This document shows, one piece after another, positions 1 to 64,000 of a stretch of 64,000 nt of DNA (position 1 is its first letter; each line of letters opens with the position of its first letter). The notes under the pieces were generated by a model, which saw only the letters and a program-made list of their open reading frames with translations, searched no databases and was not told where the DNA came from. Made by a program: the position numbers and the translations under genes. Origin of the DNA: a virus; the IMG/VR virus record IMGVR_UViG_3300020122_000057, positions 1 to 64,000 of that record; one strand, given 5' to 3'.

Positions 1-123
1 ACTGTGCTCAAACAGAGTTTTGCCGTCCTTCACTCTGCCTAACGACTTCACCGCAACGCTTAGGCGCTCCAGTGACCTCGCCAAATTCAGCATAATCCGC
101 TCTCGCATTCGTTCAGTCTCCAT
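1..123 (-). CDS. partial small protein of unknown function, cut by the window edge
   Basis: Reading leftward from an ATG at 123, all 41 codons to base 1 are open. The peptide begins METERMRERIMLNLARSLER and is rich in charged and Leu residues, so it is probably helical. A GGGTGGG tract upstream could serve as ribosome binding site. It follows the 110-aa gene on the same strand, so it probably continues the same leftward operon. The C-terminus lies outside the window and no family is recognised. Confidence 0.45.
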   Translation of the reverse strand, partial: METERMRERIMLNLARSLERLSVAVKSLGRVKDGKTLFEHS

Positions 124-139
124 TAGCGCACCCACCCTT

Positions 140-472
140 TCAGAATCCAACGTCGTGGCCGTAACATTCGTACGAGCAATACAGATGAGGCGCGACGATG
201 TACGCCTTCTCTTCTTCGACTTTCTTGTGGCAAAACTCGCACTCATGGAATCCGTCGAATGGTTCGTAAGTCGCTCCAGCACCATTTGTCGGGAATTGCT
301 TCATGCTAGGGTCAACAATCGTTCCATCTGGCTTCTCGCACCACCAATGCGCCTGCTTTCCCCACACAGGGCAGTAGTAGTGCCCACGCATGAGTTTAAG
401 TGTCGGGTCGGAGGAAATGGCCTGCTCGCACAGTTCCTTGCACTTGCCGCGAAACTCCATGTAGTCACTCAT
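140..472 (-). CDS. small zinc-binding protein with HWW...DP motif
   Basis: The 110-aa protein starts at an ATG that overlaps the stop of the upstream gene as ATGA, which is why the internal start is preferred over a longer reading. The N-terminal half carries GHYYCPVWGKQAHWW and DGTIVDPSMKQFP. The C-terminal half has a zinc-ribbon-like pair, CEFC followed by CSYEC. The Cys/His-Trp/Asp-Pro layout recalls small cysteine-peptidase or transglutaminase-like folds seen in phage hypothetical proteins, but that is only a resemblance. No precise function can be given. Confidence 0.75.
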   Translation of the reverse strand: MSDYMEFRGKCKELCEQAISSDPTLKLMRGHYYCPVWGKQAHWWCEKPDGTIVDPSMKQFPTNGAGATYEPFDGFHECEFCHKKVEEEKAYIVAPHLYCSYECYGHDVGF

Positions 473-810
473 TGCCCCACCACCTTCTGGAGTTCGGCCC
501 CGCGCTCGCAGCGTTCGTAGCCCATAAGGTCTCGCTTCTCCTGCGTATTCTGCCTGTAATTGCGGCAATCACGGCAAAGCTCATCATGCTCTTTCAAGGT
601 CGCTCGCGCAGCGACTTGGGTGAGAAACGGCTGGATTATGCTCGCAGCAAGAGATACCTGTTCAGCGTTTACAAATAGATGCCCTGCAAGTTGCTCTGCT
701 TCGTCCCGCAGATCGTCATTCGCCGGTGGTGGGGCGTCGCAAATATGCTCATCAAATGTCTTTGGCGTAGTGAATATCATGCCGCACTTCTCACAGAGTT
801 TTTCCCACAT
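469..810 (-). CDS. small protein with N-terminal C2HC/C2H2-like zinc finger
   Basis: A 113-aa protein opening with CEKCGMIFTTPKTFDEHIC, a C-x2-C-x12-H-x2-C arrangement that suggests a single zinc finger. It is followed by a helical region with a second possible Cys pair (CRDC). Its stop overlaps the next gene's start by four bases (ATGA), indicating translational coupling. It could bind nucleic acid or protein; no family was recognised. Confidence 0.7.
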   Translation of the reverse strand: MWEKLCEKCGMIFTTPKTFDEHICDAPPPANDDLRDEAEQLAGHLFVNAEQVSLAASIIQPFLTQVAARATLKEHDELCRDCRNYRQNTQEKRDLMGYERCERGAELQKVVGQ

Positions 811-822
811 CGTCCGCTCCTC

Positions 823-1011
823 TCATTCCCCTGCCTGTGCAAACTGGCTCGCAGCCGTTTGCTCTATCGCATACCTACAATCCCGCAACGCTTCCCTTGT
901 CGGCTTCTCCCATGCTTTCATCCACTCGCAGGCTTCGATTATCGCCAGTTCGCGGACGAGAAAGGCTTCTGTACTGCGAAGCTCCGCAAGAGTTGGCTTG
1001 TGCTCGCTCAC
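823..1011 (-). CDS. small helical protein, unknown
   Basis: A 62-aa protein that uses a GTG start overlapping the upstream gene's TGA (GTGA). It is rich in Glu, Arg and Ala and predicted helical from composition. Tight packing with its neighbours supports its being translated. No family recognised. Confidence 0.6.
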   Translation of the reverse strand: MSEHKPTLAELRSTEAFLVRELAIIEACEWMKAWEKPTREALRDCRYAIEQTAASQFAQAGE

Positions 1012-1157
1012 CTAGAATCCGTGGTGCTGCGCCGCCGCTCCGCCTTTGTGACTTCACGCGCCAGCAGCTTCGCAATCTCTTCCCGCGTATAGTTCGTGAT
1101 GAGCGCCTTCTCGTCCGCCCATTTATTCACGACCTCTCTGGCTTCGCTCAGTTCCAT
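1008..1157 (-). CDS. 49-aa charged microprotein
   Basis: ATG at 1157 is preceded by an AAAGGGGAG ribosome binding site. The reading frame ends in TGA that overlaps the next gene's GTG. The peptide begins MELSEAREVVNKWADEKA and ends in an Arg-rich tail. It is too short for family recognition. The ribosome binding site and the stop/start overlap are the evidence for translation. Confidence 0.6.
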   Translation of the reverse strand: MELSEAREVVNKWADEKALITNYTREEIAKLLAREVTKAERRRSTTDSR

Positions 1158-1182
1158 GTGCTCCCCTTTCTAGCCGTGCAGC

Positions 1183-1455
1183 CTACTTCCGATCTTCCAC
1201 CGACGGAATACACTTCCCATTCACTATCTTATCGTGCGGGAAGAAGCCACAAGTATTATCCTCTTCACCGCTATCAATCTCTACGATGCAATGCTCTATT
1301 GGCGCTACCTTCTTTACCGCATCATGCGTCAACACATGGTACAACATGATCGAGTCCAAGACGCAAAGGAATAGCAACGCTATCCCCTCAAACGCCATGA
1401 ACCCGATCATTATTGCGCGATAGTGTTCATCAATGAATCTGCAAACGCGATTCAT
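1183..1455 (-). CDS. small single-pass membrane protein
   Basis: A 90-aa protein with one clear hydrophobic segment at about residues 16-40 (AIMIGFMAFEGIALLFLCVL). A C-terminal domain with three cysteines follows. The start shares one base with the upstream stop (TAATG). Its role is unknown; a membrane-targeted host-takeover or superinfection protein is possible but not shown. Confidence 0.65.
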   Translation of the reverse strand: MNRVCRFIDEHYRAIMIGFMAFEGIALLFLCVLDSIMLYHVLTHDAVKKVAPIEHCIVEIDSGEEDNTCGFFPHDKIVNGKCIPSVEDRK

Positions 1456-1700
1456 TAGCTCACTAAAGCTGCACGCTTGGGCGTAGGACCAGCGGGAACC
1501 GCAACTGCCTTGCTCGTATTGGGATTAATCACAGTGGCATCCGAATTGTCCACGTCCACGACAAGGTAGAAATTTACGTTGCCGGGAGTATTCCGGTGCT
1601 GCCAGTTGTAATTAATCGCTTCCAACGCTTCCTCATTTGAATCGAAAGTCCCAAACACCCGCACACTTCCATTCACTCGAATCAGAATTGCTGTAAACAT
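1455..1700 (-). CDS. 81-aa hypothetical protein
   Basis: The start at 1700 has a strong AAGGAGAAAAAGGAA leader. The sequence has a beta-rich beginning (MFTAILIRVNGSVRVFGTFD) followed by EEALEAI, a pattern often seen in small phage alpha/beta proteins that display a value from a 'virtual' sheet. No family can be named. The stop overlaps the next start by one base. Confidence 0.7.
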   Translation of the reverse strand: MFTAILIRVNGSVRVFGTFDSNEEALEAINYNWQHRNTPGNVNFYLVVDVDNSDATVINPNTSKAVAVPAGPTPKRAALVS

Positions 1701-1747
1701 TTCCTTTTTCTCCTTTTAAATTTGAAACGAACTACTCCGCACTGCAC

Positions 1748-2038
1748 TTAGTTAACGAAACTCTGCTCCTGCTCTGCTTGTTGCGCTTGCTGCGACGGTG
1801 CCGGGTTAATATCTTCCGCCACTGTAAACACCGCTGGCAAATCAGCCGTAATTTCCACAAGCCGATATTCCTTCGCGGCACGCTTCACTTTCCCCAACGT
1901 TTGCCCCCGTTGCCGGAACTTCCGGTAAGCCTCAATAACCTGCTTCCCGGCTTCCTGCGATGGAACGGGACCAATTGGACTTGCCGATCCGTCCTCACGA
2001 ACTAGTACAACGAGAAAAGTACTCCCAACTGTATCCAT
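1748..2038 (-). CDS. 96-aa hypothetical protein
   Basis: The N-terminus (STFLVVLVREDGSASPIGPV) resembles in layout the N-terminus of the downstream 81-aa protein, a beta hairpin and then a helix. The C-terminal 20 residues are Gln/Glu-rich and probably disordered. The start overlaps the upstream stop by one base. The two genes may be distant relatives; no function is recognised. Confidence 0.65.
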   Translation of the reverse strand: MDTVGSTFLVVLVREDGSASPIGPVPSQEAGKQVIEAYRKFRQRGQTLGKVKRAAKEYRLVEITADLPAVFTVAEDINPAPSQQAQQAEQEQSFVN

Positions 2039-2355
2039 TACTTCCCTCCCTCTGTCTTCGTGCGGAAAATGAAAAGCTTCTTATCCCGCTGCGAAACCTT
2101 CAACCCCTTGAACCGATCATCATGCTGCAACCGATATTGCAACGTAGCGTAAATCGAACTAAGATGCCGCTGCCCATGCGACGTGCGAATAACAATCGTT
2201 TTATTCCCCGGCAAAGAGATAGCCGCGTTATATAATTGCGAATACCTCGGATCAGCCGTGAGAGCAATCGGTAAATTACTCCGGTCCACTACGTCGAATT
2301 GAAACTTCGGAAGTTCTTTCTTAACCGCAGTTGTACCTTGAAATTCAATTTCCAT
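2038..2355 (-). CDS. 105-aa hypothetical protein, first gene of a leftward operon
   Basis: This is the first gene after a sigma-70-type promoter at 2384-2412, with an AGGGGGAT ribosome binding site. The protein is basic in its C-terminal half (RLQHDDRFKGLKVSQRDKK) and may be a small DNA-binding or regulatory protein, but no helix-turn-helix is certain. It leads a run of at least eight overlapping genes. Confidence 0.7.
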   Translation of the reverse strand: MEIEFQGTTAVKKELPKFQFDVVDRSNLPIALTADPRYSQLYNAAISLPGNKTIVIRTSHGQRHLSSIYATLQYRLQHDDRFKGLKVSQRDKKLFIFRTKTEGGK

Positions 2356-2383
2356 GTTTGTATCCCCCTTCTAGGATGCCGGA

Positions 2384-2412
2384 AGTATCTCACATCCGGT
2401 AAAATTTGTCAA
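2384..2412 (-). promoter_or_regulatory. sigma-70-like promoter, leftward
   Basis: On the minus strand TTGACA (2412-2407) and GATACT (2389-2384) are separated by exactly 17 bases. The -35 is perfect and the -10 matches four of six positions. It lies about 30 bases upstream of the 105-aa gene and should drive the operon running to base 1. Confidence 0.7.
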
Positions 2413-2430
2413 TAGGAAAATTAAATAATC

Positions 2431-2459
2431 TTGTCTCACCTCCTTTCTCGTGTTACGAT
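2431..2459 (+). promoter_or_regulatory. possible sigma-70-like promoter, rightward
   Basis: TTGTCT and TACGAT are 17 bases apart on the plus strand, each with four consensus matches. It would start transcription near 2466, ahead of the ATPase gene, and lies back to back with the leftward promoter. This is a weak match judged by position. Confidence 0.4.
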
Positions 2460-2507
2460 GATATCTCGTTAGGTAGCACAGCACGTCTATCCGGGGGCAG
2501 TGAGAAA

Positions 2508-3446
2508 ATGGAACTTGCTGCCCCTTTCCATTCGGAGAAACCCGCAATGTCCAAGAATCCTTTCATTATTGAAACCATCTTTCCCGCCCGTGAAGTCCAT
2601 CTATTCGTCGGCCCCTCTGGTGTCGGTAAAACACGCTTCCTGTTCCAGCTAATTGCAGACTGGGTACAAGGAAAACCGATCTTCGGCCATAAGTCCTACC
2701 CCGTACCCTTCGTATATGTTTCCTGCGACCGTTCCCTAGATTCAGTAAACCGCACTCTCGAACAGTTAGGCATAACCACCGAAATTCCCCGCTTCTCTCC
2801 GGTGGATATGGAATACATGGAAACGCTGGACACTATACTCAAGAAAGTAGAAAGCGACTTCCCGGAATCCCGCGTTCTCTTCATCGAAGGTATTGCCTCC
2901 CTTGTAGACGGCGGTAAAGTTAACGACTATCACATTGTCTCTCGCTTCCTGAAGCGTCTAACGCGCCTCTGCAAAAAGAATGATTGGACGATTATCGGCG
3001 TAGGTCACGCGACTAAAACGAAAGAGAATGAACGCTATCTAAATCCCCGTGAACGCTGCCTCGGCTCCGTAGCATGGGGCGGTTTCTCCGAAACCGTCGT
3101 CATGCTGGACTCCGTCGATCCCGGAAATAAGGAAAAGTTCAAATACCGCAACGTTTATCTCCTTCCTCGCAACGCACGCGAAGAAATGTACGAAATGGAA
3201 TTCGACAATGGCATCCTTACCCCGGTCCAATCGAAACCCGAAGTCTATGGCCAAAACAAGATAAAGAATTTTGTATATTCCCTCTCCCAAGGAGAAACCT
3301 TCACGTTTGACGAAGCCTACGGTCATGCCACCGCAAGCAAGTCTTACACCTACAAAGTACTAGGCGAACTAGAACAGATAGGCGTCGTGAAACGTATCAA
3401 AAGCGGTCTCTACTGCTTCACTCCCACTTCCTCCCTTCTCCAATAA
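2508..3446 (+). CDS. RepA/DnaB-like AAA ATPase, probable replication initiator helicase
   Basis: The protein has a Walker A GPSGVGKT (about residues 35-42), a Walker B VLFIEG (about 123-128) and a downstream GVGHATK sensor-like motif. This is the RecA-fold layout of the RepA/AAA_25 ATPases of phages and plasmids. The last 60 residues look like a winged helix. It is the only rightward gene in a leftward region and is followed directly by GGTTGAA repeats, which fits an initiator with its origin. ATG 2508 lies behind a weak leader. ATG 2547, preceded by GGAG, is an equally good start (299 aa). ATG 2406 lies upstream of the proposed promoter and is unlikely. Confidence 0.85.
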   Translation: MELAAPFHSEKPAMSKNPFIIETIFPAREVHLFVGPSGVGKTRFLFQLIADWVQGKPIFGHKSYPVPFVYVSCDRSLDSVNRTLEQLGITTEIPRFSPVDMEYMETLDTILKKVESDFPESRVLFIEGIASLVDGGKVNDYHIVSRFLKRLTRLCKKNDWTIIGVGHATKTKENERYLNPRERCLGSVAWGGFSETVVMLDSVDPGNKEKFKYRNVYLLPRNAREEMYEMEFDNGILTPVQSKPEVYGQNKIKNFVYSLSQGETFTFDEAYGHATASKSYTYKVLGELEQIGVVKRIKSGLYCFTPTSSLLQ

Positions 3447-3473
3447 AACCTGCCGTCACACAGGGGGAGGACT

Positions 3474-3622
3474 AGGTTGAAAAACCTAATAAATAGTATA
3501 TTTCTCATAAGGTTAGTTGAATTCAACCAAAATTCAACCAATTCAACTAAAAGACTTGGTTGAAACATGGTTGAATAATGGATAAAGCTTGTATGATGAA
3601 TAGCTTGCAGCCATTTTCAACC
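3474..3622 (+). repeat. GGTTGAA iteron cluster, candidate replication origin
   Basis: Eight copies of GGTTGAA or its complement, two of them as AGTTGAA, lie at 3475, 3515, 3522, 3533, 3542, 3558, 3569 and 3616. Several are 9-11 bases apart, about one helical turn. Two of them form a 12-bp palindrome at 3516-3527, and a six-base inverted repeat surrounds the first. The stretch is AT-rich and sits just after the RepA-like gene. Iterons beside an initiator gene are the usual design of plasmid-type origins. An operator function is the alternative. Confidence 0.6.
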
Positions 3623-3654
3623 TGAGCTAAAAGGGGGTGTGGCGTCAAAAAGTA

Positions 3655-3780
3655 CTAGGACCACACCTCCCGCAGATACACCGTGTACCTCCCTACTAAA
3701 TATCCAACTCCCGCTCCAATCCCAAGACACAGGATGAAGTAGAGAATTAGTGTAAAAATGCGGTTAAGAATCTCTCTCAC
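3655..3780 (-). CDS. 41-aa single-pass membrane peptide
   Basis: From a GTG at 3780 the frame encodes a peptide with a hydrophobic core (FTLILYFILCLGIGAGVGYL). The longer open frame upstream overlaps the 80-aa gene in another frame and is Gly-rich and shadow-like, so the short form is preferred. The ribosome binding site is weak. It would be the last gene of this leftward unit, ending beside the iterons. Confidence 0.4.
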   Translation of the reverse strand: MREILNRIFTLILYFILCLGIGAGVGYLVGRYTVYLREVWS

Positions 3781-3830
3781 GGTATCTTTCTTGCCCTCTA
3801 GGAACCAATATGAGCGCCGATCTCCCCTGC

Positions 3831-4073
3831 CTAGACCGAATACACTCCCTCCCCACCCAAAAACCCGTCCAATCGAAAAACTTCCACTATCTCCCGCGAG
3901 GACAATACACTCTTCCCCTTGTACTCCACTCCCTTCGGCAATGGGATAAGCTTCTCCCAATATCCACGCCTCACGAAGTTTATGGCACTCACAGCGAAGT
4001 GAACATCCTTGCCGCGAATCTCAAACTCCTCCGCAAGGTAGTTCCGTAGGCTCCCCACCAGTTTATTTGTCAT
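3831..4073 (-). CDS. 80-aa hypothetical protein
   Basis: The ATG overlaps the stop of the upstream phosphatase gene as ATGA, which supports translation by coupling. The sequence is mixed alpha/beta with Arg and Lys patches (INFVRRGYWEKLIPLPKG). No motif was recognised. Confidence 0.65.
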   Translation of the reverse strand: MTNKLVGSLRNYLAEEFEIRGKDVHFAVSAINFVRRGYWEKLIPLPKGVEYKGKSVLSSREIVEVFRLDGFLGGEGVYSV

Positions 4074-5374
4074 TTCCCTTTCTCCTTCCTTATCTCCGCG
4101 AAGTCCTTATCCAGTCTCTTCAAATAATCCTCCTGCTTCGTGCTCTCAATCGCGCTCTTGCAATAGTTCTTATGGATAAACTTCTTTGCGTCCGCATACG
4201 TATAGTCACACGCCATCATTAGCGCGGCTATTGCCGTGCCCGTGCGTCCATGTCCACCGATACAGAACGCCAGCATCTTTTGCTTGCCCTTCTGCAATTC
4301 CGCGACTAAATCCAGCCAAAACTGCGCAGGCAAATCTCCCGGCACTCCCTGATCCGGCCAATCCATCTCAATTTCCGTCGGTCCCTTCATATACTTCTCG
4401 AACCACTTGAAAGGAACCTTATGCTTATACGTTACTGGCCCCATATTGGCGCAATTGAGAATCACGTCAAACTCGCCAATACTGTCCATACACGCATGCT
4501 TTGTCCCAGCCCAAATACTCCATGTCTTCCCGTCAACAATCATTTGCGGCTTATGGCTGCAACTCTTGTAATAAGTCGTCCCTCCGGTCCAGCCATTGTA
4601 TCCACTGTATCCGGTACCCCCGGCAGGCGTAACAGAATCGTCCGCATCCTTGTTAATTCCCATATACTCCTTGCACGCACACCCCATACGCTGGCACTGT
4701 CCATCTTTCCGATCCTTCGTCAGTGCATGAGCGAATCTCGTATGCCCACACCCTTGCACAGTACACACTTCTTTCCCGTGCTCGACGTGTTTCCCGCCTC
4801 CTACCGCACTCGTGCTGGCATTCATAATTACTCCTTCCAAATCAAATTGTTTACACTTACACTTCTTGCATCCATATGGCCAAGATTTTTCATGCTTCTT
4901 TTCCGTATGCTTGCAGACACACACCCGCTTCGTACCCGTCTCCGGTTCATCGTTGGCAAGCTCCCGCACAGCCGTATCCACTCCGCACATACAACCTTCC
5001 GATAGACACACTCCAGTATCGGCATTGTGCATATATGCCGGATGCAAACAGTATGCACACTTCAACGCTACCGTCTTGCATCCGCATCCGGGAACATTAC
5101 AGTCTTTCGTATCCGTATGAACGTGCAGTGTATGCCCACACGTACAGATATTCGAAACGATAATCTTCCCGACTTCTCGTAATGTATCCACTGGAACCGC
5201 AGGCTTCTCTTCCGGTACAACTGTTGGATCATCCGCTAGACTCACATCATCCCCCTTGAATTGTTTACACTTACAATCGTCCCGCCAGCAGGGGGTATCA
5301 TCATCCCCCGCGTCGTGCCAGATAAACTCGTGCCCGCAGTTAGTACAATATGTCGTATCCGATATTGTCGTCAT
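4070..5374 (-). CDS. five-zinc-motif protein with C-terminal protein tyrosine phosphatase domain
   Basis: A 434-aa two-part protein. Residues 10-237 hold five similar Cys/His units, beginning near residues 10, 77, 106, 152 and 204, of the form C-x(2-5)-C-x-H-x4-H-x(5-11)-C-x(3-4)-C-x-C-K. Each is likely to bind zinc. A Gly/Tyr-rich linker (about 251-268) leads to a cysteine-based phosphatase domain. It has a WPDQGVP loop (339-345), equivalent to the general-acid WPD loop of classical tyrosine phosphatases, and the CIGGHGRTG P-loop with nucleophile C371 and R377. The ATGA overlaps on both sides place it in a three-gene unit. The target is unknown; dephosphorylation of a host or phage protein, or of an RNA 5' end, are alternatives. 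Confidence 0.85.
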   Translation of the reverse strand: MTTISDTTYCTNCGHEFIWHDAGDDDTPCWRDDCKCKQFKGDDVSLADDPTVVPEEKPAVPVDTLREVGKIIVSNICTCGHTLHVHTDTKDCNVPGCGCKTVALKCAYCLHPAYMHNADTGVCLSEGCMCGVDTAVRELANDEPETGTKRVCVCKHTEKKHEKSWPYGCKKCKCKQFDLEGVIMNASTSAVGGGKHVEHGKEVCTVQGCGHTRFAHALTKDRKDGQCQRMGCACKEYMGINKDADDSVTPAGGTGYSGYNGWTGGTTYYKSCSHKPQMIVDGKTWSIWAGTKHACMDSIGEFDVILNCANMGPVTYKHKVPFKWFEKYMKGPTEIEMDWPDQGVPGDLPAQFWLDLVAELQKGKQKMLAFCIGGHGRTGTAIAALMMACDYTYADAKKFIHKNYCKSAIESTKQEDYLKRLDKDFAEIRKEKGK

Positions 5375-8298
5375 TTTATCTCCTCAAGCGGCAACACTTT
5401 CAAATCTCCCGCGTACCATCCATCATCCTTCTTTACCAGTAGAGCATACTGCGTATCCGATCCGGCAAGTGAACCCGCCGTAACACTCTCCGAACACGCT
5501 TTATTGTACATAGCCACAGCACTCACATGCTTTGGATTCGCAACATCCAACGATACATCTTTCGTCCAATAAGGATGGTGACTAGTTTGATATCCATTAT
5601 GGTACTGGACATGGATACTAGTTCCCTTCATCTTCCCATTCGCCGTCCGATACTGCCCATCGGTAATGATGCGTTTCTTCGGCGGTTGTGGCGCGTACTT
5701 ACAACTTGGATGATCCCCGGCTAAGTCTACAAACTTCACCCCACAATGCGGACACTGATCGCAATCGCAATCGTCACTCTCATTCCCGCATGACTTGCAC
5801 ACATCCACTACATGCCCAGTTTTCCCCGATACGATATTAGCCTTAGCTCTCTTCGCTTCCGGCGTGTCTTCGAACGTTTCCACCTTCGCTCCGAGATTGA
5901 ATACCCCCAGCAATACCTTCTCATTCCTTGCAATATCCTCCTTCACCTTGTAAATAACTGGCCCAGCCATACTCACCGCATACACTGGCTCCTTCGCGGT
6001 AATAGTCATCTGATCCGTAGTCATAAACTTATTAAATCCCCATCCGCCGTTATGCGCGGAATGCACTAATTGATTCAGTTCCTCAATCGCTTTCATCGGA
6101 TCGTTCCCCAACAGCGCGTTATACATCTTCGCCGCATGAACGATAAAGTTATACCATGCTTTCCCCCCGAATCCCCCACTCTTCCAATGTTCGAAGAGAA
6201 AGTCCTTGAGGTACTTAGTCATCAATGCCCGTGAACTTTCCTCCGATACCTTATTCCACAGTTCCCCGTACACCGTCTCGCGGCCAAGATGACTGGACTT
6301 TAGGTGTCTACATTCTCCCCCCGCCGCAATGAACGCCAGCCGATACGCCGCACCCATGCCAGCACCCAATAACGTATCCTCCCGTCCTTTCCATATCAGA
6401 GCATGATGCAACGCGGCCAACATGAGATACATTGCATCCGGGTATGTCATCTCCTGATTCAATCCCTGTATAAACCCGGCTTTCAAGCCATCCAAATCAA
6501 ACTCCCGTATCCGATCCTTCGTCGGCTCCAATATCTCCCCCACCTTCGGCTCCCGCGATATCATTAACGGCACCCGATTCAATACCGCATGGATCGCAAA
6601 GTGACTCGCCATTGAACCGTTTGGATGATACACCACGGTCCCCGGCGCAATTTTCTTCATCGTCTCTTCCCACTCAAGCAAATCGCCTTGCGCGAGCAAT
6701 ACCCTCTCAACCTTCGTCGGTTCCGGCACAAAGTCAATAGCCCCTTGCTCCAATTTCGGTCCATCCCTCAATTGAACCATCTGGAATTGGAAACTACCCC
6801 TATTCGTGCTGGGAGTACCCTTCGTCCACAGTGTCTCGACATATGGCGCGGAACGAATACCCGCTTTCTCTTTCAACTCACTTGTACCCTCTCCCCACAT
6901 GGAAACGTACGCCTGCAATAAATCCCCGCTAACGGGTATCGTTATCGCAGAGCTGCCGCCCGTAGCCCCATCATGCCCCTTGCCAATCGCAAAGTTCCCT
7001 TCCGTCCATATACCCGAATATGGCGCATCAATGAACGGCATGCACACTAGTTCCGCATCCGGGTCAGCAGCTAACGCTTCCGCCCGTACTTTCTCCGCTT
7101 CCTCTACAGTCTTCACGAGTCTTGAATCCACGAAACCGTGCCTCGGTCTCATGGGACATGGCCGCACGAACTTCCCCACCATTTGTCCCACAGGCAAGTC
7201 CTTAGCCGATCCCCCGATAAACTCCGGTATAGGCAATCCGACACTCGCCAGTGCACTTATTCCTTTCCCCTTTTGTGTCTTGAATTCATAAATCGTCAGC
7301 TTCTCATTCTCGCCTACCACGCTATAGCCAGCGCGTTTGTAAGCTTGAGCGCAAGAGGAGCATAGTTTTTCCAATCCCCTCCCGCCACGTCCCCTTTTAG
7401 CCGCTTTGAATCCCGTTCCCTTCGCGTACTTGCTTCCGCAATTGGAGCAAGGAATCCATGCGTACTTCGTCTCAGCAATTCCCCCCGGATTGCCATATCG
7501 CAGAAACTTAATACCATCCAGCAATTCCGCATCCGTTATCTTGGCGGGTTTGTGGTTCGAGCACCAAATAGTTGTACCCCCGTACTTCTGCTCACTATCC
7601 AAATAGACATATCCACTGTGTGCTGTCTTCCCATTCGCTCCCACTTCCCCGGTCTTCTCGCAATAAAACTCCGAGCCAATCGCGTCCCTATGCTCTTTCG
7701 CTAGTTCGTAATCCTTCCAGTTCACAACCGTACTCTTGTACGCGACAGCCTTAGCCACACTCGCACTATTCCCCTTACCCGGCGAGACATAATCCCATAC
7801 CATTCCCTCATGCTCCGGGAGTAAATGGTTCATGCACACGAAAACTAAATTCGCTTTAGAAAAGTGATAAATCTTCCCCCAGTGATCCGTTGTCCCATCG
7901 GCTCCCACACTTCCCGATTCGCAAAAGTATTTGCTATTCTGCGAATCCGAGTGTTTATACGGGTCAGCATGCGCCTTATACTTCCCTTTCTTCGCCACAA
8001 TTTTCTCAGCCACAGTGGTAGCTACCTTTTCCGTCGCAACCTTATCCCATGCCGCCGTGTAAATCTTGCTCAATGGCACGCCACTCAGCAGATCAATCGC
8101 AACCGGACCTGTGCCAGCAACATCCCCAGCTTTCGGTTTCAATTCCACATACCCATTATTCAGGTAAAAAGGCTTATGTTGCTGGCACGCATAAATACCC
8201 GGCGTGGTAGATTTTGCGCTATAACCCAACGGCTCCAACTCCCCCGCATGCTTCCCATAAACCCCAGCCGTGCTACACGGACAAATTTTACTTGGCAT
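5371..8298 (-). CDS. large multidomain protein with PEP-utilising (phosphohistidine swivel) signature and zinc motifs
   Basis: A 975-aa protein. The start at 8298 is chosen for its GGGAGGA ribosome binding site, and the proposed promoter lies upstream. The first 130 residues hold three degenerate Cys/His repeats ending in CQQH, CMNH and CSNH. A zinc ribbon CSNCG...CSSC follows. Near residues 374-390 is FVRPCPMRPRHGFVDSR, then IGKGHDGATGG. Around residue 566 is PNGSMASHFAIHAVLNRVPL, which closely follows the G-G-x-T-S-H-A-A-I signature of the swivelling phosphohistidine domain of PEP synthase and pyruvate phosphate dikinase. A helical region and a Cys-rich knuckle (about 832-866) follow. The middle could be a nucleotide-binding or grasp-like domain; that is inference. 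I know similar long phage proteins only as uncharacterised. Confidence 0.75.
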   Translation of the reverse strand: MPSKICPCSTAGVYGKHAGELEPLGYSAKSTTPGIYACQQHKPFYLNNGYVELKPKAGDVAGTGPVAIDLLSGVPLSKIYTAAWDKVATEKVATTVAEKIVAKKGKYKAHADPYKHSDSQNSKYFCESGSVGADGTTDHWGKIYHFSKANLVFVCMNHLLPEHEGMVWDYVSPGKGNSASVAKAVAYKSTVVNWKDYELAKEHRDAIGSEFYCEKTGEVGANGKTAHSGYVYLDSEQKYGGTTIWCSNHKPAKITDAELLDGIKFLRYGNPGGIAETKYAWIPCSNCGSKYAKGTGFKAAKRGRGGRGLEKLCSSCAQAYKRAGYSVVGENEKLTIYEFKTQKGKGISALASVGLPIPEFIGGSAKDLPVGQMVGKFVRPCPMRPRHGFVDSRLVKTVEEAEKVRAEALAADPDAELVCMPFIDAPYSGIWTEGNFAIGKGHDGATGGSSAITIPVSGDLLQAYVSMWGEGTSELKEKAGIRSAPYVETLWTKGTPSTNRGSFQFQMVQLRDGPKLEQGAIDFVPEPTKVERVLLAQGDLLEWEETMKKIAPGTVVYHPNGSMASHFAIHAVLNRVPLMISREPKVGEILEPTKDRIREFDLDGLKAGFIQGLNQEMTYPDAMYLMLAALHHALIWKGREDTLLGAGMGAAYRLAFIAAGGECRHLKSSHLGRETVYGELWNKVSEESSRALMTKYLKDFLFEHWKSGGFGGKAWYNFIVHAAKMYNALLGNDPMKAIEELNQLVHSAHNGGWGFNKFMTTDQMTITAKEPVYAVSMAGPVIYKVKEDIARNEKVLLGVFNLGAKVETFEDTPEAKRAKANIVSGKTGHVVDVCKSCGNESDDCDCDQCPHCGVKFVDLAGDHPSCKYAPQPPKKRIITDGQYRTANGKMKGTSIHVQYHNGYQTSHHPYWTKDVSLDVANPKHVSAVAMYNKACSESVTAGSLAGSDTQYALLVKKDDGWYAGDLKVLPLEEIK

Positions 8299-8324
8299 AA
8301 ATCCTCCCTCATTTTTCCACGGAC

Positions 8325-8352
8325 ATACTACCAGATGCGCGAAACGTGTCAA
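8325..8352 (-). promoter_or_regulatory. sigma-70-like promoter, leftward
   Basis: On the minus strand TTGACA (8352-8347) and TAGTAT (8330-8325) are 16 bases apart. Transcription would begin near 8318, about 20 bases before the start codon of the 975-aa protein, which leaves room for its GGGAGGA site. Confidence 0.7.
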
Positions 8353-8435
8353 GAGTTATTTTTAGAACAGACTATATACCCGGTCTGTCGGCGGTATGGC
8401 GGAATCGGTTAAGCCGATCCCCCGTGTATCCCGTG

Positions 8436-8639
8436 CTACTTCATGGACGCGACAGCAGTTTCATGTGCCCCTAAACTCACCGCAATAACGTACCTAACCC
8501 CCGGCTTAGACTGAGGACTTCCCCCATCCCACAGTTTCAACCGCTTGATCCTACGCTTCGATTGCACGAAGTCATACCAATGCGAAGACTTCTTACCACC
8601 TTCCGATCCCAACAATGTCTTACCTCTTGGACGTGCCAT
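8436..8639 (-). CDS. 67-aa basic hypothetical protein
   Basis: A GAGGGATACAAAT leader precedes the ATG. The N-terminal half is very basic (MARPRGKTLLGSEGGKKSSH, then RRIKRLKLWDGG) and may bind nucleic acid. The C-terminal half reads like a short beta structure. No family recognised. Confidence 0.65.
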   Translation of the reverse strand: MARPRGKTLLGSEGGKKSSHWYDFVQSKRRIKRLKLWDGGSPQSKPGVRYVIAVSLGAHETAVASMK

Positions 8640-8658
8640 ATTTGTATCCCTCTCTCAA

Positions 8659-8802
8659 TCAATGTTTATGCATCGGCGCAAACATCCCTGCGAGTATCAA
8701 TCCATACAGAATCCACGCGAGCAAAACTCCCCACCATTCATTTTTCAATTTCCCGTCGCAAGCTTTCTCTGAGCACACTTTTGCTACTCCTGTCCCATTC
8801 AT
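8659..8802 (-). CDS. 47-aa membrane microprotein
   Basis: The ATG at 8802 lies ten bases after AAGGGGGA. The peptide has a short polar, two-cysteine N-terminus and then a hydrophobic stretch WWGVLLAWILYGLILAGMF, ending in MHKH. Its 5' part overlaps the 53-aa zinc-finger gene by 65 bases in another frame, which is unusual even here and lowers confidence. Confidence 0.5.
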   Translation of the reverse strand: MNGTGVAKVCSEKACDGKLKNEWWGVLLAWILYGLILAGMFAPMHKH

Positions 8803-8899
8803 GCGGATGATTCCCCCTTACGTGCATGAAAAATAGTCTAGTCTCCCCGTTCACGATAACCGCACCGCAAAACGGGCATTTAATCGTTTGCTGTTTCAT
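8738..8899 (-). CDS. 53-aa single C2H2-type zinc-finger protein
   Basis: AGGGAGT precedes the ATG at 8899. The peptide contains CPFCGAVIVNGETRLFFMHV followed by RGNHPHEW, a C-x2-C-x13-H-x5-H arrangement. Single-finger microproteins of this kind are common in phages and may bind DNA or partner proteins. It was located by reading the frame directly, since it is very short. Confidence 0.6.
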   Translation of the reverse strand: MKQQTIKCPFCGAVIVNGETRLFFMHVRGNHPHEWDRSSKSVLRESLRREIEK

Positions 8900-8938
8900 A
8901 CTCCCTCTTTGATGCGATACCGTGGAAATAGTTACACG

Positions 8939-9139
8939 TTACGGTCTGCTTGTCAAGCTCTTTTCCCCGCGCACGACTGCGAGGAAATGTTCCGCATTGA
9001 AACGCGAATTCTCTTTGTGCAACTCCAACGCTACTTCCGTCGCCGCGAACACGATCCCCGCTTGCATCCTAGGCTCCGTCACATTCGCATACGCCGCATT
9101 CAATCCCCGTGCGATCCGAATATAATCCTTGCGTGTCAT
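8939..9139 (-). CDS. 66-aa helical hypothetical protein
   Basis: A GGGAGGTAGTT leader gives a strong ribosome binding site. The protein reads as two or three helices (YIRIARGLNAAYANV; MQAGIVFAATEVALEL). Its 3' end contains a TTGACA that could be part of a promoter for the next genes, but no convincing -10 accompanies it. Function unknown. Confidence 0.65.
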   Translation of the reverse strand: MTRKDYIRIARGLNAAYANVTEPRMQAGIVFAATEVALELHKENSRFNAEHFLAVVRGEKSLTSRP

Positions 9140-9141
9140 AA

Positions 9142-9339
9142 CTACCTCCCATTCCTGTGATAAATAGATTCCAACAATTCCGGTGAATCCAATGCAGAAA
9201 GCATTCTCTGTAACTCACTGCTAATCGCTGGGCGAATATCTTTCCAATACGGCTCATCTAACGCTCGCGCGAGTACAGCAATTGCATTCTCCGCACGCAA
9301 ACGATTCCGTTTGATTCTTAACGCCACTTTCTTATCCAT
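9142..9339 (-). CDS. 65-aa helical hypothetical protein
   Basis: GGGAGGTAATTTC precedes the ATG. The sequence is basic at the N-terminus (KKVALRIKRNRLRAENA) and helical throughout. Two short hairpins (9352-9395) lie just ahead of its ribosome binding site. It ends three bases before the next gene. No family recognised. Confidence 0.65.
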   Translation of the reverse strand: MDKKVALRIKRNRLRAENAIAVLARALDEPYWKDIRPAISSELQRMLSALDSPELLESIYHRNGR

Positions 9340-9351
9340 GAAATTACCTCC

Positions 9352-9395
9352 CTACAGTTCCCACTCATGGAAACTGTAGGCGGGTAACTCCCGCC
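9352..9395 (-). promoter_or_regulatory. two adjacent hairpins upstream of a ribosome binding site
   Basis: CTACAGTT (9352-9359) pairs with AACTGTAG (9372-9379), and GGCGGG pairs with CCCGCC (9379-9395). Both lie between two leftward genes, directly upstream of the GGGAGG of the 65-aa gene. No U-tract follows, so a processing or stability element is more likely than a terminator. Confidence 0.5.
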
Positions 9396-9401
9396 GCAAA
9401 C

Positions 9402-9626
9402 TCAAACCAATTTGTTAACAAGCTTGGAAAGGTACGGAACGATTCCCACCATTCCCCACACTTCCGCATACTCGCCATTTCGAATGTCAACGAAAAATGC
9501 GGCATAGTTTCCCGCATCCTTGCCCAAGTATTCCCGAATTGCCTGTACATCCTGCGAATCTGTGATTAGTTGTAAATGCTGGCCAAGATTCGCAACCGTC
9601 CTCATCTTATTTGTGCTTAGAATCAT
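9402..9626 (-). CDS. 74-aa hypothetical protein
   Basis: The ATG at 9626 has GGGGATTAGCG upstream and sits three bases from the previous stop. The protein has a regular alpha/beta pattern (DVQAIREYLGKDAGNYAAFF; YAEVWGMVGIVPYLSKL). It resembles generic small phage proteins; no function is recognised. Confidence 0.65.
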   Translation of the reverse strand: MILSTNKMRTVANLGQHLQLITDSQDVQAIREYLGKDAGNYAAFFVDIRNGEYAEVWGMVGIVPYLSKLVNKLV

Positions 9627-9628
9627 CG

Positions 9629-9853
9629 CTAATCCCCACTCTCAATAATCGCGTCACTCATGCTCGCACCGATCCAATCTAGACTACGTTCCGCGAGCGC
9701 AAGGAAAGCAATCGGATGCCCGGTTATATGAAATATCGCATAGCCCACAATCCCCGCGACAATAAACCCCGTAACCCGTCGCGCGAGAATCTTCTTGAAA
9801 CTATGCTTCGCATTCGCGCACACTTGCACCACACGATTCCGTTTGCGCGACAT
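9629..9853 (-). CDS. 74-aa membrane protein
   Basis: The start at 9853 shares a base with the upstream stop (TAATG), so the longer reading is rejected. A basic N-terminus (MSRKRNRVVQVC) is followed by an amphipathic, then hydrophobic region (GFIVAGIVGYAIFHITGHPI), suggesting one membrane segment with the N-terminus inside. Function unknown. Confidence 0.6.
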   Translation of the reverse strand: MSRKRNRVVQVCANAKHSFKKILARRVTGFIVAGIVGYAIFHITGHPIAFLALAERSLDWIGASMSDAIIESGD

Positions 9854-10014
9854 TAGTACACCGCCCAAGCATCCGTACCGCGAGGCAGTCTCTTCACTCC
9901 CATAACGCGTCTCAATTCCGCGAGAAACTCCGTTCTCGTAACTGGCCGATCCATCCAATACGGTTTGGACGCACGCATATTACCGATTGTATACACCCAT
10001 GCTACGTTTTTCAT
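9853..10014 (-). CDS. 53-aa hypothetical protein
   Basis: Start chosen at 10014 behind GGAAAGGATAATCAA. The peptide begins MKNVAWVYTIGNMRASKPYW and has a helix with TRTEFLAELRRVMG. It is coupled to the next gene by a one-base overlap. No family recognised. Confidence 0.55.
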   Translation of the reverse strand: MKNVAWVYTIGNMRASKPYWMDRPVTRTEFLAELRRVMGVKRLPRGTDAWAVY

Positions 10015-10103
10015 TTGATTATCCTTTCCGGGATTAAATACCTCCCATTGGCCAGCACACGCATGCACTGGCCTAGCGAAGTACTCAAGTATGAGTTAAC
10101 GTG

Positions 10104-10307
10104 TTAGTTCACTACTTCGCTAAACTTATCCCCGCGAGAAAACTTTCCCGCCTCAGTAATCACGGCATAGCGAGTATCATTCTCCCGTTCAAGCAAAGCT
10201 TTCTTGAAAACAAACTTCGCCGCTGGCAACGTTAATTGCTGTCCTAGAATCTGTAACACTTCCTTATCCACGACAGACACTTCTAGAACATCATAATGAT
10301 GCAACAT
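10104..10307 (-). CDS. 67-aa hypothetical protein
   Basis: AAAGGGAGGAAACA precedes the ATG, a near-perfect ribosome binding site shared in form with the next gene upstream. The sequence has an alternating hydrophobic pattern typical of a small alpha/beta fold. Its 3' end forms one arm of a 10-bp inverted repeat (10074-10083 with 10113-10122). Confidence 0.65.
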   Translation of the reverse strand: MLHHYDVLEVSVVDKEVLQILGQQLTLPAAKFVFKKALLERENDTRYAVITEAGKFSRGDKFSEVVN

Positions 10308-10372
10308 TGTTTCCTCCCTTTAGAGAATAACTCCCAGTGAGCGTACTCCAGCTTCGAATACGCTCTAGCGAA

Positions 10373-10579
10373 TTACTCCGCTCCCTCAGCAGCCGAATAG
10401 ATGATCCCCTTGTCTATCATCTCAATTGCCGCGCGGCCATAACTCCCCTGCAATTGCCATGCTAGCCCAGTGTCTACAAGCTTCTGAAACAATTCCGCTA
10501 CTTCCTCATCATTTAATTCCCCATTCTCGAACGCGATAATCTTCCCCGTGATATCGTACTGACTCGCCTTGTGTGCCAT
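10373..10579 (-). CDS. small phage protein of the 'DITGKIIAFENGEL' type
   Basis: A 68-aa protein with DITGKIIAFENGEL, then EEVAELFQKLVDTG, then WQLQGSYGRAA. I recognise this pattern as a widespread small protein of tailed phages in early or accessory regions. Its function is not known to me. GGGAGGAAAAC precedes the ATG. Being found in many unrelated phages suggests a host-takeover or nucleic-acid-related role, but this is inference. Confidence 0.75.
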   Translation of the reverse strand: MAHKASQYDITGKIIAFENGELNDEEVAELFQKLVDTGLAWQLQGSYGRAAIEMIDKGIIYSAAEGAE

Positions 10580-10635
10580 GTTTTCCTCCCTTTCAATTGT
10601 CCATTAGATGCGTCATACCCCGAAAAGTTACAGCG

Positions 10636-10887
10636 TCAAACCAATTGACTAACAGACTCAATTCGTTGCACCAATACCGCCTCTTGATGATTCCGCGTCT
10701 TTACCTCATCCGCAATTGCACGCACATCATTCTCTCGATCCGTATCAATCTCAATTGCGAGACTCTTCTCGCCTATCCCTTTCCAATACCCCAGCATAGG
10801 AATAATCGAGAATGCGTCAAACTTCCGTTTGAGTATCGCCACAATTCCCTTTCGATCCTTATCCTCAGTGAGAATACGATATGTCAT
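10636..10887 (-). CDS. 83-aa hypothetical protein
   Basis: It starts four bases into the end of the upstream gene (ATGA). The sequence has an alpha/beta ferredoxin-like alternation (TYRILTEDKDRKGIVAILKR; KSLAIEIDTDREN) as seen in small proteins with a single sheet. No catalytic residues stand out. Confidence 0.65.
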   Translation of the reverse strand: MTYRILTEDKDRKGIVAILKRKFDAFSIIPMLGYWKGIGEKSLAIEIDTDRENDVRAIADEVKTRNHQEAVLVQRIESVSQLV

Positions 10888-11066
10888 TTCGCGTCATACC
10901 TCCTCATCCTCAATTCCCTCTTTGCTTCCTGTAATCGTGCATTATCCTCCGGCGAATTGAGAATGGACATTGTACTCAACGCCCGGACCATATTCTTCAA
11001 TTCCCATGTAGCACGCGCAAGCATAGGTCTTCCCAGTCGCCTAGCGTCGTCCTGAATTGTTGACAT
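10884..11066 (-). CDS. 60-aa basic helical protein
   Basis: The start overlaps the end of the 33-aa membrane peptide gene. The sequence is Arg/Ala/Leu-rich and probably helical throughout, with a basic end (AKRELRMRRYDAK). The 3' end is coupled (ATGA) to the next gene. No family recognised. Confidence 0.55.
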   Translation of the reverse strand: MSTIQDDARRLGRPMLARATWELKNMVRALSTMSILNSPEDNARLQEAKRELRMRRYDAK

Positions 11067-11142
11067 TATCCTTTGGCCTTTCCCATACCAGCGTGATACC
11101 GCTTACCAGTACGATAAGTACGATAACTGCTATCGTGAGCAT
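11041..11142 (-). CDS. 33-aa membrane microprotein
   Basis: GAGGGAAC lies just before the ATG at 11142. The peptide starts MLTIAVIVLIVLVSGITLVW, a single transmembrane helix, followed by a short basic tail. It overlaps the next gene's start by 26 bases. Its size and shape match the other membrane microproteins in this block. Confidence 0.5.
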   Translation of the reverse strand: MLTIAVIVLIVLVSGITLVWERPKDNVNNSGRR

Positions 11143-11213
11143 GTTCCCTCATTTTCCGACACGCATAGAGCGTATCATCGGAGAATCCTGTCACAATTCC
11201 CCTGTGATACGTT

Positions 11214-11588
11214 CTATTGCTTCACATCCTCCGGTTTGCACGTCGCCTCAATCCATGCGCCATTGCTACCCTTAATCCTCACAGTGACGCGATTGCAATC
11301 CGTCTCTTGCTTCGCCAACAGAGTAAATATCTCTTTGGCCGCCATCAGCGCCATTCGCTCACAACTCATAGCCTGCCACTTTTCCGCAAGCTTCCCGAAA
11401 CGTTTCTCAAAGTAACTCCCAATGTACTCGTTATTGAGTACGTATCCTTCAGGGGTTAACCGTGTGTCATTCGCGTCAATCTTCACATACCAATGATAAA
11501 CGCGCGTTCTCATGGCCGCACACTTGCACGGGTTAACTATCATATTCGTTGCGTGTGTCTTGCCGCTACGTTCAAGACTCAATTGCAT
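11214..11588 (-). CDS. 124-aa hypothetical protein
   Basis: GAGGAGGATCGAAGTTT precedes the ATG. The sequence has a beta segment (YHWYVKIDANDTRLTPEGYV), a helical centre and a beta C-terminus (RVTVRIKGSNGAWIEATC). Four cysteines are spread through it without a clear zinc pattern. No family recognised. Confidence 0.7.
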   Translation of the reverse strand: MQLSLERSGKTHATNMIVNPCKCAAMRTRVYHWYVKIDANDTRLTPEGYVLNNEYIGSYFEKRFGKLAEKWQAMSCERMALMAAKEIFTLLAKQETDCNRVTVRIKGSNGAWIEATCKPEDVKQ

Positions 11589-11672
11589 AAACTTCGATCC
11601 TCCTCTTTATCCTCAGATTTGATTCGTTAGACGAATCGAACGTGATACCCTCAGATACCACGTTTGCCGCGT

Positions 11673-11756
11673 CTAGCGTATCCACGCCATAGCTAGGATG
11701 CACGCAATAATCCAAAGTAACAGTTTCAGCGCTGGCCGTCCGACGTTATCCCACAT
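11673..11756 (-). CDS. 27-aa membrane microprotein
   Basis: The ATG lies inside the last codons of the 103-aa gene, in another frame. The peptide is a short polar start followed by LKLLLWIIACILAMAWIR. It is very short, so it is tentative. It is listed because the downstream gap is otherwise empty and similar peptides occur nearby. Confidence 0.35.
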   Translation of the reverse strand: MWDNVGRPALKLLLWIIACILAMAWIR

Positions 11757-12057
11757 GATACCTACTCCGCGCGTATGCCGTCGCATCCTCTGCCTGATAG
11801 CTCGGTCCACCGTCCCATGAACCGCGAACGTGGGCAATGGGAATAATCTCCCGTGTCGGCAATCCCTGAATTCCCGTCAACGTCCCTTGCAGTCTCCGCG
11901 CCACATAGCACGCATAGAAACGATGCCAATTTGCATTCTCAGATTCAATCTCCCGCCGATCCTGTCCAGTCTTTTCCATGTCCAGAATCAATGAATGATG
12001 CGCATCCGCCGCGTCCCTCAAAGCATTCTCCAATACCGCCTGCATTGACTTTTCCAT
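11746..12057 (-). CDS. 103-aa hypothetical protein, first gene of a leftward operon
   Basis: The ATG at 12057 is preceded by GAGGAGGATATC and by a good promoter at 12095-12122. The longer upstream reading is rejected because it would run across the promoter. The protein is helical at the N-terminus (MQAVLENALRDAADAHHSLI), with Tyr/Trp-rich elements later. No motif recognised. Confidence 0.7.
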   Translation of the reverse strand: MEKSMQAVLENALRDAADAHHSLILDMEKTGQDRREIESENANWHRFYACYVARRLQGTLTGIQGLPTREIIPIAHVRGSWDGGPSYQAEDATAYARSRYHVG

Positions 12058-12094
12058 GATATCCTCCTCACCCGCGAAGTATCGCGGTATCGGC

Positions 12095-12122
12095 ATAATA
12101 TACCGGGGAAAATTCCTGTCAA
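12095..12122 (-). promoter_or_regulatory. sigma-70-like promoter, leftward
   Basis: TTGACA (12122-12117) and TATTAT (12100-12095) are 16 bases apart on the minus strand. It is about 40 bases upstream of the 103-aa gene and probably drives the small-gene block down to about 8.4 kb. Confidence 0.75.
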
Positions 12123-12138
12123 GTACCAATCTAATCCC

Positions 12139-12161
12139 AGTTGCAAACTAGTTGCAACTAG
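12139..12161. promoter_or_regulatory. candidate operator: tandem AGTTGCAA with 14-bp palindrome
   Basis: AGTTGCAA occurs at 12139 and 12150, exactly 11 bases apart. The second copy is inside the perfect palindrome CTAGTTGCAACTAG (12148-12161). It lies just upstream of the -35 box of the leftward promoter, where an activator or repressor would bind. Confidence 0.45.
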
Positions 12162-12574
12162 ACGAAAATAATTGCGCTAACTTGGCATCTTACATGCAAG
12201 TGTGTCCAAACGTACACAGTTATACAATAAAATGTATATTGTAAGTGTGTGAAAATAGGGAAGATAAAGTCACTTAGAATCAATCGGTTAGGGGAGTGTA
12301 ATAGTTGTACATCCAAACTTCCCGCCACATTACCCGTGTATTTTCTACACGATCCGAAATAGCCGCTATATAGCACCAACGGCGCGTACGCTCAGTACGT
12401 AGGGTACAGCGACCAGTGGGCGTCCGTCTCTACGCTCGACGCGCCCTTCACGCCTCGTGTGGCGTCGTGGCTAGGACAATAAAGGGAAAGACCCCCAGTG
12501 GGTATGGATGTACGTACTTGACCGTGTAAAATTTTCCTAAATTTATATCACTAGGAAAAATGGACACGACGCTC
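12162..12574. other. divergent intergenic region without recognised genes
   Basis: No frame here gives a convincing protein. The open frames on either strand are low-complexity or lack ribosome binding sites. A GC-rich part (about 12380-12470) contains several short inverted repeats, including one with CGACGC/GCGTCG arms. It separates the leftward small genes from the rightward virion genes. Confidence 0.5.
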
Positions 12575-12820
12575 TCATTTCGTAAGTTTACGGGCACCGC
12601 AACGGCGGCAATTTGGATATTTTTCGTCCCAAAGGTGGTCGGGGAAGTAGTGGGAGCCGTCGTGGGTAAGGATTGGAATTTCTGGATAGAGCATGCGCCA
12701 GTAGGTGGCGTTATGCCCAAATTGGACGATGACGCATTTACCTAGGATCGCTACAGGATTCATAGTAGAAGCAGGAGATACAGTGATATTTGCATCGTTC
12801 ATGGTATAGTTCCATCCCAC
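12575..12820 (-). CDS. possible 81-aa protein with C-terminal CRRCG knuckle
   Basis: The open frame ends in HLWDEKYPNCRRCGARKLTK, a natural-looking zinc-knuckle tail. However, its first 27 codons overlap the 65-aa zinc-ribbon gene in another frame, and no good ribosome binding site is visible. The true start may be internal, at the Met of WRMLYPEIP. Retained with low confidence. Confidence 0.35.
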   Translation of the reverse strand: MGWNYTMNDANITVSPASTMNPVAILGKCVIVQFGHNATYWRMLYPEIPILTHDGSHYFPDHLWDEKYPNCRRCGARKLTK

Positions 12821-12935
12821 AATTGGGACAGATGCGGGGAGATTGGCCGAGGTGGTCTATATTGCATTCGGGGGAATTGGGTTTCGTCGTGAGGAAAAAT
12901 ATTATTTTCTTCAAGTATCCGTACATGAGTTGCAT
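12738..12935 (-). CDS. small zinc-ribbon protein
   Basis: The 65-aa frame ends in CPNCGMELYHERCKYHCISC followed by FYYESC, a two-CxxC zinc ribbon of a type common among short phage proteins. The first 30 residues are hydrophobic and less convincing, so the start could be later. It is transcribed leftward from the divergent region. Confidence 0.5.
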   Translation of the reverse strand: MQLMYGYLKKIIFFLTTKPNSPECNIDHLGQSPRICPNCGMELYHERCKYHCISCFYYESCSDPR

Positions 12936-12968
12936 GGTAACTTACTTTAATGCTAACGTGCAACTAGA

Positions 12969-13307
12969 ATGTTCCAACATATCGAGAAGCGTCATGTTGA
13001 GAACGCCGCCAAGAATGTGCGGCAATTCATTCGCGGGATATCACCGGAGGTTAAGGAGAGATTGTCGAAGGTTAGTAACTTCTTCCACGAGGATAAGTCT
13101 TGGGAAGTAGCATGTGCGAGATGGGAAGAGATTATCATTAACGCGATACTTGCCGATGCGGATGAGGATAATACGAATCTTCATGCAAACGTAATGGGCA
13201 TACTTTCGCTAATGTTCGCAATTGGTTTTGATTCAGGATTGCAGTACGCAGCCGATAGTGAGGTAGAGAAGCTTCTAAAGGAATCCAATGGAAAACATTC
13301 CTCGTAA
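12969..13307 (+). CDS. 112-aa protein at the head of the packaging module
   Basis: First gene of the rightward virion block. The sequence is helical (AAKNVRQFIRGISPEVKERL; VACARWEEIIINAILADADE) with an acidic C-terminal half. The preceding TGCAACTAG also occurs in the operator at 12148-12161. No ribosome binding site is obvious. It overlaps the TerS-like gene by 20 bases and may be an accessory to it. Function unrecognised. Confidence 0.65.
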   Translation: MFQHIEKRHVENAAKNVRQFIRGISPEVKERLSKVSNFFHEDKSWEVACARWEEIIINAILADADEDNTNLHANVMGILSLMFAIGFDSGLQYAADSEVEKLLKESNGKHSS

Positions 13308-13917
13308 ACCCGGAAGGCCGTCGAAGTATCCTGCTAATTGGACGAACGCGCAAAAGCAGGCTGCACGCAGAATGGCGAAGCTCGATCATCCGCTGGATGA
13401 TTTAGTCCCGCCGCCAAATCTTGAAGCGAAGTTTACGATATTCAATTACAGTAAGGTAGAGGTAGCGGATTATCTCGCTCGTGTAGTCTTCGGCCACCAC
13501 ATGGATTATGCCGAGGCTATAAAGTTTCTCCGTCCCAAGGCTGACATGGGAGATTGCGTTGCGCTGGCAGCGGATATGGAGAATAATGAATATGTACGGG
13601 CTGCTATGGAGAGACTATTTAAGTCTCTAGGCATTGACGATGAAAGCCGTAAGCAGTTTGTACAGGAAATCTGGAAGTGGTTTTATGGTAGCGATACCGA
13701 TTTGAAACTCCAAGCTTCCCGTGTATTGGCAAAAGTCTTCTTTGGTGAAGACAAGCAACAACCCGCTGCTGAATCCTTGAAGATTGAAGGATTAGAGGGC
13801 GGGTTGGAACGTATGTTCTCGCAAAATCAACGTGAGCCGGAAGTAGCGGAAGTTCGGGATGAACCGGAAGTAATTGAAACTAACGCTACGTATATTATGA
13901 AGGGTCGGCACGAATAA
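13288..13917 (+). CDS. terS: probable terminase small subunit
   Basis: A 209-aa protein. The N-terminal RKPGRPSKYPANWTNAQKQA matches the GRPSKY-type basic start of small terminase and helix-turn-helix proteins. A helical body and an acidic C-terminal tail (EPEVAEVRDEPEVIE) follow. It would recognise the packaging site and regulate the large subunit. Its location, three tiny genes upstream of the large terminase, supports the role. AAAGGAATCCA precedes the ATG. It is not a strong family match by eye, so confidence is moderate. Confidence 0.65.
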   Translation: MENIPRKPGRPSKYPANWTNAQKQAARRMAKLDHPLDDLVPPPNLEAKFTIFNYSKVEVADYLARVVFGHHMDYAEAIKFLRPKADMGDCVALAADMENNEYVRAAMERLFKSLGIDDESRKQFVQEIWKWFYGSDTDLKLQASRVLAKVFFGEDKQQPAAESLKIEGLEGGLERMFSQNQREPEVAEVRDEPEVIETNATYIMKGRHE

Positions 13918-14189
13918 TGTTTGGAAGCATTCCAGCTAGTCGCGGAGTTAATAGCACGTATAGTCCGGCAAGTAGTATTCCCAGTGAAGGTGGTCAGTCG
14001 CCGCAGTCGGAAATGAGACGCGGTAATGAGCGTCCACAGGTAGGCTGGCGAAATAAAGGAAACGCAGGCAATTCTGATGCTGGCGGCGGTTCGAAATTCA
14101 ATATGAATACTCCCCGTGTTTCTGGCGGTGGAGTTATCGGTCCTCCAATGGGCGGCGGTCGAGTGAGGATCGGAATGGATAGACTCTAA
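13917..14189 (+). CDS. Gly/Ser-rich disordered virion-region protein
   Basis: The 90-aa protein is almost wholly low complexity (SGGGVIGPPMGGGRVRIGMD) and has no hydrophobic core. One-base stop/start overlaps on both sides show tight operon packing. Similar disordered small proteins sit near the terminase in related-looking phages. It may be a minor virion component; unproven. Confidence 0.6.
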   Translation: MFGSIPASRGVNSTYSPASSIPSEGGQSPQSEMRRGNERPQVGWRNKGNAGNSDAGGGSKFNMNTPRVSGGGVIGPPMGGGRVRIGMDRL

Positions 14190-14545
14190 TGTGGCAAAGA
14201 AATAAAAACACGACAGTATACGCAAATACTTCCCCTTCGCTAGATAAGGGCGGAAGTGTTAACGGCACAGACTCACCGGGTGGAAGTTTCGGCAAGAGTG
14301 TCTCCTATGTAAACGACAACCAGTTTAGTAATACTAACACTGGCGCTGGAGCGGGGCGCTATCATCCCCGGCATCTATATGGCCGTAGAGGACGCACGCA
14401 AGGCCCACAGACACAGGGCGGGACGAGCGGCGGATTCAATAAACTAGCCGGAAGCTGGATTGGAAGCAGTCCGAATAGCTCTGGACGGACACCAAGTATT
14501 GCCGGAATTTTCACCGGACAAGGAAATCCGGGTGGGGCATATTAA
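14189..14545 (+). CDS. Gly/Asn/Ser-rich disordered protein
   Basis: A 118-aa protein rich in Gly, Ser, Asn and Thr, with one basic patch (RYHPRHLYGRRGRTQG). It starts within the upstream stop and shares its last base with the next start. The similar composition to the 90-aa neighbour suggests they are functional partners or duplicated linkers. No domain recognised. Confidence 0.6.
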   Translation: MWQRNKNTTVYANTSPSLDKGGSVNGTDSPGGSFGKSVSYVNDNQFSNTNTGAGAGRYHPRHLYGRRGRTQGPQTQGGTSGGFNKLAGSWIGSSPNSSGRTPSIAGIFTGQGNPGGAY

Positions 14546-14706
14546 TGGATGCGCTTAATGGAGTGACGCCCGAGATTCGGGAGAAGTTTGCAGAATTGGC
14601 GAAGAATATTGCCGATGAGCTTGCTCTCGGCGAAGATAAACAAGTTCTATACATTCTCGAACAAGCATTAGGACAAGCTTACGTAGCTGGTAAGAACGGA
14701 GGTTAA
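14545..14706 (+). CDS. 53-aa helical protein
   Basis: The ATG overlaps the previous stop as TAATG. The peptide is helical (EIREKFAELAKNIADELALG, then LYILEQALGQAY). It ends eight bases before the large terminase and supplies that gene's ribosome binding site (CGGAGG). It may pair with the terminase, but there is no direct evidence. Confidence 0.65.
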   Translation: MDALNGVTPEIREKFAELAKNIADELALGEDKQVLYILEQALGQAYVAGKNGG

Positions 14707-14713
14707 TACCTCC

Positions 14714-16315
14714 ATGCCAGTAAATCAATTTAAAGCACGAACTGAGGACGTAAAGCTAGATTCGTTAGCGTTACGAACCTTACAATCTCAGTATGAGTAT
14801 ATATTCTCTCCGCGTACATATACTGCACTAGATGGCGGCTGGGGTAGTGGTAAGACGCACGCAGCCTGTATTAAAGCTTTAATTCTTTCCTATTACTTTC
14901 CCGGAAATCTTGGTCTCATTGGGCGCTTCAACGCAACCGACTTGCAGGACTCGACTATGGTGAACTTCTTCGAAGTCTGCCCCAAGTCGTGGATAAAGAG
15001 CTATAATAAATCGCGTAAGTGGCTCACGTTCCATAACGGCTCGCAGATAGCTTTCCGTCATCTTAACGATCCCAATCCAAAACGCTCCCACATCGCAGGT
15101 ATGAACCTTGGCTGGTTTATGATTGACCAAGCTGAGGAATGCGGTCCCGAGCATTGGCACACATTAACTGGCCGTCTTCGCCGCCCTGATGCGAAGAAAC
15201 GATTTGGATTCCTTACAGCTAACCCAAACGGTAAGGACTGGGTATACGATTTATTCTTCTCCCGCCCCCCTACTCGCAAACTAAACAACTACGCCACCTG
15301 CTATGACGAAGGGGATATGCTTGGTATCGCCGTCCGTTCGGAAGAGAATCGTAAGTCAAATGGTGGATTCGTGGATGATAGCTATTACGATGGTCTGCGG
15401 CAAAATATGCCTGCGGAATGGGTAGCGAGATTCCTCGATTGTTCCTTCGAAGACTTCTCAGGCAAAATCTACAAAGAATTCACTCTCGATAGCGTTCATA
15501 ACATCGAACCCTTTACAATTCCCCGTCACTGGAAATCCGTAATAGGTATCGACGTAGGTGGAGATGCCCCGTGGGGAATCCCTATTGGCCGCATAGACGA
15601 AATTGGAAACATAATCTGGACAAGCGAGTTCTACAAACCCTCCGTGAACGTGGGAGAAGTAGTATCATGGTTAAAGTTAAACGTCGCCGCTTGGAACGAT
15701 GCCGACAATCTTTACGTGATTGATCCTGAGAATAAACTGGCCATGCTTGAATTGGCTGACGCGAATATCCACTGCCGCCCAGCGCAGAAAGGCCGTGGCA
15801 GTGTCCGTCCCGGAATTATTCGCGTTGGTGGATACATGCACGTAAATCCTACGCTTCCCCTACCCACTTGGTATAGCCAAACGCAGCCGCATGATCGCGT
15901 GAATCATTACAAAGTTCTCGGTAGCCCCCGGATGTTCTTTTTCAATAACCTCTCCAATACGCGTAAGGAACTAGATACCTACGCATGGGACCCAAATAAG
16001 CCGGGAAGTCCAATCAAAGAACATGACCATATTTGTGACGCTATTCGTTACATAACTATGGCCCGTCCACATCCTTCCGAGCTAAAAGCCATTGACGAGA
16101 AGCGTGAAACTCTCCGCCGTATAGACCCCGGCACTGCCGCAATGTGGGATGCGTACGATAAGCGAGTCGCAGCGAGACAAGCCAAATTCTCCGGTAATCC
16201 AAAACTCTCCGAACTCTTCACCGAGACAGACCGCCCTCAACGCTCCGCTACCGATACTGGCGATGATTTGCAGGAATATGGGGATGGGCTATATGATTGG
16301 TCGGAGGGGGTATAA
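14714..16315 (+). CDS. terL: terminase large subunit
   Basis: A 533-aa packaging ATPase-nuclease. The N-terminal motor has Walker A GGWGSGKT (41-48), Walker B WFMIDQAEE (134-142) with the catalytic Glu, and a coupling motif FLTANPN (166-172). The C-terminal RNase H-fold nuclease has IGIDVGGDAPWG with D280, VIDPEN with D337, and HDHICDAIRY with D442. The length fits the family. It would translocate and cut DNA at the portal. GGAGG precedes the ATG. Confidence 0.95.
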   Translation: MPVNQFKARTEDVKLDSLALRTLQSQYEYIFSPRTYTALDGGWGSGKTHAACIKALILSYYFPGNLGLIGRFNATDLQDSTMVNFFEVCPKSWIKSYNKSRKWLTFHNGSQIAFRHLNDPNPKRSHIAGMNLGWFMIDQAEECGPEHWHTLTGRLRRPDAKKRFGFLTANPNGKDWVYDLFFSRPPTRKLNNYATCYDEGDMLGIAVRSEENRKSNGGFVDDSYYDGLRQNMPAEWVARFLDCSFEDFSGKIYKEFTLDSVHNIEPFTIPRHWKSVIGIDVGGDAPWGIPIGRIDEIGNIIWTSEFYKPSVNVGEVVSWLKLNVAAWNDADNLYVIDPENKLAMLELADANIHCRPAQKGRGSVRPGIIRVGGYMHVNPTLPLPTWYSQTQPHDRVNHYKVLGSPRMFFFNNLSNTRKELDTYAWDPNKPGSPIKEHDHICDAIRYITMARPHPSELKAIDEKRETLRRIDPGTAAMWDAYDKRVAARQAKFSGNPKLSELFTETDRPQRSATDTGDDLQEYGDGLYDWSEGV

Positions 16316-16608
16316 TGTTTGGTTTTAAGTTAGTTACCGAGTCAGAATACGAGAAGTTAACTGAGGATGTATCGTATTGGCGAGATAAATCGGAAACCGA
16401 GCGTAAGCGTGCTGATAGGTTTCAGGAAAAAGTCTTACAGCTAAATGGCATGCCGCCAATTACGGAAGATGAAGGTTCAGTTGAAACCCACCCACGGGAC
16501 ATACGCAAGCGTCTAGAAGCCATGATGGGCGAATTATTGAAGGATGAGATCGTAGACGAAGCGGAAGAAGAGTTCGAAGTACTCGAAGTAGCTCCGGCAA
16601 AGGAATAA
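16315..16608 (+). CDS. 97-aa coiled-coil protein between terminase and portal
   Basis: The start is taken as the ATG overlapping the terminase stop (TAATG). The sequence is strongly charged, with an N-terminal coiled coil (YEKLTEDVSYWRDKSETERK) and an acidic C-terminus. Small coiled-coil proteins in this position often assist portal or head assembly. That role is inferred from position only. Confidence 0.65.
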   Translation: MFGFKLVTESEYEKLTEDVSYWRDKSETERKRADRFQEKVLQLNGMPPITEDEGSVETHPRDIRKRLEAMMGELLKDEIVDEAEEEFEVLEVAPAKE

Positions 16609-16609
16609 A

Positions 16610-18922
16610 ATGCCAGATTATAATACTGGAAATGCGACTCAGACCTTCCAAGGCACCGCAAATACCAGCGAAAACCTACCGCCTACGCCTAAAGAGGGCG
16701 TGGACCCGTATCAGGATAAAGCAGCAATAAGCAAGCGGATTGATTTCTTCACGCAACGGGATCGTTTTACCCGCTGGATGTTCGAACGGGAATGGTTTCG
16801 TAACGTACTCTTCTACATCGGGAAACAATGGATTATTTATTCCGTAACAAACCGTAGATGGCGGCCTCGTTCTCTGCCGAATTGGTTCCCACAACCAGTT
16901 ACGAATAAATTCGCGGAGAAAATGAATGACATTATATCAGCGCTTTCGCAAGGTAGAGTTCCTATTACCTATAATCCTGCTACTGATGACCCTGCTGATA
17001 TTGCCACTGCCGAGGTAGGGGAGAAGTTGCGCGAAGTTCTCTACGAAGAAGCGAAAATTGATGACCATGAAATGTTGCTTGCTGCGTGGGTAGTATTGAC
17101 TGGAAATGGTTTCGTTCATACCTATTACGATTACGACGATTCTTACGGATCAAAGTTCATCCAATCGTGGCAATGTCCGCAGTGTGGAGCGGTTTCTCGC
17201 CCAGCGGATATTCTAGACACTAATGGAAAGTGTCCACAGTGCGGAAATGGCGATTTGATGCCAGCGCAGAACTCTGATGGAACGCCTGTGGGAGAAGATT
17301 TACCCGTTGGCCGTCTACATGCCGATATTCTCTCCCCATTCGAAGTTCGTATCGACCCCACAATCCCCGACATGGAGCATCAACGACGTGCAATTCGCAT
17401 TCGAACATATGATTTAGAGTTCGCACGTACCTATTGGGGCGGTAAGCCGGGTGTGGATGGGCAACCGATTAGCAAGGATGAGATTGTAGCCGATAAAGAG
17501 AGTTCTATTGGACAATTTTATCTTGATGCCCTTAGCTATATTACAGGCTCATTCGGCGCTGGTGGAGGTTTCATTGCTGGTTCTGGCTCTGCGTTTCGTC
17601 TCCCCCGCGTTACGGCGTATGAATTCTACGAATTACCCTCAGATGATTTCCCCGAAGGACTCCACGCAGTCCGTCTTGGCCACGGAGAGAAAATGGTCGT
17701 ACTCGCAGAGCCTCTCCCGGATAAATATGGAGCAGGACCCCTAAAAGGCCAGCCATATATTCCCATAGTTCACTTCGGCGGCGACGTAGTTCCGGGACGT
17801 TTCTGGAGAAAGACCCGCGCGGACGATATCATCTCACCGCAGATTTTCCGCAACCTCGTAGAGAGTGCCCTTAAACTCACCGCACAGCGTATGGGAAACC
17901 CAATTTGGCTTAATCCAAAGGGAAGTGGATTGAGCAACGTAACCGGAGAGCCGGGTGGATTCTACGATTACAATCCAATTAGCGTCGGTGGTACCTCTTT
18001 TGCCAAACCCGAACGTGTTCCGGGAGAAGTATCCAACATCCAGCCCTTCCTGATCCTAATGAAGGAAATTGACGATGAAATTGACCGTGTTGTTGGTACT
18101 TTCTTTCTTACTGGTGGCACAACGCCTCCGGGAGTCACTGCGGCGTCAGCCTTAAGTTATCTTGGCGAGCGTGCCGAGCGCTCAATGTCCCCATTGAAAC
18201 GCGAATGGGCCAAGGGATGGAAGAATTGGGAAATTCAGGCGATGGAAATCGCCCGTGCTCATATGGATGAGCAGAGGGTGCGTATCATCGCAGGCAAAAA
18301 CCGCCGCTGGGAAGTCCAGAAGTTTATGGCGAATGATTTGATGGGTGGGGTTAACCTATCCATTGACTATAACGGCCTATTCCGCAAATCCGCAGCTACG
18401 AAACGCGCTGATATTGAACTATTGACGCAGCTTGGGTACATAAATCCGATGGAACCCGAGGTTCAATGGCAGGTTCTTACCGTATTTGGGGAAACCGCGC
18501 TCAAAGGTTCTACCGATTTGGACGTTAAGGAAGCGGTTAAGGAAGCGGATGATTTTATCACGAAGGGTGTACCTCCGCAGATCGTTCCTCTTGTTCAAAA
18601 CAGCGCCGTTCACATCATGCAGCACAAAGATTTCGCCAAAACTGACGAATTTAAAGAAATGCCGCAAGCCATGCAGCAATTCTGGTTCAAACACATCGAA
18701 CTTCACTACATCGACATGCTTTCCATGCAAGCTGCCATGACTCCTCCGGGTCAAGGTCCGGGAGAAGGCGCTCCTCCTCCGGGTGCTGGAGGTACACCGC
18801 CAAAAGGTGGTAAAGCTGGCCAGCAAAAAGGTGAACCCGGTCCAATAGCCAAGGGTGAAGCTCGCGCTAACGGAGAAACTCGCTCCAATTTACAGGAAGC
18901 GCCGCAGATAAAGGGGCAATAA
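16610..18922 (+). CDS. portal protein with an inserted zinc ribbon
   Basis: A 770-aa protein of the podovirus portal type. It has an N-terminal WMFEREWFRNVLFYIGKQW region, repeated Asp/Glu-rich loops, a long helical centre and a Gly/Pro/Lys-rich C-terminal tail. It would form the dodecameric ring at the capsid vertex. Near residues 189-213 it contains CPQCG...CPQCG, a four-cysteine zinc ribbon not usual in portals as far as I know. Position next to the large terminase and before scaffold and capsid supports the assignment. Confidence 0.85.
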   Translation: MPDYNTGNATQTFQGTANTSENLPPTPKEGVDPYQDKAAISKRIDFFTQRDRFTRWMFEREWFRNVLFYIGKQWIIYSVTNRRWRPRSLPNWFPQPVTNKFAEKMNDIISALSQGRVPITYNPATDDPADIATAEVGEKLREVLYEEAKIDDHEMLLAAWVVLTGNGFVHTYYDYDDSYGSKFIQSWQCPQCGAVSRPADILDTNGKCPQCGNGDLMPAQNSDGTPVGEDLPVGRLHADILSPFEVRIDPTIPDMEHQRRAIRIRTYDLEFARTYWGGKPGVDGQPISKDEIVADKESSIGQFYLDALSYITGSFGAGGGFIAGSGSAFRLPRVTAYEFYELPSDDFPEGLHAVRLGHGEKMVVLAEPLPDKYGAGPLKGQPYIPIVHFGGDVVPGRFWRKTRADDIISPQIFRNLVESALKLTAQRMGNPIWLNPKGSGLSNVTGEPGGFYDYNPISVGGTSFAKPERVPGEVSNIQPFLILMKEIDDEIDRVVGTFFLTGGTTPPGVTAASALSYLGERAERSMSPLKREWAKGWKNWEIQAMEIARAHMDEQRVRIIAGKNRRWEVQKFMANDLMGGVNLSIDYNGLFRKSAATKRADIELLTQLGYINPMEPEVQWQVLTVFGETALKGSTDLDVKEAVKEADDFITKGVPPQIVPLVQNSAVHIMQHKDFAKTDEFKEMPQAMQQFWFKHIELHYIDMLSMQAAMTPPGQGPGEGAPPPGAGGTPPKGGKAGQQKGEPGPIAKGEARANGETRSNLQEAPQIKGQ

Positions 18923-19243
18923 ATGGGACCAGTAGAATATTCATCGGATCACGTACCCGCAATGAAAGTTCCAAAAGGTGGGTCTAGCTGTGCTAGCTGC
19001 GAATACCTGAAAGACCCAAAAAAGAAAATTTGCGGTAACGAATATTTCATTCGCTGGAACCAATCTGAGATAATTCCGGGAGAAATTGACGCTTATTGCA
19101 GCGATTGGTATAACCCGGCGGATAAAGATCGCACTCGTTCCCCACATGGATTTCTTCCACTATCATCTCTTCGCAAGGGAGCGAAGTCCGAGGGCGAGTC
19201 TACCGTGCAAGAACGCAAAGAGTACCAATCGGGTAAAGAGTGA
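18923..19243 (+). CDS. small four-cysteine head-region protein
   Basis: The 106-aa protein has CASCEYL...KICGNEYFIRW...YCSDWYNP, a spaced four-cysteine motif that probably binds zinc or an iron-sulfur centre. I have seen this layout in small proteins next to portals in podoviruses. The tail is basic and disordered. The start directly follows the portal stop. It may be a minor head component. Confidence 0.65.
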   Translation: MGPVEYSSDHVPAMKVPKGGSSCASCEYLKDPKKKICGNEYFIRWNQSEIIPGEIDAYCSDWYNPADKDRTRSPHGFLPLSSLRKGAKSEGESTVQERKEYQSGKE

Positions 19244-19292
19244 GTTGCGCTACTTTTTAGTTATGTGGTAGTTTCGTGGAGTAGAGAATCTT

Positions 19293-19436
19293 ATGGCGTA
19301 CGTCGGTTTTTCGAAACTAGCAGCAAAAACGTCTCCCGCTATCGCCGCCTCGATAGGTCGTCGAAAGTATGGCGCAAAGAAATTTAATCGTGCCGCAGCA
19401 CAAGGTAAATCAATGCGTGGCATGAAGCCAGCATGA
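19293..19436 (+). CDS. 47-aa basic protein
   Basis: GGAGTAGAGAATCTT precedes the ATG. The peptide is Ala/Lys/Arg-rich (GRRKYGAKKFNRAAAQGKSM) and resembles a small DNA-binding or virion-packaged protein. It ends with ATGA coupling to the next gene. Detected by reading the frame directly. Confidence 0.5.
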   Translation: MAYVGFSKLAAKTSPAIAASIGRRKYGAKKFNRAAAQGKSMRGMKPA

Positions 19437-19543
19437 AGATAAAGTTGAAAATAAAATCCGAGAAGCCAATGGCGGTATATGTCGCCCCACTCGGAAAAGC
19501 TGGAATGAAAAAGCTCCAAGTATCCCGCGACGGTAGCAAGTAA
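19433..19543 (+). CDS. 36-aa basic protein
   Basis: The ATG overlaps the preceding stop (ATGA). The peptide starts MKIKLKIKSEKPMAVYVAPL and is Lys-rich. Coupling and the lack of other coding content support translation, but it is very short. Confidence 0.45.
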   Translation: MKIKLKIKSEKPMAVYVAPLGKAGMKKLQVSRDGSK

Positions 19544-19581
19544 TTGAGCGCGGGGGTCAACTATTCAGGAGAAAGTAAATT

Positions 19582-20064
19582 ATGATTCGTCTAAAAAATC
19601 TAGGTGAGCCTGATTTATTCATGCTCTCCATTCCGGGTTCGGCACAGGTAGCAAACGATGGTACCAGCATCGGTTCGGATAACGTTATCGTTCCTTTTAG
19701 CGGCTATCTGAAGGAATACTGGGCAAGTTTTACGGTTAACGGTGTTGACGGTACTGGCGCTCCTACACAAAACGTAGTCGTGGATATCTTGCAAAACAAC
19801 GTATCTATCTTCACCGCAACAAACGCCAATAAAATTAACTGGCTTCACACAGCTTTGGCTCGTACCCCAACCACATACGGCGTACTAACCACCGATCCAG
19901 TGCCCATAGTAGCTGGCGATCAAATCTCAGTCCGTATTTTGCAGATTCTAAACGGTACAACTCCAACTCAGCCAGTTGGCTTAAACGTAGCCATGAATTT
20001 CACGCGCCGCGTATCGCCTCTTGCAGCAACCCGTACTGGCGACTTCGGCCTAGACCTAGATTAA
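19582..20064 (+). CDS. beta-rich virion protein, possible head decoration protein
   Basis: A 160-aa protein with alternating beta-strand patterns (NVIVPFSGYLKEYWASFTVN; NVVVDILQNNVSIFTATN) and no catalytic motif. Such a jelly-roll-like profile between portal and scaffold fits a head decoration or fibre protein. AGGAGAAAGTAAATT precedes the ATG. A similar-looking 138-aa protein lies at 43.8 kb. The role is inferred from fold impression and position. Confidence 0.6.
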   Translation: MIRLKNLGEPDLFMLSIPGSAQVANDGTSIGSDNVIVPFSGYLKEYWASFTVNGVDGTGAPTQNVVVDILQNNVSIFTATNANKINWLHTALARTPTTYGVLTTDPVPIVAGDQISVRILQILNGTTPTQPVGLNVAMNFTRRVSPLAATRTGDFGLDLD

Positions 20065-20076
20065 TGGAGTAAATTG

Positions 20077-20409
20077 ATGGATACCCAAGGAATGCAGTCT
20101 AAGCTCCACCCAATGCCAGTAAAGCGGCAGGGAACAGCAATTGGTGTACCAAAAGGCAATATGCCCACTGGTGGACGGAAGAAAGATTCCGGCTACGCTA
20201 TCCCTAACGCCCACAAGGAAAACGTCCAGCAAACGGGTAGCCCCTTTCCAAGCGGAAACGCAATGCCATCCAATACTCCGCAAGTTAATCAACAACCCCG
20301 TATTCCCTTCGACCAGCTAGCAGCGCAGAAGTCAGGAAGCGGACAGAGTTTCCCTTATGGGTCTGGAAAAGCCGGATTCGGCTTCGACAGGCTCAATTCG
20401 GGATCGTAA
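20077..20409 (+). CDS. low-complexity virion-region protein
   Basis: The ATG at 20077 follows GGAGTAAATTG; an in-frame TTG three bases earlier is less likely. The 110-aa sequence is rich in Pro, Gly, Gln and Ser, with lysine patches, and appears disordered. Position just before the scaffold suggests a minor head protein. No domain recognised. Confidence 0.55.
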   Translation: MDTQGMQSKLHPMPVKRQGTAIGVPKGNMPTGGRKKDSGYAIPNAHKENVQQTGSPFPSGNAMPSNTPQVNQQPRIPFDQLAAQKSGSGQSFPYGSGKAGFGFDRLNSGS

Positions 20410-20447
20410 CTAAATCGCAGTAGCCGTGCCACTCACGGGAGAATAAA

Positions 20448-21443
20448 ATGCCAGAAGACGTAAACCTTGCCACTCAGGGTGAAGAAGTAGTAGAGCAGCA
20501 ACTTGATTCCACTAATCAAGGTGACGCGGGACAGCAGCAAAACAATCAGCAACAGGAAGATTATTTTCTTGAAGCCGATGATCGTCATAAGTACCGGACG
20601 AGAGAAGACGCAATTCGAGCCATTACGGAAAGCGGCCAGCGTATCGGTCAACTTACCCCGTGGCAAGAACATGCACAACGGTACGGGCTAACTGATCCAA
20701 ACGCCCTTCCAGCAATCTTCGATCAGTATTTGGAGATGAAGGAAAAATTGGCTCGGCTTGAAGGACAACTTCAATCCAACCAAGCAGGACCACAGCAGAC
20801 TGCAACTACGCAGAAGCTATCCCAGCAGGACGAAGCCAATGTGCAGTATCTTGAAAAGCACGGTTTCTCCCGTAAAGATGCGATTGACCAAACGCTAAAA
20901 GATCGTCTGACGCCACTCGAACAGAAGATTCAACAGCTTGAGTCTCAATTAACGCAAAGTGAGCAGTCGCAAACGCAACAAGTCATTGATGCAGGCCGGA
21001 ATCATCTTGGCGGTTTAATGAGTGACGCTGGTTTGCCGATTGATAATCCGCAGTTCAACGAAATGGTTGAGAACAACATCGTAGCTTGGATGGAAGCTCA
21101 GTCATTGGACCGGAACGGTAATATCGTTCCCGGTTCGGTTCTGGATAAGTTCTACCAAGGTGGCAGAGCAATGCAGAGCGTCGTTGAAGAGGGTTTCAAA
21201 AAGGTAAACGAAGTCATTAACATTGTCCGTATCCAGAATGAAGGCCAAACTCAACGAAATCGGTCCCAAGCAGTAACGCGGACAGCCAAGCCATTACCCC
21301 GGCAAGGTGCCCCCGTTCCTTCGGAGAATAACCAGCAGCAGCCTCAGCGTGGTCGTACTCCGGGAGCAGGTGGAATCTTCGCAGACCCAGCCGTGCATGA
21401 TCGTGCATGGGAAAAGATGCAGGAATCAAACCGGGATAGGTAA
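20448..21443 (+). CDS. probable scaffolding protein
   Basis: A 331-aa protein directly upstream of the capsid gene. It is highly charged and Gln-rich, with a long predicted coiled coil (LEMKEKLARLEGQLQSN; LTPLEQKIQQLESQLTQS) and disordered ends. That is the usual profile of podovirus scaffolding proteins, which guide procapsid assembly and then leave. GGGAGAATAAA precedes the ATG. Confidence rests on composition and position. Confidence 0.8.
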   Translation: MPEDVNLATQGEEVVEQQLDSTNQGDAGQQQNNQQQEDYFLEADDRHKYRTREDAIRAITESGQRIGQLTPWQEHAQRYGLTDPNALPAIFDQYLEMKEKLARLEGQLQSNQAGPQQTATTQKLSQQDEANVQYLEKHGFSRKDAIDQTLKDRLTPLEQKIQQLESQLTQSEQSQTQQVIDAGRNHLGGLMSDAGLPIDNPQFNEMVENNIVAWMEAQSLDRNGNIVPGSVLDKFYQGGRAMQSVVEEGFKKVNEVINIVRIQNEGQTQRNRSQAVTRTAKPLPRQGAPVPSENNQQQPQRGRTPGAGGIFADPAVHDRAWEKMQESNRDR

Positions 21444-21490
21444 AGTTTACACGTACTGCTAAATCACTTTAGTTTTCAGGAGAAAAATCA

Positions 21491-22792
21491 ATGCCCGGAC
21501 AGGATACTACAACTGCCGGATTTGATGCTGCCCTAAAAGACGTATATCTTCCCGGTATTCGTGAACAACTTAACCGGAAAGTTCGTCTTCTTAACGACTT
21601 CACCAAAGCTGATATAGAACAGCTTGAATGGGAAGGCCGTCAGGCAATCGTTGCACTACACAAGGCGCGTAACGTCGGTGTTGTAGCAACGTCTGAAGGT
21701 GGCGTCATCCCCGGAGCAGGTAAACAGCAGTACGTGGATTTGAAAATCCCAATGCGGTTCATTACAGGCCGTATTCAGTTGACCGCGCAAGTCATCAAGG
21801 CTTCGCGTTCTAACAAAGGTTCGTTTGCGCGTGCAATGGACGCCGAACAAAGCGGACTAGTCGAAGATTTGGCACGCCAGCGTAACCGCATTCTTGCAGG
21901 TGCAGGCCGCGCTATTTTGGCCCTTGCAAACGGCGGCCAAACTTCGGCAACTATCAACGTTAAAAACGCTGGTGGTGTTTCTAACGCAAACAACCCAACC
22001 CGTTACATCCCATCTTCCCTAGTCGGTGTACCGCTCGCGGTATATATCGGCTCAGCCGTGGGTGCAACCCTTCGTTTCGTGGATACCGTATCTTCGGTTA
22101 CGGCAACCGCAATTACCTTCGCTGGCTCCCACACAGTTGTTGACGGTGACGCAATCACTCTCGCAACTGGTATCACGGGTTCTGACGTTGGTTCCCTAGA
22201 CCTTGAACCAGTTGGATTGCTGGGTATCGTGGATCAAACTACATATCTAACTATCATCCACGCAATTGACCGCTCACAGGCCGCAAATTCCTTCTTCCTA
22301 TCGAACTTGCTTTCGAACGTCGGTACAATCACGCCGGACTTGCTCCAGCGCGGTATCGACAACACGGAAGAAGTATCGGGTGAAATTGTAGATACCTTCT
22401 ACTGCCACCACTCGGTACGTCGTGAAATGTTGAAGCTTCACGAAGGAGATCGTCGTTACCAGACCGACTCACAGCTAAAGCGTCCAGACGTTGCAACCGA
22501 CGCCGCTGTGTTCAAGACGGACCTAACGCACGCTGGTCTTCCAATCAAGGTCGATAAGGACCTTCCTTACGGTACTCTATTCGCCGTTTCAAAGCCTCAC
22601 CTCTTCTGGATTCCAGAAGTCGAGGGTGAATGGGCCGACGAAGATGGCCGTATCTTACTGCGTGTTTCTAACCTAGATTCGTATGAAGGACGTTTCCGTG
22701 TATTCGAAAACTTCTTCAGCGACAAGGGCAATGCACACGTTCGCTTTGACGGAGTCACAGCTACGGTAACAAGCGGGGTCACAGCCCTTTAA
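21491..22792 (+). CDS. major capsid protein, HK97-type
   Basis: A 433-aa protein following the scaffold, with an N-arm (DVYLPGIREQLNRKVRLLND), a YVDLKIPMRFITGRIQLTAQ segment typical of HK97-fold capsid proteins, and a Gly/Ala-rich centre with an inserted beta domain (about residues 155-235). It would form the icosahedral shell. CAGGAGAAAAATCA precedes the ATG. No protease domain is fused to it. Confidence 0.88.
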   Translation: MPGQDTTTAGFDAALKDVYLPGIREQLNRKVRLLNDFTKADIEQLEWEGRQAIVALHKARNVGVVATSEGGVIPGAGKQQYVDLKIPMRFITGRIQLTAQVIKASRSNKGSFARAMDAEQSGLVEDLARQRNRILAGAGRAILALANGGQTSATINVKNAGGVSNANNPTRYIPSSLVGVPLAVYIGSAVGATLRFVDTVSSVTATAITFAGSHTVVDGDAITLATGITGSDVGSLDLEPVGLLGIVDQTTYLTIIHAIDRSQAANSFFLSNLLSNVGTITPDLLQRGIDNTEEVSGEIVDTFYCHHSVRREMLKLHEGDRRYQTDSQLKRPDVATDAAVFKTDLTHAGLPIKVDKDLPYGTLFAVSKPHLFWIPEVEGEWADEDGRILLRVSNLDSYEGRFRVFENFFSDKGNAHVRFDGVTATVTSGVTAL

Positions 22793-22797
22793 TTTGT

Positions 22798-22841
22798 GTG
22801 TTATCATACTACTGGAGGATGGTATAACACTATCCTCCAGT
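22798..22841 (+). promoter_or_regulatory. two interleaved hairpins after the capsid gene
   Basis: GTGTTAT (22798-22804) can pair with ATAACAC (22824-22830), and ACTGGAGGAT (22811-22820) with ATCCTCCAGT (22832-22841). The two stems are interleaved, so they are mutually exclusive or form a pseudoknot. They sit just before the ribosome binding site of the HNH gene. No U-tract follows, so this is not a typical terminator. Confidence 0.55.
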
Positions 22842-22851
22842 GGAGATAACA

Positions 22852-23355
22852 GTGAAGCCGAAAACCTTTTGTGAGAAGCATCAGCAAGAAAAAGTTTGGA
22901 AATTTTTCGAGAAGATGGGACGCGGTTGGTGGCATTGCGATGCTTGCGCTGCTAATCGTACCCAAAACTACCGTATACGTAACAAGATTAAAGGCGCTTG
23001 TTCCGAATGTCCAAATGCAGTTGAAGTAGGAAAAACTAAATGCCCGTTTCACATGGAACTTAGTAGAAAAAGAAATGTGGCTGAGAATTTAGAATTAAAA
23101 TTATCTGCTTTTACTGAGTATGGCGGTATTAAGTGTTCTTGTAGTTGCGGTTGCTCGATAGACAGACATGAATTACTAACTATTGAGCACGTTGGGGGCA
23201 GGAAAGGAACTCCAACAGAAAAGATGTTTGGAGTAACTCTTTACCGTTGGCTTAAAACAAATAGTTACCCGGATAAGGATAAACTCAAAGTTTTTTGTAT
23301 GAATTGTAATTTTGCTTGGGGACATTTCGGGTATTGTCCTGAAATGAAGAACTAA
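22852..23355 (+). CDS. HNH-type homing endonuclease inserted in the head module
   Basis: A 167-aa protein starting at GTG behind GGAGATAACA. It has several Cys pairs (CEKH, CDAC, CSECPN, CMNCN) and a central HELLTIEHVGGRKG followed by FCMNCNFAWGHFG, the pattern of HNH nucleases with zinc-stabilised beta-beta-alpha fold. Codons are more AT-rich than in the flanking genes, which suggests separate acquisition. Free-standing homing endonucleases between virion genes cut related phages and spread themselves and adjacent markers. Confidence 0.8.
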   Translation: MKPKTFCEKHQQEKVWKFFEKMGRGWWHCDACAANRTQNYRIRNKIKGACSECPNAVEVGKTKCPFHMELSRKRNVAENLELKLSAFTEYGGIKCSCSCGCSIDRHELLTIEHVGGRKGTPTEKMFGVTLYRWLKTNSYPDKDKLKVFCMNCNFAWGHFGYCPEMKN

Positions 23356-23389
23356 GCAATCCGCATGGCACTCATGCTTGGAGAAGAAA

Positions 23390-23854
23390 ATGGAACTGGA
23401 ACTAGAACAGGTACGGGTAACACTTACCAAGAATCCTGAGTTATTGACGGCATTAAAGGCACGTAAACAGTTTAAGAAGGATGATAAGGGGAAGGACTTC
23501 TACCCGGTTATCTTCAATTCCGCAGAAATTCGCTTCTATCCAAATCAGGCAATCGTATTGGGCAAGACCGTAGCGGAGTGTTTGGTCCGTTCAAGTTATA
23601 TCATCGTGGGCGATAGCGACCTTACTGGAGATATGGTTCCGGTTATCGAGGCTCTCGATGGATACAATCTAAACAAATTTATCGAGGAACGTCCAAAGTG
23701 TGAATACTGCGATAAGGATTTCCAGACTTCGAAGGCGTTAACGCATCATATGCTAATAACGCACAAGGCGCAAATTGAAAAGGACCTTATCGAAGAGGAA
23801 ACCACGGCTGGAGTGAAAGTCGTAGCTGTTCCTCCTACTGTAGCTTCAGCATAA
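23390..23854 (+). CDS. head-region protein with C2H2 zinc finger
   Basis: Start at ATG 23390 behind GGAGAAGAAA. An N-terminal 100-residue alpha/beta region (RVTLTKNPELLTALKAR) precedes a classical finger, CEYCDKDFQTSKALTHHMLI with H-x4-H (about residues 104-123). Located immediately after the capsid region, it may be a minor structural or connector protein. A DNA-binding role is the alternative. Confidence 0.65.
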   Translation: MELELEQVRVTLTKNPELLTALKARKQFKKDDKGKDFYPVIFNSAEIRFYPNQAIVLGKTVAECLVRSSYIIVGDSDLTGDMVPVIEALDGYNLNKFIEERPKCEYCDKDFQTSKALTHHMLITHKAQIEKDLIEEETTAGVKVVAVPPTVASA

Positions 23855-23865
23855 CGGAGACTATC

Positions 23866-24393
23866 TTGCAGGCACCGGAGAGTTTTGAACGAGCACTTCA
23901 GCTATTCGATCCGTTGCTTTCGGTTAGAGCCGGAAAATCATTAACTGGTAAGTGGGTCATAGAACGGAAAGGTTATATCCCGAATTCGGAGATTGAATTT
24001 CTTCGTCGCCGCCGGGAAAGAGCTTTCCGTTCTTCCGCTAAAGAGACAGATGCATTCAAGCGTGAGCGCAAGCTAGACTTGGCTAGACAAATAGCCGAGG
24101 AAACAGACTGCGCCGAGCGGGGAAAGCGGGTGATCCTATTCGTGGACTCACTGGACCGGAGAGTATTCGATATGCTTGCAATGTCGGATATTCAAAGATA
24201 TGGCGGTTTTAGCCGTTATATCGAAGAACTTGAAGCTACGGAGCGCAAGCGGGAAGAAGCCCTAAATCGTGAACTTCAGAATCAGAATATCGCCAAATCG
24301 GAAGAAACTTACGACCAGCTAAATTTTCTCTGGAAGCATCGTGAAACAGAATTACTGGCTGGCAAGCGTAATTTGAAAGAGTTACTGAAATAA
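23866..24393 (+). CDS. 175-aa basic coiled-coil protein, connector region
   Basis: The TTG start has CGGAGACTATC upstream. The protein is strongly helical and charged (RRRRERAFRSSAKETDAFKR; EELEATERKREEALNREL). It lies between the capsid and the tail adaptor, where head-completion proteins are expected. No family can be named. Confidence 0.6.
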   Translation: MQAPESFERALQLFDPLLSVRAGKSLTGKWVIERKGYIPNSEIEFLRRRRERAFRSSAKETDAFKRERKLDLARQIAEETDCAERGKRVILFVDSLDRRVFDMLAMSDIQRYGGFSRYIEELEATERKREEALNRELQNQNIAKSEETYDQLNFLWKHRETELLAGKRNLKELLK

Positions 24394-25134
24394 ATGCCAT
24401 CCGCAATTCCAAATATGACTGGTCAAGCGTTAATTGACTTGACCAATGGGTTCCTAGCTGGGTATCAGAATGCGGTTGATAGCGGTATGTTGCTGAAGCT
24501 ATTGAACGAGGGGAAGAACGAAGTATGGATGATTTTGAAAACACTTCGTCAGGATTGGTTTATCCAGAGTACGCAGAACACAGATGCTACTGTAAATAAC
24601 TTCTTCGGTCCCCTTTCCACTACCGTACGTGAATATCCTCTCCCGGCAGATTTCCATGAAATGAAGTTTATTGAAGTATTGGACGTTGGGTTCGAGGACT
24701 GTGCATTCATTGCTCGTGATATGGCTTCGGCGCAGTTCAAGGAGTTACGCCGTAGCAGCACTAACCAACCAGCAGGAACACAGGCTAATCTTGAATATCA
24801 TTACGACATAGTCGGCAAGGGCACATTCATACTAGCTGAATATCCCGAAATTAATTTCCAGAATGTACGTCTATGGTACGTTCGTATGGTCCCGGATTTC
24901 GGGCCAAACGATAAAATAGACGAAGTTGTGTATCCATATAGCACCAAGATTGCGATGTATGCTGCGAAGTTAGCAATGCTTCCTCTTCAGGATCAACCAA
25001 TGTATGAATCTTGGACGAAGGAATGGAAAGAAGCCGTTATGCGAATCGCGACTTCTGCTTCTCCTCGTCAAATTGCGGATACTGTGTATGTTGATGCGTG
25101 GGATGGGACACCAGAAGACGCGGTAGGTGGATAA
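24394..25134 (+). CDS. head-to-tail adaptor-like protein (P22 gp4-like position)
   Basis: A 246-aa protein beginning MPSAIPNMTGQALIDLTNGF with a helical bundle and a beta centre (REYPLPADFHEMKFIEVLDV). The sequence ends with a conserved-looking ALLPLQDQ-like helix (AAKLAMLPLQDQPMYESWTK). This is the layout of podovirus tail-accessory adaptors that sit below the portal. The stop shares a base with the next start. Confidence 0.7.
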   Translation: MPSAIPNMTGQALIDLTNGFLAGYQNAVDSGMLLKLLNEGKNEVWMILKTLRQDWFIQSTQNTDATVNNFFGPLSTTVREYPLPADFHEMKFIEVLDVGFEDCAFIARDMASAQFKELRRSSTNQPAGTQANLEYHYDIVGKGTFILAEYPEINFQNVRLWYVRMVPDFGPNDKIDEVVYPYSTKIAMYAAKLAMLPLQDQPMYESWTKEWKEAVMRIATSASPRQIADTVYVDAWDGTPEDAVGG

Positions 25135-25763
25135 TGGCTGGAAGATTATTCCTAGTTCGTCATGGCAAGACCAAACTCAACGGTAAAGGTAGCGCCGAGA
25201 AGATTCGTGGACGTTCGAAAGCTCCTTTGGATGAGGAAGGGAAATTAGACGCAGAAAAGGCTGGAGAATTTTTGAAGAGTTATAAAATAGATAAAATTAT
25301 CGCCTCCGATATGCCGAGAACGCAGGAGACGGCGAAAATTATAGGCCGAAAAGTTGGCGTATCGTACTCCGTAGACCCCGGATTGGGGCCTTGGGATTTG
25401 GGAGTACTCACCGGGAAAGCAGTAGATAAAGTCTGGCCTATGGTGCAGAAATTAGAAAAGAAACCGGATATGAATGTACCGGACGGTGAGACTTACAATA
25501 CTTGGTGGAAACGGTACACGAAGACGCTATGGAAGTACATCGCGCAGGCGAAGAAATCCGATGAGAATGTTTTATTGATAACTCACGCTAGAAATTTAGC
25601 CGCAATTGATCCTGTTCTTGAAAAGGAAGATTCACAACCCTCCAGTCTCGAATGGGCACATGCACCTGAGCCGGGAAGTGTAATGGAAGTTTGCATCGGG
25701 GAGAAGGATTGTAAGGCGAAATTACTTGATGGAAAGTTTCAGGGAAAGACGTTACGGAGCTAA
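25134..25763 (+). CDS. histidine phosphatase (phosphoglycerate mutase-like) in the tail module
   Basis: A 209-aa enzyme with LVRHGKTKLN (R9, H10, the phosphohistidine), SDMPRTQETA (R62), PDGETY (E119) and ITHARN (H151). This is the complete active-site set of the histidine phosphatase superfamily. The start is the ATG overlapping the previous stop. Similar enzymes occur in some phage genomes, with unknown substrates. It could act on small phosphate esters, or phosphohistidine as SixA does. It is notable beside the swivel-domain protein of this genome. Confidence 0.85.
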   Translation: MAGRLFLVRHGKTKLNGKGSAEKIRGRSKAPLDEEGKLDAEKAGEFLKSYKIDKIIASDMPRTQETAKIIGRKVGVSYSVDPGLGPWDLGVLTGKAVDKVWPMVQKLEKKPDMNVPDGETYNTWWKRYTKTLWKYIAQAKKSDENVLLITHARNLAAIDPVLEKEDSQPSSLEWAHAPEPGSVMEVCIGEKDCKAKLLDGKFQGKTLRS

Positions 25764-25768
25764 TTTGA

Positions 25769-28117
25769 ATGCCAGAACGTCCAGTAGAGAGAGTAGCGAA
25801 ATACAACCTTTCTGGGGCTGTTGAGGACACATATGCGAGCAAAACGAGCCAAAATCCAGCCACCTCCCGTAAGATTACCTCATTAATTCCTCTCGCAGCG
25901 GGTTATTTAGAACGCGAAAAACCGAACGCAATTTGGGGAAACGCTACACTTCCTAGTGGAGTGGTGTGGATAAAGGAATTTTCACAATCTTCTTTTGGTG
26001 GCGTGGTGGTGCGTTTTTGGTTCGCGGCTACAGCTACGAATCTATATCAATTTAGCGGGAGTCCTACAGCAACCGGAACTTGGACACTAGTTTCCCAAGT
26101 GGGAACGCTAAACGGTTCACCCGTTGCTGTTACTATCAACAATTTATTTCATTTAAGCGACGGAGTTAATTCGTTTGTCTTCGATGGCACAAATTGGGTC
26201 GTGGACGGATTACCAATTCCTGTTCACTCTCCCGTGTTTGTTGTTGATACACCACTTCCTCCGGCAAATATTACCTCCATTTCCCGCGTTAACGGGGTAA
26301 CAACGATAAATTATAGCAGCGTAATTGGAGTAGATGTAGGAGTATATTTGGACGTAAACGGTGTTTCCGATAATACATTTAATGGTACATTTCCCGTTTC
26401 CGCATTCATTAGTTCTACAAATATGCAATTCCTACAACCCGGACAAGCGGATGCGTCGTTAGGCGCAGGCGGTACTACCAATATCTCAACGTTTAACGTA
26501 ACGAGCAATCGCTTCTACTGGACTACTTATATAGATAATAGTGATACTCATCCGCATGAATCATCTTCTTCCCCGCGTTCTGTAATTGGCACCGGGCCAT
26601 TAACTAATAAATTTATCGAAGTACGCCATCGGGCGGGTACGTGGTCATGTAGCGCTGGCTCCGCTATTATTACCGGAGTTGGAACAGACTTTGACCAGAC
26701 TGATGTAGGAATGGTTTTTTACGGTCCTAGATTATCTACCCCGACGGTTATTATTTCGGTTCAAGACAGTCAACACCTAACATTAGCTAACCAAGCGACG
26801 ACAACGGTATTAATTTCTCCCGATCCCGCAATCTTTCCCGCTAGAGCTACGCATTGGGGAATTTATTGCTCAGAAACAGAGAATTCAAACGTTGGCTTTT
26901 TTCTAATGAAGACCTCCGTAACAACCCAACGGCCATTACCTCTGGATCAATCGGACTTCACTAACGTGCCGGGGAGCTATATTAATACCGCTTTACAGCG
27001 TCCTATTCGCAACGACCAAGCCACGGGCACGAAAGTCATGTCCGTACATAAACGCCGTATTTTCCGTCGTAATGAGCAACTGCCAAACTTTTTCAATTAC
27101 ACCGCATTTGAAGAGGTAAAATCAACTGGAGTTGGAACAGCCGAGGAATGCGTTCCGGGGCATGATGATAATTCTATTTCCGATTTAGTGAATGAGCAAT
27201 CCTATCCAGAACAGTCACGAATTATTACCTCTATGGTTGACCACGCTGACGCGCTGTTCATTGGTACCGAAGCATCCGTTATTCCGTTATTCGGAGAAAC
27301 AATTGATGACTTCGTGCTTTCTCAGGTTACGGCTTTTAGCGTAGGAATGGCTGGACGATACGCTACTCGTTCTACTCCGCATGGATTAGTATTCCTGTCC
27401 TATGATCGAAAGCTATACCTATGGCCGCAACAGTGGATTCCCTTCTATGCCCCGGAAGAAACGACTACATTAATTGAAATCTCTCGTCCGAAGAGGACGA
27501 CATTTCAAGCTATTGATCCAACTACGGAAACGTTCGTAGAATTTTTTAATTACGGAAAACGTAACTGGATAGTCGTCTCGTTCACGTTAACCGATACAAC
27601 CAAGCATACATACGTTTTCGATACCGAAGTAAAAGGTTGGTTTGAGCTTCAACGTGGAGTGAATTGTTTGGCTGTACTGGAACCTTCTACCGGAATCAAG
27701 GTACTAGTTGGCGGTAGCTCCGACGGGAAAATATACATTCTGGACGATCCTAGTGGGATTTTCAGCACAGCTAATAACTATCCACAAGGAACATTCCGTC
27801 CAGCATTGATTGATTTTGGCGAGCCTGATTCAAAGCACGTCCTTCGGTATCTCGAATTCGAACTATCGAATAGCGCTATGATTGACGATATTACGATAAA
27901 TTACTATCTTGATCCGATAGATGTAGATAATCCCGGAACTCCAGTTCCTCTCACCATGCAGCAAGTATTCGGAGCTAACCGCTATCGTGGATTCTTCACC
28001 GGGCCGTCCCTGTGCGAGAGAGTCCTCATCGAAATGTTAGTAGCGCCTAGTCAGAATACAGGCAATATCTATAGTATTACCTTAGCAGCAACTCCAGCTT
28101 CGAAGTTGGCAACCTAA
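25769..28117 (+). CDS. large tail protein, probable tail nozzle/stabilisation component
   Basis: A 782-aa beta-rich protein with repeated blade-like units, for example FLSYDRKLYLWPQQWIPFY and TYVFDTEVKGWFEL, and KVLVGGSSDGKIYILDD. Such WD/propeller-like sequences occur in podovirus tail tube or nozzle proteins (T7 gp12/P22 gp10-type position). Location after the adaptor supports this. No enzyme motif is visible. Confidence 0.7.
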   Translation: MPERPVERVAKYNLSGAVEDTYASKTSQNPATSRKITSLIPLAAGYLEREKPNAIWGNATLPSGVVWIKEFSQSSFGGVVVRFWFAATATNLYQFSGSPTATGTWTLVSQVGTLNGSPVAVTINNLFHLSDGVNSFVFDGTNWVVDGLPIPVHSPVFVVDTPLPPANITSISRVNGVTTINYSSVIGVDVGVYLDVNGVSDNTFNGTFPVSAFISSTNMQFLQPGQADASLGAGGTTNISTFNVTSNRFYWTTYIDNSDTHPHESSSSPRSVIGTGPLTNKFIEVRHRAGTWSCSAGSAIITGVGTDFDQTDVGMVFYGPRLSTPTVIISVQDSQHLTLANQATTTVLISPDPAIFPARATHWGIYCSETENSNVGFFLMKTSVTTQRPLPLDQSDFTNVPGSYINTALQRPIRNDQATGTKVMSVHKRRIFRRNEQLPNFFNYTAFEEVKSTGVGTAEECVPGHDDNSISDLVNEQSYPEQSRIITSMVDHADALFIGTEASVIPLFGETIDDFVLSQVTAFSVGMAGRYATRSTPHGLVFLSYDRKLYLWPQQWIPFYAPEETTTLIEISRPKRTTFQAIDPTTETFVEFFNYGKRNWIVVSFTLTDTTKHTYVFDTEVKGWFELQRGVNCLAVLEPSTGIKVLVGGSSDGKIYILDDPSGIFSTANNYPQGTFRPALIDFGEPDSKHVLRYLEFELSNSAMIDDITINYYLDPIDVDNPGTPVPLTMQQVFGANRYRGFFTGPSLCERVLIEMLVAPSQNTGNIYSITLAATPASKLAT

Positions 28118-28659
28118 TGGCTAATAGTGCAAATAATACACTCCCGACGATTACTACGCTATCCGATTTCGTCCGGGTAATGAAGAAGTGGCAGACGCAG
28201 CTTAATCCGCTTCTAAAGAACCCGAAGACACCACATGCTCCTTGGAACTTTGCAGCTACCCGGCAGCGCGGAGGGATTCTACTGACATGGACTTCTCTTT
28301 CTGGCACTGACGCAGACGGCTATCAGATTTTACGTTCCGATAATGGGGATTTTTCTAGTCCATTAGTTATTCCAGTTACGAATGCGCAGCAGAATAGCTA
28401 CTTTGATTCTCTTGGCGGTTCTACGGGTAGTACGACACCTATTACGAAATGGTACCGCATACGAGCTACTAACGGTACAGCCCAAAATCCACATTCCATA
28501 ATTGGTATACTCAGCGGGTCAGTTACCATAAATAGTATCGACCCTACGGATACGTCTACCGCAGCATCTACAGTGCGGGATATTTCTACAACCGATCTTA
28601 TCCAATCCTCCGCGCAACGGGGAAGAATTGTGTTAGTTCCAAGAAGGAGCGATTTCTAA
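28117..28659 (+). CDS. tail-region protein with fibronectin type III-like domain
   Basis: The 180-aa protein has a helical N-terminus with LSDFVRVMKKWQTQLNPLL, then an Ig/Fn3-like part (PHAPWNFAATRQRGGILLTW; DADGYQILRS; KWYRIRATNG). Fn3 domains in phage tail proteins probably help surface attachment. One-base overlaps on both sides. Function inferred from fold impression. Confidence 0.65.
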   Translation: MANSANNTLPTITTLSDFVRVMKKWQTQLNPLLKNPKTPHAPWNFAATRQRGGILLTWTSLSGTDADGYQILRSDNGDFSSPLVIPVTNAQQNSYFDSLGGSTGSTTPITKWYRIRATNGTAQNPHSIIGILSGSVTINSIDPTDTSTAASTVRDISTTDLIQSSAQRGRIVLVPRRSDF

Positions 28660-29069
28660 TGTTGGACATAAATGTACGCCCAATCAAGGATTCGGACGTA
28701 GAGCAATTGGAAAAGTGGAGACAGGAATTCAAGAATGGCTCTCTTGAAGTGCCACATGGGTATGAGCATTATAATGTGGAGACGGCGGTAGCAGTTAAGG
28801 GGGATAGAATTCTTGGTGCCTTGACTGGAACAATTATAGTCTCTCTGGACCCGTACATTCGCAATCCCGAGGCTGGAACCGCCGAGTCTCTACAATCACT
28901 CTTCGCGCTATGTCGCTCACTAGAATACCGCGCTAAGAAGCAAATGGGTTGCGTGGAGAGTTATATTGCCGTGCCTAATTCTCTTGAGGAATATAAAGGT
29001 ATCGTGAAACGCTGTGGATTTGAAGAAACGGCGCAGAATTGTGCCATTTTCCGGCACGTTTTAGGCTAA
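28659..29069 (+). CDS. GNAT acetyltransferase-like protein
   Basis: A 136-aa protein starting MLDINVRPIKDSDVEQLEKW, which matches the opening beta-alpha of GNAT enzymes. A beta-hairpin region (VAVKGDRILGALTGTIIVSL) and a C-terminal EYKGIVKRCGFEETAQNCAI, like the terminal 'GF' strand of the family, follow. The acetyl-CoA loop is not clear. Several tailed phages carry GNAT-like genes among internal virion genes. Confidence 0.6.
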   Translation: MLDINVRPIKDSDVEQLEKWRQEFKNGSLEVPHGYEHYNVETAVAVKGDRILGALTGTIIVSLDPYIRNPEAGTAESLQSLFALCRSLEYRAKKQMGCVESYIAVPNSLEEYKGIVKRCGFEETAQNCAIFRHVLG

Positions 29070-29072
29070 AAT

Positions 29073-29516
29073 ATGCAGACCAAAGAGGAAAAATATCAGT
29101 ACAATCGTCTATGGCGTAAGGCAAATAGAGAAAAAGTAAGAGAAATTGCGAAGAAATCCCACTATAGTCGGAAAATACGGGGTTTTTCGCCCGACCAGAA
29201 ACTACGTCAAAAAGCTGCTTACAGAAAATGGCGTAGGTCAGCTAAAGGCAGAGAATACATGAGAAGATACTCTGTCAGCTACTATTACGGAATTTCTTGG
29301 GAGGATCGAGAAACTTTACTTAGATTTCAAAAGTACCGTTGCGCAATTTGCCATAGGAAGTTTAATAAAAGTAGCAGATTTCCTCATATAGACCATAATA
29401 AGAAAACTAAAAAAGTTCGCGGTCTTTTATGTCGGAAATGCAATTTAGGAATTGGTTGTCTTAAAGATTCTGCGGACTTCTGTAGACGCGCCGCTGACTA
29501 TCTCAGTAAAAAATAG
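29073..29516 (+). CDS. endonuclease VII-like HNH nuclease
   Basis: A 147-aa basic protein. Its second half reads YGISWEDRETLLRFQKYRCA, ICHRKF, FPHIDHNKKTKKVRGLLC and RKCNLGIGCLKD. This is the T4 endonuclease VII type of zinc-bound HNH fold. Its low-GC, Lys-rich codons differ from neighbours. It is probably a free-standing homing endonuclease rather than a packaging resolvase, since it interrupts the tail operon. Confidence 0.85.
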   Translation: MQTKEEKYQYNRLWRKANREKVREIAKKSHYSRKIRGFSPDQKLRQKAAYRKWRRSAKGREYMRRYSVSYYYGISWEDRETLLRFQKYRCAICHRKFNKSSRFPHIDHNKKTKKVRGLLCRKCNLGIGCLKDSADFCRRAADYLSKK

Positions 29517-29543
29517 TGTTTTATAATAGCTATTGGAGTAACT

Positions 29544-30257
29544 ATGCGTATTTATACAAAACTAGTATATGACATTACTGAGACCGGATTAGAACTCCGG
29601 GAAAGTGAATGGTATGAATACGATGGACCTATTGCTGAATGCAAAAAAGGGGATAAAGAGAAGGCTGTAGGTAAGCAGCAACAGGATTATGCGAATAAGG
29701 AGCAGGGAATTCAGGATAGCTACCGTGCCACAGCCGATCCATTCGAGAAATCCCTCATCTCCACCCAACCGGGTCAGATGGACCCCTATTCCGCCGCACA
29801 GTATGGAAGTGAATTAGATAATATTTCGAGCACTTACAATAATCTCCGCCAAGCTGGATTCAAGGCTCTCGGTGCCCGTGGCTTCGGTAATGCCCCTTCT
29901 GGCATGACTTCCTCAATGGTAAATTCTATCAACAATAGCGAAGGGAATGCACAGACAGGGGCGTATCGTACTGGACTTGAGAATACGCTAAATCATGGTC
30001 TGGAAGCTGGGAACTATTTCCAGAAGGGCCAGCAGATTTACAATCCTGACCAAGCGTATTCGGGTGCAACTAATAGCTACGTAGCAGGCGACAATCAAGT
30101 TGCTCAAAGCTGGAAGACGGGTATTGGAGCAGCTACAGGAATTGCCTCAATGTTTATTCCGGGTGGCGGGTTTGCCCAATTAGGTAGCAAATTGGGCAGC
30201 GGCTTGAAGACTTACGGAATGTCCAATCCGGGAGATTCACCAGTAGCTCCGGTATAA
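29544..30257 (+). CDS. probable internal virion (ejection) protein
   Basis: A 237-aa protein with Gln/Gly/Ala-rich helices (YSAAQYGSELDNISSTYNNL) and a Gly-rich hydrophobic C-terminal part (GIGAATGIASMFIPGGGF). Such small Gly/Ala-rich proteins ahead of two larger ones are typical of podovirus ejection protein sets. TTGGAGTAACT precedes the ATG. Confidence 0.65.
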   Translation: MRIYTKLVYDITETGLELRESEWYEYDGPIAECKKGDKEKAVGKQQQDYANKEQGIQDSYRATADPFEKSLISTQPGQMDPYSAAQYGSELDNISSTYNNLRQAGFKALGARGFGNAPSGMTSSMVNSINNSEGNAQTGAYRTGLENTLNHGLEAGNYFQKGQQIYNPDQAYSGATNSYVAGDNQVAQSWKTGIGAATGIASMFIPGGGFAQLGSKLGSGLKTYGMSNPGDSPVAPV

Positions 30258-30260
30258 AAT

Positions 30261-31682
30261 ATGCCTTGGCCAGACGACACAACACAACCGAATCAGCAGA
30301 AGCCAGTACTGCCTAACGCTACTCCTGTGCCTCCTCCAGACTCGATGGGGGCACAGAATAGTGGCAATCCAGATATGGGTGGCGGAGATTTAACCGGAGC
30401 CGATACGGGGAAGATTGATACTCCGCTTGGTCCCGTAACCGCTCCGCATCCGCAAGTTGTAGCTCAAAGCGGAGGCTTAGGTGGGTATTTGAAGGGTGTA
30501 GTGGGTAGATTGCCCAAGGCTCTCGCTATCATGGAGAGTAGCTACGGCAACTCTGCTCCATTACAGGCTATTCAGCAGGACGAGGCTCGTCAGCAACAGG
30601 CGATACAGCAGCAATTTGAGAATACTGTCACCGCCCAACGGGAAAATCGTGCCCAACAGCTATATAAGGCTCAGTACGATAATTTCCAATCCGAGATTCA
30701 GTATCGCAACGTGCAGAAGCAATTGGAACAGCAGAAAATTGTCGAGCAACAGCAATTACAAACCGCCCGTGAAATTATCCAGAATAATGCTTCTAAGCCG
30801 GATGATATTCAACGCGCTCATCAGATTTTGCAGAGCTACGGCGTAGAGAAGCCGGAACCCGAACAGTACATGCAGGGAGCGAATGGACAGGTCTTTCAGC
30901 TTCCAAAGACTGGGGCAGTATCTCCAATTGCAACTCCAGTCATGCAAAAGATTCAAGACCCTATGTATATGCTTCAGAATCCCGAGGCAAATACTCGCAT
31001 GATTCCGTTCATGGGGCAGGGTAAAGCACCCACGGGTTCTGCGGAAGACGAACGCTATCGTCAAATAACATCTGCTCAACTCCAAAACAAGCAAGTCTCT
31101 CCCGAAGATGCAAGTTGGGCTAAGGCGTACAAGGCACAGAAAGAAATCGGTCCAAACGTCAGCGCTGGTCCTCGTTGGGCACAAGTCCAAACGCAAAAAG
31201 AGCGTCTGGAAATGCCCTACATGAAGGATTATCAGGATTCGGAGAAGATCGCTACGCTAGCCGATTTGGTTATGAAGGACGTAGAGCGTCGTGGCGGCAA
31301 AGTAACTGGTCCTGAATATATGCAGATGCTTACCTATCACATGGCCGGAACTGTCGGTTCCGTAAAAGGCGCTAAGTCTGGTATTGAAACGCTAAAAGAG
31401 CACGTTAACGCACGTCCTTACGATCAATCCCTTGCCGCTATGTATAATGCAGCCACAACCGGAGGCAATGTCTCCATCGAACAGGCCCGTGAATGGGCTA
31501 ATCTCGCTCACTCTCGCCGTGACGTAATGTTTGAACAAGCAAAGAGAATGAATCAAGTGCTTGGAAGTAATTTAGATTTCTCAGATATCGCACCGGGATA
31601 TTCAATGCCGCAGGAAGTAAAACGGCCAACCAAACCGCCAAAGGGTGCAGAAGTTGTAAATATGACAGGCGAAGGTGAGTAA
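30261..31682 (+). CDS. probable internal virion protein with long coiled coil
   Basis: The 473-aa protein has a Pro/Gly-rich start (PVLPNATPVPPPDSMGAQNS) and a Gln-rich coiled coil (IQQQFENTVTAQRENRAQQL; QKQLEQQKIVEQQQLQTARE), then a mixed region. This is the profile of podovirus ejection proteins that are released into the host envelope. The stop overlaps the start of the 834-aa protein by one base. Confidence 0.65.
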   Translation: MPWPDDTTQPNQQKPVLPNATPVPPPDSMGAQNSGNPDMGGGDLTGADTGKIDTPLGPVTAPHPQVVAQSGGLGGYLKGVVGRLPKALAIMESSYGNSAPLQAIQQDEARQQQAIQQQFENTVTAQRENRAQQLYKAQYDNFQSEIQYRNVQKQLEQQKIVEQQQLQTAREIIQNNASKPDDIQRAHQILQSYGVEKPEPEQYMQGANGQVFQLPKTGAVSPIATPVMQKIQDPMYMLQNPEANTRMIPFMGQGKAPTGSAEDERYRQITSAQLQNKQVSPEDASWAKAYKAQKEIGPNVSAGPRWAQVQTQKERLEMPYMKDYQDSEKIATLADLVMKDVERRGGKVTGPEYMQMLTYHMAGTVGSVKGAKSGIETLKEHVNARPYDQSLAAMYNAATTGGNVSIEQAREWANLAHSRRDVMFEQAKRMNQVLGSNLDFSDIAPGYSMPQEVKRPTKPPKGAEVVNMTGEGE

Positions 31683-34186
31683 TGGCCGACGGACAAGACC
31701 AGACTCCGCAAGCTCCTCAATCGGACTCGCAGTATCAATACCGCCCACTGCCCGACGGTAAGTGGGGAAAGTTCCGTGCGAATGCTACCGAAGACGAAAT
31801 CCAGCAGAAAATTAAATCCTACGCTCCGGGTGGTTCGAGTGACTTAAAGCTTCCCGCTCCTGTCCAATCCGGTGTAAATGCAGTACGTAACTTTAATCAA
31901 GGAGCCGTTGGCTCACCCGATGTTACTTCCTTCGGCAGCCGTCTATGGGGCGGCATTAAGAACGAATACGCACGCGCTAAAGATATGGGAGACCCCGTAA
32001 CTTATGCTGGAGATATAATTGACAGGGTAGGAAATTCCTTGGAAGAATCTGGTAATCAGCAAGCGGCGAATGTTCAGAAATATCCACCTAGCGATCCTCG
32101 TATGTATGAAGCCGCCGTACCATTTCTAGGAAATAGTTTAGTTAACACCACAAATAAGAGTCTTAAAGAAGGTCCACTTCAGGGCGTCGCTTACGGTGCT
32201 GGACAAGCCGCACAATTGGGAATCGGCGCAAAAATTCCCGGAAAAGTAGCTGGCGCGGTGGAAGATATTCCGGGAGCAATGCAAGCATCGCGCTTACGTC
32301 GCTCGCAGAATCTTATGGAACGTACCGTAGCTCCCGCTGGATTACCCGCCGAGGAACAAGCTACCTTACGCTCCAACATTCAACGCGCCCAGCCAGCATT
32401 AGCGCAAGAAGCAGCCACGGTAGGCCCGGCACAAGCTGGTGAAGGCGGTGTAGTTCGTGTCGCCAACCGTGCTCGTATCGCCGCAAATAATCTATGGGAT
32501 AAAAACGTAACCCCGTTCATTGGCCGCTTTGGAAACGTAGTCGATCCAACTGTCCCGCAAATTGGACAGGAAATTCGTGGAAGCCTTACTGACCTAAACC
32601 TAACCAAACCGGGCGCTGCTCCAGCCGCCGAACGTCTTGCTCAAGTCTTCGACAAACCGATGACCGTGCAGGATATGTATAATACAGTAACCGAATTGAA
32701 TAATGATAAATCAGTATCCCGTTATTTCGAGATGACCGACCAAGAACGTGCCGCCGCTCAAATGGCCGATCCGGGATTGCGGAATAAGGTTACCGCGCTT
32801 GGGATGCTACGCAAGAAAATGGTTGATGCTATCGGTGACGCCAGTGGTGAGAGTTTAGGGGCACAGTTCGCGGATTTTCGTAAGCAGTACGGAGCGATAT
32901 CGGACGTTGAATCTCGGCTACGCGGGACTAACGTGCCTACACCTCAGCCATTTATGTCCCGTTTGGCCAATAGCGCTCGTATGAGCATATCTCCGGGATT
33001 TGCCCGTGAATATCTCAGCCGTCCGGTGGATACGATGTTTGGCCTAAGCAATCCAAACCGCCTCGCAACGAAGAGTTTCAATCTACTCGGCAAAACAGAC
33101 CTTGGACCGGGTTCACCGTCTCCATTCCCCGGAGCGTATAGTGAACCAATTGGCCCACAAGGTCCCGGATTTACGCCGGAAGAACAAACAATTTATGCTG
33201 AATCTCAGAAACCCGCTCCACAGCCGCCTCCACCAGCCCAGCCACAGGTAGGAGCACCGCCAACACTAGGCTTCAACGTAAACGTACCACAAGAGAATAT
33301 TTCTCAAATGTGGGGGCGTGATACGGCCCCTATTGGTACCGAACAGCGTCCGGGAGCTAATATGTTCCCGCCGAAGACGCCAAACGCGCCGCTGCCGCAA
33401 GCACAGCCTGCAATTGCGGGGGAAAGTCTGCCAAACGGTAACCCTAACTTTAACTTTCCAGCCAAACCCGGCGTCCCGGCCAACACTACCGGAATGTGGG
33501 GCGAAGCGATTACTGTGCCCATAAACTCAACCGCACCGGGCGGCATGAGAACGACACCTTTTGCACCAGCACCACCAGAACGTAACTACTTCAATCTCCC
33601 GCAACAGGAACCATCATCCGGTTCCCAAGTTCCACCCCAGCCAACAGGTTCGCAGATTCCACCGCAACCTACTGGCTCACAACTCCAGTATCCGCGAGTT
33701 GCACAATCTCCAACTCCTGATGTAAGTTCGATGGGGGCGGCTGCTCCGCAGGCTTCTCAGCCACAACCAATACAAGCGGTTAGTGCGCCGTCCCAACCTC
33801 TTAACTATGTACCCGCTCTTGGCCGTACTGCCGAGCCTGTCCAGCCAGTAAATCCGCAGGAAGCCGCAGATTTATCGAGCTTGGTAAAGAAACCAGTATC
33901 TCCAAACGAGGTTCCCGGTATGTATCGTAAAGCTGCTGAAACTATTACACCGACTCGGCAAAGCGCTGCTAATGCTTCGAATAAACTGGATGTGGTTGAA
34001 CAAGGACGCAAGCAACGGGCGGATATCGCAAAGCCTGTGGAGAAACCTGCTTCCGATCCTGTCTCCCAACTTCGTAAGCTCCCTACTCCAGAGGGTGGTT
34101 GGACAGCAAATCGTATCCAACGTCAGTTGAAAATCGGTTATACCCGTGCTGTTGAGATATCCAAGCAGATGAATGTAGGAAAGTAA
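31682..34186 (+). CDS. large internal virion-like protein with C-terminal winged-helix segment
   Basis: An 834-aa protein. The N-terminus (YQYRPLPDGKWGKFRANATE) is a short domain often seen at the start of phage ejection proteins. The centre is Ala/Gly-rich and helical, and about residues 485-720 are Pro-rich and disordered. The last 40 residues (GGWTANRIQRQLKIGYTRAV, EISKQM) resemble the FtsK gamma winged helix. The combination may help DNA entry. The C-terminal match is by eye only. Confidence 0.6.
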   Translation: MADGQDQTPQAPQSDSQYQYRPLPDGKWGKFRANATEDEIQQKIKSYAPGGSSDLKLPAPVQSGVNAVRNFNQGAVGSPDVTSFGSRLWGGIKNEYARAKDMGDPVTYAGDIIDRVGNSLEESGNQQAANVQKYPPSDPRMYEAAVPFLGNSLVNTTNKSLKEGPLQGVAYGAGQAAQLGIGAKIPGKVAGAVEDIPGAMQASRLRRSQNLMERTVAPAGLPAEEQATLRSNIQRAQPALAQEAATVGPAQAGEGGVVRVANRARIAANNLWDKNVTPFIGRFGNVVDPTVPQIGQEIRGSLTDLNLTKPGAAPAAERLAQVFDKPMTVQDMYNTVTELNNDKSVSRYFEMTDQERAAAQMADPGLRNKVTALGMLRKKMVDAIGDASGESLGAQFADFRKQYGAISDVESRLRGTNVPTPQPFMSRLANSARMSISPGFAREYLSRPVDTMFGLSNPNRLATKSFNLLGKTDLGPGSPSPFPGAYSEPIGPQGPGFTPEEQTIYAESQKPAPQPPPPAQPQVGAPPTLGFNVNVPQENISQMWGRDTAPIGTEQRPGANMFPPKTPNAPLPQAQPAIAGESLPNGNPNFNFPAKPGVPANTTGMWGEAITVPINSTAPGGMRTTPFAPAPPERNYFNLPQQEPSSGSQVPPQPTGSQIPPQPTGSQLQYPRVAQSPTPDVSSMGAAAPQASQPQPIQAVSAPSQPLNYVPALGRTAEPVQPVNPQEAADLSSLVKKPVSPNEVPGMYRKAAETITPTRQSAANASNKLDVVEQGRKQRADIAKPVEKPASDPVSQLRKLPTPEGGWTANRIQRQLKIGYTRAVEISKQMNVGK

Positions 34187-35769
34187 TGAAGAAATTCATC
34201 CTACTTCTGGCTTTATTCTTTCTTCCCGTAATTGCCTCCGCGCAATCGGTTGTAGTTACGGGTAATCTGAAAGATTTAATTGGTGGTGGCGTCAGTTCGA
34301 ATAGTACTTTCCTGCGTCTACGTCTACAGAACTACACGGGATTCGTACCAAAAGTGAATGGAGTCGCCGTATTGATGCCTAACTGCGGTCTTCCGAATAC
34401 CGTCTGCAAGGATTTCAAACCCGATGGCACGGGCGCAATTAGTGGAAATATCTACGGAAACGACGTGATTCAACCCGTTGGTACCTACTACACCGGAGAA
34501 TTCTGGACAAACGGTAAGATAGCGTTCTCTTGTGATTATCTGCTTACCGGAACAGCGTTTAATGTAAATACAGCTTCTTGTCTATCCCAATCGCCTAGTT
34601 TGGGACCTAGCACCCTAGTTACCCAATCATTTCTTTGCACACAAGGGACACCAGCTACGACATGGACTTGCATTCATAATTTAAACGATATCAACGTGAC
34701 AGTGGAAGTTTACGATCCAAATAACAAACTTCTCTGGCCGGATACTATTATAAATACTAACGTTAACACTACAGTAATTACCTTTGTCAATCCGCAGGCA
34801 GGTCAGGCTGTTCTAATTCACGCGGGAAGCGTAACTATTGCTACTAATCAGCCCAATGCGGTTATTCAGAACCCGGTAGCCACACAGAGTATTACCGGGC
34901 CAGCGCTTACGCTCAACGCCCAAACTATTTTTAACGGAGCAAGCTCCTTCGTTGGGAATGATACTCATACCGGAACTTCTACCTTCTCCGTATTAGCAAC
35001 TTTCAATGGAACGCTTCAGGTACCCCTAAAACTCGATCCCGGTTCCCCAACTATAGGAGAGTTTTGGGTGAATGGAGCTAGCGGAAAGTTTCGGGATAAT
35101 GCTGGTTCCCCGGTTACGCATACGATTCAAACAGAACGCATAGCCGTTACCTGTTCCGCGCATACTTTTATAAACGTCACGAACAACGATGCTCTACCTA
35201 CTTGTACCCAGCCAGCATTTGGCGATATCGGTGGCACGATTAGCAACTCCCAATTTAGTTCGCAACTTGCGAACACAGTATTCGCCGCCCCCAGCGGAAG
35301 TTCCGGTACTCCCTCTTTCCGTCCGTTAGTCAGCGCCGATATCCCAGCCGCTAACCTATCGACTGGCGGAAGTGGTGGAGTTACTGGTAATCTACCAGTA
35401 ACTAATTTGAATAGTGGCACCGGAGCATCGGCTACTACCTGCTGGCACGGCGACGGAACTTGGAGCACCTGCGCAACAGGGGCTACCAAAATCCAAACAG
35501 TAATCAAAAGTTCGGGTATTTGTACTACTTCAAACGCTACCTTTAATACCTGCCCGGTTACGATTACTTGGCCAGTTAGCTTTGGAACGACTTCTTATAG
35601 CGTCACATGCAGCGGTGTCGGTCCTAACGACTCCGGTAATACCGACCAAGGCCGGGTAAACCTGCAAATAGGCTCTAAAGCCGCAGGTAGCGTAGTCGTT
35701 AACGTAGTGACACTCGGAGCTAGCGCCGTGACATGGAATGAAATAGATTGTATCGGAGTTCTGCCATAA
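34186..35769 (+). CDS. tail appendage protein with Sec signal peptide
   Basis: The 527-aa protein begins with MKKFILLLALFFLPVIASAQ, a textbook signal peptide with an A-x-A cleavage site near residue 19. The remainder is beta-rich and Gly/Thr/Asn-rich (SGGVTGNLPVTNLNSGTGAS), similar to collagen- or fibre-type tail proteins. Its position after the ejection proteins and its composition suggest a tail fibre or spike. A signal peptide on a virion protein is unusual; see findings. Confidence 0.65.
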   Translation: MKKFILLLALFFLPVIASAQSVVVTGNLKDLIGGGVSSNSTFLRLRLQNYTGFVPKVNGVAVLMPNCGLPNTVCKDFKPDGTGAISGNIYGNDVIQPVGTYYTGEFWTNGKIAFSCDYLLTGTAFNVNTASCLSQSPSLGPSTLVTQSFLCTQGTPATTWTCIHNLNDINVTVEVYDPNNKLLWPDTIINTNVNTTVITFVNPQAGQAVLIHAGSVTIATNQPNAVIQNPVATQSITGPALTLNAQTIFNGASSFVGNDTHTGTSTFSVLATFNGTLQVPLKLDPGSPTIGEFWVNGASGKFRDNAGSPVTHTIQTERIAVTCSAHTFINVTNNDALPTCTQPAFGDIGGTISNSQFSSQLANTVFAAPSGSSGTPSFRPLVSADIPAANLSTGGSGGVTGNLPVTNLNSGTGASATTCWHGDGTWSTCATGATKIQTVIKSSGICTTSNATFNTCPVTITWPVSFGTTSYSVTCSGVGPNDSGNTDQGRVNLQIGSKAAGSVVVNVVTLGASAVTWNEIDCIGVLP

Positions 35770-38700
35770 TGAAAAAGTTAACTACGTTTCTTATCCTGCT
35801 TCTTGCGCCCTTCATTGCGCTGGGCCAGACTACGCACGGTAAGATACAAACAGACGAGATTTTCAATTCAGGTATCTTGACGATCTCCGGGGCTACGCCA
35901 TCGGTAACAAACGGAAATATCTTTGCCACAAGCAATGGAAGTCCGATAACAATTACTAACTTTCTAAATGGTGTAAATACTCAACGTATCTCCGTTATCT
36001 GCGCTGATTTGAATACTTCTATCGCCAATAACGCAAATATTGTCACCTCTAACGGAACCACCTTTACCTGCGGCTTCATTAACCAAGAACTTGATTTCAT
36101 TCTCAACGGTACCGTATGGGTACAAGCATCTGGTGGCGTGGCAGCGGGTTGTTCGCCAAGCGGTAATAATAATGCTCTGCAAAAGAAATCCGGTACAGCT
36201 TGTGTAGGTACGGCTCTTACTGAGAACGCAGGTACGTTTGCCGTCGGTGACGACTTCCAGCCGCTAGGACCGAACCCATATGTTGATCCTCGTTCATATG
36301 GAGTTCGTGCGCTTGACACTAGATTCATTCCTGCCGTTCCGGGAATTACGGGAAGCATAAGCAGCGGAACAACCGCTCTAACGGGAATCTCTACCTCTAA
36401 CTGTTCGAACCAAACTGGAGCTATTTGCTTTAGAAACGGAGACGGCATTGCTATTCCCAATGCAGGCCCATCTCAAAGCATGGTTGCTCCTACCCCAGCA
36501 GTAGTTCCAAGTCTTCCTGCTGGTCCTACTGGTATTGCGGTAACTGTCGCAGGTCCCGCAGGCCCTTCCACATATAACTATAAAATAGTAGCCGTTGATA
36601 AAGCTAGGGGTATGACTGTTCCCGGTCCTGTTACTACGATAACTACGGGTAAAACTAATCTTGGAGCTAGGTCTGTAGGACTAACTTCGTGCGCTAGGGC
36701 TAATAAAACGGTTACTTGTCAAACTTCGGGTGTTCACGAATTGGCAGTTGGAGCAGCTATTATAATTAATCAAACCATAGGTGATGGCACCTTTTCTGGT
36801 ACCTATCTTGTCGGAACGGTACCGGACAACACGCACTTTACGTACACCAGTGGTTTCGATACTAGCATAGGCGCATCTACTTCCTCAACTGGAGGAACGG
36901 TTCATTGGTTTAATGAGAACCTAATTTCATGGTCTCACGTTGCGGGAGCGCATCAATATATTATTTGTTCAGATCGTATAGGTGGAGGATTCGTTCCTAT
37001 TGGTATTACTCTACCAGATAATCAAACAGTCGCTCCAGCTATAACTGATATGGCTCTAGCTTGGGATGACTTAGGTTCTCCTTTGCGGGATAACTTCCAG
37101 CTTCCATACTGGGCTGGGACTAACCCCTGCACTGCATCGTCTCCTCAAAATGACGAACTAACGACAACAATTGTAAGCGGTGCTCCGGGTACAAGCTTTA
37201 CTTTAGCCAACGCAGCCAGCAATACAGTAAGTAATGGAACAATTCTCTTTGACAATAGTGTTAATTTCCTAGCCGCCGTCACCGCTGCTCACCAGACCCC
37301 AGTAAATATCCCTTATACTTTTATTCCCGGTACGGCTACAGGATTTGTTTTTAATTCCTATCTTATTCTCCCTACACAGGCGAATATTTGCCAGCTTGGT
37401 CCCGTTCAAATTAACGATACGATTGAAGTGGTTCTTGCGGATAGGTGGTCGGGGAGTTGTCCACCAGCATCAGCGTCAGTACCATCTTCTGGTTGGGAAG
37501 GTTTTCCCTCTGTTAGCGTGGGACCTGCTTATCCGGGTATCTACAAAGCTGGCGGCAATCTAGCTATCGGAAATTTACAATTTACTGACTCTGCTAACTT
37601 AAATAACAAAATTTATATGGTCTACGATGGTGGAGGAGTTCCAAGTGGTACTCTTAATAGTATGAATATGTCCCTAAGCGGGAATATGAGTATGGGAATA
37701 GTTCTCCGGGCTAATACGGGTAATTCAGTAAATGGCTTGACGATGCGGGGACACTTTCTATTCGCCTCGTCCACAGGTTCCATTGGAGATACAACAACCC
37801 CATCATTCTATGGAGACCCGGCAGGCATAATTGCTAACTATATTGCCACTCCCGGACGCGGTTTAGCCTTCAAGAGCGTTACTTCTCCATTTAACGGAGT
37901 TTGTTTCATCGCAGATTTATACATGAACGGAGGAGTAACTCCACCGCTTACTCTTATATCCGGTGGGGCTAATCAGTTCTTCCATCTTGGATTAGTGACC
38001 GAGGATACCGTTGGACTCCCATTATTCGCTAATCTAAACTCAGTGGGGTCTAAACTAACTATTGACGACCTGCAAGCAGGACCTAACTCGGATGGAGTTA
38101 GCTTCCCTCCTTTAGTCAGCGGATTCTCTACTCCTGTAATTGGCGCATCAATGGTGCCCGGATATGATCGAAATGTTTCCCTAATCAGCGGAACAGGTTT
38201 AAGTTCTACAGAACCCGCTGGTACTAACCTCACGCAACAATTCATTGAGGGTGATTTTTGGGTTGGAAATAATCACTCTGTTTTCGTTAACAGTCCAGCT
38301 ATCGGAGCACCCACTGCGGGAGCACCAACGGCTGGTGGATCGGTGCCGATTGGCACTATAAATTATCGTGTAGTCCCAGTATGGGCAAATGGAGGGGAAG
38401 GTAATTATTCTCTTACTTCGAATTCTGTAACTACTACTTCAGGTTTCCAGACAATTCCTTTAACTTGGCCAGCAGCTTCCGGTAACCCTCTTGGTTACGA
38501 TATCTATCGCAACGGAGTGTTATTGACTTGTACCATTCCTAATGTAACTACTAATGCATTCTCTGACACTTTAGGCTTTGCTTGCGGTGCCAGCGCTGAA
38601 CAATTACCTACGGGTGGCCCAACGATGCTCATGCCCGGAACGCAGGGTATAGTAGCGCCGCAATATATATTGAGTGGAGGCACTACTGGAGGAAAAGCCA

Positions 38701-40820
38701 CAATCAGCGGAACATTCACAAGCAATCGTCCGGCGACATGGCCAGATGCTAGCGGAACGGTAGGATTATATACTGGCGCATTCTCTACCAATGATTGCAT
38801 AAAAGCCAGCATAACAGCCGGATTTGCGGTATTCGTAAGTGCGGGTGGCCCGTGCGGAACATTCGTCAATCCGATGAGTGCTATTGGACAAATGATTGGT
38901 GGCGGTACTGCCGGAGCGCCTGTAGCAATCGCAGCGGGTAAAACGGGACAAAGTATCGTTGCAAGCAATGGCGCGACACCTGCGTTTGCTTCGCCGGGAA
39001 TTAACGGAAGCAATGTAACTTCGACTCCGTATACTGTGCAGTGTGATAGTTCAACGGCACTAATTGATCGCGGCACTGTAATTACGCTGAAATCTGGAGC
39101 TAGTGTAGTGAACGTACCTGACCCAAGCACCTCGGGATGTGGCGGTAATTTCGTATTCTCGTTAGTAGACGATGGCGCAAGCGCAGTTACAATCAATCGC
39201 GGCACGACGGCGACATTTAACATCGCAAACGGGAACTCGAATTCCGATGGTCAGACCAGCTTCACAATGACCAATGGACAATTCGCAACAATCAATAGTC
39301 CTGATAACACGAATTGGACAGTACGATTCGAGACACTAACTACCGTTCCAGTCTCCGCAGCCGTGTTGGGTTCCACTGCTGGTGGCGTGCTTCAAGCAGA
39401 TACCTCGCACAACATCGTAACTCCGCTTATCTGTTTGGATTCGTCTGGCTCCGGTACAGCACAATCTTGCTCAACATCGCCTACATTTACTCCTGCTGCG
39501 GGAGACATAATTATATACAAAACCACGACTGCGAATACTGGCAGCGTAACGGTCAACGTAAACGCTAGCTCTGCCGCAACAATCAAGAAGTGGCAGGGAA
39601 CGGCGAACTTGGCTGCGAATGATCTACAGGCTGGAATCTACAACCTAATAGTCTTCGACGGTACGAACTGGGAAATTCCGACAATTGGTAATGCACCGTC
39701 GGGCGGCGGATCATCAACATGGAATGGTTTGACTAATCCTACTGGAAATATGTTACTTAATACGATGAGTACCTTCCTATCCGAATGGGACTACACCACT
39801 GGGTTGACGAATGCTTGGAAGATTACAAACGTTACCGCAGCTACAGTCACGACTCCACAGAACGGCCCACAAATGAACCTTGATTGCGGACAGGAATGGA
39901 CTGGTGCGGGTGTCTCAACGGAAGCATGCTATCAGGTTCAGGTGACTCCGGGAACTGGATTGAATACGCAATCGCTTGTGGCGATTAAGAACACAAGTGC
40001 GTCAACGAATACCAATAACGGCTTCAGCTTCAATGGAAATATCTACCTACCTTCTGGCGGGAAAGTGGGTATCAACTCGCAGGGAAACGAGAATGCCTCC
40101 TTTGCTTCAGGCGGCCTATCTTGCGCTTCGGGTACGCGCTGCGTAGCGTTCTTTAACACAGGAAACATCGACACAGGCGGTATCGACGGTACGGTAAGCC
40201 GTGTTGCAGCCGGGGTAATCGGTATTGGAACTGGAGCAGCGGGGAGCACTGCTGGCACTGCCGCTCTTACAGCAACTCGCTATACAGAAGCAGCGGCTCC
40301 TACAACGGCTGCATCTTCGGGCACTGTTTACGAAGATTCAACCCAACACGAATATTTCGGTTCAACCAATGGAGCTTCAACTTTTGGAATGCTAAATCGT
40401 ACCCAACCCGGTGCAATTAACAACTCAGCACAAACCGCAGCGATTACCACGGCAACTCTTTGCGCAGCTTCCGCTGGAGCCTGCAACGTAGCTGGTCAAT
40501 ATAAGGTTCATTTTGATTTTATCGAGGACGGTGCAGCCTGTGCTACTCCCGGTACTGGTGGCGTAACATTCTTGCTAACTTGGACAGACGCAAACGCTAC
40601 CACCCATTCCGCTGTATCTCTTGCAATGGATGATGCATCTGGAATAACATCGCTTTCTCAGACATTCCACTTCCAGACTACCCTTGCCGCAGCATGGGCA
40701 AGTGGAGATTTTACCATATCATCTAACGGTTCCGTTATTCAATATGCAACTGGATATACCGCATGCACTTCCGGTACAGGATCGTATCGTCTTCAGGCTG
40801 CTGTGGTGAGATTGCAATAA
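35769..40820 (+). CDS. giant tail spike/appendage protein with Sec signal peptide
   Basis: A 1683-aa protein; start at the ATG overlapping the previous stop. It opens with MKKLTTFLILLLAPFIALGQ, a signal peptide. Later features include DPRSYGVRALDTRF, similar to the start of beta-helix spike domains, and long Gly/Ser/Thr-rich beta repeats. A carbohydrate-active function such as host polysaccharide cleavage is likely for a beta-helix spike, but no catalytic residues can be proven by eye. Confidence 0.65.
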   Translation: MKKLTTFLILLLAPFIALGQTTHGKIQTDEIFNSGILTISGATPSVTNGNIFATSNGSPITITNFLNGVNTQRISVICADLNTSIANNANIVTSNGTTFTCGFINQELDFILNGTVWVQASGGVAAGCSPSGNNNALQKKSGTACVGTALTENAGTFAVGDDFQPLGPNPYVDPRSYGVRALDTRFIPAVPGITGSISSGTTALTGISTSNCSNQTGAICFRNGDGIAIPNAGPSQSMVAPTPAVVPSLPAGPTGIAVTVAGPAGPSTYNYKIVAVDKARGMTVPGPVTTITTGKTNLGARSVGLTSCARANKTVTCQTSGVHELAVGAAIIINQTIGDGTFSGTYLVGTVPDNTHFTYTSGFDTSIGASTSSTGGTVHWFNENLISWSHVAGAHQYIICSDRIGGGFVPIGITLPDNQTVAPAITDMALAWDDLGSPLRDNFQLPYWAGTNPCTASSPQNDELTTTIVSGAPGTSFTLANAASNTVSNGTILFDNSVNFLAAVTAAHQTPVNIPYTFIPGTATGFVFNSYLILPTQANICQLGPVQINDTIEVVLADRWSGSCPPASASVPSSGWEGFPSVSVGPAYPGIYKAGGNLAIGNLQFTDSANLNNKIYMVYDGGGVPSGTLNSMNMSLSGNMSMGIVLRANTGNSVNGLTMRGHFLFASSTGSIGDTTTPSFYGDPAGIIANYIATPGRGLAFKSVTSPFNGVCFIADLYMNGGVTPPLTLISGGANQFFHLGLVTEDTVGLPLFANLNSVGSKLTIDDLQAGPNSDGVSFPPLVSGFSTPVIGASMVPGYDRNVSLISGTGLSSTEPAGTNLTQQFIEGDFWVGNNHSVFVNSPAIGAPTAGAPTAGGSVPIGTINYRVVPVWANGGEGNYSLTSNSVTTTSGFQTIPLTWPAASGNPLGYDIYRNGVLLTCTIPNVTTNAFSDTLGFACGASAEQLPTGGPTMLMPGTQGIVAPQYILSGGTTGGKATISGTFTSNRPATWPDASGTVGLYTGAFSTNDCIKASITAGFAVFVSAGGPCGTFVNPMSAIGQMIGGGTAGAPVAIAAGKTGQSIVASNGATPAFASPGINGSNVTSTPYTVQCDSSTALIDRGTVITLKSGASVVNVPDPSTSGCGGNFVFSLVDDGASAVTINRGTTATFNIANGNSNSDGQTSFTMTNGQFATINSPDNTNWTVRFETLTTVPVSAAVLGSTAGGVLQADTSHNIVTPLICLDSSGSGTAQSCSTSPTFTPAAGDIIIYKTTTANTGSVTVNVNASSAATIKKWQGTANLAANDLQAGIYNLIVFDGTNWEIPTIGNAPSGGGSSTWNGLTNPTGNMLLNTMSTFLSEWDYTTGLTNAWKITNVTAATVTTPQNGPQMNLDCGQEWTGAGVSTEACYQVQVTPGTGLNTQSLVAIKNTSASTNTNNGFSFNGNIYLPSGGKVGINSQGNENASFASGGLSCASGTRCVAFFNTGNIDTGGIDGTVSRVAAGVIGIGTGAAGSTAGTAALTATRYTEAAAPTTAASSGTVYEDSTQHEYFGSTNGASTFGMLNRTQPGAINNSAQTAAITTATLCAASAGACNVAGQYKVHFDFIEDGAACATPGTGGVTFLLTWTDANATTHSAVSLAMDDASGITSLSQTFHFQTTLAAAWASGDFTISSNGSVIQYATGYTACTSGTGSYRLQAAVVRLQ

Positions 40821-43525
40821 TGAAATGGTTTCTTCCAATTCTATTTTTATTGCTACCATTTTCTGCGTTCGCTCAATATCCACCGCCAACTGGTGGATTT
40901 GACACGTATCACGGCTTGGCTGGAACAAACTGTACTCACGGGACTGCCACAGCGTTCTCGCTCGATACGATTACAGTAAGCGCGCATCAAAATATTGTAT
41001 TCTGCGATTTCTCCAGTCACGTATATTATCTAAAGGGCTTTTTCACTTTCGATAACTCTCAACCCGGTGGATCAGATGAGTTTGGGCATACATACAACTT
41101 TTATACAACCGCTAAATACGGCACCCAACAGAACTGGGCTGATGCCTCAATTGGCCGTTTCCTAAGCTGGGGATATACAGGGCTAGCCCCCGGACGAGCT
41201 ACCTCGGTAACTAATCCTTGGGCAACGGCTAACCCAGTCCCTTTCATTGCTGGCGCTGACGTATCTCACTACAGCGTATCGAATCCACAGGGATACACCC
41301 ACGCAGGCTGCGACTTACCGAAGGACCTCTCTACGTCGCTAAAGACTACATCCTTCAGCGGGGCAACGTCTTTCAATCTTGTGGATTATAATAGTTCATG
41401 CTGGGGTACTTACGTTCGTGCGTACATGGACAATGATAATGCTTTTGCAGTGAGAAGCCAAACGACAGCTTTTAAGCACTATTTAGTAGCTATAGCACTA
41501 ACTGACGCCGATAACTCTCACTGCCTTGGTGCCGGACCCGACTTCGTTCCCGCAAACGGGAATTATGATTTTCGCTGCGGAACTATGTCGCTATACGCGC
41601 CACCAACCCAATTTGCCGATTCGGGAAATGGTCAGGTTTACACAGATGGAACAGTAGCGATTAAAAAAAGTATCCATACTATCGCAATTTCCGCCCATAC
41701 TAACTTCACTGGAATCAATACCTCATGGGGAAGTTCCTATACTACAGACTTAACTAGCGGCACTTGCTTTGGTTCATTACAACCAACATATGTATGCCCG
41801 TCCCCAGCAGCCGCTTTCGCTCTTGGAACTGGTAATGGGGTACAAACGGTATTCACTGGAACTTTGAATACGATTGTATCGAAATTTTCAATCTATGTCG
41901 CAGCCAATGGCGCAATTATTGGTGGTGATACGGGAAGTGGCGGAATCTTCGGCAATAAAGTACCAGCTATTACACTTGCTTCGAGCACAATCAATTACTC
42001 TACTGGAGCCTTGAGCATAACGTTCACGACAGCCCCGGCAAACGGTGTAGTCCTAACGGTAGGTTACATCCAGAATGGCTGGGGGATCGGAACAGGACTA
42101 CTGGACGAAGATTGCCGCGCTGGACACGCTTCCTATTGTGGAAGTTCGCTTGTTTTCCTAACCGGAATGACAACAGGCTTAAAAACAGATATTGGAGCTA
42201 CAACAAAACAATATGCCACAGACTATGCTGGCCAAGCGACAACCGCTATTTCAGGGTGGGCTAGCACCAATAGCTTCACTGGAAAAGTACTATTTGCCGG
42301 AGTATATGCTCTAGGAAGCTGGGGAGCACCACCAGATAGTTTCGTGCTCCAAGGAATGGCAGCGGGTGGACAGGATGTTATTATCGCCTCAGGTTCGGGA
42401 AACGGTTTCTCCCATTGGACACAGGGTATGCTTGACTATGTCCATACAAATTGGGGGGATGTTCCAATTATTGAAAGTTCCTACCGCGTATCTAATCGAG
42501 ACTCTAGCTTCGCTTGGCCGGGAAGTCCAGCTACTTCAACTCCGGGAACTACGGCTGTCTCAGCAACGCTAACAACCCCAATTAATTTTAGTACAGGATC
42601 GTTGATTGATTCTTTCTGTGCTGACGCCTCGTATAATCGTTTACAGGCCCATCCGAACTCCGTGAATACAGGTACGGGAGTAGTAACCTACACGTCTACA
42701 TCAAACACAGTCTCCGCTTCCACAACCTGTACAGTTCAATGGTCTGACAATAACGAAGGCGGTTTCTCGTCTCAAATTACACGCGGAAACGACTATAAAT
42801 CCGATATCGGAGCCGCACCAACGGTAGCATACACTACTGGCGGAAAGAGAATGTACGTCGGTCTCCTGCAATGGGCATGGCAGGATTATCACAACGAGAA
42901 ACTAAATTGGGGAGACGTAACAGTAAAGGATAATCCATATAATGGAATTGATGGCAATTCCGGTTCCTTTGCTTGTCAAGCTCCTGATGGAGCACACACT
43001 TGCGGTGGGGAAGCAACGGATCATCTTAACGGCGGTCCTCTTGGGGATTTTATCGACTTAGTTGGACAGGCTCATGGACAAATAGATACTTATTTCCTTG
43101 GCGGCGGTGGAGGCAGTTCGGGAGTAACCCTTAGCATCACAAGCGCCAGTTTCGGAACTGAAATAATCGGACTTACGGACAATACGTGTAATGTCTCCTT
43201 ATCCCCATGTATAGTACAATTAACTAATAGTGGTACTGCTACATTGAATATTAGCAGCATTGCTTTATCAAGTGGAGTGAATTTCGGAAAGTCCACGACT
43301 TGTGGAGCAACTCTTGGAGTTGGATTATCATGCAATGTGACACTAACTTTCACGCCAACTACTTTAGGAGCGTTAAGCGATACACTCACTTTCACAACCG
43401 ATGCGCCAAGTAGTCCAGATACCGTATCACTTACAGGAAATGGCGTTCCCCCGCCACTGCCAGCTATACAGTTCGTAAAGCTAACTAACAGACCGGAGCA
43501 ACCAACCCATGAATATATCTTCTAA
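40820..43525 (+). CDS. secreted-type appendage protein with C-terminal Ig-like 'anchor D' domain
   Basis: A 901-aa protein starting MKWFLPILFLLLPFSAFAQ, again a signal peptide. The centre has VLQGMAAGGQDVIIASGSGN and WQDYHNEKLNWGDV, hinting at a glycoside-hydrolase-like fold. The C-terminal 110 residues (SFGTEIIGLTDNTCNVSL; LTFTPTTLGALSDTLTFTTD) match the choice-of-anchor D/ASPM-SPD2-Hydin Ig-like domain common in Acidobacteriota surface proteins. It overlaps the next gene by 17 bases. Confidence 0.65.
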   Translation: MKWFLPILFLLLPFSAFAQYPPPTGGFDTYHGLAGTNCTHGTATAFSLDTITVSAHQNIVFCDFSSHVYYLKGFFTFDNSQPGGSDEFGHTYNFYTTAKYGTQQNWADASIGRFLSWGYTGLAPGRATSVTNPWATANPVPFIAGADVSHYSVSNPQGYTHAGCDLPKDLSTSLKTTSFSGATSFNLVDYNSSCWGTYVRAYMDNDNAFAVRSQTTAFKHYLVAIALTDADNSHCLGAGPDFVPANGNYDFRCGTMSLYAPPTQFADSGNGQVYTDGTVAIKKSIHTIAISAHTNFTGINTSWGSSYTTDLTSGTCFGSLQPTYVCPSPAAAFALGTGNGVQTVFTGTLNTIVSKFSIYVAANGAIIGGDTGSGGIFGNKVPAITLASSTINYSTGALSITFTTAPANGVVLTVGYIQNGWGIGTGLLDEDCRAGHASYCGSSLVFLTGMTTGLKTDIGATTKQYATDYAGQATTAISGWASTNSFTGKVLFAGVYALGSWGAPPDSFVLQGMAAGGQDVIIASGSGNGFSHWTQGMLDYVHTNWGDVPIIESSYRVSNRDSSFAWPGSPATSTPGTTAVSATLTTPINFSTGSLIDSFCADASYNRLQAHPNSVNTGTGVVTYTSTSNTVSASTTCTVQWSDNNEGGFSSQITRGNDYKSDIGAAPTVAYTTGGKRMYVGLLQWAWQDYHNEKLNWGDVTVKDNPYNGIDGNSGSFACQAPDGAHTCGGEATDHLNGGPLGDFIDLVGQAHGQIDTYFLGGGGGSSGVTLSITSASFGTEIIGLTDNTCNVSLSPCIVQLTNSGTATLNISSIALSSGVNFGKSTTCGATLGVGLSCNVTLTFTPTTLGALSDTLTFTTDAPSSPDTVSLTGNGVPPPLPAIQFVKLTNRPEQPTHEYIF

Positions 43526-43745
43526 TGAGCAGGATTTTAGAGAAGAAGTAATCGCTAAATTAAGTACTATCAGCGCTAAGATGGATATGCTCGTGGGTAC
43601 TGATACGAACAAAGGACGTGTTCGCAAGCTAGAGGAAGACGTACAGGAACTAAAATCCTCCCGCGATAAAGCCATTGGTTGGGGAATCGCTTGGGGAATG
43701 TTCATTGGGATCGGTGAGGCGATTTATCATTTATTCAAGAAATAA
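43509..43745 (+). CDS. XhlA-like lysis-associated membrane protein
   Basis: A 78-aa protein: an acidic N-terminal coiled coil (DFREEVIAKLSTISAKMDML, then RKLEEDVQELKSSRDKA) and one C-terminal membrane helix (IGWGIAWGMFIGIGEAIYHL). This layout is the haemolysin XhlA type, often found next to holins. It could be a holin, antiholin or lysis regulator. It begins the lysis cassette. Confidence 0.7.
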   Translation: MNISSNEQDFREEVIAKLSTISAKMDMLVGTDTNKGRVRKLEEDVQELKSSRDKAIGWGIAWGMFIGIGEAIYHLFKK

Positions 43746-43797
43746 TGTGAGTTGCTTGATTTCAATTATCGAGATAGAGTAGTAACGGAGAGAAAAT

Positions 43798-44214
43798 ATG
43801 GCTGCAATCGGTGGTGGACAAATTATTCAGAAGGCGCTCGAACGGACAGCGCTTAATGATATGGGTACTGGATTGGCTTACGGAAACGGAACTACGCCCT
43901 TTGAATTGGGATTGGGTCCCGAAGGTCCGAAGGGTACAATGGTCGGTGCTGTAAGCTTTAGCGTTCTTTCTCACCTTAACGGTGGAACTATCACAGCGGG
44001 AACGCTTACTATCGACGTAAGCTTAGATGGAATTAACTGGACGGACTCTGGAGTAACTGGCGTTCCAGTTCCAACAACTGATAGCGGATATGCGATTATT
44101 ACTCTGAGCAAGTACAGCGCGGCCCAAAAGATGCCTGCGCGTTTTGTCCGGGGCAAAATAGCAAGCGCAGCATCAACGGGCGCTCCAACGGTAGACATAG
44201 CTGCGGCGGCGTAA
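43798..44214 (+). CDS. 138-aa beta-rich virion protein
   Basis: The protein has repeated Gly-rich beta segments (TITAGTLTIDVSLDGINWTD; TDSGYAIITLSKYSAAQKMP) and no membrane or catalytic motif. GGAGAGAAAAT precedes the ATG. It resembles small head-decoration or tail-fibre-associated proteins. Its place within the lysis cassette is unexpected. Confidence 0.55.
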   Translation: MAAIGGGQIIQKALERTALNDMGTGLAYGNGTTPFELGLGPEGPKGTMVGAVSFSVLSHLNGGTITAGTLTIDVSLDGINWTDSGVTGVPVPTTDSGYAIITLSKYSAAQKMPARFVRGKIASAASTGAPTVDIAAAA

Positions 44215-44649
44215 ATGGATCAAACGCTAATCTTGCTCGTGAAGGATATAGCTACGGGGCAAGGACTTGATTCGAAACTCGTATGCGCCGTAATCGAACA
44301 GGAAAGTATGTGGAATCCTTATGCAATACGATATGAGCCTGCTTTCTTCTCGAAATACGTAGCACCGCTTTACACGAATAATAAGATTAGCGCCACAGAA
44401 GCTTACGCACGAGGATTCAGTTGGGGTTTAATGCAAGTAATGGGACAGGTAGCGCGGGAAACCGGATATCTTGGCCCCTTGCCGCAACTCTGCGACCCAA
44501 ACTTTGGTATACTAGTTGGGTGCAAGGTACTAAAGAAGAAACTAGATAGATACAATGACGACGTGACACAGGGTTTATTAGCTTGGAATGGCGGAGCGAA
44601 CACCGCTTACGCCAGTGAAGTACTAGCAAGGATTAAAAACTATGAGTAA
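44215..44649 (+). CDS. lytic transglycosylase endolysin
   Basis: A 144-aa SLT-type enzyme. The catalytic Glu is E30 in VIEQESMWNP. It is followed by GFSWGLMQVMG and LLAWNGGANTAYA, all hallmarks of the lysozyme-like transglycosylase fold that cleaves the glycan strands of peptidoglycan. There is no signal peptide, so export depends on a holin. It overlaps the next (holin-like) gene by eight bases. Confidence 0.9.
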   Translation: MDQTLILLVKDIATGQGLDSKLVCAVIEQESMWNPYAIRYEPAFFSKYVAPLYTNNKISATEAYARGFSWGLMQVMGQVARETGYLGPLPQLCDPNFGILVGCKVLKKKLDRYNDDVTQGLLAWNGGANTAYASEVLARIKNYE

Positions 44650-44875
44650 ACTAGATTCGTTAAACACTCCCGGTGGACACTTGGCGATATTGCTGTTTCT
44701 AACTCTCGCTTTCGGCGTATCCGGCGTATGGCTAATGCTTAAATTTGGACCGACGGCTCCAGCAGTAGCTTTGCTTGTCGGATCGTTCAGTAACTTTTCT
44801 GGCGCTGTGCTAATTATGCTGCGCTCAGGACCGAATGTTCCACCCGCACCAACAGATTCCAGTCCCAAAGTCTAA
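44642..44875 (+). CDS. holin-like membrane protein
   Basis: The 77-aa protein has two hydrophobic segments (HLAILLFLTLAFGVSGVWLM and APAVALLVGSFSNFSGAVLI) separated by a short turn, with a polar C-terminus. It overlaps the endolysin gene, so it is probably the holin that lets the transglycosylase reach the cell wall. Its class cannot be told from sequence alone. Confidence 0.7.
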   Translation: MSKLDSLNTPGGHLAILLFLTLAFGVSGVWLMLKFGPTAPAVALLVGSFSNFSGAVLIMLRSGPNVPPAPTDSSPKV

Positions 44876-44885
44876 GGAGAATAAA

Positions 44886-45452
44886 GTGAAGAAACTCGCA
44901 AACGTAAGTCTAGTAGCAATGCTATCGGTGGCAATGATTGTATCTGGTTGCTCGTTCCAGAGTGCAATGACGCAGCTATCGAAGTATTTGCCAGTCGCGC
45001 TTCAGGCGTTTAACGGAGTCGTAACGATTCTTGTAAACGCTGGAGCATTGTCATCCGCGCAAGGCACTGTTCTTAGCGCTGACTCAGCCAAAGTAACGAA
45101 GGGATTTACCGACGTTGAAGCGGCTGTAGCAGACTATAATGCTGCCGATCCTGCATCTAAGAGTACCAAGCTTACTGCGGTAGTCGCAGCATTGAACGTA
45201 GTACAAGCAGACCTTGGAAAGTTCCTGCCTGATGTTGGTCTAGACCCCAAGAACAAGGATGTTATCATCGCGCAATCAGCGCTTGTTCTACTAGAAGGCA
45301 CTCTCGCTAGCATCGCGGTAAATCTACCTAACCCTTCTCCCGCAGCAAAGGCAGCGGCCAGCAAGGTTAAAATCGTGTCCGCAAAAGACTTCAAGAAGCA
45401 GTATAACGCTATCGTAGTCAACGGCGGACACGCCTATGTCGCAATCAAGTAA
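44886..45452 (+). CDS. lipoprotein in the lysis cassette
   Basis: The GTG start is preceded by AAGGAGAATAAA. The first residues (MKKLANVSLVAMLSVAMIVS, followed by GC) form a lipoprotein signal with an SGC lipobox. The mature 165 residues are Ala/Val-rich, with a possible helical repeat. It may be an outer-membrane spanin-like component or a superinfection lipoprotein. It is longer than typical o-spanins, so that is open. Confidence 0.7.
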   Translation: MKKLANVSLVAMLSVAMIVSGCSFQSAMTQLSKYLPVALQAFNGVVTILVNAGALSSAQGTVLSADSAKVTKGFTDVEAAVADYNAADPASKSTKLTAVVAALNVVQADLGKFLPDVGLDPKNKDVIIAQSALVLLEGTLASIAVNLPNPSPAAKAAASKVKIVSAKDFKKQYNAIVVNGGHAYVAIK

Positions 45453-46248
45453 CTTACCCCTATCCCCGAATGGCCGTCGATACGGAGCGCATCGCTCTCC
45501 TTTCGACCATCGGGACTTTGGAATGGCGCGGTTTCCAATGGGAGTCGCGCCACTTCCGTCTTCAGTAGACCAAGAAGCATTCTGCGGCCCGAAGCGTGAC
45601 CAAGGAGCGGAGGGCAGTTGTACCGCACACGCTGGCGTGGGTATGCTGGAATTTGTTCTCGGCAAGCACGACCCGGACTTTTCATCCCTGCCGGAATTCG
45701 TCCCTGATTTATCACCCGCATATTTGTACTATAAGGAAAGATTAATAGATGGAACACTGGGTCAAGGCGATTGCGGTAGTTATGGCCGTACAGCTTGTAA
45801 GGCTATGCAGCAGTTTGGTGTCTGCATGGAATCGACTATGCCATATGTAGCGGGGTTATTGAATACGCCACCGTCGCAGGCACAAGATACCGAGGCTGGA
45901 CAATTCAAGTCTGGTGCATATCACTCGCTTTCGAACATTCAGGACATGAAAGCGTGCTTGGTAAGCGATTATGTATTCATAATCGGATTTACTGTATACG
46001 AATCCTTCGAGACTAAAACGGGAGGAACGCACGTCTTCAATCCGAAGACAAGCGAGAGTATCCTTGGAGGACATGAAACACTAGTTATCGGATACGACGA
46101 CAGTAAGTTCGGTGGTTCATTCAAGGTTCGCAATAGCTGGGGAGCTAATTGGGGAGATAAAGGTAACTTCTGGATACCCTATCCAGTAATGACAAACCGG
46201 GAAGTCGTTATGGACGCCTACATCCAACATCTAGGAAAGCCGTGGTAA
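45436..46248 (+). CDS. papain-like (C1A) cysteine peptidase
   Basis: A 270-aa protease with the papain active-site set: oxyanion Q56 and nucleophile C62 (RDQGAEGSCTAHA), H213 (GGHETLVIGYDD) and N233 (VRNSWGANWGDKGNF). There is no signal peptide or pro-domain. It overlaps the lipoprotein gene by 17 bases, so the two are coupled. C1A peptidases are rare in phages. Roles could be host protein degradation at lysis, virion maturation, or release. Confidence 0.85.
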   Translation: MSQSSNLPLSPNGRRYGAHRSPFDHRDFGMARFPMGVAPLPSSVDQEAFCGPKRDQGAEGSCTAHAGVGMLEFVLGKHDPDFSSLPEFVPDLSPAYLYYKERLIDGTLGQGDCGSYGRTACKAMQQFGVCMESTMPYVAGLLNTPPSQAQDTEAGQFKSGAYHSLSNIQDMKACLVSDYVFIIGFTVYESFETKTGGTHVFNPKTSESILGGHETLVIGYDDSKFGGSFKVRNSWGANWGDKGNFWIPYPVMTNREVVMDAYIQHLGKPW

Positions 46249-46260
46249 GCACAGTGCAAT

Positions 46261-46446
46261 ATGAATCGCGGACACGCAATATGGATACTCTGGTTCCTTA
46301 TTTCGATAGCATATGAAATTTATTGCTGGTACAGCGAGAAGCAACCGACGCTGACTCGTACCATCGTAGACCTTATCCCTTGGTGGGCAATGGCATTTTT
46401 TCTGATATGGTTATCAATTCACTTTTTCTACTACTACCGTAAGTAG
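46261..46446 (+). CDS. two-helix membrane protein
   Basis: A 61-aa peptide with two hydrophobic parts (HAIWILWFLISIAYEIYCWY and LIPWWAMAFFLIWLSIHFFY) and a basic end. It is the last rightward gene and could be a second holin or antiholin. Its 3' 74 bases overlap the convergent HD-domain gene, in antisense orientation. Confidence 0.6.
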   Translation: MNRGHAIWILWFLISIAYEIYCWYSEKQPTLTRTIVDLIPWWAMAFFLIWLSIHFFYYYRK

Positions 46447-46999
46447 GGATGCCAGTGAGTTCGGTGAAGCGATCTAAGTAGCGATATTCGGCTAGGATGG
46501 GATAGAGGGATAGAATCGTTCTCTCATTAAGCGACCCGCGCATTTCTGGAGCGCACTCTGCGCTACAAGTCTCCCAGCTAGTGTCAGTCATCAACGCAGC
46601 TTTCTCAATCCAAAGCATCTTATTATCCGCTTCCTTAACCTCCGGCGTCATTGGACGATCCAAACCATACTTTACGCAGATAGCTTGCATAATACGGTCC
46701 TCAATTTCCATGTAATACGGACCAATTGGAGTATGGTGTTTCAATGGACGGGATAAGTCGCTGATATATGTTTCTGGAGCATCGTGTAATAGTGCCAGAA
46801 GTGCGTGAGTTTGTGGGCACAGGAAGGATGCGTGCCAGCAGTGTTCCGCTACGCTGTAGAAGTGCTTTGTGTGCCCAGTGAAACGGCATTGGTTAGAGAG
46901 CGCGTGGGCAATATCTTCAATGCAAATATCCTCGGGTTGGGGATCGAGGAGATAAAATTTCTTTCCAGTATAGGTTTCAATCCAAGGTCCTCTAGCCAT
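46373..46999 (-). CDS. HD-domain phosphohydrolase (YfbR-like)
   Basis: A 208-aa protein with HTKHFYSVAEHCWHASFL and LLHDAPETYISDLSRPLK, the H...HD...D metal-binding set of HD phosphohydrolases. The HDAPE-x-Y-x-x-D motif matches YfbR-like 5'-deoxynucleotidases common in phages. It would hydrolyse dNMPs or related nucleotides during phage DNA synthesis. Its C-terminal 25 residues overlap the antisense rightward gene. Confidence 0.85.
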   Translation of the reverse strand: MARGPWIETYTGKKFYLLDPQPEDICIEDIAHALSNQCRFTGHTKHFYSVAEHCWHASFLCPQTHALLALLHDAPETYISDLSRPLKHHTPIGPYYMEIEDRIMQAICVKYGLDRPMTPEVKEADNKMLWIEKAALMTDTSWETCSAECAPEMRGSLNERTILSLYPILAEYRYLDRFTELTGIPTYGSSRKSELITISEKMPLPTKG

Positions 47000-47354
47000 C
47001 GTGTTCCTCCCGAAATAGAATAAGAGCTATCAAAGAAAGAACTGCGATATCCTTTAAGGAATCCTCAACCCCGTCATAATTTATTTTCCCAGTTTTTGCG
47101 AAGGTTTGAAGCCTCTTCATTTTCTCGTTTACGCGGAACAGAGGACTTTTCCAAGAAGCCACTCCCCACTCTGCTAGAGCCTTGTGGTTCCCATATTCAG
47201 GTCCATTGCCATCGTAATCTGCACCCTTACTATCGTGCAAAATACCTAGTTCAGCTAGAAGCTTGTGAAATCGCGCGTAGCGTTCCTTACTAATTAATCC
47301 TTTTGTCCCCAACTCTGTTATGTCGTGATGGTAACTGCTTGTTTCGCATCCCAT
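46992..47354 (-). CDS. phage protein of the nucleotide-modification/DUF1599 type
   Basis: A 120-aa protein: SKGADYDGNGPEYGNHKALA, WKSPLFRVNEKMKRLQTFAK and YDGVEDSLKDIAVLSLIALI. The K-x-x-DY...N...R-x-x-EKM-x-R-x...D-x-L-x-D layout is that of the DUF1599/MazG-related family linked to phage nucleotide metabolism. AGGGGGATTT precedes the ATG. It overlaps the HD gene by eight bases. The assignment is by pattern. Confidence 0.7.
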   Translation of the reverse strand: MGCETSSYHHDITELGTKGLISKERYARFHKLLAELGILHDSKGADYDGNGPEYGNHKALAEWGVASWKSPLFRVNEKMKRLQTFAKTGKINYDGVEDSLKDIAVLSLIALILFREEHDG

Positions 47355-47619
47355 AAATCCCCCTATACTTCGAAAGTATATCCCTATAATCTATCCCGGC
47401 GCAATCGCAAATGAACTGTAAATCCAGACTATTTTTCGTCAACCAATCTATCGCTTCCTGTCGCAATATCTCAGGTCGTTCCTTACGTCCACAGATGAGG
47501 TTAATCCCATTCGCTTCCTCTACCGCCCGGACAATGATATGCAGATAGAATCTTCTATATATTCTATCCTCATGCGTGGAATTGAAATCATCGAACACCT
47601 CAACCGAATATTGCGGCAC
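47290..47619 (-). CDS. 109-aa hypothetical protein
   Basis: The central part (RPEILRQEAIDWLTKNSLDL, then FICDCAGIDY) matches a small phage family with a C-terminal 'F-x-x-C-x-x-A-G-I-D' segment, of unknown role, possibly DNA binding. Its 3' end overlaps the DUF1599-like gene by 65 bases. It lies three bases from the next gene upstream. Confidence 0.65.
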   Translation of the reverse strand: MPQYSVEVFDDFNSTHEDRIYRRFYLHIIVRAVEEANGINLICGRKERPEILRQEAIDWLTKNSLDLQFICDCAGIDYRDILSKYRGIYGMRNKQLPSRHNRVGDKRIN

Positions 47620-47622
47620 TGG

Positions 47623-47835
47623 TTAGCTCTCTGGAAGTCGGTAAACCCGAATTTTTCTCCCGCCTTCATGTCGCCAACCCTCAATAAGCTTGCCCTCGGA
47701 GACTAATGCTCTCAATCTGGAATCAGCCGAACGGTAGCCTAGATTGTACCGTGTAGCGAACTCCCTGATTGAGATTCCCTCATCGTTCTCCCGCTTAACT
47801 ATTTCATCTAACTGCGCTTCGAAAGTCTTTTTCAT
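47623..47835 (-). CDS. winged-helix DNA-binding protein
   Basis: Start at 47835, coupled (ATGA) to the metallophosphoesterase stop. The 70-aa sequence ISIREFATRYNLGYRSADSR, then LRALVSEGKLIEGWRHEG and RKIRVYRL, is a typical winged helix-turn-helix with its wing. Probably a small transcriptional regulator of the local genes. Confidence 0.75.
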   Translation of the reverse strand: MKKTFEAQLDEIVKRENDEGISIREFATRYNLGYRSADSRLRALVSEGKLIEGWRHEGGRKIRVYRLPES

Positions 47836-48584
47836 CGCGGATAAACCTTTCCTCCAAAGGAGAATCTGCCATTGGTGCATATAATCGGATACAGATTGAA
47901 ACTATTCTCGTTCCCGTGATACTCCACAATCCCGAATCCATTTATCCACGAAGTAGGGCGGTTTTCGAGATAATCTGGATTCGTCTTTCCGAGAATTGGC
48001 AAGCAATACGCCATCCACTTCTGCGTCTCGTCGTGAGGTAACACCTTCGTCCACGACTGCGGCGAGTGGAAGTGTCCGTAGACTAAATTTCGACAGAATG
48101 TTTCCACGGCCTTCTTTGCATGATATTGCGTAGTGATCGATTCCCCGTGCGCGTAGAATAACTTGCCATATTTGAACGTCTTCCCCATTGGGAGTACTTT
48201 CCAGCCACGCTTTGAAAGATGCAAGTTCTCTGGTCGGTTGAACTTCCCTATCAGTTCCGGGTACTTGTCCCCCAAATCGTTCGCCCATTGGTCGTGATTC
48301 CCTTCTATCCATACCTTAACGCAATCCTTGGGGAGTAGCTGCTCAATTGGAGTAAGAATCTGCGCTTCGAATTCAGCTTCATCCAACGCGAAACGTCCCT
48401 TTACCCGCTGGCCGGGTTTGCCATCAGTATGATGCGAGATATCGTGATTGTCGAATTGATCCCCGAGGAAGATGAAACCTGATACTGGATTATGCTTGAC
48501 GTAAGACAAAAGCGCTTTCCATGTGCTCCAGCTTACCTTTGGAAAGTGGAGGTCTGGAGCTATAATAAACGTTTTCGAATTCAC
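47832..48584 (-). CDS. calcineurin-like metallophosphoesterase
   Basis: A 250-aa enzyme with PDLHFP, FLGDQFDNHDIS, IEGNHDQWANDL, FYAHGES and VYGHFHSPQ, the full metal-binding series of the metallophosphatase fold. Phage members include DNA-repair nucleases, tRNA or cyclic-nucleotide phosphodiesterases and protein phosphatases. The substrate cannot be told here. It is coupled to the genes on both sides by ATGA overlaps. Confidence 0.9.
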   Translation of the reverse strand: MNSKTFIIAPDLHFPKVSWSTWKALLSYVKHNPVSGFIFLGDQFDNHDISHHTDGKPGQRVKGRFALDEAEFEAQILTPIEQLLPKDCVKVWIEGNHDQWANDLGDKYPELIGKFNRPENLHLSKRGWKVLPMGKTFKYGKLFYAHGESITTQYHAKKAVETFCRNLVYGHFHSPQSWTKVLPHDETQKWMAYCLPILGKTNPDYLENRPTSWINGFGIVEYHGNENSFNLYPIICTNGRFSFGGKVYPR

Positions 48585-48898
48585 TTTTTCTTTCCTTTAG
48601 CGATCTCCGGGGCGCGTTTGGTGCGGAAATCGTTTATCTCTTCCATTGTGTCATGGAAGTTTATGGGATGAACAAGCTTTAATTCGTCGTTGAAGATTTC
48701 CTTATCATCGGAAGTAATTTTACAAGTTACGTGCCAGTCCTCAATCTCGGTTACGTCTAGCTTATTGGCTTCTTTATTATAATGGGAAACGGTGTAGGAA
48801 GTATTACGAGCAACGCAGGACACGTTGACTCTAGGCACGGGTGTAGCCGGAACGTGCAATAACCCAAGCAGTAACGCCGTATACATTGCCGGATTCAT
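48581..48898 (-). CDS. 105-aa protein with possible signal peptide, leaderless start
   Basis: The N-terminus (MYTALLLGLLHVPATPVPRV) is hydrophobic enough to be a short signal or anchor. The rest is polar, with NVSCVARNTSYTVSH. The ATG at 48898 lies seven bases from the -10 box of a strong promoter, so the transcript would have no leader. Function unknown. Confidence 0.65.
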   Translation of the reverse strand: MNPAMYTALLLGLLHVPATPVPRVNVSCVARNTSYTVSHYNKEANKLDVTEIEDWHVTCKITSDDKEIFNDELKLVHPINFHDTMEEINDFRTKRAPEIAKGKKK

Positions 48899-48904
48899 AC
48901 GGGA

Positions 48905-48932
48905 AGTATAGCACGTTTTCCACAGGTGTCAA
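48905..48932 (-). promoter_or_regulatory. near-consensus sigma-70 promoter, leftward, leaderless
   Basis: On the minus strand TTGACA (48932-48927) and TATACT (48910-48905) are 16 bases apart, with a GTGC just before the -10. The expected start, 48898, is the A of the ATG of the 105-aa gene. Confidence 0.8.
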
Positions 48933-48935
48933 GCG

Positions 48936-49355
48936 CTATTTTTCTTCGGATGGCCTCAATTTTTCGCAGAACGCTTGGAAGGCTTGTATATGTTTACTGT
49001 GCTTATTCAGCAAAGAACGAATGCTTATTTCAATTATTTTGCTTTTCGCTGGGGAAGGGACAAGTAGGTGTAATGCTGATTTATGGTACGGCACATTTTC
49101 AAGCCGCAAAATATAAAAATCGACTTCTTCTTCAGTCATTTTACCGTGCCGATGTATATTGAAGCGCCAACGCGGAACTCCCTTGTTTATACAGCATCGA
49201 GCCGTTTTAATTTCAATGCGGAAAACTCCGCCCACAAGAACATCAAAGCTACTGTTATATGGTAATTTCTTTGTAGATATTCCGTAGTTTTGGTTGAGAA
49301 GTTCGGAGACGGCTTCTTGACCTGCTTTACCTGACTTGTAGTAATCATTTTTCAT
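48936..49355 (-). CDS. PD-(D/E)XK nuclease-like protein
   Basis: The start at 49355 sits at the predicted transcription start of a promoter. The 139-aa protein has KAGQEAVSELLNQNYGISTK, then SSFDVLVGGVFRIEIKTA. The G-x-x-x-E, D and E-x-K set is the active-site pattern of PD-(D/E)XK nucleases such as Holliday-junction resolvases and restriction enzymes. The rest is helical. Cleavage target unknown. Confidence 0.7.
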   Translation of the reverse strand: MKNDYYKSGKAGQEAVSELLNQNYGISTKKLPYNSSFDVLVGGVFRIEIKTARCCINKGVPRWRFNIHRHGKMTEEEVDFYILRLENVPYHKSALHLLVPSPAKSKIIEISIRSLLNKHSKHIQAFQAFCEKLRPSEEK

Positions 49356-49361
49356 ACATAT

Positions 49362-49390
49362 AGAATAGCACAGATTATTTAAGTAAGCAA
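49362..49390 (-). promoter_or_regulatory. promoter, leftward, leaderless
   Basis: TATTCT (49367-49362) preceded by TGTGC, with a weak TTGCTT -35 (49390-49385) at 17 bases. The predicted start is the A of the ATG at 49355. The TGTGC before the -10 also occurs at the tRNA-operon promoter. Confidence 0.6.
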
Positions 49391-49399
49391 GGGGAAAAT

Positions 49400-49474
49400 T
49401 GGAGCCAAGTGGCTGAATCGAACAGCCGTTTGTGAGGTACAAGCTCACCGTAATAACCACTATACCAACTAGGC
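49400..49474 (-). tRNA. tRNA-Thr (TGT)
   Basis: Cloverleaf with acceptor GCCTAGT/ACTTGGC (one T-T mismatch), anticodon stem GTGAG/CTCAC around loop CTTGTAC, encoded CCA. Last tRNA of the leftward cluster. Confidence 0.8.
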
Positions 49475-49476
49475 TT

Positions 49477-49550
49477 TGGTGCGGTCAGAGGGAATCGAAC
49501 CCTCATTACCCGGTAGAGAGCCGGGAATTTTGCCATTAAACTATGGCCGC
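49477..49550 (-). tRNA. tRNA-Glu (CTC), tentative isotype
   Basis: Acceptor GCGGCC-like stem, anticodon stem CCCGG/CCGGG with loop CTCTCTA, encoded CCA. The anticodon reads CTC for GAG. The body resembles Gly tRNAs and base 37 is T, so the amino acid is uncertain. Confidence 0.65.
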
Positions 49551-49556
49551 GAAATT

Positions 49557-49630
49557 TGGAGCAGATTCAAGGAATCGAACCTTGATAACGTGCTTACCAA
49601 GCACGCGCACTGCCATTGTGCTAAACCTGC
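49557..49630 (-). tRNA. tRNA-Thr (GGT)
   Basis: Acceptor GCAGGTT/AATCTGC, anticodon stem CGTGC/GCACG with loop TTGGTAA, T-arm AGG TTCGATT CCT, encoded CCA. Confidence 0.85.
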
Positions 49631-49632
49631 TT

Positions 49633-49706
49633 TGGAGGTGGATGTGGGAGTCGAACCCACTACAATCGGGTTGCAGCCGACTAACTAACCGTTCGTCTTA
49701 CCCACC
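49633..49706 (-). tRNA. tRNA-Cys (GCA)
   Basis: Acceptor GGTGGGT/ATCCACC, anticodon stem GTCGG/CCGAT with loop CTGCAAC, encoded CCA. Its start overlaps the 3' end of the 60-aa gene by 22 bases. Confidence 0.88.
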
Positions 49707-49867
49707 CAAAATATTTCCCTACCAAGAGTATGAATCTTCTCCGCCAGTTCTCTATACTCATCCGTCCACTTACCAACTGGCAGCTTCTTGGTCAGAGCCT
49801 TTAATTCGTGGAAGGCGCGTTCCGCTTCAGCGAAACGATCCATCCAGTATTTGGTTTCTTCGTTCAT
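49685..49867 (-). CDS. 60-aa helical protein between tRNA genes
   Basis: The charged helical sequence (ETKYWMDRFAEAERAFHELK; WTDEYRELAEKIHTLGREIF) looks like a real coiled-coil microprotein, with little resemblance to tRNA shadows. No strong ribosome binding site is seen. Its 3' end overlaps tRNA-Cys. Function unknown. Confidence 0.6.
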   Translation of the reverse strand: MNEETKYWMDRFAEAERAFHELKALTKKLPVGKWTDEYRELAEKIHTLGREIFWVGKTNG

Positions 49868-49872
49868 AATAT

Positions 49873-49947
49873 TGGAGCACAGTGTTGGACTTGAACCAAC
49901 GTTGCCGCTTTACGAGAGCGGAGTCGTACCATCTGGACCAACCGTGC
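49873..49947 (-). tRNA. tRNA-Thr (CGT)
   Basis: Acceptor GCACGGT/ACTGTGC, anticodon stem CCGCT/AGCGG with loop CTCGTAA, encoded CCA. Third threonine tRNA, completing UGU/GGU/CGU. Confidence 0.85.
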
Positions 49948-49948
49948 T

Positions 49949-50022
49949 TGGAGCGAAGCCACGGATTTGCACCGAGACTTTTTGCTTGGAAGGCAAAAGT
50001 GCTGCTATTACACCAGCCTCGC
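49949..50022 (-). tRNA. tRNA-Gly (TCC)
   Basis: Acceptor GCGAGGC/GCTTCGC, anticodon stem TTTGC/GCAAA with loop CTTCCAA, encoded CCA. Overlaps the end of the HNH gene by 15 bases. Confidence 0.87.
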
Positions 50023-50421
50023 TTTCATACGTCTGTAAGTGCGTTCTGCATGACAATTAGCGCAAACAATCTCGCACTTTTCAATCTCTTCTAAAATCAC
50101 TGTTCTAGCTCTAAAGCGAACTATATTGGATAAGTTACCTATCTTTTTCCCGCGTACATGGTCGAAATGCATAATCCAAGGAGCGTATTTAACCTTACAA
50201 TCAATACACGGCCTGTCCTTAAAGGTATTCATCCATTTGACTTGTCGTTTTTCTCTTGCTTTAGCGCCAGCTACATATCTACTTTTATTCCTGAGATAAT
50301 GTTTACGATGATATTTTTTAGCGCAGGGCTTACAAATATCCCGGAAACCATCTATCTTTTTCGCATTCTTATGAAATTCCGAAAATTCTTTGCTTTGTTT
50401 ACACTTTCCACATTGTTTCAT
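50008..50421 (-). CDS. HNH endonuclease within the tRNA cluster (1)
   Basis: A 137-aa basic protein with N-terminal CGKCKQSKEFSEFHKNAKKI (two CxxC pairs with CKPC) and C-terminal CIDCK, MHFDHVRGKKIG and CEIVCANCHAERTYRR. This is the zinc-supported HNH fold of free-standing homing endonucleases. It sits between tRNA-Gly and tRNA-Arg; tRNA genes are favoured insertion sites for such elements. Confidence 0.88.
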   Translation of the reverse strand: MKQCGKCKQSKEFSEFHKNAKKIDGFRDICKPCAKKYHRKHYLRNKSRYVAGAKAREKRQVKWMNTFKDRPCIDCKVKYAPWIMHFDHVRGKKIGNLSNIVRFRARTVILEEIEKCEIVCANCHAERTYRRMKARLV

Positions 50422-50442
50422 ACTTCCAGTATATCACATATT

Positions 50443-50517
50443 TGGAGGTCAGGGACGGAATCCAACCGTCATTAATGCCTTCGGAGGGCATTGTCCTGTG
50501 CATTGAACGACCCAACC
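50443..50517 (-). tRNA. tRNA-Arg (CCG)
   Basis: Acceptor GGTTGGG/CCTGACC, anticodon stem ATGCC/GGCAT with loop CTCCGAA, encoded CCA. Confidence 0.85.
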
Positions 50518-50523
50518 TCAAAC

Positions 50524-50598
50524 TGGAGTCCCCCGTCAGAATTGGACTGACCTCTCAGGTTTCGTAGACCTGCGCTCTGTCCGATGAGCTAGAGGGAC
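50524..50598 (-). tRNA. tRNA-Arg (ACG)
   Basis: Acceptor GTCCCTC/GGGGGAC, anticodon stem CAGGT/ACCTG with loop CTACGAA, encoded CCA. A34 implies need for inosine modification by the host. Confidence 0.87.
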
Positions 50599-50927
50599 GA
50601 ATTTCTTCTTTTATCAGTGCGAATTCTGTGGCAATTAGCACACGTTATTTCGCACTTTTTAATTTCTTTAAGAAGGGCCTTCATAGGCACTTTATCGTAG
50701 TGACTGCTGATACTAAAAAGTTTCTTTCCTCTTACGTGGTCGAAATCCATACAAATCGGAGGAAATTTCTTTTTACAATCAACACAACGCTTCTTTTTGA
50801 ACGGAAGAATTACTTCAGTGTAAATTTTCTTCTTCCGAACTTTACTCTTCTTAAAATAGACTGCTTTGTTAGCGTAATAGTTTCGCTTCGAAGCAGCACG
50901 TCTGTCTTCTATTTGAGAGTAAGCCAT
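50589..50927 (-). CDS. HNH endonuclease within the tRNA cluster (2)
   Basis: A 112-aa very basic protein with CVDCKKKFPPICMDFDHVRG and CEITCANCHRIRTDKRR, closely similar in layout to HNH (1) nearby and probably a paralogue. It lacks the N-terminal zinc pair of that protein. The C-terminal end overlaps tRNA-Arg by 10 bases. Confidence 0.85.
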   Translation of the reverse strand: MAYSQIEDRRAASKRNYYANKAVYFKKSKVRKKKIYTEVILPFKKKRCVDCKKKFPPICMDFDHVRGKKLFSISSHYDKVPMKALLKEIKKCEITCANCHRIRTDKRRNSSL

Positions 50928-50934
50928 TAAAAAG

Positions 50935-51098
50935 TTTCCGGCAGTCGGGTAGACGCGAGTGCTGAACTCGTGTGGACCCTCGTCGTCAGCAACGACTTAC
51001 TACCGAAATTTGAATCCCCGCATGTCAATCCATGCGCCCCCTAGAAAATGGTCACTCTACGTCCGCGCAAGGCTCGCGTGAGTTTCCGGGACTGATAT
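50935..51098 (-). other. unassigned structured stretch inside the tRNA cluster
   Basis: No open frame or complete tRNA is visible. A 68-base unit is closed by CGGTAGT/ACTGCCG, as a tRNA would be, and contains hairpins GTCG/CGAC and CGAG/CTCG, but no proper T-arm. A GCATG/CATGC hairpin follows upstream. It may be decayed tRNA or an unknown RNA. Confidence 0.4.
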
Positions 51099-51173
51099 TG
51101 GTACGCCGCCGAGGAATCGAACCTCGCTAGCTTGCGTGTAGGGCAAGTGCATGAGCCTATCTGCCAGCAGCGT
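51099..51173 (-). tRNA. tRNA-Val (TAC)
   Basis: Acceptor ACGCTGC/GCGGCGT, anticodon stem CTTGC/GCAAG with loop CCTACAC (C rather than T at 33), encoded CCA. Confidence 0.78.
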
Positions 51174-51260
51174 AAAGGAGTCCGAATCCAATGTCCCTGA
51201 GAACCGGACCCCGGTTGAAGTTCAAAGCTTGGGATAGGGCTAGCTTCAACCGTTCTATTC
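51174..51260 (-). other. spacer with a 9-bp hairpin, no gene seen
   Basis: CGGTTGAAG and CTTCAACCG form a perfect 9-bp stem with a 23-base loop. The part next to tRNA-Val contains GTCCGAATCC, which recurs at about 55150. No coding content is evident. Confidence 0.45.
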
Positions 51261-51334
51261 TGGAGCGAAGCACGGGAATCGAACCCGTCTTTAATCGTTG
51301 GCAACGATTCGTACTGCCAATGTACGAGCCTCGC
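51261..51334 (-). tRNA. tRNA-Gly (GCC)
   Basis: Acceptor GCGAGGC/GCTTCGC, identical to tRNA-Gly (TCC). Anticodon stem AATCG/CGATT with loop TTGCCAA, encoded CCA. Confidence 0.87.
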
Positions 51335-51340
51335 AAAATC

Positions 51341-51413
51341 TGGTAACGGAGGTGAGAGTTGAACTCACGGAGGTCTGCTTATGAGACAGACTTGAATACC
51401 CATTCTCCCCGTT
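51341..51413 (-). tRNA. tRNA-Met (CAT)
   Basis: Acceptor AACGGGG/CTCCGTT, anticodon stem TCTGT/GCAGA with loop CTCATAA, encoded CCA. There are no initiator-type G-C triplets in the anticodon stem. It could be elongator Met or a lysidine-type Ile. Confidence 0.8.
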
Positions 51414-51576
51414 AAACTTTCTTAAAACCCTTCATTTGAAGCCACTGATCGGAATTTCGTTGCTTTTCCGTCTCAGAGCAAATCTTATTAAAGTTCTTTC
51501 GTATCTCGCTTCCGTGCATTGGACGCTCCCAACGTTCATTGCCCCGGATAATAACCGCTGTCATCTTCACAGCCAT
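51412..51576 (-). CDS. 54-aa basic protein between tRNA genes
   Basis: From ATG 51576 the frame encodes MAVKMTAVIIRGNERWERPM followed by a Lys/Arg/Gln-rich helical tail. No strong ribosome binding site is present; a second in-frame ATG four codons later is possible. It ends at the tRNA-Met start. Function unknown. Confidence 0.45.
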   Translation of the reverse strand: MAVKMTAVIIRGNERWERPMHGSEIRKNFNKICSETEKQRNSDQWLQMKGFKKV

Positions 51577-51582
51577 AAAATT

Positions 51583-51659
51583 TGGTGCGCCGCCTCCGAT
51601 TCGAACGGAGAAGAATTCGGGTTTGAGCCGAATATGTCTGCCAGTTGCATCAGCAGCGC
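51583..51659 (-). tRNA. tRNA-Leu (CAA), short variable arm
   Basis: Acceptor GCGCTGC/GCGGCGC, anticodon stem TTCGG/CCGAA with loop CTCAAAC, encoded CCA. The D-arm is Leu-like, but the variable region is only about five bases, unlike standard leucine tRNAs. Confidence 0.75.
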
Positions 51660-51665
51660 GAAAAT

Positions 51666-51741
51666 TGGTAGTGGTGGATGGATTCGAACCATCTGCCTTT
51701 CCCTTATCGGGGGAACGCGCATCCACATGGGCCTCACCACT
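51666..51741 (-). tRNA. tRNA-Ile (GAT)
   Basis: Acceptor AGTGGTG/CACCACT, anticodon stem TTCCC/GGGAA with loop CCGATAA, encoded CCA. C33 is unusual. Confidence 0.78.
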
Positions 51742-51743
51742 AT

Positions 51744-51838
51744 TGGTACTCGCCGTAGGAGTTGAACCTACTCGGCACCGCTAATCGGGCGGCAATCCAA
51801 GGTTTATAAAACCTCGCTGCATACCGATGCTGACGAGT
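51744..51838 (-). tRNA. 95-nt tRNA, Ile (TAT) by position, with a second anticodon-like arm
   Basis: Acceptor ACTCGTC/GGCGAGT, T-arm GTAGG/CCTAC, encoded CCA. The first arm GAGGT/ACCTT holds loop TTTATAA (TAT). The long variable region holds a second arm GCCGC/GCGGT with 7-base loop CCGATTA (GAT). The isotype is therefore uncertain. Confidence 0.6.
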
Positions 51839-51845
51839 ATTAAAT

Positions 51846-51921
51846 TGGGGTGTCCCCTTGGGTTCGAACCAAGATAGGCGGATTCACAGTCCGGCGTCTT
51901 AACCAGTTAGACTAAGGACAC
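51846..51921 (-). tRNA. tRNA-His (GTG)
   Basis: Anticodon loop CTGTGAA; discriminator C73 opposite an encoded extra 5' G, as expected for histidine identity; encoded CCA. Confidence 0.88.
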
Positions 51922-51928
51922 ACAAAAT

Positions 51929-52014
51929 TGGAGGAAGATAGACGAATCGAACGCCCATCCTTTCGGATGCCTCCGGGTTCAAACCGGATCGCCCACCATT
52001 GAGCGGTACCTTCC
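51929..52014 (-). tRNA. tRNA-Ser (TGA)
   Basis: Acceptor GGAAGGT/ATCTTCC, anticodon stem TCCGG/CCGGA with loop TTTGAAC, long variable arm with CATCC/GGATG, encoded CCA. Confidence 0.88.
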
Positions 52015-52015
52015 T

Positions 52016-52103
52016 TGGCGGAAACGGCAGGATTTGAACCTGCGATACCTTTCGGTACTCCACGTTAGCAGTGTGGCGCTTTAAGCCTCTCAGCCACGTT
52101 TCC
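52016..52103 (-). tRNA. tRNA-Ser (GCT)
   Basis: Acceptor GGAAACG/CGTTTCC, anticodon loop CTGCTAA, long variable arm TACC/GGTA, encoded CCA with G discriminator. Confidence 0.9.
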
Positions 52104-52114
52104 ACAAAAATTTT

Positions 52115-52189
52115 TGGTGGGCCTATCAGGACTCGAACCTGAATTCTCCGATTAAGAGTCGGTACTTCTGCCTATTGAATTATAGGCCC
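52115..52189 (-). tRNA. tRNA-Lys (CTT)
   Basis: Acceptor GGGCCTA/TAGGCCC, anticodon stem CCGA/TCGG with loop CTCTTAA, encoded CCA. Confidence 0.85.
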
Positions 52190-52199
52190 ACGTTAAATT

Positions 52200-52275
52200 T
52201 GGCTGGTACCCTCGGACTCGAACCGAGACCCTAGGCATTAACAGTGCCCTATCCTGCCATTTAGACCAGATACCA
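52200..52275 (-). tRNA. tRNA-Asn (GTT)
   Basis: Acceptor TGGTATC/GGTACCA, anticodon stem GGGCA/TGCCT with loop CTGTTAA, G discriminator, encoded CCA. Confidence 0.88.
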
Positions 52276-52285
52276 GTAGAAACTT

Positions 52286-52939
52286 TTACTTCTGCGATTG
52301 TACCAAATTATCGTCGTCTTCGTCAAGCGCTTCTTGTTTCTGTTGCGCCGTAAATCCCTGATAATCGCCAGTGCTCTTATACGACGTAAGGGTTGCGCTC
52401 AGTGAACGAGTCGAACTTGCAGTTCCCGCAGCCGACGTTGCAAAACTCATGGCGTTTGATGCCGCGATATTATACTGTGCCGCCGTCAACACCGCATCCT
52501 GATTCGCACCAAGGAAGATAAATTCCCACTTGTACTTATCGTGCTGCTCGGTAATGAGTTTCTTTACCGTAGCCGCGCTGTGTTCCTTAGAAGCGTTCTC
52601 GTAACCATCGGTGATAATCACGATAGCAACCTTGTTTGGTCGCTGACTCTCATCGCGCTTCGCCAGTTCCGCGCCGATATCGAGAATTGTCTTCCCAATG
52701 GCATCGTGCAATGCCGTCGATCCGCGAGGATGAATCGTGTGCTTTGGTGCATCCTTAATGTTGGTACGGAATACTGGTTCGTACACGTCATCAAATTGGA
52801 ACAGAGCTAACTCGCACTCCTGCGGGTCTTGTTTCTGCTTGTTGATGAACTCGTCCAGTGCCGTCTGCATATTATTCAAGCAGCTTCCAATGGAACCAGA
52901 ACGATCCAAAACTAACCCAATTAATGTAGCATCCTTCAC
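52286..52939 (-). CDS. von Willebrand factor A (VWA) domain protein
   Basis: A 217-aa protein with a complete metal-ion adhesion site: DRSGSIGS (D-x-S-x-S) near residue 12, RGSTALHDAIG with the MIDAS Thr, and ITDGYENAS with the third Asp. The GTG start is behind AAGGAGGAAGTACA. The C-terminal 60 residues are Ser/Thr-rich and then acidic. Similar stand-alone VWA proteins occur in many phages with unknown partners. It is the largest protein gene inside the tRNA cluster. Confidence 0.9.
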   Translation of the reverse strand: MKDATLIGLVLDRSGSIGSCLNNMQTALDEFINKQKQDPQECELALFQFDDVYEPVFRTNIKDAPKHTIHPRGSTALHDAIGKTILDIGAELAKRDESQRPNKVAIVIITDGYENASKEHSAATVKKLITEQHDKYKWEFIFLGANQDAVLTAAQYNIAASNAMSFATSAAGTASSTRSLSATLTSYKSTGDYQGFTAQQKQEALDEDDDNLVQSQK

Positions 52940-52959
52940 TGTACTTCCTCCTTAGAAAA

Positions 52960-53033
52960 TGGTCGAGGAGGAGTGAGTCGAACACTCGCCGCTGGCTTCC
53001 GACGCCAGCAGACTTCCGTTATCAGACTCCTCG
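52960..53033 (-). tRNA. tRNA-Pro (CGG)
   Basis: Acceptor CGAGGAG/CTCCTCG, anticodon stem CTGGC/GCCAG with loop GTCGGAA, encoded CCA. Confidence 0.87.
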
Positions 53034-53036
53034 ATT

Positions 53037-53113
53037 TGGTACTCGCGGCGGGATTCGAACCCGCGTTCTTGGCTTGAAAGGCCAGCGTCCTAGGCCGACT
53101 AGACGACATGAGC
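53037..53113 (-). tRNA. tRNA-Glu (TTC)
   Basis: Acceptor GCTCATG/CGCGAGT (one mismatch), anticodon loop CTTTCAA, D-arm TCGTCTAG typical of Glu tRNA, encoded CCA. Confidence 0.88.
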
Positions 53114-53122
53114 ACTTACATT

Positions 53123-53196
53123 TGGCGGGGCCGAGGGGAATCAAACCCCCGTTCTTCGAGCGACAGTCGAGCGTCTTGTCGCTAGACGACGACCCC
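53123..53196 (-). tRNA. tRNA-Asp (GTC)
   Basis: Acceptor GGGGTCG/CGGCCCC, anticodon stem TCGA/TCGA with loop CTGTCGC, G discriminator, encoded CCA. Confidence 0.87.
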
Positions 53197-53202
53197 TAAG
53201 AT

Positions 53203-53277
53203 TGGTGGACAATGCGGGACTCGAACCCGCAACTCCTCGGTGCAAGCGAGGCGTTTTCCCATTAGCACTAATCGCCC
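53203..53277 (-). tRNA. tRNA-Ala (TGC)
   Basis: Acceptor GGGCGAT/ATTGTCC, anticodon stem CCTCG/CGAGG with loop CTTGCAC, encoded CCA. The usual G3-T70 alanine identity pair is present. Confidence 0.9.
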
Positions 53278-53282
53278 AAATT

Positions 53283-53358
53283 TGGTGGCATACCTCAGAT
53301 TCGAACTGAGACAACCCTGCTCCCAAAGCAGGTGGGCTGGCCATTACCCTAGTACGCC
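53283..53358 (-). tRNA. tRNA-Pro (TGG)
   Basis: Acceptor GGCGTAC/GTATGCC, anticodon stem CCTGC/GCAGG with loop TTTGGGA, encoded CCA. Its 5' end overlaps the HNH gene by 15 bases. Confidence 0.88.
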
Positions 53359-53727
53359 GTGAACTCGTTTTTCATATTCCAGTATAGCATGGCAGTTAGC
53401 GCATAATACATCGCATTTTTCCATCTCTGCTAATACTGACTTCCAAGAATAATTTCTACTATCCGCCAATCTAAATTTCTTCTCTGACGGAATCCTATGA
53501 TGAAACTCTAATGCGGTATGGTGTAAATCAAAACCACATTTCTTACAGCCCTTAGTAAGTTTTACTTCTCGAATTTTTCCTTGTATCTTATCTCTATATC
53601 GCTTATCCCGCAACTTTCTAGTAGTTCTATTGTACTTATGAAGGCTTTCCTTAAAATTTTTACTAGATAAGTACGCTTGCCCCTTTTCGGACTTAATCCA
53701 CTTTCTTTGATTCTCAATACGACCCAT
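53344..53727 (-). CDS. HNH endonuclease within the tRNA cluster (3)
   Basis: The 127-aa basic protein has CKKCGFDLHHTALEFHHRIP and CDVLCANCHAILEY, the beta-beta-alpha HNH pattern with zinc cysteines. It lies between tRNA-Pro and the RNase P RNA gene, whose 3' end is one base before its start. The long Lys/Arg-rich N-terminus is probably a DNA-binding helix. Confidence 0.87.
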   Translation of the reverse strand: MGRIENQRKWIKSEKGQAYLSSKNFKESLHKYNRTTRKLRDKRYRDKIQGKIREVKLTKGCKKCGFDLHHTALEFHHRIPSEKKFRLADSRNYSWKSVLAEMEKCDVLCANCHAILEYEKRVHGVLG

Positions 53728-53728
53728 T

Positions 53729-53989
53729 TTTGGTTAGTTGATAGCCCGGTTTCTGTACTCAATATATGAGTGACAATCATTCATCTAACGCATCCAACCC
53801 GATAACCAAATGCCTAGGGCCAGTAGTTATCCTATTTGGACTTGCTCCCGGCGTGGAGTCATTTAGAGAAATACTCTAACTCTTACCCGTCACATTACTG
53901 TGCCTGCAACTTCCACAGCGCCGTTACCCTTTGGAGACCGGAACTTCCTCCCCCATCTTCCGATGGCAGCGATTGTCTAACTAACCAAA
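53729..53989 (-). ncRNA. rnpB: RNase P RNA, reduced form (about 261 nt)
   Basis: The minus strand shows the conserved regions of bacterial RNase P RNA in order. A perfect 11-bp P1 (53979-53989 with 53729-53739) closes it. CR-I is GAGGAAGTTCCGG (53938-53950), J11/12 is GGGAGCAAGTCCAAATAGG (53831-53849), CR-IV is TAGATGAATGATTGTC (53772-53787) and CR-V is ACAGAAACCGGGCTAT (53741-53756). CCGG/CCGG pairing with a bulged U can form P4. At 261 nt it lacks some peripheral helices of the roughly 380-nt host type. It would cleave 5' leaders from the tRNA transcript in which it lies. Confidence 0.93.
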
Positions 53990-53992
53990 TTC

Positions 53993-54099
53993 TGGAGCAG
54001 CGAGTGGGACTCGAACCCACATGCAACGAGTTTAGGAAACTCGCGCCTAAGAGGAGCCTGTTTAGAAGACAGGTGCCTATTCCATTCAGCCACCGCTGC
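53993..54099 (-). tRNA. 107-nt tRNA-Arg (TCT) with a second anticodon-like arm (CCT)
   Basis: Acceptor GCAGCGG/TCGCTGC, anticodon stem CCTGT/ACAGG with loop CTTCTAA, T-arm GTGGG/CCCAC, encoded CCA. The 36-nt variable region has a second arm CGAGT/ACTCG with 7-base loop TTCCTAA. Confidence 0.75.
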
Positions 54100-54107
54100 T
54101 CAAATCT

Positions 54108-54182
54108 TGGCGAGTCACGGTGGACTTGAACCACCACCAGCAGGGTTGGAGCCTGCCATGCTGCCACTAACACTTGCGACTC
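54108..54182 (-). tRNA. tRNA-Trp (CCA)
   Basis: Acceptor GAGTCGC/GTGACTC, anticodon stem GCAGG/CCTGC with loop CTCCAAC, G discriminator, encoded CCA. Confidence 0.88.
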
Positions 54183-54190
54183 GCAAATTC

Positions 54191-54265
54191 TGGTTGCCCC
54201 AGTAGGACTCGAACCTACATGAACGCCTTCAGAGGGCGTCATCCTGCCAATTAGATGACAGGGCA
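54191..54265 (-). tRNA. tRNA-Gln (CTG)
   Basis: Acceptor TGCCCTG/TGGGGCA, anticodon stem ACGCC/GGCGT with loop CTCTGAA, encoded CCA. Confidence 0.88.
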
Positions 54266-54267
54266 AT

Positions 54268-54343
54268 TGGTTCGGTGGGTACGATTCGAACGTACACCTA
54301 AGTGATTCAAAGTCACCCGTTCTACCAGTTAAACTACCGCCGA
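54268..54343 (-). tRNA. tRNA-Gln (TTG)
   Basis: Acceptor TCGGCGG/CCACCGA (one mismatch), anticodon stem GGTGA/TCACT with loop CTTTGAA, encoded CCA. Confidence 0.86.
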
Positions 54344-54352
54344 ACAGAAACT

Positions 54353-54428
54353 TGGTGGACCGCCCGAGACTTGAACTCAGACCCCAGCGCTTAAAAGGCG
54401 CGTATGCTGCCACTCGCACTCGCAGTCC
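54353..54428 (-). tRNA. tRNA-Lys (TTT)
   Basis: Acceptor GGACTGC/GCGGTCC, anticodon stem GCGC/GCGC with loop CTTTTAA, encoded CCA. Confidence 0.85.
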
Positions 54429-54434
54429 AAAAAC

Positions 54435-54523
54435 TGGTGGAGGGGGAAGGATTCGAACCTTCATAACCCAATGGGCAATCGGTGTTACAGACCGACGGGG
54501 CCACCTGTTGCCCCAACCTCTCC
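54435..54523 (-). tRNA. tRNA-Tyr (GTA)
   Basis: Acceptor GGAGAGG/CCCCTCC (one mismatch), anticodon stem TCGGT/ACCGA with loop CTGTAAC, long variable arm CCCA/TGGG, encoded CCA. Confidence 0.88.
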
Positions 54524-54591
54524 ACGAAACTTAGCGACGTGTTATCTGGCTTCAACGTCGTTCCACTCCAAGACCAGAGAGTGTTCGAATT

Positions 54592-54675
54592 TGGTACCCC
54601 GCGAGGGATTTGAACCCCCATGCCTTTCGGCGCTGCGTTCTAAGCGCAGTGTGTCTGCCGTTCCACCAGCAGGGT
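54592..54675 (-). tRNA. tRNA-Leu (TAG)
   Basis: Acceptor ACCCTGC/GCGGGGT, anticodon stem CTGCG/CGCAG with loop CTTAGAA, long variable arm GCC/GGC, encoded CCA. The 68 bases before it (54524-54591) hold a CGACGT/ACGTCG hairpin and no gene. Confidence 0.87.
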
Positions 54676-54677
54676 AT

Positions 54678-54752
54678 TGGTGGTCAACCAAGGAATTGAA
54701 CCTTGTACGCGCACGGCTTCAACGTGCCGCTCTACCGATGAGCTAGATGACC
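54678..54752 (-). tRNA. tRNA-Phe (GAA)
   Basis: Acceptor GGTCATC/GTTGACC (one mismatch), anticodon stem GCACG/CGTGC with loop TTGAAGC, encoded CCA. Confidence 0.87.
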
Positions 54753-54761
54753 ACGAAACTT

Positions 54762-54839
54762 TGGTGGGCAAGGTCGGAGTCGAACCGACAGGCACTCCGT
54801 TTTAAGCGGAGTAGGTATGCCAATTCCCTTCACTTACCC
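54762..54839 (-). tRNA. tRNA-Leu (TAA)
   Basis: Acceptor GGGTAAG/CTTGCCC, anticodon stem CTCCG/CGGAG with loop CTTAAAA, short variable region, encoded CCA. First tRNA after the leader RNA. Confidence 0.85.
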
Positions 54840-54866
54840 ACGAAACTAATATACCACAAAATAAAC

Positions 54867-55165
54867 TTGTCAGCCACGTTCAACCGCAACGCTCGCAGGG
54901 TACTCGCGCTTTCTTGGGGACCGTGTGCAGTGCAAGTTCTAGCTATCCCCATCTTATAGGCGCTGCAATTCGCGTTTTTCCCCACTTCGCAGGTATTTTT
55001 ACGCCCGGTAGCTGAATCGTATGGCGCTGATTACCGTCCCTGTTGCATCCCTGCGCTAACTCGGATCGACTTTCGTTGTAGGGCTTCACGTCGTCCAACC
55101 CTCGGAGGGCACCAGTCCCTCCTACCGTCGGCTTTGCGGCTGACAAAGGTCCGAATCCCAACTGC
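54867..55165 (-). ncRNA. unassigned structured leader RNA of the tRNA operon
   Basis: About 300 nt between a near-consensus promoter and the first tRNA, with no credible coding frame. An 11-bp helix (55136-55146 with 54867-54877, one G-T) closes it. Internal hairpins include GGAGGG/CCCTCC and CGGTA/TACCG, and GGGGA/TCCCC. It lacks the landmark sequences of tmRNA, SRP RNA and RNase P RNA that I know. The predicted 5' end is near 55165. Confidence 0.6.
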
Positions 55166-55171
55166 AAGAGG

Positions 55172-55199
55172 ATTATAGCACATCCTGTTTATTTGTCAA
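55172..55199 (-). promoter_or_regulatory. near-perfect sigma-70 promoter of the tRNA operon
   Basis: TTGACA (55199-55194) and TATAAT (55177-55172) both match the consensus perfectly, with a 16-base spacer ending in TGTGC. It is the best promoter in the window and should drive the leader RNA, RNase P RNA and tRNAs leftward. Confidence 0.88.
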
Positions 55200-55208
55200 C
55201 AGGAAAAT

Positions 55209-55397
55209 TCAAATATCTTCGAAAGAAAGCAATTCGTGAATGGTTATCGTTTCCACAAGTATCCCAATGAATAGGAAAAATAGGGCAGCTACGTAATGTC
55301 CCAGTATCCAAGCCAAAGGAACCAGTGTCCAGAAAAATACGTAACCGATAGCGATGGCGAAAGCTACAAGCACTAATTTGAAGAACCAATTTATCAT
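55209..55397 (-). CDS. two-helix membrane protein
   Basis: The ATG is preceded by AAGGAGATAGT. The 62-aa peptide has two hydrophobic segments (FFKLVLVAFAIAIGYVFFWT and GHYVAALFFLFIGILVETIT) with short loops and an acidic end. It lies between the polymerase and the tRNA promoter. The role is unknown; another overlapping frame is a shadow. Confidence 0.7.
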   Translation of the reverse strand: MINWFFKLVLVAFAIAIGYVFFWTLVPLAWILGHYVAALFFLFIGILVETITIHELLSFEDI

Positions 55398-55452
55398 ACT
55401 ATCTCCTTCTGATCCGCCCAGTTATTTCAACCAACGCCAGTTTCTTCTATGA

Positions 55453-55480
55453 ATTATATTGCATACTGCTGTGTTTCTAA
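55453..55480 (-). promoter_or_regulatory. possible weak promoter, leftward
   Basis: TATAAT (55458-55453) has a poor -35, TTAGAA (55480-55475), at 16 bases. It lies just inside the spacer after the polymerase gene and could serve the 62-aa membrane protein. Confidence 0.35.
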
Positions 55481-55490
55481 CACCAAAGGT

Positions 55491-57398
55491 CTACCCATCT
55501 ATCGTCTCCTGATCTGCCCAGTTCAAACCCCGAGTCACATCAACAGGAATTTTCATACCCGGAATCTCTGGTATTTCAATCTCCATACACTCACGAATCC
55601 ATTTCTTAACTTCTCTTGGGTCATAGCATGAATCGACTACATATGTCAACTCGTCATGTATTTGCAAAGTAGGAATAAGCCGTGGATGATTCTCAGCGTT
55701 AACCATCGCATATTTCGTTATATGCGCTACTGGGTTACTTCCCCACATAGCCGCAGCCGTCTTCAATCTATCTTGTTCATAGCCATAACTAGCTAGTACA
55801 TATCCCGTGGGTGGCCGCACGCAACGTTCACGCTCAACTTGCTTAGTAATTTTCTTCTGCAATTCCCGCAATAGCGGGAATCCATTGAAATACTTCACCT
55901 GCACATCCAATGCTCGCTTGCGATTCTCGTAGGTTGCACTGCCGAATGCACGATTGGCTAGGTTGATTCCGGTGAACGTTACAACCTTTCCAAACACTAT
56001 CCAATCGTTAAACACGATTCTCGCCCCGGCTGCGATTTCGTTTACAATCTTCGGTCTACGCAACTCCGCTGGCTCGACTAGCTGCAATCCCTCCAGATAA
56101 TCCGTAGCGTGCGTAACAGACTTCGCCGCTTCGCGTGCATTACCCAATATCCGCGCAAACGGGTCATCCTCTTTTATTCCAATCATATCCCGCATATAGG
56201 CGTGGAAGTCTATATTGGGAATCTCCGTATGCCCCGCTAGATGGAGGAAGACTCGGTTCTCGGCATTCTTGAGGTCGGCGCGGTAAAGGTAATATCCATC
56301 TGGAGCGATAATAGCTCGCCGGATTTTCTTCCCAAGGGACTCTCCTGTAACGCGATCCTTGCGACGTTTAGCAACGTTCTGAAGATTCGGGTTTGAACAA
56401 GCCAGTCTTCCGGTGGAAGTAAAAAATTGCAGGTTGCAATGGATGAATCCGTCAGGGTCAACGTATCCTTCCCATCTATTTTTATCGTAATCGAATCTCC
56501 GGGGTGCAAACCAGCGGTCAGGTCCATTTCCTAGCTCCTTGTATTCAAGCAATCTCGCTAATTCTTCGTTGTCCGGGTCATCCTCGCATGCTTCCCGAAT
56601 CGTTTCTTCTTGGGCGTTGGGAAGCTTGAAACGCTCCATTACCTGCTTGGGAGAGTTTGGATTAAACGAGAACGTCTTCTCCAACTTCTCGCATTCAGTA
56701 ACGAACTCATCTCGTAACTTACCAATATACGGTACATCTACTAGCACGCCCCGCTCATTCATCTTCGCAAGAACGAGTGCAACGTCACGGTGTAAAGGAA
56801 TGAGCTTATCAACACCCATGAGAATAGCGCGTTGTAGGATTTTGGGGGCTGCGAGAGCAGGCCAATAGCAATCGTTACCATTGTACTCAAAAGGATTATG
56901 GCGAGGACACGGATTACCCAAACTTTCGCACGACTCTCCCCAACAATCTTTCCAATTTGGCGCATCGGTGTATTGCGAGCACATGGTCCAGAGATTCATA
57001 AATCCCCGGCCACGTCGCTCTCCCTCCTCGTCATCTGACTTCTTCGTTCCCTTACACAGACTCATATTCGTGAGCCAGTGATAATGGATCGTGTCCATTA
57101 TTTGCTTGGGGTCGATTCGGATTCCTTCTGCAACTGCCACACCATAATCGGCGCTAAGGAAGTTATGCCCAACAATAATTGCTTGCGGATTTCGGTAGAG
57201 AGTTTCAATGAGATAGTGTTTCCCTTCTTCGTGCGGTACAGATACAGTTCTTTCTCCGTCTGAGGCTCCAACAATCGTGGGTCGAGAAGTTCGCATGCTC
57301 CATTCCCAGTCCAGAGATAGATACGGCTTGGGGCGAAGCTGAAGTAAATCGCTGGGATTCCGGGAGACGTAGGGCCATTTCTTAGCGACGGAGAACAT
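55491..57398 (-). CDS. family A DNA polymerase with 3'-5' exonuclease
   Basis: A 635-aa polymerase. The N-terminal exonuclease has LDWEW (exo I), GHNFLSADY (exo II) and NGNDCYWPALA (exo III). The polymerase has motif A YRADLKNAENRVF (Asp near residue 375), motif B REAAKSVTHATDYL and motif C LQIHDELTYVV (about 582-584). Motif A differs from the usual DYSQIELR but keeps the Asp and Glu. This would be the replicative polymerase of the phage. There is no obvious ribosome binding site; the 70-aa frame upstream ends four bases before it. Confidence 0.93.
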   Translation of the reverse strand: MFSVAKKWPYVSRNPSDLLQLRPKPYLSLDWEWSMRTSRPTIVGASDGERTVSVPHEEGKHYLIETLYRNPQAIIVGHNFLSADYGVAVAEGIRIDPKQIMDTIHYHWLTNMSLCKGTKKSDDEEGERRGRGFMNLWTMCSQYTDAPNWKDCWGESCESLGNPCPRHNPFEYNGNDCYWPALAAPKILQRAILMGVDKLIPLHRDVALVLAKMNERGVLVDVPYIGKLRDEFVTECEKLEKTFSFNPNSPKQVMERFKLPNAQEETIREACEDDPDNEELARLLEYKELGNGPDRWFAPRRFDYDKNRWEGYVDPDGFIHCNLQFFTSTGRLACSNPNLQNVAKRRKDRVTGESLGKKIRRAIIAPDGYYLYRADLKNAENRVFLHLAGHTEIPNIDFHAYMRDMIGIKEDDPFARILGNAREAAKSVTHATDYLEGLQLVEPAELRRPKIVNEIAAGARIVFNDWIVFGKVVTFTGINLANRAFGSATYENRKRALDVQVKYFNGFPLLRELQKKITKQVERERCVRPPTGYVLASYGYEQDRLKTAAAMWGSNPVAHITKYAMVNAENHPRLIPTLQIHDELTYVVDSCYDPREVKKWIRECMEIEIPEIPGMKIPVDVTRGLNWADQETIDG

Positions 57399-57454
57399 TT
57401 AGCTATTATCTTTTGCCAGAGAGTCATTGTCAACCATATTCGTTTCTACGCGCT

Positions 57455-57573
57455 TGAGTTTAAGGGCACAGGGGGACGCCGTCGATGTTGGCTCGTGCCC
57501 ACCGAGTCGTGCTCCCACGTTGCTCGGATTTTGTACCGCCGCACGACGACGCCCCATTGTGCCCTTAAACTCA
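57455..57573. repeat. 119-bp inverted-repeat element upstream of the polymerase
   Basis: GAGTTTAAGGGCACA (57456-57470) and its exact complement (57558-57572) form a perfect 15-bp inverted repeat. The arms extend imperfectly inwards through CGACG(G/A)CG to nearly 30 bp, around a GC-rich loop. It could be a strong RNA hairpin or a miniature mobile element. The 70-aa frame crossing it (57399-57611) is not convincing as protein. Confidence 0.7.
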
Positions 57574-57579
57574 CGACAT

Positions 57580-57915
57580 TCAAGCTTTAGGCATTGCTTC
57601 CAAAGCTTCAACTAACTTCTTCGTAGCCTGTGCCGCCTCTCCAATTCCCGCCGGATCGGAGAGAGTAATTGTCTCGTCATAATCCTCCACCATATCGTGG
57701 ATAGCGGAAGCGAGGATAAGCTCTAATGCCAGAATAACCTTGTAGGTTTCAACTTTGGTATGCGGTTTAATATCGTCAAGGAAGTTCTTCGCCAGTATTG
57801 ATATCTCATCCTGTGCGCCTTCCTTGACAGCTACTTCCGCGCATTGTTTCAAAGTTATTTTACGAAGGATTTCGTATAGTACTGGATGGTCTTTCATTAA
57901 GCTCCGTAGTTGCAT
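57580..57915 (-). CDS. 111-aa helical protein, paralogue of its neighbour
   Basis: A wholly helical, acidic protein. Residues about 25-80 (KEGAQDEISILAKNFLDDIK; ETYKVILALELILASAIHDM) align with the adjacent 92-aa protein. No motif recognised. Probably a tandem duplication that has diverged. Confidence 0.7.
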   Translation of the reverse strand: MQLRSLMKDHPVLYEILRKITLKQCAEVAVKEGAQDEISILAKNFLDDIKPHTKVETYKVILALELILASAIHDMVEDYDETITLSDPAGIGEAAQATKKLVEALEAMPKA

Positions 57916-57916
57916 G

Positions 57917-58195
57917 TCAGTTCTCCTTTTCTCCCTTTAAACCATCTACCGATGCCATGATTGATTGCGTGAACAACAGATAGAAAGCCAGAATAACCCG
58001 GTAGTTTTCCTGATTATCCGTGAGTCCCTGTAATTGCAAAAGCATATCCTTCGCTAGCTCGGCAATTTTATCCTGCGTCTTTTCCTTGAAAGCAATATCA
58101 ATACACTCTCCCACCACTGTATCGGTTATGCTTAGAAAAGACTCCTTATCCTTGAATAACATTTTCCCGAATTCTGTATCTTTAGCGTTAGACAT
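57917..58195 (-). CDS. 92-aa helical protein, paralogue of its neighbour
   Basis: Start at 58195, eight bases inside the UDG-like gene's end. The central part (KEKTQDKIAELAKDMLLQLQ; ENYRVILAFYLLFTQSIMAS) matches the downstream neighbour. The longer upstream reading is only a shadow of the UDG-like gene. Function unknown. Confidence 0.7.
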   Translation of the reverse strand: MSNAKDTEFGKMLFKDKESFLSITDTVVGECIDIAFKEKTQDKIAELAKDMLLQLQGLTDNQENYRVILAFYLLFTQSIMASVDGLKGEKEN

Positions 58196-59048
58196 TTTTC
58201 TTCTCCTTTTTCTGTACCGAATCCGTAAGAGCCATGTACTCCGCGCCGGAAAGCTCGCAATTAATGGACATGCCATGCTCGAATGGGGTAGCGGATGCTA
58301 GCAATTTCACGATTACGTCCTTAACCTTAATCTTCTTAGCCTTAACTGCCTTCGCTTTAATGGCCACTTTCATCCCCTCTTTCATCCGATTCGATCTCAG
58401 AGTCCCAGTCAGTGAAGTTTCCATCTGGTAATGTCCGCACCATCTCGTTACATTTCCTGCATAGCCCATCCACAATTGCACCACTTTCCCACCGCACAGT
58501 ACAAGCGGCCTTTCCGCAGATGCAGCATAATCTTTGGCCTTCTCGAATACGCGAATCATTAGTGGCAGCGGCGTCACATCCCGTGCTATTGCCGCCGGGT
58601 GGATATTCACCAGATTCACCGTCGCTCCGTATTCGTTCCATCGGTCATATTGCCTGCAACAAGCTTCGGCTTTCTTCTTTACGTCCCCAGTGGGGTATTG
58701 AGACTCTCCAAGTTTTGGAGGCAAACACCGCAGTCCATTATCAACGAACACAGACTCACGGCTGATTTGCACAGCACCCAATCCCCAGTTCCAGAGAATT
58801 CCTCCAGCTTTGCCAACAACGGGTTGCCCTCGTCGGAGGAATTCATCACTGAGATACGGAAACGCCTTCCGTCTTCTTGCCAGTTCAGCGTCATCAACGG
58901 TATAGGTGAGTTCATCTCGACCCGGTGCCTCCAAAAATAAAGCTAACTTTGCTGTCTTCGGATCACCACTACCGAGAACGAAACCCGTTCCTTTCCCGGC
59001 CAGTGGGCATCCAATATCGTAACATTGCTTAGGTTGGCCTAGAGGCAT
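58188..59048 (-). CDS. uracil-DNA glycosylase superfamily-like protein
   Basis: A 286-aa protein with LALFLEAPGRDE, RRGQPVVGKAGGILWNW, VDNGLRCLPPK and LVLCGGKVVQLWMG. These match, in order, the motifs of the iron-sulfur type UDG families (GEAPGxxE, GxPFVGxAG, N-x-x-x-C, the central strand). Four cysteines at the right places may bind a cluster. A C-terminal Lys-rich extension is extra. It could repair uracil or bind modified DNA. Confidence 0.75.
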   Translation of the reverse strand: MPLGQPKQCYDIGCPLAGKGTGFVLGSGDPKTAKLALFLEAPGRDELTYTVDDAELARRRKAFPYLSDEFLRRGQPVVGKAGGILWNWGLGAVQISRESVFVDNGLRCLPPKLGESQYPTGDVKKKAEACCRQYDRWNEYGATVNLVNIHPAAIARDVTPLPLMIRVFEKAKDYAASAERPLVLCGGKVVQLWMGYAGNVTRWCGHYQMETSLTGTLRSNRMKEGMKVAIKAKAVKAKKIKVKDVIVKLLASATPFEHGMSINCELSGAEYMALTDSVQKKEKKNV

Positions 59049-60129
59049 CGAACCCCATCTTATCTGACTCGTATTCCTTGACTGACTTAGGCTTCTTGGC
59101 CATAATTTTTAGCTTGGCGATGATTGTATCGTACGGCTTATCCAAGCAGCACACGCCGACAATCAATTCGCGCATGAACGCGAGACTCATACCATCCGTA
59201 TCCTTGAGCCAACGCTCCACGTCGATCTTCCGTACATCCTCTTCCGGCACCCGGCTTTGGATATAAGCAAAACGCATTTCCTTGCTTGGCATGCCAATCT
59301 GGATAACCTCGTCAAATCTCCCCGGACGCTTGAGAAAACGCGCCCCGAGATTCTCCGGGAAATTAGTAGTAGCAACATTAACTACGTTACTGATTTGCCG
59401 CTCACCATCCAGAATGGATAATAATTCGGAATCACCAAATACCTTCGTAATCTCATCAATATCCTCAAAGATACTGACAATTGGCCGTTCCGGTTCCACC
59501 GCACGAATCATTTCCAGTGCATCCGCCGTGTCGCTTGGACGATTACTGTGGATGAATACGATCCCATCCATCGCCACTACATCCCGGCCCAGTAAAATCA
59601 TAGTACTCGTCTTCCCGCTGCCAGCGGGACCAAATAGCATAACGCCGCGTTTGTATAGCTGTCCCAGTGCCTTGAAGCGATCCTTCTGCTTCCAAAAGTG
59701 CTGGATATCACGTAGGACTTGTAGGCTAGCACTATCGGGCATTTCGATTAGCGTATCCGTAACTACGGTAGCCTTGCGAATCGCTAGTCCAATGTTCGGC
59801 AATTGAATCCCCTTGTAAATTCCCGCAGGGAGTCCCTTTACCGTTTTGCCGCAAGGGGCGTATGTGTTAGCCGGAAGAACCGTCCACTGCTCCCGGCCAG
59901 CCGTTACGGACATTAGAGAATCGAAATCCTCGTCATCGTCTACAATTATACCTGCCTTGCTTCCGGGTATGCGTTTTGCTACAGAAAATGCTCTATCCGG
60001 CGCGTTCTCGATTAACTCCTGTGTCTCGGGGTCCATAGGCACTCCGAATATCCTCCGTAAAGTTTCTTCTACTTCTTTAGACAGCCGACGACGTTTTCGT
60101 TGCAGGGGCCAAGGTTGCGAGGAAATCAT
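59029..60129 (-). CDS. AAA+ ATPase (Cdc48/Vps4/FtsH-type)
   Basis: A 366-aa single AAA+ module: Walker A GPAGSGKT (167-174), Walker B IVSIFEDIDE (217-226), sensor-1 VATTN and arginine fingers in RPGRFDEVIQIGMP (268-271). The N-terminal 150 residues have no known domain and an acidic loop. It overlaps the PspA-like gene by 53 bases (a later ATG at 60036 is possible). It may disassemble or remodel the PspA-like polymer, by analogy with Vps4 and ESCRT-III. Confidence 0.9.
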   Translation of the reverse strand: MISSQPWPLQRKRRRLSKEVEETLRRIFGVPMDPETQELIENAPDRAFSVAKRIPGSKAGIIVDDDEDFDSLMSVTAGREQWTVLPANTYAPCGKTVKGLPAGIYKGIQLPNIGLAIRKATVVTDTLIEMPDSASLQVLRDIQHFWKQKDRFKALGQLYKRGVMLFGPAGSGKTSTMILLGRDVVAMDGIVFIHSNRPSDTADALEMIRAVEPERPIVSIFEDIDEITKVFGDSELLSILDGERQISNVVNVATTNFPENLGARFLKRPGRFDEVIQIGMPSKEMRFAYIQSRVPEEDVRKIDVERWLKDTDGMSLAFMRELIVGVCCLDKPYDTIIAKLKIMAKKPKSVKEYESDKMGFDASRPT

Positions 60130-60763
60130 CTACCTGCGCCTCATGTTCCGGGTCGGAATCTACATGCACGTCACCCATAGCACGGTTGAACTTCTCCGTA
60201 GCTACGTCGTTACGCGCCTGCATCCGGCTCTGTAGGTCATCTACGTTGATATCCACGCCGCCAGAAACTAACTTCCCCGCTGTAGTAAGGCTGGCCGCAG
60301 CTTGTTCCTTGGCCTTACTCTCACGATCCAGACTTTCAAGCCGACGAACATTCGCTACCATTTCCTCATGGCGTGCTTCAAGCTTGGCTACCGCTGCGTC
60401 TAGGCCAGCACTAGTCTGCTTCTGCGTCTCAAGTTGAGCGATATTACGATCCAAATCTTGCTGTGCCCGTAGAACTTCGGACGCTTTTAACCGTGCTAGG
60501 TCGCTGCGATTCGTGGCAAGGTACTTCGCCGCAGCCACTTTGCCGATATTGATACGAGTTTGCAAGTCGCCCTGTTCACGAGTAAGCGTCCGTATCTGTC
60601 CAGCTTGAATCGCGGCTTCGTTCTTTAACCGATCCAACGCATCTTCCAAGTCCCGTACATACTGACGCAATGCCGATGGGCTATTCAAGTCGATAGCCTT
60701 GTCCAGCAAATCATGCACGGTACCCAACGTAACCGTTCGCAACTTCTGAATAAATGTACTCAC
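60077..60763 (-). CDS. PspA/IM30 (bacterial ESCRT-III-like) protein
   Basis: The 228-aa protein starts MSTFIQKLRTVTLGTVHDLL, DKAIDLNSPSALRQYVRDLE, then long coiled coil (DALDRLKNEAAIQAGQIRTL). This is the signature layout of PspA/Vipp1: an amphipathic helix 0 and then the alpha1-alpha4 hairpin. Such proteins form rods and rings that bind and repair membranes. It lies between the AAA+ ATPase and the TPM gene, so a joint membrane function is likely. Confidence 0.85.
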   Translation of the reverse strand: MSTFIQKLRTVTLGTVHDLLDKAIDLNSPSALRQYVRDLEDALDRLKNEAAIQAGQIRTLTREQGDLQTRINIGKVAAAKYLATNRSDLARLKASEVLRAQQDLDRNIAQLETQKQTSAGLDAAVAKLEARHEEMVANVRRLESLDRESKAKEQAAASLTTAGKLVSGGVDINVDDLQSRMQARNDVATEKFNRAMGDVHVDSDPEHEAQVDDFLATLAPATKTSSAV

Positions 60764-60778
60764 GTTAGTCTCTCCCTC

Positions 60779-62152
60779 TTAGAATCCGCTACTATCACTG
60801 CTGAAACTTGAACTGCTGTCGCTAAAACTTGATCCACTATCAAAACTCGAACTGTCGCTGCTAAACGAATCGCTACTTGAGCTAGAGCTTGAATCACTAC
60901 TGCTACTATCATAGCTAGAACTATCGCTTGTGAAACTAGGACTATCATCCTGCCGCGACGTAGGATATTCTACTGGAGCATCTTCATGATGATGTTCATG
61001 GACGACTTCCTCATCCACAATTACCGGAAGCACGACGGGGGTGTAGATTTGTGTCGGAGGGTAATAATCCGGTTGTGCTGCGCGAGTATATCCCGGTCCT
61101 GCGCTGCTACCCCCACTCGCTGCCACTGTCTTATGCTTAGGGGATCGTGATGAGTGGCTCGGTATCGTCGCGCTCTTTGGCGCTGGACTCGGTCCCGGCG
61201 CTGCTTTTACCACTACTCCGTCCAATGAAGCAGTAATCGCACGAATGTCTGAGCGAAAGCTTTCATACTTTTCTTCAATCGCTTCGTAGTTACCCTTCGT
61301 TAGTCCGTCAGTATTCGGATTACCCTTCTCCGATGCGGCGAATTCAGAATACTCTTCCATAAGCGCGTCATAACGTAACTGCGCTATCTTATTGGGAGTT
61401 TCCTCCAGTTTATCCCGCAACGCATTAATCAAATGGATAGTTGAGGATCGCGCCATAATCGCACTCATCTGCGCGTTGTGGGTATCTTCCTCACTAGTTT
61501 GACGGCGGGATAGTAGATAATGTATTCCCCACGCCAACCCGCCAAGGGAACCGAGAATTAGCAATAAATAACCAAAATGCCACAGTCCCGTATAGTCAAC
61601 AGCGGCATAGGTCGTCGTACTCACCGCCGGATGTAGCGCCTCATCCTTAGCCGCAGCGAGACGCTTGGCAATCTGTTCCAGTCCCAGTGTCAACCCAATA
61701 GCCCATTCTCCCTGCCGGAAACTTGGAGCCATAAAGTCCATACGAATGCGCGTGGAATGACTATCCAGCGCCTTCTTCCACTGACTACCGTAATAAATAC
61801 CCATCTTCCGCGTGTCCGGGGCCAGCCCAGCCACAATTAGCGTACTCTTCGGTCCCCCGTTAATCGCTTGCCACGATGGGCACTCCTTCACCCACTGGTT
61901 CACCATAACATCCAAATTCTCAATCTTACCCTCGGCAATGACAACGTGCGTCTCTGCGCCCTCGGCGTTCACTGTCTGCGCTGCCTTCACTACACGTTCA
62001 TTCTCAGAAGTTTTCAATACCCCGTCACTACCAACAACAACCTTCGCGCAAGGATCAATTCGCATACCTTGGCCGTAGGCTACATACGCCCATCCTAATA
62101 GAATCGTTCCCGCAATCAACGCTCTTTTGCCACCGCTATTTATATTTCCCAT
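60779..62152 (-). CDS. membrane-anchored TPM-domain protein with Ser/Asp-rich tail
   Basis: A 457-aa protein. A signal-like start (LIAGTILLGWAYVAYGQG) precedes a TPM-type region (VNQWVKECPSWQAINGGPKS; KMGIYYGSQWKKALDSHSTR), a membrane helix (about 193-218, YLLLILGSLGGLAWGIHYLL), a cytosolic coiled part, a His cluster HEHHHEDAP and a Ser/Asp repeat tail of about 60 residues. It recalls YgcG-type TPM proteins found beside PspA in bacteria. It is 15 bases upstream of the PspA-like start. Confidence 0.75.
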   Translation of the reverse strand: MGNINSGGKRALIAGTILLGWAYVAYGQGMRIDPCAKVVVGSDGVLKTSENERVVKAAQTVNAEGAETHVVIAEGKIENLDVMVNQWVKECPSWQAINGGPKSTLIVAGLAPDTRKMGIYYGSQWKKALDSHSTRIRMDFMAPSFRQGEWAIGLTLGLEQIAKRLAAAKDEALHPAVSTTTYAAVDYTGLWHFGYLLLILGSLGGLAWGIHYLLSRRQTSEEDTHNAQMSAIMARSSTIHLINALRDKLEETPNKIAQLRYDALMEEYSEFAASEKGNPNTDGLTKGNYEAIEEKYESFRSDIRAITASLDGVVVKAAPGPSPAPKSATIPSHSSRSPKHKTVAASGGSSAGPGYTRAAQPDYYPPTQIYTPVVLPVIVDEEVVHEHHHEDAPVEYPTSRQDDSPSFTSDSSSYDSSSSDSSSSSSSDSFSSDSSSFDSGSSFSDSSSSFSSDSSGF

Positions 62153-62250
62153 ATCCCTCTCCTCGTAATTTCGACGTAAAAATAGGGAAGCCTACACACA
62201 CGGAGACTTCCCTATCGGCGGAGCAGCCTACCTCCGAACGGAGGATACCT

Positions 62251-62868
62251 TTATTCCCAACTCTTGCGCAGCCCTTTGAAGCGCTTTGGATTCGTAGCTT
62301 CACTGATATCCAGAATGCGCTTTACCCGCAACATATCCGCATATTGCGGCTCGGCATTCGCTTCAGTACCACGAGGAAATACAACCTGTGCCCCGGTAAT
62401 GGCCGAGTTAAGCGCCGATACGTATTCCGTAAACGTATTCACGGGTTGAATCTGCGACACCAACCCCTGCCGGATACCAATACCGAAAAGCTGTTCCAGT
62501 TCCGCATCGTGCTTTTCGTTACGAATCGTCCTTGCGTACTGTTGCTGTTGATTGCCCTTTTGTTTGGTCTTTCCGGTAACTTCGTCCAGCACCGTAGTTC
62601 CCAGTGGCAGGGTATTCGGATCAACCTTCACATTTTCCACGAACCCCTTCGGAACGAACACACGATAATTTGTCGTGAATCCTTCATCCAAAGAAGTAAG
62701 AGCAATGTCAATCGCAACCGCACCCGAATCAAACACCTTGCTCGTCACACCGTCAACCCGCCCACGGTGAACATCGCCCTGTGGCGCAGGTTTTGCAATG
62801 GATGGAGTATCAGGAAATAGAGCCTCCAAGCCAGTCGTTACTGCATTATCTTGTGTCAAATTACTCAC
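62251..62868 (-). CDS. 205-aa replication-region protein, possible ssDNA-binding-like
   Basis: The N-terminal half is beta-rich (GRVDGVTSKVFDSGAVAIDI; GFTTNYRVFVPKGFVENV), followed by a helical Gln-rich region and a beta end. Position next to a Sak4/RecA-like ATPase suggests a single-strand DNA-binding or annealing partner. No OB-fold motif can be proven by eye. The leader AAGGTGAGTA lies near its start. Confidence 0.5.
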   Translation of the reverse strand: MSNLTQDNAVTTGLEALFPDTPSIAKPAPQGDVHRGRVDGVTSKVFDSGAVAIDIALTSLDEGFTTNYRVFVPKGFVENVKVDPNTLPLGTTVLDEVTGKTKQKGNQQQQYARTIRNEKHDAELEQLFGIGIRQGLVSQIQPVNTFTEYVSALNSAITGAQVVFPRGTEANAEPQYADMLRVKRILDISEATNPKRFKGLRKSWE

Positions 62869-62890
62869 CTTACTACCTCCGTTAATTTAC

Positions 62891-63088
62891 TTACTTTACA
62901 TTCAATGGTGGCCTGCCACGCTTGCCTGTTTCCCACGCTTTCAGCCCCAAACTCGTTCTCTTTCTTAACCGATCCTTATCCAAATGAAACTGGCACGAAT
63001 TATCGCTGCCGGGTGCTCTTGGGCGTCCACAGCGCATGCAGTTTCCTAAGCCTAATTGTTTCTTCTCCCATCGTCTCCGCGCATCCAC
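62891..63088 (-). CDS. small CxxC/CxxxH zinc protein
   Basis: The 65-aa basic protein carries CMRCGRPRAPGSDNSCQFHL, a short zinc-knuckle-like arrangement, and Arg/Lys-rich flanks. It overlaps the upstream ATPase stop by one base, indicating coupling. It may bind nucleic acid. No family recognised. Confidence 0.65.
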   Translation of the reverse strand: MDARRRWEKKQLGLGNCMRCGRPRAPGSDNSCQFHLDKDRLRKRTSLGLKAWETGKRGRPPLNVK

Positions 63089-63993
63089 TAGACCTTACCC
63101 GCTCGCACCTTCTCCCAAAGAAGTCGCAAGTCCGCAGGTTCCGTTGGTTTAATGATGCCCTTTCCGACTAGTTCTTCCGGTATCTTATTGCGTGCGAAAC
63201 GGACTATCTGATACGGAGTGTCCTTACCTTTATCATCCTTCTTGATGAAAGCTTCGCGGCTAGTTTCGGTAATTAGATGCCGCGCATTCGCGTTGATCTT
63301 GCGGATATTCAGCACGAATTCAAAATCCGCTGCGAGCATATTGCTCATAGCTGGAGGAAGGTCAGGGCTAATACGAATCTCATTCCCCGTTTCCCAGCTA
63401 CGCTCCAACGCGGTTACGATGAGATTCATTGGTTTCGTCAACGCCGATAACTGAATCATATCCCGCAGGTCATCCTTACTACCCTTGCTTACCTTACGAA
63501 TATCCTTTACTTCCGCCCCGGCGTCGTTGAAGGAATTGTCATCATTCAACATATCCTTCACTTGCGTAATGTCGTCAATGATGAGTGTTCGATCCGGTAA
63601 ATTAGCCCATTCCGGCCAGATAGCCTCGGGGTACATGACAGCATAACGGAAGTTCTCTACCGTGTTAGCGTGGAATGCTTCATATTTTTTCTTGCGTAGT
63701 GGGTCGAGTTGCTCCTTCTGGCGGGTGAGGATAATGCGCGTATTCTCGGGAGTGCCGAATTTAGCCGCACAGACTGACTTACCCGAATCTACTTCACCAT
63801 ATAGAAAGCAACGGAAATAAGGTGTCGTAATCTCCCCCGTATTGAACTTTTGCTTCTGTAGTTTATCGAGTATAGCCGTAGGAATACTGCGTGCCGCAGC
63901 CGCATTTACTCCCGCTACCAACGATACTTGGGTAGGTTTAGCTGTATCTTTCGCTATCTGCGCTTGCTTCATCAATTCCAGTGTTTCCGACAT
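63088..63993 (-). CDS. Sak4/RecA-like AAA ATPase
   Basis: A 301-aa ATPase: CFLYGEVDSGKSVCAAKF gives Walker A (GEVDSGKS), LPDRTLIIDDITQV gives Walker B, and PMNLIVTALERSWETG is a RecA-fold strand with a following conserved residue set. This type of phage protein (AAA_24/Sak4) usually promotes single-strand annealing or strand exchange with a small partner. Only the seven bases beyond its start are in the window, so upstream context is lost. Confidence 0.8.
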   Translation of the reverse strand: MSETLELMKQAQIAKDTAKPTQVSLVAGVNAAAARSIPTAILDKLQKQKFNTGEITTPYFRCFLYGEVDSGKSVCAAKFGTPENTRIILTRQKEQLDPLRKKKYEAFHANTVENFRYAVMYPEAIWPEWANLPDRTLIIDDITQVKDMLNDDNSFNDAGAEVKDIRKVSKGSKDDLRDMIQLSALTKPMNLIVTALERSWETGNEIRISPDLPPAMSNMLAADFEFVLNIRKINANARHLITETSREAFIKKDDKGKDTPYQIVRFARNKIPEELVGKGIIKPTEPADLRLLWEKVRAGKV

Positions 63994-64000
63994 TATCCCT

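What the first reader, a model, noticed from the sequence alone, without database searches (positions are those of the whole stretch)
53729..53989. Phage-encoded RNase P RNA gene inside a full tRNA cluster
The minus strand carries all the conserved regions of bacterial RNase P RNA in order, closed by a perfect 11-bp P1 helix, in only about 261 nt. It lies among tRNA genes whose transcripts need 5' processing. Most phages rely on the host enzyme. The gene may encode a reduced ribozyme that uses the host protein subunit, or one that competes with the host RNA. Conservation of CR-I, IV and V suggests it is active.
Basis: partly seen in the sequence, partly recalled or inferred. Interest (0 to 1): 0.88.

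Follow-up and report, generated by a model that had tools for sequence, protein, structure and literature searches.

The report
Phage RNase P RNA without specificity domain
A virus of bacteria carries, in the middle of its own complete set of transfer-RNA genes, a stripped-down copy of the RNA enzyme that trims transfer RNAs; at least 19 other viral sequences carry the same stripped-down form, and it has lost the half that normally recognises the substrate.

Summary
Rfam's class A RNase P RNA model matches 53988-53726 (-) at 131.8 bits, E 3.6e-40. It lies within a same-strand tRNA cluster of 32 ARAGORN tRNAs plus one odd tRNA-like gene; the 32 have 32 distinct anticodons, cover 20 amino acids and all encode CCA. 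The record is an IMG/VR phage (terminase, portal, capsid).

One detail of the finding is wrong: not all conserved regions are present. CR-I, CR-IV and CR-V are there, but the specificity domain (CR-II, CR-III, P12-P14) is gone, replaced by one hairpin.

I found 19 further distinct viral-contig RNAs of this form, all beside tRNA genes. Across the 20, 57 pairs in 11 helices pair in 93.4% of cells (31-40% when slid). P4, nearly invariant in cells, pairs 140/140 with compensatory changes; the P6 pseudoknot covaries too. None of the 20 has ordered CR-II/CR-III motifs; nearly all short cellular and other phage RNase P RNAs examined do.

No RnpA gene was found in this record or 50 others. Best explanation: a C-domain-only ribozyme co-transcribed with the phage tRNAs, working with host RnpA. 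No prior report in the held literature. Activity is untested.

The parts
53729..53989 (-). RNase P RNA gene (rnpB-like), 261 nt P1 to P1
   Evidence: RF00010 131.8 bits, E 3.6e-40; P1 ends located
53979..53989 (-). P1 5' strand (pairs with 53729-53739), perfect 11 bp
   Evidence: P1 covaries at 7 of 10 counted columns in the family, 75.5% of cells paired
53971..53977 (-). P2 5' strand GACAATC (pairs with GATTGTC 53772-53778)
   Evidence: 140/140 cells paired, 6 of 7 pairs with changes on both sides
53938..53950 (-). CR-I GAGGAAGUUCCGG with P4 5' strand and the bulged U (U69 equivalent)
   Evidence: P4 140/140 paired with compensatory changes at 3 pairs; column 90 T in every sequence
53904..53918 (-). 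P8 CUGUGGAAGUUGCAG, family signature
53891..53902 (-). P9 hairpin CACA-GUAA-UGUG
   Evidence: covaries in all 4 pairs
53852..53890 (-). remnant replacing the specificity domain: ACGGGUAAG + 6-bp hairpin + CUCCACG; no CR-II, CR-III, P12, P13, P14
   Evidence: basal stem of this hairpin covaries in the family, 5 of 5 pairs
53831..53845 (-). CR-IV / J5-15 GCAAGUCCAAAUAGG
53816..53819 (-). CCCU that can pair with AGGG (53927-53930): P6 pseudoknot
   Evidence: P6 covaries at 5 of 5 pairs in the family, although the window copy is misaligned there and its own pairing was read by eye
53742..53756 (-). CR-V ACAGAAACCGGGCUA with P4 3' strand
49400..54839 (-). tRNA cluster: 32 ARAGORN tRNAs, 32 anticodons, 20 amino acids, all with encoded CCA
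53993..54099 (-). tRNA-like gene directly upstream; its CCA ends 3 nt before P1
   Evidence: RF00005 48.5 bits
53344..53727 (-). HNH endonuclease ORF beginning 2 nt after P1
   Evidence: phrog_2255 E 2.1e-24
55172..55199 (-). consensus sigma-70 promoter TTGACA-16-TATAAT, extended -10, upstream of the whole cluster
   Evidence: 12 of 12 match; total promoter-like count in the region is not above chance

Best explanation
A functional phage-borne class A RNase P RNA reduced to its catalytic domain. It is transcribed as part of the phage tRNA operon, is released by processing of its neighbours, folds into P1-P9, P15-P17, P6 and P19 around the P4 catalytic core, and joins the host RnpA protein, which contacts the catalytic domain. 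The resulting holoenzyme trims the 5' leaders of the phage's own closely packed pre-tRNAs, so that the phage's complete tRNA set can be made when host RNase P is limiting or host RNA is being degraded. Shown: homology, conserved structure under selection, loss of the specificity domain, position among tRNA genes, no RnpA gene detected. Inferred: co-transcription, catalysis, partner protein, benefit to the phage.
For: RF00010 hit E 3.6e-40. Nineteen further distinct viral-contig RNAs with the same architecture, each with tRNAs in its locus; 6 of 12 relatives tested also pass Rfam's curated cut-off. Covariation: 57 pairs, 93.4% paired against 31-40% slid and 74% shuffled, 43 pairs with changes on both sides, covariation score 0.528 against 0.166 shuffled. 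P4 keeps pairing through C-G to A-U and U-A and G-C to C-G and A-U swaps while the bulged U stays. P6 (J5/7 with L17) covaries. All tRNAs lie on the RNase P RNA strand in all 20 loci, often within 10 nt of it. No RnpA in own record or in 50 others, while the same model rings in 10 of 14 control genomes. C-domain-only E. coli RNA is catalytic with and without C5, with help from a P6-like pairing (PMC5839562).
Against: No experiment. Removing the S-domain lowers kobs/Ksto about 500-fold for E. coli RNA alone (PMC5839562), so the natural C-domain form needs compensation that I cannot show. Records are metagenomic and possibly incomplete, with unknown hosts, so the RnpA partner and any shortage of host RNase P are guesses. 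No isolated phage with this RNA was found in INPHARED with the queries tried.
Confidence: 0.68

Rival explanations
1. Decoy: the RNA binds host RnpA and starves host RNase P, so host tRNA maturation stops while phage tRNAs are matured in another way.
For: No RnpA found in the phage record; the protein-binding side (C-domain) is kept while the substrate-recognition side is lost.
Against: Catalytic core (P4 with bulged U, CR-IV, CR-V) is kept by compensatory change in 20 sequences, which a protein decoy would not need; a phage with about 32 own tRNAs needs RNase P.
Confidence: 0.1
2. Functional RNase P RNA that works with a phage- or host-encoded protein other than RnpA, or with a separate RNA supplying the specificity part.
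For: Conserved CAUUCRAG-like bulge and basal stem in the hairpin that replaces the S-domain in 17 of 20 relatives suggest a new binding element; RnpA absent from all 51 records.
Against: No candidate partner identified; the window copy, L162 and L169 lack the bulge motif.
Confidence: 0.15
3. Decaying copy of a host gene picked up with a tRNA cluster, without function.
For: Loss of a whole domain; phages acquire host genes (established knowledge).
Against: Covariation across 20 sequences and 140/140 pairing of P4 and P2 would not be expected of decaying genes.
Confidence: 0.02
4. Host DNA: the record is a bacterial fragment misfiled as viral.
For: Short RNase P RNAs also exist in bacterial genomes.
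Against: Terminase, portal, major head protein and phage DNA polymerase on the same record; related records carry phage terminase, portal and helicase.
Confidence: 0.02

Closest known systems
Bacterial class A RNase P RNA (Rfam RF00010, rnpB, E. coli M1 RNA)
   Same: P1-P5, P7-P9, P15-P17, P6 pseudoknot, CR-I, CR-IV, CR-V, bulged U in P4; passes the curated cut-off
   Different: No CR-II/CR-III, P12, P13, P14, P18; P4 sequence changed by compensatory swaps; encoded in a phage tRNA cluster; no RnpA gene found with it
Type T (type P) RNase P RNA of Pyrobaculum and relatives (Lai et al. 2010, cited in PMC4919922 and PMC5839562)
   Same: Almost only the catalytic domain, specificity domain degenerate, P6 kept, P18 absent
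   Different: Archaeal and cellular; several archaeal-type proteins (established knowledge); the phage RNA matches the bacterial class A model
Diverged RNase P RNAs of CPR bacteria lacking P12 (PMC8172020)
   Same: Loss of P12-P14 and P18 reported for two CPR genomes
   Different: Short CPR (Shapirobacteria, Dojkabacteria) RNAs I looked at keep CR-II and CR-III; the phage family has lost both and shows P4 covariation
S-domain-less RNase P RNA of a Spirochaetes MAG (VKGY01000052, L080)
   Same: No ordered CR-II/CR-III; only RNase P RNA above the cut-off in that genome
   Different: Chromosomal contig with MreB, MreC, DnaG and sigma-70, no tRNA cluster; different P4 sequence
RNase P RNAs of other viral contigs in tRNA clusters (e.g. 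L010, L025, L002, L021, L050, L022)
   Same: Viral contigs, embedded among tRNA genes, no RnpA
   Different: Most keep CR-II/CR-III; some look like ordinary actinobacterial-type RNAs, so several acquisitions are likely (inference)

Membership tests
Bacterial class A RNase P RNA (RF00010) | Covariance-model score above the curated gathering score | tested here: met
   131.8 against 100 bits
Bacterial class A RNase P RNA (RF00010) | Catalytic core: P4 with bulged U, CR-I, CR-IV, CR-V | tested here: met
Bacterial class A RNase P RNA (RF00010) | P6 pseudoknot (distinguishes A from B type) | tested here: met
   covaries at 5 of 5 pairs, 88% paired in the family; 4 possible pairs in the window copy
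Bacterial class A RNase P RNA (RF00010) | Specificity domain with CR-II and CR-III | tested here: not met
   0 of 20 in the family, 13 of 14 controls positive. Archaeal type T RNAs without it are still called RNase P RNA, so this makes it a variant, not a typical class A member
Bacterial class A RNase P RNA (RF00010) | Cleaves pre-tRNA 5' leader | not testable with these tools
   needs an in vitro assay
Bacterial RNase P holoenzyme | RnpA (PF00825) partner encoded with it | tested here: not met
   0 in own record and 0 in 50 others; host RnpA could serve. Records may be incomplete
Archaeal type T RNase P RNA | Archaeal sequence class | tested here: not met
   the best clan match is bacterial class A

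The most novel reading that the evidence does not exclude
Phages have evolved a distinct class of RNase P: catalytic-domain-only RNA in which the substrate-recognition domain has been replaced by a small hairpin module (with a conserved bulge in most members), spread with tRNA operons among phages with different structural genes, and able to keep tRNA maturation running independently of the host's RNase P RNA.
Probability: 0.4. Interest if true: 0.9.

Novelty: new variant of a known kind. Interest (0 to 1): 0.8.

Why it matters
Phages with large tRNA sets are generally taken to depend on host RNase P to mature them. A phage-borne ribozyme of this kind, seen in many viral contigs, would mean that tRNA processing itself is taken over. 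The RNAs are also a natural experiment on how little of RNase P RNA is needed: the specificity domain has gone and the near-invariant P4 helix changes with compensation, which gives direct covariation evidence for pairs that hardly vary in cells.

Tried and rejected
BLASTN of this RNA, of a relative and of five other viral-contig RNase P RNAs against INPHARED gave no isolated phage: hits were tRNA genes, bacterial contigs filed as phage, or unannotated fecal contigs; the Microcystis phage MaAM05 hit lies beside fabI, engB and glyS and looks bacterial. The neighbouring DNA polymerase gave no close relatives. The window's capsid and terminase proteins matched none of 28 records carrying related or other RNase P RNAs, but those searches had no positive control. 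phrog_2 terminase found nothing in 22 relatives, although another terminase family hits one of them. A first unordered regex test for CR-II/CR-III gave false positives from P8, P9 and J5/7 and was replaced by an ordered test. I first thought the tRNAs lack CCA; all 32 encode it. Literature searches found no phage RNase P RNA, but subscription papers and preprints are not held.

Full report
What is there. On the minus strand at 53989-53729 lies a 261-nt bacterial-type RNase P RNA gene. Rfam's RF00010 (class A) matches 53988-53726 over the whole model with 131.8 bits (gathering score 100), E 3.6e-40. The window is most of a 70,826-bp IMG/VR virus record with terminase, portal, major head protein and a phage DNA polymerase.

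Surroundings. The gene sits in a cluster of 32 ARAGORN tRNAs between 49400 and 54839, all on the minus strand, with 32 different anticodons for all 20 amino acids; all 32 encode CCA. A 33rd tRNA-like gene (53993-54099), found by Rfam but not ARAGORN, ends 3 nt before P1. An HNH endonuclease ORF starts 2 nt after P1. A perfect sigma-70 consensus promoter lies at 55199-55172, upstream of the whole cluster, so the RNase P RNA is probably part of one long tRNA transcript (inference). The number of promoter-like sites in the region is not above chance, though a 12/12 match is notable.

Anatomy. P1, P2, P3, P4 with the bulged U, P5, P7, P8, P9, P15, P16, P19, CR-I, CR-IV and CR-V are present (helices other than those counted were read by eye); P6 can form from AGGG and CCCU. 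Contrary to the finding, CR-II and CR-III are not present: 101 model positions of the specificity domain are replaced by 25 nt, a single hairpin UUAGAG-UAUUU-CUCUAA between ACGGGUAAG and CUCCACG. P18 is missing too.

Relatives. Collection scans with spaced CR-I/CR-V patterns and with the P8 signature GCCGTGGAAGNTGCGGG gave 19 further distinct viral RNAs of the same form: L061, L063, L162, L163, L164, L165, L169, L170, L171, L189, L200, L210, L212, L216, L222, L227, L228, L231, L232. Six of twelve tested also pass Rfam's cut-off. All 20 loci hold tRNAs (3 to 32), all on the RNase P RNA strand; several keep the order tRNA-Arg - RNase P RNA - tRNA-Ser or tRNA-Cys - RNase P RNA - tRNA-Lys, often with spacers under 10 nt. 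Chance pattern hits in other contigs had almost no tRNAs. Phage proteins were confirmed on three relatives' records (helicase phrog_1967 twice, terminase phrog_38 and portal once).

Selection on structure. On the alignment A1 a structure of 57 pairs in 11 helices gave 93.4% paired cells, against 74.0% in shuffles and 31-40% with the partner slid; 43 pairs have changes on both sides (shuffles 25), covariation score 0.528 (shuffles 0.166, slid at most 0.093), no shuffle of 500 reaching any of these. Relatedness inflates the shuffle comparison, but the slid control keeps it. I drew the structure partly from these sequences, which favours the paired percentage more than the number of compensatory changes. 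P4 and P2 pair in 140 of 140 cells. In P4, C-G is replaced by A-U or U-A, G-C by C-G or A-U, with the bulged U kept in all. Established knowledge: P4 is the catalytic core and nearly invariant in cells. P6 (J5/7 with L17), P15, P16, P9 and the stem that replaces the specificity domain also covary. P1 is the weakest helix (75.5%), partly from alignment shifts.

Specificity domain lost. An ordered search for CR-II then CR-III finds nothing in 20 of 20 family members and finds the pair in 13 of 14 controls of similar length (phage and cellular); the exception is L080. Seventeen of 20 carry a conserved bulge AUU(C/G)(G/A)AG or the close form AUUCAAA in the replacement hairpin; it looks a little like a T-loop, which is only a resemblance. 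A scan of 84,980 bacterial and archaeal species for short RNase P RNAs gave cellular RNAs that, by motif search, nearly all keep CR-II and CR-III. L080, from a Spirochaetes MAG, does not; it is the only RNase P RNA above the cut-off in that genome and lies beside MreB, MreC, DnaG and sigma-70. So loss of the domain is not confined to phages. CPR RNAs without P12 are published (PMC8172020), as is archaeal type T (PMC4919922, PMC5839562).

Wider pattern. Many other viral contigs carry RNase P RNA inside tRNA clusters, from fuller forms to two further groups in which I saw no CR-II/CR-III (L009/L032/L062/L064/L065/L177/L179 and L019/L046/L161), and some RNase P RNA-bearing contigs are 360-500 kb long. 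Several acquisitions are likely (inference). None of 50 such records, nor the window's, encodes RnpA, while the model rings in 10 of 14 control genomes.

Mechanism. E. coli C-domain RNA is catalytic with and without C5, aided by a P6-like pairing, though about 500-fold weaker on a model substrate without protein (PMC5839562). The phage RNA keeps what the C-domain needs, including P6. The most likely mechanism is therefore a C-domain ribozyme joined to host RnpA that matures the phage's own tRNAs. Catalysis, partner and benefit are inferred. A decoy for RnpA is less likely because the catalytic core is under selection.

Novelty. I found no report of phage-encoded RNase P RNA or of a family of bacterial-type RNase P RNAs without specificity domain in the held open literature; subscription papers and preprints were not searchable. 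I call it a new variant of a known kind.

Noticed in passing
window 53993-54099 (-): tRNA-like gene with two anticodon-like arms (loop CTTCTAA = UCU and loop TTCCTAA = CCU, both Arg), as if two tRNA-Arg genes had fused; found by Rfam at 48.5 bits, missed by ARAGORN. ARAGORN finds no other tRNA-Arg for AGA or AGG in the cluster.
   Followed up: partly
L080:4022-4307 (-), MAG contig VKGY01000052: A Spirochaetes genome whose only RNase P RNA above the Rfam cut-off also lacks CR-II and CR-III.
   Followed up: partly
L009, L032, L062, L064, L065, L177, L179: Second group of viral RNase P RNAs without visible CR-II/CR-III, with a shared CACUAAGCCNAACUUAAAAAGCA-like stretch instead and, in L064, an apparent 7-bp P6.
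   Followed up: no
L019, L046, L161: Third group of very short viral RNase P RNAs, high G+C, in tRNA clusters.
   Followed up: no
family alignment A1, about columns 246-253: Conserved AUU(C/G)(G/A)AG bulge in the hairpin that replaces the specificity domain; absent from the window copy, L162 and L169.
   Followed up: partly
window 53344-53727 (-): HNH endonuclease ORF directly after the RNase P RNA; a possible mobility element of the cluster.
   Followed up: no
L249, Microcystis phage MaAM05 (MW495066.1) 111321-119473: Public 'phage' record carries fabI, engB, glyS and an RNase P RNA match: this part looks like bacterial DNA.
   Followed up: partly
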